Below the pieces are notes generated by a model that was given only the letters and a program-made list of their open reading frames with translations, was not told where the DNA came from and made no database searches. Source: Sphingobacteriia bacterium (GTDB taxonomy: Bacteria; Bacteroidota; Bacteroidia; Chitinophagales; Chitinophagaceae). From it: a DNA stretch of 14,504 bases. A program made the translations under genes and the position numbers. The stretch is taken from contig RDYY01000143.1 in the NCBI GenBank assembly GCA_004293505.1, positions 1 to 14,504 on the forward strand, read 5' to 3'. Position 1 is the stretch's first letter, and every line of letters begins with the position of its first letter. Below, piece after piece: positions 1 through 14,504 of the stretch.

Positions 1-538
1 TCAAAATGCTTTCGGGGTGAAATTGCAAGCCTTGCAGGTCATAGGTTTTGTGCTGCAAACCCATGACCCAGCCTGCTTCATCCCTGGCCGTGACTTCCAA
101 CGCAGGTGGCCAGTTTTTTTCGCCCACTACCCAAGAATGGTAACGACCTACTTCCAAAGGCCATTCCAATCCCTTTTGCCAAACCGGCGGATGCGACAAA
201 TTTTCCTTGGCCGGGAAAATGGGTGTTGCCACCCCATGAAATACAGATGTCAAATTGACCAACTCGGCCCCAAAAGCCTGTCCAATGGCTTGGTGCCCCA
301 AGCAAACACCCAGGATGGATTTTTGCGCCGCATAGGCTTCAATCAAAGGCAAGAGCAAACCTGCTTCGGCAGGAATACCTGGTCCTGGAGACAAAATGAT
401 TTTGTCAAATTCAGCTGCTTTTTCCAACGGCAATTCATCGTTGCGAAAAACAGTGACCGATCCAGGCATGATCCATTCCACCAAATGGACCAGGTTATAG
501 GTAAAAGAGTCGTAGTTGTCAAAGACCAAGATTTTCAT
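1..538 (-). CDS. trpG: Anthranilate synthase component II (glutamine amidotransferase), 3' end outside window
   Basis: This class I glutamine amidotransferase subunit makes ammonia from glutamine and passes it to TrpE for anthranilate synthesis in the cytoplasm. The visible 179 residues read MKILVFDNYDSFTYN at the start and show the oxyanion-region motif SPGPGIP (about 50-56), the nucleophile Cys79 in GVCLGHQ, the HG segment near residue 101, and the catalytic His174 and Glu176 in QFHPES just before the left edge. Only about 10-15 residues should be missing. The ATG overlaps the trpE stop as ATGA, which suggests translational coupling. PabA of folate synthesis belongs to the same family, and some bacteria share one subunit between the two pathways. 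The trp-type leader upstream and the TrpE-like partner favour TrpG. The gene is missed by simple start-to-stop ORF listing because its stop lies outside the window. Confidence 0.93.
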   Translation of the reverse strand, partial: MKILVFDNYDSFTYNLVHLVEWIMPGSVTVFRNDELPLEKAAEFDKIILSPGPGIPAEAGLLLPLIEAYAAQKSILGVCLGHQAIGQAFGAELVNLTSVFHGVATPIFPAKENLSHPPVWQKGLEWPLEVGRYHSWVVGEKNWPPALEVTARDEAGWVMGLQHKTYDLQGLQFHPESIL

Positions 539-1962
539 GCTGTTGGTTTGGGGTTCAGTTGGGTGGCTTTTTGCAAGGCTTTGTGCAAAGCACCCAATTT
601 GTTGTTCACTTCTTCCATTTCGGACAAGGGCTGGCTCAAAGCCACCACTCCAGCCCCAGCTTGGGAATACAAGACATTGCCCCTGCTCAAGAAACTGCGA
701 ATCATGATGGCTTGGTTACAAGAGCCATCAAATCCCACAAATCCCAAGGCCCCGCCATAAAAACCGCGTGCATGGGGTTCCAAATCGGCAATGATTTCCA
801 TGGCCCTCACTTTGGGGGCCCCACTCAAAGTTCCCGCAGGAAAAGTTTTGGCCAAAACAGCAAAAGGATTGGTACCTGCTTTTACTTTGCCTTGCACTTC
901 ACTCACCAAATGTATCACGTGTGAATAGTAGTGCACTTGTTTGTAGGCTACCACTTCTACTTCGTCGCAAATGCGGCTCAAATCATTGCGGGCCAAATCA
1001 ACCAACATCACGTGCTCGGCATTCTCTTTGGCATTGGCCAACAAAGCACTGGCCGCTGCTTGGTCCTTGGCATCGTCCCCTGTTCTTTGAAAAGTGCCCG
1101 CGATGGGATGTACCACGGCTTTGCCCTGGGAAACCACCAGTTGCGCTTCTGGCGAGGAGCCCATGATCTTGTAATCACCGTAGTCAAAAAAGAACAAATA
1201 AGGCGAGGGATTGATGTGGCGCAGGGCACGGTACACATTGAATTCATCACCACTAAACCCTTGTTCAAACCGACGGCTCAAGACCACTTGAAAAACGTCT
1301 CCGCGTTGACAATGCTGGATACCCTTTTGTACCATGGCTTGGTAAGCTTGGTCTTGCAAAGCAGACGCTTGTTGGCCCTTGAGTTGAAAAGGGAAGACAG
1401 GAACGTCTTTGCTGCGGATCAGGGTCTCCAACAAAGTCCACTCCGAGGCCAGGCCGGCCAAATGGTTTTCGCAAACAATGATTTCATCTTTGAAATGGTT
1501 AAAGGCAATCACGTATTGATAAAGGCGGTAGCGGACCAAAGGAATGTCAGCAGCAGGCTGGGCAGCTGATTTTTGTTTGTCCATCAAGGGAATGGCATCA
1601 AAGGAAGTATAGCCATACAATCCCAAGGAAAATCCCGTTTCTGGGAGAGTTGTTGTTGGGGTTTCATAAGCCTGCATGTAGTCCCACAAAACATCCGATA
1701 AAAGGCGGTCTTTGGGCCAAGCCAATTTTTCAGGGGCTTCTCCGGGAAATTTTTGTTCCAACTGACCATCGGCCTGCACTTCTATGCCACCAATGGCATT
1801 GACACAAATAAAAGAATAACTGTTGCTGGCAGCTTGGTGATCGGTACTCTCCAACAACAGGGTGTCCCGGAACCTGTCGCGCAAACGCAAATAGATGCCC
1901 ACTGGCGTGTACAAGTCACCCATGAGGCGATGAACGGTAGTTGTAATGTTTTTCTTTTTCAT
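535..1962 (-). CDS. trpE: Anthranilate synthase component I
   Basis: A chorismate-utilising enzyme of 475 residues that converts chorismate plus ammonia to anthranilate, the first committed step of tryptophan synthesis. The N-terminal domain carries LLES (about 36-39), which in known TrpE proteins belongs to the tryptophan feedback site. The C-terminal catalytic domain shows GDVFQVVLSRRF, PSPYLFFF, GSSPE, HPIAGTFQRTGDD, ENAEHVMLVDLARNDL, FPAGTLSGAPKVRAMEI and YSQAGAGVV in the usual order, with no missing block. The ATG at 1962 is chosen over an in-frame TTG three codons upstream. It begins MKKKN and lies 10 bases after the U-tract of the leader terminator. It is followed directly by trpG with a 4-base ATGA overlap. 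Expression is probably set by the Trp-codon attenuator upstream. PabB and isochorismate synthase are relatives, but LLES and the leader point to TrpE. Confidence 0.96.
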   Translation of the reverse strand: MKKKNITTTVHRLMGDLYTPVGIYLRLRDRFRDTLLLESTDHQAASNSYSFICVNAIGGIEVQADGQLEQKFPGEAPEKLAWPKDRLLSDVLWDYMQAYETPTTTLPETGFSLGLYGYTSFDAIPLMDKQKSAAQPAADIPLVRYRLYQYVIAFNHFKDEIIVCENHLAGLASEWTLLETLIRSKDVPVFPFQLKGQQASALQDQAYQAMVQKGIQHCQRGDVFQVVLSRRFEQGFSGDEFNVYRALRHINPSPYLFFFDYGDYKIMGSSPEAQLVVSQGKAVVHPIAGTFQRTGDDAKDQAAASALLANAKENAEHVMLVDLARNDLSRICDEVEVVAYKQVHYYSHVIHLVSEVQGKVKAGTNPFAVLAKTFPAGTLSGAPKVRAMEIIADLEPHARGFYGGALGFVGFDGSCNQAIMIRSFLSRGNVLYSQAGAGVVALSQPLSEMEEVNNKLGALHKALQKATQLNPKPTA

Positions 1963-1972
1963 GAGACACAAT

Positions 1973-1999
1973 AAAAAAACCCCGACCAGGTCAGGGTTT
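1973..1999 (-). terminator. Intrinsic terminator of the trp leader (attenuator stem 3:4)
   Basis: On the minus strand AAACCCTGAC (1999-1990) pairs with GTCGGGGTTT (1986-1977) around a CTG loop. This gives ten pairs including one U-G wobble. The T-run at 1979-1973 follows, in part shared with the stem. It sits between the Trp-rich leader peptide and trpE, with its T-run ending 10 bases before the trpE ATG, so it can only act as a leader terminator. Confidence 0.9.
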
Positions 2000-2028
2000 G
2001 TATGATTTGGGCCAAATAGGACAAATGG

Positions 2029-2085
2029 TTACAATCCCCCGAAGGAGTCTGTATGCCACCACCAAATTTGGTTGATTGATTTCAT
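2029..2085 (-). CDS. trpL: trp leader peptide with three tandem Trp codons
   Basis: An 18-codon ORF reading MKSINQIWWWHTDSFGGL and ending in TAA. Its three consecutive TGG codons (2064-2056) sit before the alternative hairpins and terminator that precede trpE, which is the classic arrangement for sensing charged tRNA-Trp by ribosome stalling. The peptide itself is expected to have no function. The stop codon directly follows antiterminator region 2, so a ribosome finishing the peptide would mask it. The ATG lies four bases downstream of the predicted promoter -7 box, leaving essentially no 5' untranslated region. No Shine-Dalgarno sequence is visible. It is far too short for ordinary gene calling. 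Confidence 0.9.
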   Translation of the reverse strand: MKSINQIWWWHTDSFGGL

Positions 2086-2089
2086 GTTG

Positions 2090-2120
2090 CAAATATGGCC
2101 CAGGACCTTGAAAGTGCAAA
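2090..2120 (-). promoter_or_regulatory. Predicted Bacteroidota-type promoter of the trp operon
   Basis: TTTG at 2120-2117 is separated by 19 bases from CATATTTG at 2097-2090. The second box matches seven of eight positions of the TAnnTTTG -7 consensus known for the Bacteroidota primary sigma factor. Transcription should begin within a few bases of the trpL ATG at 2085. The start site is inferred from the motif only. Confidence 0.65.
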
Positions 2121-2215
2121 ATTTTTTCTGGCCACCACTTTTGGGGATAAGCCACTGAAAACTTTAACGGATTAGAAACAAAATGGGTTGCAATTTTGGC
2201 AAAACCAAAAGGGAC

Positions 2216-2677
2216 ATGAAACACAGCTTGAATTTGATCATTGGTCTGTTGATGGGAACCAGTCTTTTTGCCCTTCCTACCCCTCCTGTTGACAACCCAG
2301 ATGCCATTTTGGGTTTTTGGAAAACGGGCGAAGGCAATGCCATTGTTCAGATTTACAAACAAGGGGAGCAATACCAAGGCAAGATTGTGTGGCTAAAAGA
2401 GCCCAATGACCCCAATACAGGAAAACCCAAACTAGACCAAAAAAACGAAGACCCCAAACTAAAAGGTCGCCCCATCATGGGCATGATCAACCTGCGTGAT
2501 TTTAAATATGCCAAGGACAAACTTTGGGAAGAAGGCAAGATTTATGACCCCAAAAGTGGGGAAGACTATTCTTGCAAAATTACCCTGGTTGACAACAATA
2601 CTTTAGAAGTCAGGGGCTATGTGGGCATCTCCTTGTTTGGCCGCACCGATACCTGGAAAAGGCAACAGGTCAAATGA
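2216..2677 (+). CDS. Exported DUF2147-family protein
   Basis: A small protein of 153 residues with an N-terminal signal peptide (MKHSLNLIIGLLMGTSLFA, probable cleavage near residue 19-20), so the mature protein is probably periplasmic. The mature part shows the DUF2147 pattern: ILGFWKTGEGNAIVQIYK near residues 31-48, YQGKIVWLKEPNDP near 53-66, then IMGMINLRDF, and a C-terminal SCKITLVDNNTLEVRGYVG followed by SLFGRTDTWKR. The family has no firmly established biochemical role; members are compact exported beta-rich proteins. The ATG at 2216 is preferred over an upstream in-frame ATG at 2183 because it starts directly at the signal peptide. It is divergent from the trp operon and ends exactly one base before the stop codon of the converging beta-barrel gene. 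No convincing promoter or terminator was seen for it. Confidence 0.85.
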   Translation: MKHSLNLIIGLLMGTSLFALPTPPVDNPDAILGFWKTGEGNAIVQIYKQGEQYQGKIVWLKEPNDPNTGKPKLDQKNEDPKLKGRPIMGMINLRDFKYAKDKLWEEGKIYDPKSGEDYSCKITLVDNNTLEVRGYVGISLFGRTDTWKRQQVK

Positions 2678-3679
2678 TCAAAGGCTAACCAAGTTCAAAG
2701 ACACATTGAAATAGAAAGCATTCCCCAAAGTAGTGCGAATGATTTCATTTTCTTTTTCACCATTGTAGCGGTCCGTCACATTGAAACGACCATTGACCCG
2801 CAATCCTGTTTGTATGGCTATCCACCAAAACTTGTACAAACTTCTTTCATAACTGATGCGGGGTTTGATCTCTCCCCTTTGCAAAAACGTGGTGGGCAAA
2901 ATCCCATTGTACAAAGCATATTGGTTGCCCTCTAATTCATAGCCTGCCAACAACATGGATTGCTTGTTGAGGTTGCGTCGCAAAAAAGCACGGGCAGGGA
3001 AAGCCGTTTCCAATCCCCACTTGGCATTGAAATTGGTGTTGTACAACAAGATGGGGATGATGAGGGGGCGACCCAACCGATAGGTTCGGCTGATGCCCAA
3101 GCCCCAGAGGGTATTCTCGCTTTTTTTCCAACCAAAAATCACATTCCCACTCAAGGTCAAAGCGTCTTTGTCCAAATTGTTTTTCCCTTGGTTCATCCAG
3201 TTTAAGTCGGTATTGAATTGACCATAAATGAAGTGCTTTTCGTTGAGCGGCTTAAAGACATTCACAGACAATCCAGCACTGTGTAAACCCGCTTCTTTCA
3301 GTGGCCTGTACAAGGGATAAGGAAAGCTATAATCTTTTCCAGCATAAGCCGTGCGCCAATAGGATCCCACCAGGTTCACGATCCATTTTTGGGTGGACAC
3401 CACGGGTGCAGCAAAAGCCAATCTGAGGCCAGCTGCTTGGGTAAAATGCTGGGTCAGTGGAAACGGAGCAGGCAAGGCGGAAAAATCATGCCCTCCTTGG
3501 TATTCATATCCGATGGAAATAAAACGATTGGGGATTTGTCCTGGAATTTTTTGGGTGGCATAGCGCTTTACGGGTTTGCTGTCCACGTCTTCAAACTGCA
3601 TGGAAAAGACAGAATCGGTTTGGCCCTTGGCCATGAAAGCGGCCCCAGCAAATACAACAGAACAAAGAATTTTTTTCAC
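2678..3679 (-). CDS. Probable outer-membrane beta-barrel protein (DUF6268-like)
   Basis: A 333-residue protein starting at GTG (3679) with a clear signal peptide, VKKILCSVVFAGAAFMAKGQ, probably cut after the GQ. The body alternates short turns with amphipathic strands rich in Tyr, Trp and Phe, for example WIVNLVGSYWRTAY, HFIYGQFNTDLNWM, LTLSGNVIFGWKKS, LWGLGISRTYRLG and a final AFYFNVSLNLVSL. This is what one expects of an outer-membrane beta-barrel. The resemblance to the DUF6268 barrel family is recalled rather than searched, and no ligand is known. An alternative ATG at 3742 would lie two bases after the hisB stop but would put 21 non-signal-like residues ahead of the signal peptide, so the GTG is preferred. 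The gene is codirectional with the his operon and could be its last member by read-through. Its stop abuts the stop of the DUF2147 gene with no spacer. Confidence 0.75.
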   Translation of the reverse strand: MKKILCSVVFAGAAFMAKGQTDSVFSMQFEDVDSKPVKRYATQKIPGQIPNRFISIGYEYQGGHDFSALPAPFPLTQHFTQAAGLRLAFAAPVVSTQKWIVNLVGSYWRTAYAGKDYSFPYPLYRPLKEAGLHSAGLSVNVFKPLNEKHFIYGQFNTDLNWMNQGKNNLDKDALTLSGNVIFGWKKSENTLWGLGISRTYRLGRPLIIPILLYNTNFNAKWGLETAFPARAFLRRNLNKQSMLLAGYELEGNQYALYNGILPTTFLQRGEIKPRISYERSLYKFWWIAIQTGLRVNGRFNVTDRYNGEKENEIIRTTLGNAFYFNVSLNLVSL

Positions 3680-3744
3680 GCAATTGGTTTTAACAAAGAA
3701 AGATAAGCCCCTGCAGAAAACAGCCTGCCCTTGACAACCCATGG

Positions 3745-4875
3745 CTATAATACACCCTTGGTAGAAGGCAATTGGTCGGAAAAAGGATCCCGCTTGACGG
3801 CCATGCGAATGGCTTTGGCAAAAGCTTTGAAGATGGCTTCAATTTTGTGGTGTTCGTTCTCACCCTTGGCTTGGATGTTCAGGTTGCACTTGGCCCCGTC
3901 GCTGAAAGACTTGAAAAAGTGAAAAAACATTTCAGTGGGCATTTCCCCTATTTTTTCCCGCTTAAAATCGGCTTCCCAAACCAACCAATTGCGGCCCCCA
4001 AAATCAATCAAGACCTTTGCTTCCGCTTCGTCCATGGGCAAAGCATAACCATAGCGTTGCAGTCCCCGCTTATCGGTTAAAGCCAAGGCAAATGCTTCGC
4101 CCAAAGCAATGGCTGTGTCTTCAATGGTGTGGTGTTCGTCAATGTGCAAATCACCCCTTGTTTCCAATGCCAGGTCCAAATGGCCATGTCGGGCAATTTG
4201 GTCCAACATGTGGTCAAAAAAACCAAGTCCCGTGCGGATGTTTGATTTGCCTGTTCCATCTAAATTCAGGGTCAGGTCAATCTGGGTTTCCTTGGTGTGA
4301 CGGCTGTGTTGCACGGTTCTTAAACCCAATTTTAAAAATTGGTAAATGCTGGCCCAATCATGGGCCACAAAAGCCAAGACATCGGCGTATTGGGCCAAAG
4401 CAGCCTCGTCCATGGGGTGCAAGGCAGAAGCAAAATATATGGCTTTGGCACCCAAGTTACGGGCCAAAGCCAAATCACTCCAGCGATCACCAATGACAAA
4501 GGATCCAGCCAAATCAAATGCCGGGTTATTGAGGTAATGGGTTAACATGCCCGTACCCGGTTTGCGGGTGGGCAGGGGATTGTTGGCAAAACTGCGGTCG
4601 ATGCAGACCTCATCAAAATGAAAGCCCTCTCCTGCCAAAGTGCGCACCATCAAATCTTGGTAAGGAAAAAAATCGGCCTCCGGATAAGATGCCGTTCCCA
4701 AACCATCTTGGTTGGTGACCAGCACATGGTAGAAACCAAAATCAGTGGCTACGCGAGACAAATAGGAAATGGCCCCGGGCACAAAATGGGTTTTCTCTAA
4801 GCGATCAATTTGGTAATCGTTGGGGGGTTCTTGTAAAATCACCCCGTCACGGTCCAAGAACAAAATTCTTTTCAT
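3745..4875 (-). CDS. hisB: Bifunctional histidinol-phosphatase / imidazoleglycerol-phosphate dehydratase
   Basis: A fused 376-residue enzyme for two steps of histidine synthesis: dehydration of imidazoleglycerol phosphate (step 7) and dephosphorylation of histidinol phosphate (step 9). Residues 1-about 165 are a HAD phosphatase with FLDRDGVI (Asp8 and Asp10), VTNQDGLG near 53-60, RKPG near 104-107 and IGDRWSD near 128-134. Residues about 190-376 are the dehydratase with GFFDHMLDQIARH, DEHHTIEDTA (247-255), LIDFGGRNWLVW and ENEHHKIEA, ending in the family-typical RDPFSDQLPSTKGVL. The phosphatase loop at 91-103 keeps only the first of the four Cys/His zinc ligands of the E. coli enzyme (Cys91; the others are Asp93, Leu101 and Thr103). 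The ATG follows the cytochrome c stop by two bases, so it is cotranscribed with genes unrelated to histidine. Confidence 0.96.
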   Translation of the reverse strand: MKRILFLDRDGVILQEPPNDYQIDRLEKTHFVPGAISYLSRVATDFGFYHVLVTNQDGLGTASYPEADFFPYQDLMVRTLAGEGFHFDEVCIDRSFANNPLPTRKPGTGMLTHYLNNPAFDLAGSFVIGDRWSDLALARNLGAKAIYFASALHPMDEAALAQYADVLAFVAHDWASIYQFLKLGLRTVQHSRHTKETQIDLTLNLDGTGKSNIRTGLGFFDHMLDQIARHGHLDLALETRGDLHIDEHHTIEDTAIALGEAFALALTDKRGLQRYGYALPMDEAEAKVLIDFGGRNWLVWEADFKREKIGEMPTEMFFHFFKSFSDGAKCNLNIQAKGENEHHKIEAIFKAFAKAIRMAVKRDPFSDQLPSTKGVL

Positions 4876-4877
4876 GT

Positions 4878-5309
4878 TTATTTTCCCCGCTGGGCTTTTA
4901 CTTCTGCGGCTGTCACCATCGAGGCTTTGTTGCCAAAATGGTTGCGCACATAACTGAGTACATCAGCAATTTGTTGGTCTTTTAAAAAAGCGTGTGATGC
5001 CATGGGATTGCTGTATTCTTCTCCATTGATTTCCATGGGTGTATTCAAACCCTTCAAAACAATCTCGATCAATTTCTTTTTGTCTCCTGTTACCATGGCC
5101 ACCCCTGCCAAAGGAGGATTCATGCGGGGAACGCCTGTACCATCGGCTTGGTGGCAAGACAAACAATATTGCTCATATACTTTTTTGCCACGGGCCAAAC
5201 TTTCCTTGGCAACAGCAGCTGGTTGCGCCGATTTCCAAGACAAAAAACAAAAGACCAGCACCCATGCGCCTACCCATGGTGTTTTGGTGCGAACAAAAGA
5301 AAGAAGCAT
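4878..5309 (-). CDS. Exported class I cytochrome c
   Basis: A small cytochrome c of 143 residues. A hydrophobic N-terminal segment (about 11-24, VGAWVLVFCFLSW) acts as a signal peptide or membrane anchor. The haem site is CLSCH at 49-53, followed by ADGTGVPRMNPPLAG, as in many dehydrogenase-associated cytochromes. The likely axial methionine is Met103 in SNPMASH, and a C-terminal helix reads QIADVLSYVRNHFGN. The ATG at 5309 replaces an upstream in-frame TTG. It starts nine bases after the stop of the PQQ-type sugar dehydrogenase gene, so the pair probably works together: the dehydrogenase oxidises a sugar and passes electrons to this haem in the periplasm. That link is inference from gene order. 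Two bases separate it from hisB downstream. Confidence 0.9.
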   Translation of the reverse strand: MLLSFVRTKTPWVGAWVLVFCFLSWKSAQPAAVAKESLARGKKVYEQYCLSCHQADGTGVPRMNPPLAGVAMVTGDKKKLIEIVLKGLNTPMEINGEEYSNPMASHAFLKDQQIADVLSYVRNHFGNKASMVTAAEVKAQRGK

Positions 5310-5318
5310 GTGCAAGTA

Positions 5319-6563
5319 TTAAGGTTTAAAACTAATTTTCCAAACAGCTCCTTTGTTGTCATCTGACACATAGAGCGAGCCATCAGGTCCCATGGCCAAG
5401 CCACAAGGACGGTATTTGGCCGATCCCAAATTGGTTACTTTTTCCATGCCAGAAAAACCGTTGGCAAAAATTTCCCAAGGTCCAGCAGGTTGCCCATTTT
5501 TCAAGGGTACAAAAGCCACATAAAATCCTTCTTGGTTTTCGGGGGCACGGTTCCAACTGCCATGAAAAGCAATAAAAGCACCGTTTTGGTATTTGGCAGG
5601 AAACTGTTGGCCACTGTAAATCAACAAAGCGTTGGGGGCCATGTGGCCCGGGAAACCCACCAAGGGCTTGGTGGCTTCTGGTACACCAGACTTTTTGCCA
5701 TCGCCCCCAAATTCTGGGTTAAGGATGTATTTGTTTTGAAAATGATCCCAGTGCACATAAGGCCAACCACAGTTGTCTCCTTCTTTTACCCGGTAAAAAG
5801 TTTCTGATGGCAGTTCAGCCCCCCGTTGGCGGTCATACAATTCAGGAAAGTCTTGGTACAAACCATCTCGACCATGCACTGTAATGTAAAGGGCATTCTC
5901 GGCATTGTTCCAATCCAATCCAACACAATTGCGCACACCTGTTACGTATCTCTTTCCCTGCGCATAGGTTTGGTTGGGTTGATCGGCTTTGAACTGCCAA
6001 ATGCCGCCTGCATTTTCCAAAATGGGACAAGGGGTTTGTCCAACCGATCCTTTTTGGCGGTCTTTCTCTTGGCACACATTAGAAGGTGCGCCAATGTTGA
6101 CATAAAGATTGCCTGCATTGTCCAAAGCAATGGATTTGGAAGCGTGTTGGCGCTCGTCGCGCAAATCTTTGACAATGCATTGGGGTTGATCGGTTTGCAC
6201 CAATTCTCCAGCCGCGGTGAGGGCATAACGAAAAACGCTGTTGTTGGAAGATGCATACAGCCAATTGCCCTTAATGGCAATGCCTGTGCCGATGTAGTTG
6301 CCAAAAGCCAGGGTGTCGTCCACTACCCCGTCTTTGTTTTTATCGCGCAAACGCAAAATACCCTTGCCGTTGACCAATCTTTCCAATTTCAGGTAAATGT
6401 CTCCATTGGGGTGAACAGCCAAGTGGCGTGTGCGGCCCAAACTGGTGGCCAGTGTGTTTACTTGAAAACCATTGGGCACAGTAATCTTGACACCAGACTC
6501 CAGGCTTTGACCTTGGCAGCCCAAAGCCAGAAAGACCAAGCAGGTGAAAAGGGTATTTCTCAT
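5319..6563 (-). CDS. PQQ-dependent sugar (glucose/sorbosone) dehydrogenase-like lipoprotein
   Basis: A six-bladed propeller protein of 414 residues in the glucose/sorbosone dehydrogenase family, which oxidises aldoses or related sugars with pyrroloquinoline quinone. A short N-terminal signal ends at Cys16 in FLALGCQGQ, which fits a lipoprotein. Family features include GRTRHLAVHPNGDIYL (43-58), a calcium-loop-like DKNKDGVVDD (74-83), YVTGVRNCVGLDW, GDNCGWPYVHW (262-272), GHMAPNALLIYSG, FIAFHGSWNR (330-339) and RPCGLAMGPDGSLYVSDD. The substrate cannot be told from sequence. It lies 33 bases after hisC and nine bases before the cytochrome c gene, inside what is otherwise a histidine operon. No strong internal promoter is visible in the 33-base gap, so histidine attenuation probably controls it too. 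PQQ synthesis genes are not in the window. Confidence 0.85.
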   Translation of the reverse strand: MRNTLFTCLVFLALGCQGQSLESGVKITVPNGFQVNTLATSLGRTRHLAVHPNGDIYLKLERLVNGKGILRLRDKNKDGVVDDTLAFGNYIGTGIAIKGNWLYASSNNSVFRYALTAAGELVQTDQPQCIVKDLRDERQHASKSIALDNAGNLYVNIGAPSNVCQEKDRQKGSVGQTPCPILENAGGIWQFKADQPNQTYAQGKRYVTGVRNCVGLDWNNAENALYITVHGRDGLYQDFPELYDRQRGAELPSETFYRVKEGDNCGWPYVHWDHFQNKYILNPEFGGDGKKSGVPEATKPLVGFPGHMAPNALLIYSGQQFPAKYQNGAFIAFHGSWNRAPENQEGFYVAFVPLKNGQPAGPWEIFANGFSGMEKVTNLGSAKYRPCGLAMGPDGSLYVSDDNKGAVWKISFKP

Positions 6564-6596
6564 GTGATGAATTTTGTGTGAAAATAATCAAATCCC

Positions 6597-7679
6597 TTAG
6601 GCTTCAGCAGCTTCCCATCCTTTTTGGGACAACCAATCGGCCAAAGCATCTACCAAAGCGGTGTTCTCGGCTTCGGTGCCCACGGTAATGCGCAAACAAT
6701 CTTCACAAAGGGTGACCCTGCTGCGGTTGCGCACCACAATGCCTTTTTGCAACAAGAATTGATACACCTGGTCGGCATCTTTTATTTTGACCAAGAAAAA
6801 ATTAGCATCCGATGGGTATACTTTTTCTACCGTAGGCATGTTGGCAAAAACAGGCATGAGGGCATTGCGCATGTCGACCAGCAAACGGATCATGTCATTC
6901 ACTTGGCCTACTTCGTCCAAGGCCTTCAAGACCAGTTCTTGCACAGGTTGGCTGATGTTGTAAGGAGGTTTTACTTTGTTCATGACCCCTATGATGGCTG
7001 GAGAAGCAAAAGCCATGCCCAAGCGAAGTCCGGCCAAGCCCCAGGCTTTACTCAAAGTTTGCAAGACCACCAGGTTGGGATAATCGGCCAATTCTTGCAC
7101 AAAACTTTTGTGCCGAGAAAAATTGATATAGGCTTCGTCTACCACCACAATACCCGAGAAATGATTCAAGACCATTTCGATGTCGGCCCGGTTTAACGCG
7201 TTGCCCGTAGGATTATTGGGCGAGCACAGCCAAATGATTTTGGTTTGGGGGCCGATTTTGTTTTCCAAGTGTACCAAGTCCAATTGAAAATCGGGCAAGA
7301 GGGGCACTTTCACCAATTTGGCGTCATTGATTTTGGCACTGACTTCGTACATGCCATAAGTGGGTGGGCAAACAATAACTTCGTCTTTTCCTGGTTCAAC
7401 AAAACAACGCAGCAACACATCAATGCATTCGTCGCTGCCGTTGCCTAAAAAGATTTGCTCGGCCCCTACCGATTTGATGCTGGCCAATTTGGCCTTGATG
7501 GCTGACTGGTGGGGATCAGGATAACGGTGGTACCATTTGGGCAAGGGCGATCCCAAACTGTTTTCATTGGCATCCAAAAACACATCGGCTTGGCCCGTGA
7601 ATTCGTCTCGGGCCGAGGAATAAGCTATCAGGGATTGGATATTGGATCTAATAATACTGTTGAGGTCAAAATTTTTCAC
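6597..7679 (-). CDS. hisC: Histidinol-phosphate aminotransferase
   Basis: A fold-type I PLP aminotransferase of 360 residues that converts imidazole-acetol phosphate and glutamate to histidinol phosphate. It shows LDANENSLGSP (35-45), the PLP-phosphate region GNGSDE (79-84), PTYGMY (106-111), SPNNPTGN (153-160), the cofactor-contacting Asp181 and Tyr184 in VVDEAYINF, the Schiff-base lysine Lys211 in TLSKAWGLAGLRLG, and a terminal RITVGTEAEN. The start is GTG at 7679, six bases after the hisD stop. No in-frame ATG lies nearby and the N-terminus (MKNFDLNSIIRSNI when initiated) matches the expected family start, so the GTG is well supported. It is the third gene of the his operon and is followed after 33 bases by a dehydrogenase gene rather than hisB. 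Confidence 0.95.
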   Translation of the reverse strand: MKNFDLNSIIRSNIQSLIAYSSARDEFTGQADVFLDANENSLGSPLPKWYHRYPDPHQSAIKAKLASIKSVGAEQIFLGNGSDECIDVLLRCFVEPGKDEVIVCPPTYGMYEVSAKINDAKLVKVPLLPDFQLDLVHLENKIGPQTKIIWLCSPNNPTGNALNRADIEMVLNHFSGIVVVDEAYINFSRHKSFVQELADYPNLVVLQTLSKAWGLAGLRLGMAFASPAIIGVMNKVKPPYNISQPVQELVLKALDEVGQVNDMIRLLVDMRNALMPVFANMPTVEKVYPSDANFFLVKIKDADQVYQFLLQKGIVVRNRSRVTLCEDCLRITVGTEAENTALVDALADWLSQKGWEAAEA

Positions 7680-7685
7680 GGTTGT

Positions 7686-8984
7686 TCAGGGTTTTGGGGC
7701 GAGGGAATCCAGGGCTGTCAATCGCAGGGCAACGGCTTGTGCATGGGCTTCTAGGCCTTCGGCCCTGGCCATCTCAATGACCGTGGGACCCAAGCCTTGC
7801 AGGCCAGCAGGACTAAGGATTTGAAAAGTAATTTTTTTGACAAAGCTGTCTACTGATACCCCACTGTAAGCCCTGGCATAACCATTGGTGGGCAAAGTGT
7901 GGTTGGTGCCGCTGGCATAATCGCCCACACTTTCGGGCGAATAATGACCCAAGAAAACAGAGCCCGCATTGCGTACCCGATCGGCCCAAGGCAGGGGATC
8001 AGACAGGGATAAAATCAAATGTTCGGGCGCATAAGCATTCACCAAATCCAAGATTTGGTCTGCCTGGTCCAAGCAAATGGATTTGCTGTTCTCCAAAGCC
8101 AAAGCTGCGGTAGCTGCGCGGGGCAAAAGAGCCAGTTGCTGGGTCAGGGCCAAATCCACTGCATCCAAAACAGCTGTTGAATGGGACACCAAAACCACTT
8201 GGCTGTCCGGGCCGTGTTCGGCCTGGCTCAACAAATCAGCTGCAACAAAAGCTGGATTGGCGCTTTCATCGGCCCAAACCAACACTTCACTGGGGCCGGC
8301 AGGCATGTCAATGGCCACCCCTGCTTGTTGGGCCAATTGTTTGGCGGCAGTTACATATTGGTTGCCGGGGCCAAAAATTTTGTGGACAGCCGGAATGCTT
8401 TCGGTGCCATGGGTAAGGGCAGCAATGGCTTGAACCCCGCCCACTTTAAATACTTTGTTCAAGCCCAAGTGTTGACAGGCAAACAATACTGCAGGGTGTA
8501 CTTGCCCATTGCTACCTGGGGGTGTGCAAACAATAATTTCGGCGCATCCAGCCAACAATGCAGGAATGCCCAACATGAGCAAGGTAGAAAACAAAGGGGC
8601 CGAGCCACCCGGCACATAAAGGCCCACTTTTTCAATGCCCACCGATTTGCGCCAACAAGTGACACCCGGAAAGGTCTCTGTTTTTTCAATGGGAGTCAAT
8701 TGGGTAGCATGAAAACGGCGAATGTTTTCTGTCGCTTGCACAATGGCTGCTTGTAAAGCAGGAGAGCAATCCTTGGCTTTCTCCCATTCGTTGTCCGAGA
8801 CGGCAACACTGCTTAAACTGACCTTGTCAAAGGTTTGGGTAAAATCCAATAAGGCCGCATCGCCATTTTCTTTTACGGTTAACATGATGTCCCGCACACG
8901 GCTTTCCAAGCCGGCGGCCTCTAGGGCTGGGCGTGCCAAAAGAGAAGGCCAAGTTGCGCGATCGGGGTTGGTATATCTTTTCAT
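7686..8984 (-). CDS. hisD: Histidinol dehydrogenase
   Basis: A 432-residue zinc enzyme that oxidises histidinol to histidine in two NAD-dependent steps, the end of the pathway. All catalytic residues known from the E. coli enzyme can be placed with a constant offset of five: zinc ligands Gln254 and His257 (SQAEHGPDSQ), Asp355 (GDYASGTNHTLP) and His414, and general acid/base pair Glu321-His322 (YAPEHL). Other family blocks are GLYVPGGSAPLFSTLLML (121-138), KIFGPGNQYVTAAK and AIDMPAGPSE. The ATG at 8984 (MKRYTNP) is chosen over a TTG 29 codons upstream that would run back into hisG. It starts eight bases after the hisG stop, a normal spacing within an operon. Confidence 0.96.
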   Translation of the reverse strand: MKRYTNPDRATWPSLLARPALEAAGLESRVRDIMLTVKENGDAALLDFTQTFDKVSLSSVAVSDNEWEKAKDCSPALQAAIVQATENIRRFHATQLTPIEKTETFPGVTCWRKSVGIEKVGLYVPGGSAPLFSTLLMLGIPALLAGCAEIIVCTPPGSNGQVHPAVLFACQHLGLNKVFKVGGVQAIAALTHGTESIPAVHKIFGPGNQYVTAAKQLAQQAGVAIDMPAGPSEVLVWADESANPAFVAADLLSQAEHGPDSQVVLVSHSTAVLDAVDLALTQQLALLPRAATAALALENSKSICLDQADQILDLVNAYAPEHLILSLSDPLPWADRVRNAGSVFLGHYSPESVGDYASGTNHTLPTNGYARAYSGVSVDSFVKKITFQILSPAGLQGLGPTVIEMARAEGLEAHAQAVALRLTALDSLAPKP

Positions 8985-8992
8985 GCAAGATT

Positions 8993-9880
8993 TTATAAAA
9001 TCATTTTTTCGATGGGCACCACCAAAATCCCTTGTGCACCCGCTGCTTTCAATTGTTCTATGATGTCCCAAAACTCATTTTCTTTCAACACACTGTGCAC
9101 CGAGCTCCAACCTTCTTGGGCCAAGGGCAAAACAGTGGGGCTCTTCATGCCAGGCAACAGGCCAATGATTTTTTCCAATTGGTCGTTGGGTGCATTCAAC
9201 AAAATGTATTTGTTGTTCTTGGCCTTTTGCACCGATTGAATCCGGAACAAAAGCCTTTCCAGCAGGGCTTCGTGTTGGGCAGTCAGGTTTTTGTTTTTTA
9301 CCAAGACGGCTTGGGATTGTAAAATGGGTTGTACTTCTTTGAGTCCGTTCATGAACAAAGTAGAACCACTGCTGACCAAATCACAAATCACATCGGCCAA
9401 ACCAATACCGGGTGCAATCTCTACACTTCCACTGATTTCGTGGATTTCTGCTTCCACTTTGTTCTGGCGCAAAAAATGGGCCACGATGACAGGATAACTG
9501 GTGGCAATTTTTTTACCCGCCAAATCTTGGGGACCAGCATATTCTTGGTTGCGGGGAATGGCCAAACTGAGCCGGCATTTGCCAAAACCCAGGGGGGCTT
9601 GGGTCAGGATGTTTTTTTGTTTTTCGGCCACCACGTTTTCACCCACAAATCCAATGTCGGCCACGCCGTCTTCTACGTATTGGGGAATGTCGTCGTCGCG
9701 CAAGAAATACAGCTCCAAAGGAAAATTCAACGCCTCGGCTTTGAGTTTATTGACGCCATTGCTGATGTCAATGCCGCATTCCTTTAACAAGCGCATGGAA
9801 TCTTCGTGCAGGCGGCCAGATTTTTGGATGGCCAGTTTTAAAACAGTGTTGGTTTTTGTCAAAGCATTTGTGTTTGTCAT
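8993..9880 (-). CDS. hisG: ATP phosphoribosyltransferase, long form
   Basis: The first enzyme of histidine synthesis, joining ATP and PRPP, with 295 residues from ATG 9880 (MTNTNALTKTNTVLKLAIQKSGRL). At this length it is the long form, with a C-terminal regulatory domain of about 75-80 residues (VLLNAP-type KYILLNAPNDQLEKI near 224-238, MKSPTVLPL near 245-253, GAQGILVVPIEKMIL at the end). In known long-form enzymes this domain binds histidine and needs no HisZ. The catalytic part has DIGFVGENV (75-83) and the PRPP loop EIAPGIGLADVICDLVSSGSTL (154-175). An in-frame TTG at 9943 is rejected because it would start upstream of the terminator hairpin. The ATG lies 16 bases after the leader terminator T-run, so transcription depends on attenuation. 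Confidence 0.96.
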   Translation of the reverse strand: MTNTNALTKTNTVLKLAIQKSGRLHEDSMRLLKECGIDISNGVNKLKAEALNFPLELYFLRDDDIPQYVEDGVADIGFVGENVVAEKQKNILTQAPLGFGKCRLSLAIPRNQEYAGPQDLAGKKIATSYPVIVAHFLRQNKVEAEIHEISGSVEIAPGIGLADVICDLVSSGSTLFMNGLKEVQPILQSQAVLVKNKNLTAQHEALLERLLFRIQSVQKAKNNKYILLNAPNDQLEKIIGLLPGMKSPTVLPLAQEGWSSVHSVLKENEFWDIIEQLKAAGAQGILVVPIEKMIL

Positions 9881-9896
9881 GCGTAGCAATGGGTTT

Positions 9897-9931
9897 AAAA
9901 CAAAAGAGCTTACCAGTTGGGTAAGCTCTTT
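9897..9931 (-). terminator. Intrinsic terminator of the his leader (attenuator stem 3:4)
   Basis: On the minus strand AAAGAGCTTACC (9931-9920) pairs perfectly with GGTAAGCTCTTT (9914-9903) around a CAACT loop, giving twelve pairs. It is followed by TG and TTTT (9900-9897). It lies between the His-rich leader peptide and hisG, 16 bases before the hisG ATG. Confidence 0.92.
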
Positions 9932-9952
9932 CCATATGGACAATCCACACGA

Positions 9953-10006
9953 TCACCTACCCGAGGGGCAATAAAAATGGTGGTGGGCGTACAGGTTATT
10001 TTTCAT
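9953..10006 (-). CDS. hisL: his leader peptide with three tandem His codons
   Basis: A 17-codon ORF reading MKNNLYAHHHFYCPSGR and ending in TGA. The tandem CAC CAC CAT codons (9985-9977) precede alternative hairpins and an intrinsic terminator in front of hisG, so it should act as a sensor of charged tRNA-His through ribosome stalling. Only three His codons are present, fewer than the seven in the E. coli his leader. The ATG is four bases downstream of a perfect TAnnTTTG promoter box, so translation probably begins at or within a few bases of the transcript 5' end. No Shine-Dalgarno sequence is visible. The codons double as the left arm of hairpin 1:2. Confidence 0.9.
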   Translation of the reverse strand: MKNNLYAHHHFYCPSGR

Positions 10007-10010
10007 GCTG

Positions 10011-10042
10011 CAAAGCTAAGCGGCTAATTTATTTCACCCAAA
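10011..10042 (-). promoter_or_regulatory. Predicted Bacteroidota-type promoter of the his operon
   Basis: TAGCTTTG at 10018-10011 matches the TAnnTTTG -7 consensus exactly. TTTG at 10042-10039, inside a longer T-run, lies 20 bases upstream and fits the -33 element. The inferred transcription start falls at or within a few bases of the leader-peptide ATG (10006). The start site is inferred from the motif only. Confidence 0.72.
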
Positions 10043-10102
10043 AAAAATTCCTTTTTACCGAGCATTCAACGGGGATGGGGGTAAAATCAGTAGTTTCCCT
10101 TC

Positions 10103-10822
10103 ATGAAAACATGTTTGTGCTGGATTTTCAATGGCATGGGCCTTCCCGATGCCAAAAAATGGACCTATGACACGGGTGGCCATGGATGGGGCAACCAAGA
10201 ACTTCAGTACTACACTGCCCAGCGACCCAAAAATGCGCGGGTTGAAAACGGCGTCTTGGTGATAGAAGCCCACCGGGAGCAAACATTTTCATCGGCCTAT
10301 TCCTCTGCCCGTTTGGTGACCCGTACCAAAGCAGCTTGGCAATATGGCAAGATCCAAGTACGCGCCAAACTTCCCGCAGGCAGGGGCACTTGGCCAGCCA
10401 TTTGGATGTTGCCCGAAGCCCAACCCTTGCACTGGCCCGATGATGGGGAAATTGACATCATGGAAGAAGTGGGATGGGATCCCAACAACATCCATGCTTC
10501 AGTGCACACCAAAGCTTTTAACCACTTAGACAAAACCCAAAAGACCGACTCTATTTTGGTGCCATCGGCACAAACAAAATTTCAAGTGTATGAAATAGAG
10601 TGGACCCCCGACAGCATCCATGCCAGTGTCAATGGCAAACCCTATTTTCATTTTGCCAATCCCAAAATCAGCCGCAAAGAATGGCCTTTTGACCAACCTT
10701 TTTATTTGGTCTTGAACATTGCAGTGGGTGGATTTTGGGGCAATGTAAAAGGCATTGATACAACAGCTTTTCCTGCCCGCATGGAAATTGATTATGTCCG
10801 CATTTACCAATACCAACCATAA
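10103..10822 (+). CDS. GH16 beta-glucanase, N-terminus apparently shortened
   Basis: A 239-residue glycoside hydrolase family 16 domain of the laminarinase (endo-beta-1,3-glucanase) type. The catalytic motif GEIDIMEE holds the nucleophile Glu116, Asp118 and acid/base Glu121. Flanking blocks are KWTYDTGGHGWGNQELQYYT (19-38), YGKIQVRAKLPAGRGTWPAIWMLP (81-104), HASVHT, and a closing MEIDYVRIYQY. Family members of this kind normally have a signal peptide and an N-terminal strand resembling LVWSDEFNG. Here the ORF begins MKTCLCWIFNGMGLPD, with no signal peptide and with the SDE residues missing, and an in-frame TAG lies four codons upstream (10091-10093). Either the protein is cytoplasmic or its 5' end has been lost. 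It is followed ten bases later by an exported peptidase gene. Substrate is inferred from family only. Confidence 0.85.
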   Translation: MKTCLCWIFNGMGLPDAKKWTYDTGGHGWGNQELQYYTAQRPKNARVENGVLVIEAHREQTFSSAYSSARLVTRTKAAWQYGKIQVRAKLPAGRGTWPAIWMLPEAQPLHWPDDGEIDIMEEVGWDPNNIHASVHTKAFNHLDKTQKTDSILVPSAQTKFQVYEIEWTPDSIHASVNGKPYFHFANPKISRKEWPFDQPFYLVLNIAVGGFWGNVKGIDTTAFPARMEIDYVRIYQYQP

Positions 10823-10832
10823 ACAAACAGAA

Positions 10833-13256
10833 ATGAAAAAAAACCTTTTGACCCGTTTGGGGACTTGCTTGGTTTTACTGGCACCATTGCTGGTAAACGG
10901 CCAAGATGCCGTAACCTACCAGACCCCGCCCAAAGCCATCAGTGATTTGGTTTTGGCCAAACCCACGCCGGGGGTTAGCATCGACGGCAAAGCCGATTGG
11001 ATGTTGTTGAGTGAAAGAAATTCTTATCCTACCGTAGAAGAATTGGGGCAGCCCGAATTTCGGGTAGCTGGATTGCGCATCAATCCCAATAACTTTTCTC
11101 AAAGCCGCCAGATCTACATCAATGGGTTCAGCCTAAAAAACATCAAATCGGGCCAATCCTTTCCCATTGCTGGTTTGCCGGCCAATTTGCTGGCCAGCAA
11201 TGTCAGTTGGAGTCCCAGTGAATCCAAAATTGCTTTTACCCATTCTGCTGGCAACCGCATTGATTTGTATGTGATTGATGTGGCCACCAAGAAAGCAGAA
11301 AAATGGAACAACTCGGCGCTCAACGCTGTCTTGGGCAGTCCCTATCTGTGGTTGGATGACCAAACCATTTTGTTCAAAGCCACTTTGCAAGCGGCCGACA
11401 AAGCACCCAAAAAACCCATCACCCCCAAGGGACCAACGGTACAACAGAACTTGGGCAAAGCCGCACCCAGTGCTACTTTCCAAGACTTGATCAAAAGCCC
11501 TTACGACGAAGACATTTTTGCTTTTTATGCTACGGTGCAATTGGTAAAATTGAAAAAAGGACAAGAAACCAAATTGGGCTCACCCGTTATTTTGAGCAGC
11601 ATAAGCTTGTCTCCCGACCGGCAATATTTGTTGCAAAGACAAATCCAAAAACCCTTCTCCTATTTGGTAGGGGCCAATGGATTTCCTTCTCACCAAGTGA
11701 TCACCGATTTGAGTGGAAAGACAATTAAAGTCTTGGCCCAATTGCCTTCTACAGAAGGAACCCCTTCTGGTTATGACAACACACAAAATGTGCCCCGCTC
11801 TTTTGATTGGAGAGACGACGAAGCCGCCACCATTACTTGGGCCATGCCTTTGGACAGTGGATTGATCAAAAAAAATGTTCCCTTTCACGACGCTGTTTAT
11901 GCGCTTTCTGCTCCTTTTACCGGCAGTCCCAAAGAACTCTTCAAAACCAAATTGCGGTATGGGGGTACCAGTTGGGGCAATGCCAATTTGGCCTTGGTAC
12001 AAGAAGTTTCCCGCACCAAGCAAATGGGCCGTGTGAGTCGCTTTAACCCCAGCACAGGCAGTTTGGAAACCCTTTGGGAAAGAAACCAAACCGATGCTTA
12101 CAACAACCCTGGCGCACCTGTCACTGGCAAAAATGCTTTTGGCCGCAATGTGGTCATCACCGTTGACCAAGGCAGCAAATTGTTGATGAACAACACCACC
12201 GGTTCTTCACCCAAAGGTGATTTGCCTTTCTTGGCCAAGTTTGACCTCAACACCAAAGAGAACAGCATCATTTGGCGGGCCCAAGAAGGCAGCTATGAAT
12301 TTATTACAGAAGTGGTTGACCCCCAGCTCTTGGTCTTGATCAGCCGCAAAGAATCCCAAACCGAGTCACCCAATTATTATTTGAAAAACCTGGTTCGCCG
12401 CATCGCAGATCGGCCTTTGACCGATTTCAAAAACCCCTACCCCGCATTGGAAGGCGTGACCAAAGAAAAAGTAAAATACAAGCGAGCCGATGGGGTTGAT
12501 TTGACCGGTGATTTGTATTTGCCCAAGGGCTACAACAAAGAAAAAGACGGCCCCCTCCCCTTGTTGATGTGGGCTTATCCCCGTGAATTCAACTCTGCTG
12601 CCGATGCTGCTCAAATCAGGGGCAGCAAAGACCGCTTCACTACCCTCAGCTGGGGCTCTCCCATTTTTTATGTTACCCAAGGTTATGCTGTTTTGGACAA
12701 TGCAGAAATGCCCATTGTGGCTGCTGCAGCCGACAAAAAACCCAATGATAATTTTGTGGCCCAACTGAAGATGAATGCCGAAGCCGCCATCAATGCTTTG
12801 TCAGGAATGGGCATTGCAGACCGCAACCGGGTAGCAGTAGGTGGCCACAGTTATGGGGCTTTCATGACAGCCAATTTGTTGGCCCATACCAATTTGTTCA
12901 AAGCCGGCCTTTCCCGCAGTGGCGCTTACAACAGAACCTTGACGCCTTTTGGTTTCCAAAACGAAGACCGCACTTATTGGGAAGCGCCTCAACTCTATTA
13001 TGAGATGAGTCCCTTTAGTTATGCCGATAAAATCAAAACGCCCATTCTCTTGGTACACGGCGAAGCCGACAACAACCCCGGCACCTTCCCCATCAACAGC
13101 GAAAGGCTTTTTGCTGCCATCAAAGGAAACGGGGGCACTGTGCGCTTTGTATACTTGCCTTATGAATCACATGGCTACAGTGGCAAAGAAAACATTTTGC
13201 ACCTGCTGTGGGAGCAATACCAATGGTTAGAGACCTATGTTAAAAAGGCCAAATGA
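10833..13256 (+). CDS. Exported S9-family serine peptidase (glutamyl endopeptidase-like, S9D)
   Basis: An 807-residue prolyl-oligopeptidase-family enzyme. The signal peptide MKKNLLTRLGTCLVLLAPLLVNGQ is probably cut after GQ, placing it in the periplasm or outside the cell. A long N-terminal beta-propeller-like region (about 30-550) precedes an alpha/beta-hydrolase domain. The catalytic triad is readable: Ser673 in GGHSYGAFM, Asp746 in HGEADNNPG and His780 in ESHGYS. The NPG after the Asp and the GFQNEDRTYWEAP segment near 710 resemble the S9D glutamyl-peptidase branch more than dipeptidyl-peptidase IV, but specificity is inference. The ATG at 10833 is chosen because it begins the signal peptide; an in-frame ATG at 10755 lies inside the GH16 gene. 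It probably forms a two-gene operon with the GH16 gene and ends before a strong bidirectional terminator. Confidence 0.93.
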   Translation: MKKNLLTRLGTCLVLLAPLLVNGQDAVTYQTPPKAISDLVLAKPTPGVSIDGKADWMLLSERNSYPTVEELGQPEFRVAGLRINPNNFSQSRQIYINGFSLKNIKSGQSFPIAGLPANLLASNVSWSPSESKIAFTHSAGNRIDLYVIDVATKKAEKWNNSALNAVLGSPYLWLDDQTILFKATLQAADKAPKKPITPKGPTVQQNLGKAAPSATFQDLIKSPYDEDIFAFYATVQLVKLKKGQETKLGSPVILSSISLSPDRQYLLQRQIQKPFSYLVGANGFPSHQVITDLSGKTIKVLAQLPSTEGTPSGYDNTQNVPRSFDWRDDEAATITWAMPLDSGLIKKNVPFHDAVYALSAPFTGSPKELFKTKLRYGGTSWGNANLALVQEVSRTKQMGRVSRFNPSTGSLETLWERNQTDAYNNPGAPVTGKNAFGRNVVITVDQGSKLLMNNTTGSSPKGDLPFLAKFDLNTKENSIIWRAQEGSYEFITEVVDPQLLVLISRKESQTESPNYYLKNLVRRIADRPLTDFKNPYPALEGVTKEKVKYKRADGVDLTGDLYLPKGYNKEKDGPLPLLMWAYPREFNSAADAAQIRGSKDRFTTLSWGSPIFYVTQGYAVLDNAEMPIVAAAADKKPNDNFVAQLKMNAEAAINALSGMGIADRNRVAVGGHSYGAFMTANLLAHTNLFKAGLSRSGAYNRTLTPFGFQNEDRTYWEAPQLYYEMSPFSYADKIKTPILLVHGEADNNPGTFPINSERLFAAIKGNGGTVRFVYLPYESHGYSGKENILHLLWEQYQWLETYVKKAK

Positions 13257-13292
13257 TTGGGCTTTCAGCGAATGCGATACATCCAACACACC

Positions 13293-13327
13293 AAAAAAAA
13301 GAGCAGCCCCAGGGCTGCTCTTTTTTT
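13293..13327. terminator. Bidirectional intrinsic terminator between converging genes
   Basis: GAGCAGCCC (13301-13309) pairs with GGGCTGCTC (13312-13320). An A-run (13293-13300) lies on the left and a T-run (13321-13327) on the right, so both transcripts end in a U-tract. It serves the S9 peptidase gene on the plus strand and the formylglycine-generating-enzyme-like gene on the minus strand, whose TAA overlaps the T-run. Confidence 0.92.
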
Positions 13328-14252
13328 ATAAGTCTTTTACACACCTAAAACCCACGTGGTTGGTGCCCGTGCGCCAATCGCCCTTGCCCCGGGTGCCCAT
13401 CATGTAGCGGGTGCAATATTGATCGGTGCACAAAAAAGATCCTCCCCTTTGTACTTTTTTGGGCACCCCTGGTTCACCTGGATCATGGGAACTGCTGGGT
13501 CCTTGGGGATTGTCGGTCAGCCCTGCTGCTTTGCCCTGGGCATAATAATCGGCCCGGTACCAGTCGGCACACCATTCCCAAACATTGCCTGCCATGTCAT
13601 AAAGACCAAAACCATTGGGCGCAAATTGTTGTACGGGTGCTATGCCCACAAATCCATCGTTGCCCAAGTCCTGGTGGGGAAATTTTCCCTGAAAACTATT
13701 GGCTTGGTATTTTCCGTTGGGCAAAAATTGGTTGCCCCAGGCAAAGAGGTTACCCGTTTTACCACCCCGGGCTGCAAATTCCCATTCGGCTTCGGTGGGC
13801 AATCTTTTCCCCGCCCATTTGGCATAAGCAACTGCATCTTCCCAAGCAATGTGGACCACAGGAAAATTGTCCTTGCCTTTTAGGTTAGACTGGGGCCCCA
13901 AAGGATGACGCCAATTGGCCCCTTTTGCATAGTCCCACCATTGGTAAAAATTAGTCAATTCCACCGCATCTGCAGGGGGAGAAAAAACCACTGAACCCGC
14001 CACCAACATATCTGGTTTGGCGTTGGGAAACTCGGCCAAAGTGGGTGTTTTTTCGGCAATGGTTTGGTAACCCGTGGCCTTCACAAAAAGGGCAAATTCG
14101 GCGTTGGTCACTTCGTGGGTGTCCATCCAAAATGCCTTGACCCGCACCCGGTGAATGGGCCGACAATCTTCCATGGCTTGGTTGCCACCGCCCTTCATGC
14201 CTAGGGGATTGGCTGCCCCCATGCTGTACAACCCACCCGGCACCAAAGCCAT
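13326..14252 (-). CDS. Formylglycine-generating enzyme (sulfatase-modifying factor) domain, frameshifted from its N-terminus
   Basis: A 308-residue FGE/SUMF1-type domain. FGE oxidises a cysteine in sulfatases to formylglycine, which activates them. Visible blocks are LVPGGLYSMGAANP, FWMDTHEVTNAEFALFVKATGY, FPVVHIAWEDAVAYAKWAGKRLPTEAEWEFAARGG, FGLYDMAGNVWEWCADWY and RGGSFLCTDQYCTRYMMGTRGK. Cys275 and Cys280 (numbered from the ATG at 14252) match the C-x4-C active-site pair of true FGE, so it is not merely a binding-type relative. The ATG at 14252 starts almost inside the first domain strand. The natural N-terminus is in another frame just upstream, separated by a run of seven C on the coding strand. 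If translated alone from 14252 it would lack a signal peptide and stay cytoplasmic. Its TAA lies in the shared terminator. Confidence 0.88.
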   Translation of the reverse strand: MALVPGGLYSMGAANPLGMKGGGNQAMEDCRPIHRVRVKAFWMDTHEVTNAEFALFVKATGYQTIAEKTPTLAEFPNAKPDMLVAGSVVFSPPADAVELTNFYQWWDYAKGANWRHPLGPQSNLKGKDNFPVVHIAWEDAVAYAKWAGKRLPTEAEWEFAARGGKTGNLFAWGNQFLPNGKYQANSFQGKFPHQDLGNDGFVGIAPVQQFAPNGFGLYDMAGNVWEWCADWYRADYYAQGKAAGLTDNPQGPSSSHDPGEPGVPKKVQRGGSFLCTDQYCTRYMMGTRGKGDWRTGTNHVGFRCVKDL

Positions 14253-14504
14253 GTTGGGGGGGCAGGCAATTCATTCAAGACCGTGGCTTCAAAATCCAAA
14301 GCCCCACCCTTGACATAGAGGGTACTGTCTTCGGGCATCATCTCGTTGGTACAAGCAATGGCACCTGAAATTTTTGTTTGCCCCACTGTATTGCCAGACG
14401 CTGTTTTGGTGGCCCCATCAGGATGGGAAGGGTCTGGTGCTGATGTGCAAGCTGCCCAACCAACAACAAGTCCAATCAACAGGGTGCACTTATTTATTTT
14501 ATCC
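14201..14504 (-). pseudogene. Lipoprotein N-terminus of the FGE-like gene, out of frame and cut by the window edge
   Basis: Reading in from the right edge, this frame gives KINKCTLLIGLVVGWAAC then TSAPDPSHPDGATKT. This is a lipoprotein signal with a basic start, hydrophobic core and a lipobox-like GWAAC, so the true start codon lies just outside the window. The frame continues to ATVLNELPAP at the C7 tract and then runs into unrelated sequence (PTWLWCRVGC) up to a stop at 14201-14203. Adding one C to the tract would give PAPPNMALVPGGLYSMG, which joins it exactly to the FGE domain. It is therefore the 5' part of the same gene, broken by a one-base indel. Whether the break is real, a phase-variable state or a sequencing error cannot be told here. 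Confidence 0.8.
14256..14262. other. Homopolymer tract (seven G on plus, seven C on coding strand) at the frameshift point
   Basis: Seven G in a row on the plus strand sit exactly where the lipoprotein frame and the FGE-domain frame fail to join. A length of eight, or five, would restore one continuous reading frame. Such tracts are prone to slippage during replication and to sequencing indels. Confidence 0.9.

Follow-up and report, generated by a model that had tools for sequence, protein, structure and literature searches.

The leader of the Corynebacterium glutamicum ilvBNC operon is said to have been described in a paper of 2000 as formed without a ribosome-binding site. According to the available parts of two other reports, leaderless attenuator peptides occur as trpL1, trpL2, leuL1, leuL2, ilvL, metL and thrL in Streptomyces lividans and as the ilvB leader in Corynebacterium diphtheriae (PMC8079986, PMC5784534). 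For Bacteroidota, no account of leaderless attenuator peptides was found in a literature search whose coverage left out most subscription papers and also the supplementary tables of start sites. To our knowledge, the ribosomes of this phylum make no use of Shine-Dalgarno sites. Short 5′ untranslated regions (UTRs) and leaderless mRNAs are a small minority in Bacteroidota: the accessible parts of the sources give 5.5% leaderless for Flavobacterium psychrophilum (PMC9723704), approximately 3.7% of UTRs shorter than 10 bases for Bacteroides thetaiotaomicron, and 87% of leaders longer than 10 bases for Flavobacterium johnsoniae. The trp and his leaders described here, from a genome of the family Chitinophagaceae (the host genome), look on our analysis like the published leaderless attenuator peptides, in a phylum with few leaderless mRNAs.

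The trp and his leaders of the window

Two biosynthetic loci are found on the minus strand of the window, i.e. the whole stretch of 14,504 nucleotides that was analysed: the beginning of a trp operon, with trpE and then a trpG-like gene, and a his cluster consisting of hisG, hisD, hisC, two other genes and hisB (Table 1). The HisG, HisD, HisC and HisB models scored over their own cut-offs, and the best TrpE model scored under its cut-off. The genes that separate hisC from hisB (window 4878–6563, minus strand) encode a cytochrome c and a glucose/sorbosone dehydrogenase-like protein. The nearest named relatives of HisG are from Chitinophagaceae (Sediminibacterium, Segetibacter, Chitinophaga, Flavihumibacter and others), a placement that we take as given where the record title is silent.

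An open reading frame of 18 codons containing WWW (MKSINQIWWWHTDSFGGL) lies upstream of trpE, and one of 17 codons containing HHH (MKNNLYAHHHFYCPSGR) lies upstream of hisG. The original prediction had claimed a −7 box ending four bases before each leader ATG and a TTTG −33 element 19 or 20 bases above it. Direct reading of the minus strand confirmed both, with 19 bases for trp and 20 for his. A terminator is also present between each leader and the first gene of its operon. The spacing between the −33 and −7 elements in both leaders is that of promoters of the Bacteroidota primary sigma factor (TTTG / TAnnTTTG), with one unfavourable base in each −7 box. In the trp box the first position of TAnnTTTG is C, and the his box has G where G almost never occurs in F. 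johnsoniae promoters, as described in the available part of the source. On both strands together, the trp and his leaders are the only two occurrences of NANNTTTG-N4-ATG in the window, with 0.45 expected from base composition.

Table 1 Features of the trp and his leader regions in the window.
Feature	Position	Strand	Basis and remarks
trpE	538..1962	−	Best model trpE_most, 406 bits, under the cut-off of 517.7
trp intrinsic terminator	1973..1999	−	−12.8 kcal/mol
trp leader peptide gene (MKSINQIWWWHTDSFGGL, then stop), predicted start at most about 2 bases from the RNA 5′ end	2029..2085	−	Sequence; ATG 2085–2083
UCGGGG, trp leader segment able to pair with the terminator 5′ arm	2037..2042	−	Sequence; 2042–2037 complementary to CCCUGA (1996–1991) of the terminator; own duplex −10.2 kcal/mol
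CATATTTG, trp promoter −7 box	2090..2097	−	Read from sequence; followed by CAAC and the leader ATG (2085–2083)
TTTG, trp promoter −33 element	2117..2120	−	Read from sequence; 19 bases upstream of the −7 box
hisG, first gene of the his operon	8999..9880	−	TIGR00070, 190.8 bits, above the cut-off
his intrinsic terminator with T-rich tail	9897..9931	−	−16.2 kcal/mol
his leader peptide gene (MKNNLYAHHHFYCPSGR, then stop), predicted start at most about 2 bases from the RNA 5′ end	9953..10006	−	Sequence; ATG 10006–10004
GGGUAGG, his leader segment able to pair with terminator CUUACCC (9925–9919)	9956..9962	−	Own duplex −7.9 kcal/mol
TAGCTTTG, his promoter −7 box	10011..10018	−	Read from sequence; followed by CAGC and the leader ATG (10006–10004)
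TTTG, his promoter −33 element	10039..10042	−	Read from sequence; 20 bases upstream of the −7 box

The accessible parts of the published work place the TAnnTTTG box at −12 to −5 in F. psychrophilum (PMC9723704) and give a distance of 4 or 5 bases from box to start in many F. johnsoniae promoters. Combined with a spacer of four bases, these distances would put +1 on the A of the ATG or up to two bases to either side. Both leader start codons are thus predicted to coincide with the RNA 5′ end or to lie a few bases from it at most. The imperfection of both boxes would also fit ordinary leadered attenuators, in which the true start is at a promoter further upstream and the match near the ATG arises by chance or marks a minor promoter. 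Against this explanation, the 300 bases upstream offer few alternative core boxes: the sole other match at the trp leader is the −33 region itself (AAATTTTG), and the two at the his leader are both far off.

No Rfam family reached its gathering threshold anywhere in the window. Trp_leader (RF00513) scored 19.6 bits at the trp leader, below its gathering cut-off of 41. The His leader family was absent among the matches at the his leader at E values up to 5, and the weak matches at both leaders were far below their cut-offs.

Box-to-ATG spacing in the Chitinophagaceae

Among 98 genomes of the family, a HisG match was found in 76 and 74 loci were read, those of G083 and G090 being left out as partial genes. 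TrpE-like matches were found in 72 genomes (hand count) and 70 were read, leaving out G095 (split gene) and G101 (contig edge); the remaining, weaker TrpE-like matches look like paralogues. A His-run leader was present in 69 of the 74 his loci and a Trp-run leader in 68 of the 70 trp loci. One of the five his misses (G135) has merely 93 upstream bases and is uninformative. The core box NANNTTTG is located 4–8 bases before the ATG in 44 of the 68 trp leaders and 32 of the 69 his leaders. These counts are probably low, since the start rule, which takes the 5′-most ATG no further than 22 codons from the run, puts some starts in the wrong place, e.g. that of the trp leader of G079.

The box-to-ATG distance of the 68 trp leaders is 4 (3 leaders), 5 (5), 6 (7), 7 (26), 8 (3), 9–17 (5), and 28 or more (9), with no box in 10. 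By eye, eight leaders of the last two groups have a box ending in TTCG at exactly 7. For the 69 his leaders the distances are 4 (15), 5 (4), 6 (1), 7 (7), 8 (5), 9 (6), 10 (10), 14–20 (16), and 35 (1), and four have no box. Of the 26 trp leaders with a spacing of 7, 20 have G at the predicted +1 and 16 have GCA as their first three bases; judging from these sequences, the trp transcripts of the family should typically begin GCA-AUG. By the same kind of prediction, 48 of the 69 his transcripts should begin 0–6 bases before the start codon. The predicted UTRs in the family are mostly 0–4 bases (about 3) for trp, 0–6 or 10–16 bases for his, and more than 10 bases for ilv. In family leaders with a spacing of 7 or 10, the predicted +1 did not as a rule fall on a near-cognate start codon.

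The original prediction had taken the identical spacing in the two operons as a hint of a selected design. In its strictest form, TTTGCARCATGAAA would be a single special trp/his module with a selected spacing of four bases, and it is indeed found in both operons of the host genome. The same trp/his spacing is true of the host genome and untrue of its relatives. In the same-genus genome G144 the spacing is 7 in both operons, and in the family a spacing of 4 is found in 3/68 trp leaders, where the mode is 7, and in 15/69 his leaders, which are spread over 4–10 and 14–20. Box preferences also differ between the operons, the commonest trp −7 box being CATATTTG (18/49) and the his leaders preferring TATTTTTG. 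In addition, TAnnTTTG-N4-ATGAAA is present at other genes of the host genome. The string TANNTTTGNNNNATGAAA occurs seven times in that genome, compared with once for a reversed control; one of the seven sites is the his leader, and longer reading frames begin at most of the other six, so that the string is not special to attenuators. We therefore abandoned the claim of a shared design and regard the special module as highly improbable; a fixed four-base module shared by trp and his operons is contradicted by the family survey. Sites of the form TAnnTTTG-N4-ATGAAA at L001, L002, L003, L005, L006 and L007 of the host genome mostly open frames of 129–336 codons and are candidate leaderless mRNAs.

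In the family, 41/49 trp leaders and 45/64 his leaders have a TTTG −33 element above the box at a spacer of 17–21 bases (means after shuffling, 1.5 and 1.8). Position 1 of the −7 box is C in 30/49 trp leaders and T in 61/64 his leaders. The box-to-ATG distance equals 1 modulo 3 in 39/64 his and 30/49 trp leaders, and predicted UTRs tend to multiples of three. This pattern could come from start codons shifting in frame relative to a fixed promoter; the counts include shared ancestry.

The close spacing of box and ATG in these attenuated operons is above chance. When the 45 upstream bases were shuffled, the mean number of leaders with a box at 4–8 was 0.90 for trp (observed 44/67, the trp leader of G072 being left out for its short upstream sequence) and 0.87 for his (observed 32/69). 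Among ordinary genes with a free upstream region in 400 kb of G144, 6/176 have a core box at 4–8. At gyrB, a start was located in 29 of 30 family loci, and none of these has a core box within 20 bases; the nearest one lies at 44–51 in 14 loci and at 28 in one, and 14 have none within 60 bases. These enrichment comparisons ignore shared ancestry; nearly all of the family genomes are from different genera.

Shared ancestry in the enrichment tests leaves room for an explanation in which the short 5′ end is real but functionless, UTRs having shrunk by drift where Shine-Dalgarno sites are not used and the shortness having been inherited. The wide variation of his spacing in the family and the phylum would be expected from such drift. 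The trp leaders argue the other way, since their spacing is held at 4–8 in 44/68, nearly all from different genera, and both ordinary genes and ilv leaders differ from them. On balance, drift is a serious possibility, which we place somewhat short of an even chance.

A further hint in favour of near-leaderless starts is a base preference near the start codon that differs between leaders with short and long spacing. In F. johnsoniae, A at −3 is a Kozak-like signal, according to the accessible part of the source. Among his leaders, A at −3 is found in 84% of the 32 with a box at 9–20 versus 19% of the 32 with a box at 4–8, and among trp leaders in 60% of the five with a box at 9–20 versus 16% of the 44 with a box at 4–8. 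The value for ordinary G144 genes is 36% of 176, with starts called crudely. A box at 4–8 puts the −3 base in the promoter spacer or the first transcribed bases, and position alone may thus explain the missing A.

Other operons and lineages

Branched-chain leaders were sought upstream of ilvD in 30 family loci as ATG-started open reading frames with at least four consecutive I/L/V, and candidates were found in 10 of them (L252 looks spurious); the rule may miss leaders in the other 20. The core box of the candidates is at 15, 18, 19, 19, 25, 28 and 32 in seven and is missing in three, with nothing within 14 bases. Three of them (L233, L235, and L237) have TATATTCG at 17. Long I/V/L runs are seen in the candidate leaders of L229, L230, L231, L233, L235, L237, L251 and L255, e.g. 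MLNRIINNITNNSVIIIVVVIIISVTGGGV (L229). Leader candidates upstream of thrA were found in 11/30 loci, two of them with a core box (at 17 and 35) and the others with imperfect ones; L362 is clipped and L359 was placed 83 bases off.

In 80 named HisG loci, a His-run leader was called by rule in 69, of which a few look spurious. Flavobacterial his leaders mostly have the box at 16–20 (L309, L311, L318, L321, L323, L328, L330, L331, and L332), with L334 (Salegentibacter, box at 8) as an exception. In family f20, which is outside the class of the host, all five His-rich leaders that were read upstream of hisG (L028, L029, L031, L032, and L033) begin with GTG. This codon follows a −7-type box, perfect in two and imperfect in three, by four or five bases. 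Trp leaders with a box at 4–8 recur in several other families, and others have it at 10–21. A class-level trp survey yielded leaders in 14 of 24 new loci, with the core box at 4–8 in six, at 10–13 in three, at 18 in one, at 32 in one, and missing in three. Among the ten misses, L399, L408 and L416 have 169, 54 and 9 upstream bases, respectively, and say little or nothing. Taken together, the other families indicate that short trp 5′ ends are frequent in the phylum and that his 5′ ends depend on lineage.

A near-leaderless start as a rule for all attenuators was rejected, because the ilv candidates of the family are at 15 or more and most of the flavobacterial his leaders that were read are at 16–20. 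Short 5′ ends are instead a tendency of Chitinophagaceae trp and his leaders, not one fixed module. The originally proposed near-leaderless start is supported as an enrichment of boxes at 4–8 in these two groups and does not extend to the ilv leader candidates or to most of the flavobacterial his leaders. The same observations bear on the explanation by ordinary leadered attenuators, which gains from the ilv attenuators and many his leaders outside the family, with UTRs longer than 10 bases. It loses by the recurrence of the box and the −33 element beside the ATG in most trp leaders and many his leaders, and we judge it unlikely for the two loci of the window.

Attenuation and comparison with known systems

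An intrinsic terminator follows the leader in 61/69 his and 58/68 trp loci of the family, with a median start 87 (his) and 94 (trp) bases past the ATG. For the pairing of the leader end (last codons and stop region) with the terminator 5′ arm, the energy is −9.7 kcal/mol in his and −12.8 kcal/mol in trp leaders, compared with −5.4 and −6.7 for shuffled ends. Terminator arms taken from other genomes gave −9.5 (his) and −11.5 (trp) kcal/mol with the leader ends, nearly equal to the own arm, which is evidence of conserved complementarity rather than of covariation. Many trp peptides end in RGL and many his peptides in LP.G or similar, which would be explained if the leader end must pair with the terminator arm.

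Both loci are probably ribosome-mediated attenuators whose sensor peptides are encoded from the transcript 5′ end or from a few bases past it. The imperfect boxes of the host genome, the box at 14–20 in 16/69 his leaders of the family and the distant boxes of the ilv candidates weigh against this reading. At the level of sequence, the boxes, their spacing, the peptides, the terminators and the complementary segments are all in place and recur in the family. Where exactly transcription starts, that translation begins at the 5′ end, and how the operons respond are what we infer, as follows. RNA polymerase would begin on or beside the A of the leader ATG. A ribosome would need no ribosome-binding site to load as the 5′ end emerges, and would then read the Trp or His codons. 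With scarce charged tRNA, the ribosome would stall at these codons, leaving the end of the leader gene free for the terminator 5′ arm, and transcription would continue. With plentiful tRNA, the ribosome would reach the stop codon and cover the pairing segment, and the terminator would form. Synchronised loading of the ribosome on the leader, as in the original prediction, is plausible.

Beyond the attenuator reading itself, we tentatively suggest that trp and his attenuators of Chitinophagaceae have been selected for a 5′-terminal translation start, the trp leaders having settled on pppGCA-AUG. Ribosome and polymerase would then be coupled at a set distance, start codons would shift mainly in threes, and ilv leaders would load ribosomes differently. 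If leaderless attenuator peptides exist here as they do in Actinobacteria and in Sinorhizobium trpL, a 5′-terminal start may suit attenuators generally, given the different sigma factor, the lack of Shine-Dalgarno use and the few leaderless mRNAs of this phylum. The contrast among the predicted trp, his and ilv UTRs within one family also offers a natural comparison for the role of the UTR in attenuation.

The trp and his leaders of Escherichia coli and Salmonella carry a ribosome-binding site in a longer UTR, unlike what is predicted for the Chitinophagaceae leaders. They resemble the latter in their runs of Trp or His codons, competing pairings and terminator (PMC3896937, for his, as far as the available part goes). 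F. psychrophilum belongs to the same phylum, and leader-peptide attenuation has been noted before its amino-acid biosynthesis operons, although the available text does not describe its leaders as leaderless (PMC9723704). The actinobacterial attenuators, in the accessible parts of the reports, share a short peptide with codons for the end product, transcription from the leader start codon, and a terminator or hairpins before the biosynthetic gene. They differ in that their starts were mapped by RNA-seq whereas those reported here are predicted, and in their sigma factor and promoter. Leaderless mRNAs are also common there (17% in S. lividans, according to the part of PMC8079986 available) but a minority in Bacteroidota. 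Finally, trpL of Sinorhizobium meliloti (rnTrpL/peTrpL), as described in the accessible part of its report, belongs to an alphaproteobacterium, and its peptide and RNA act in trans too; like the trp leader of the host genome, it is a Trp attenuator, and its RNA 5′ end begins with the ATG of the leader open reading frame (PMC7298713).
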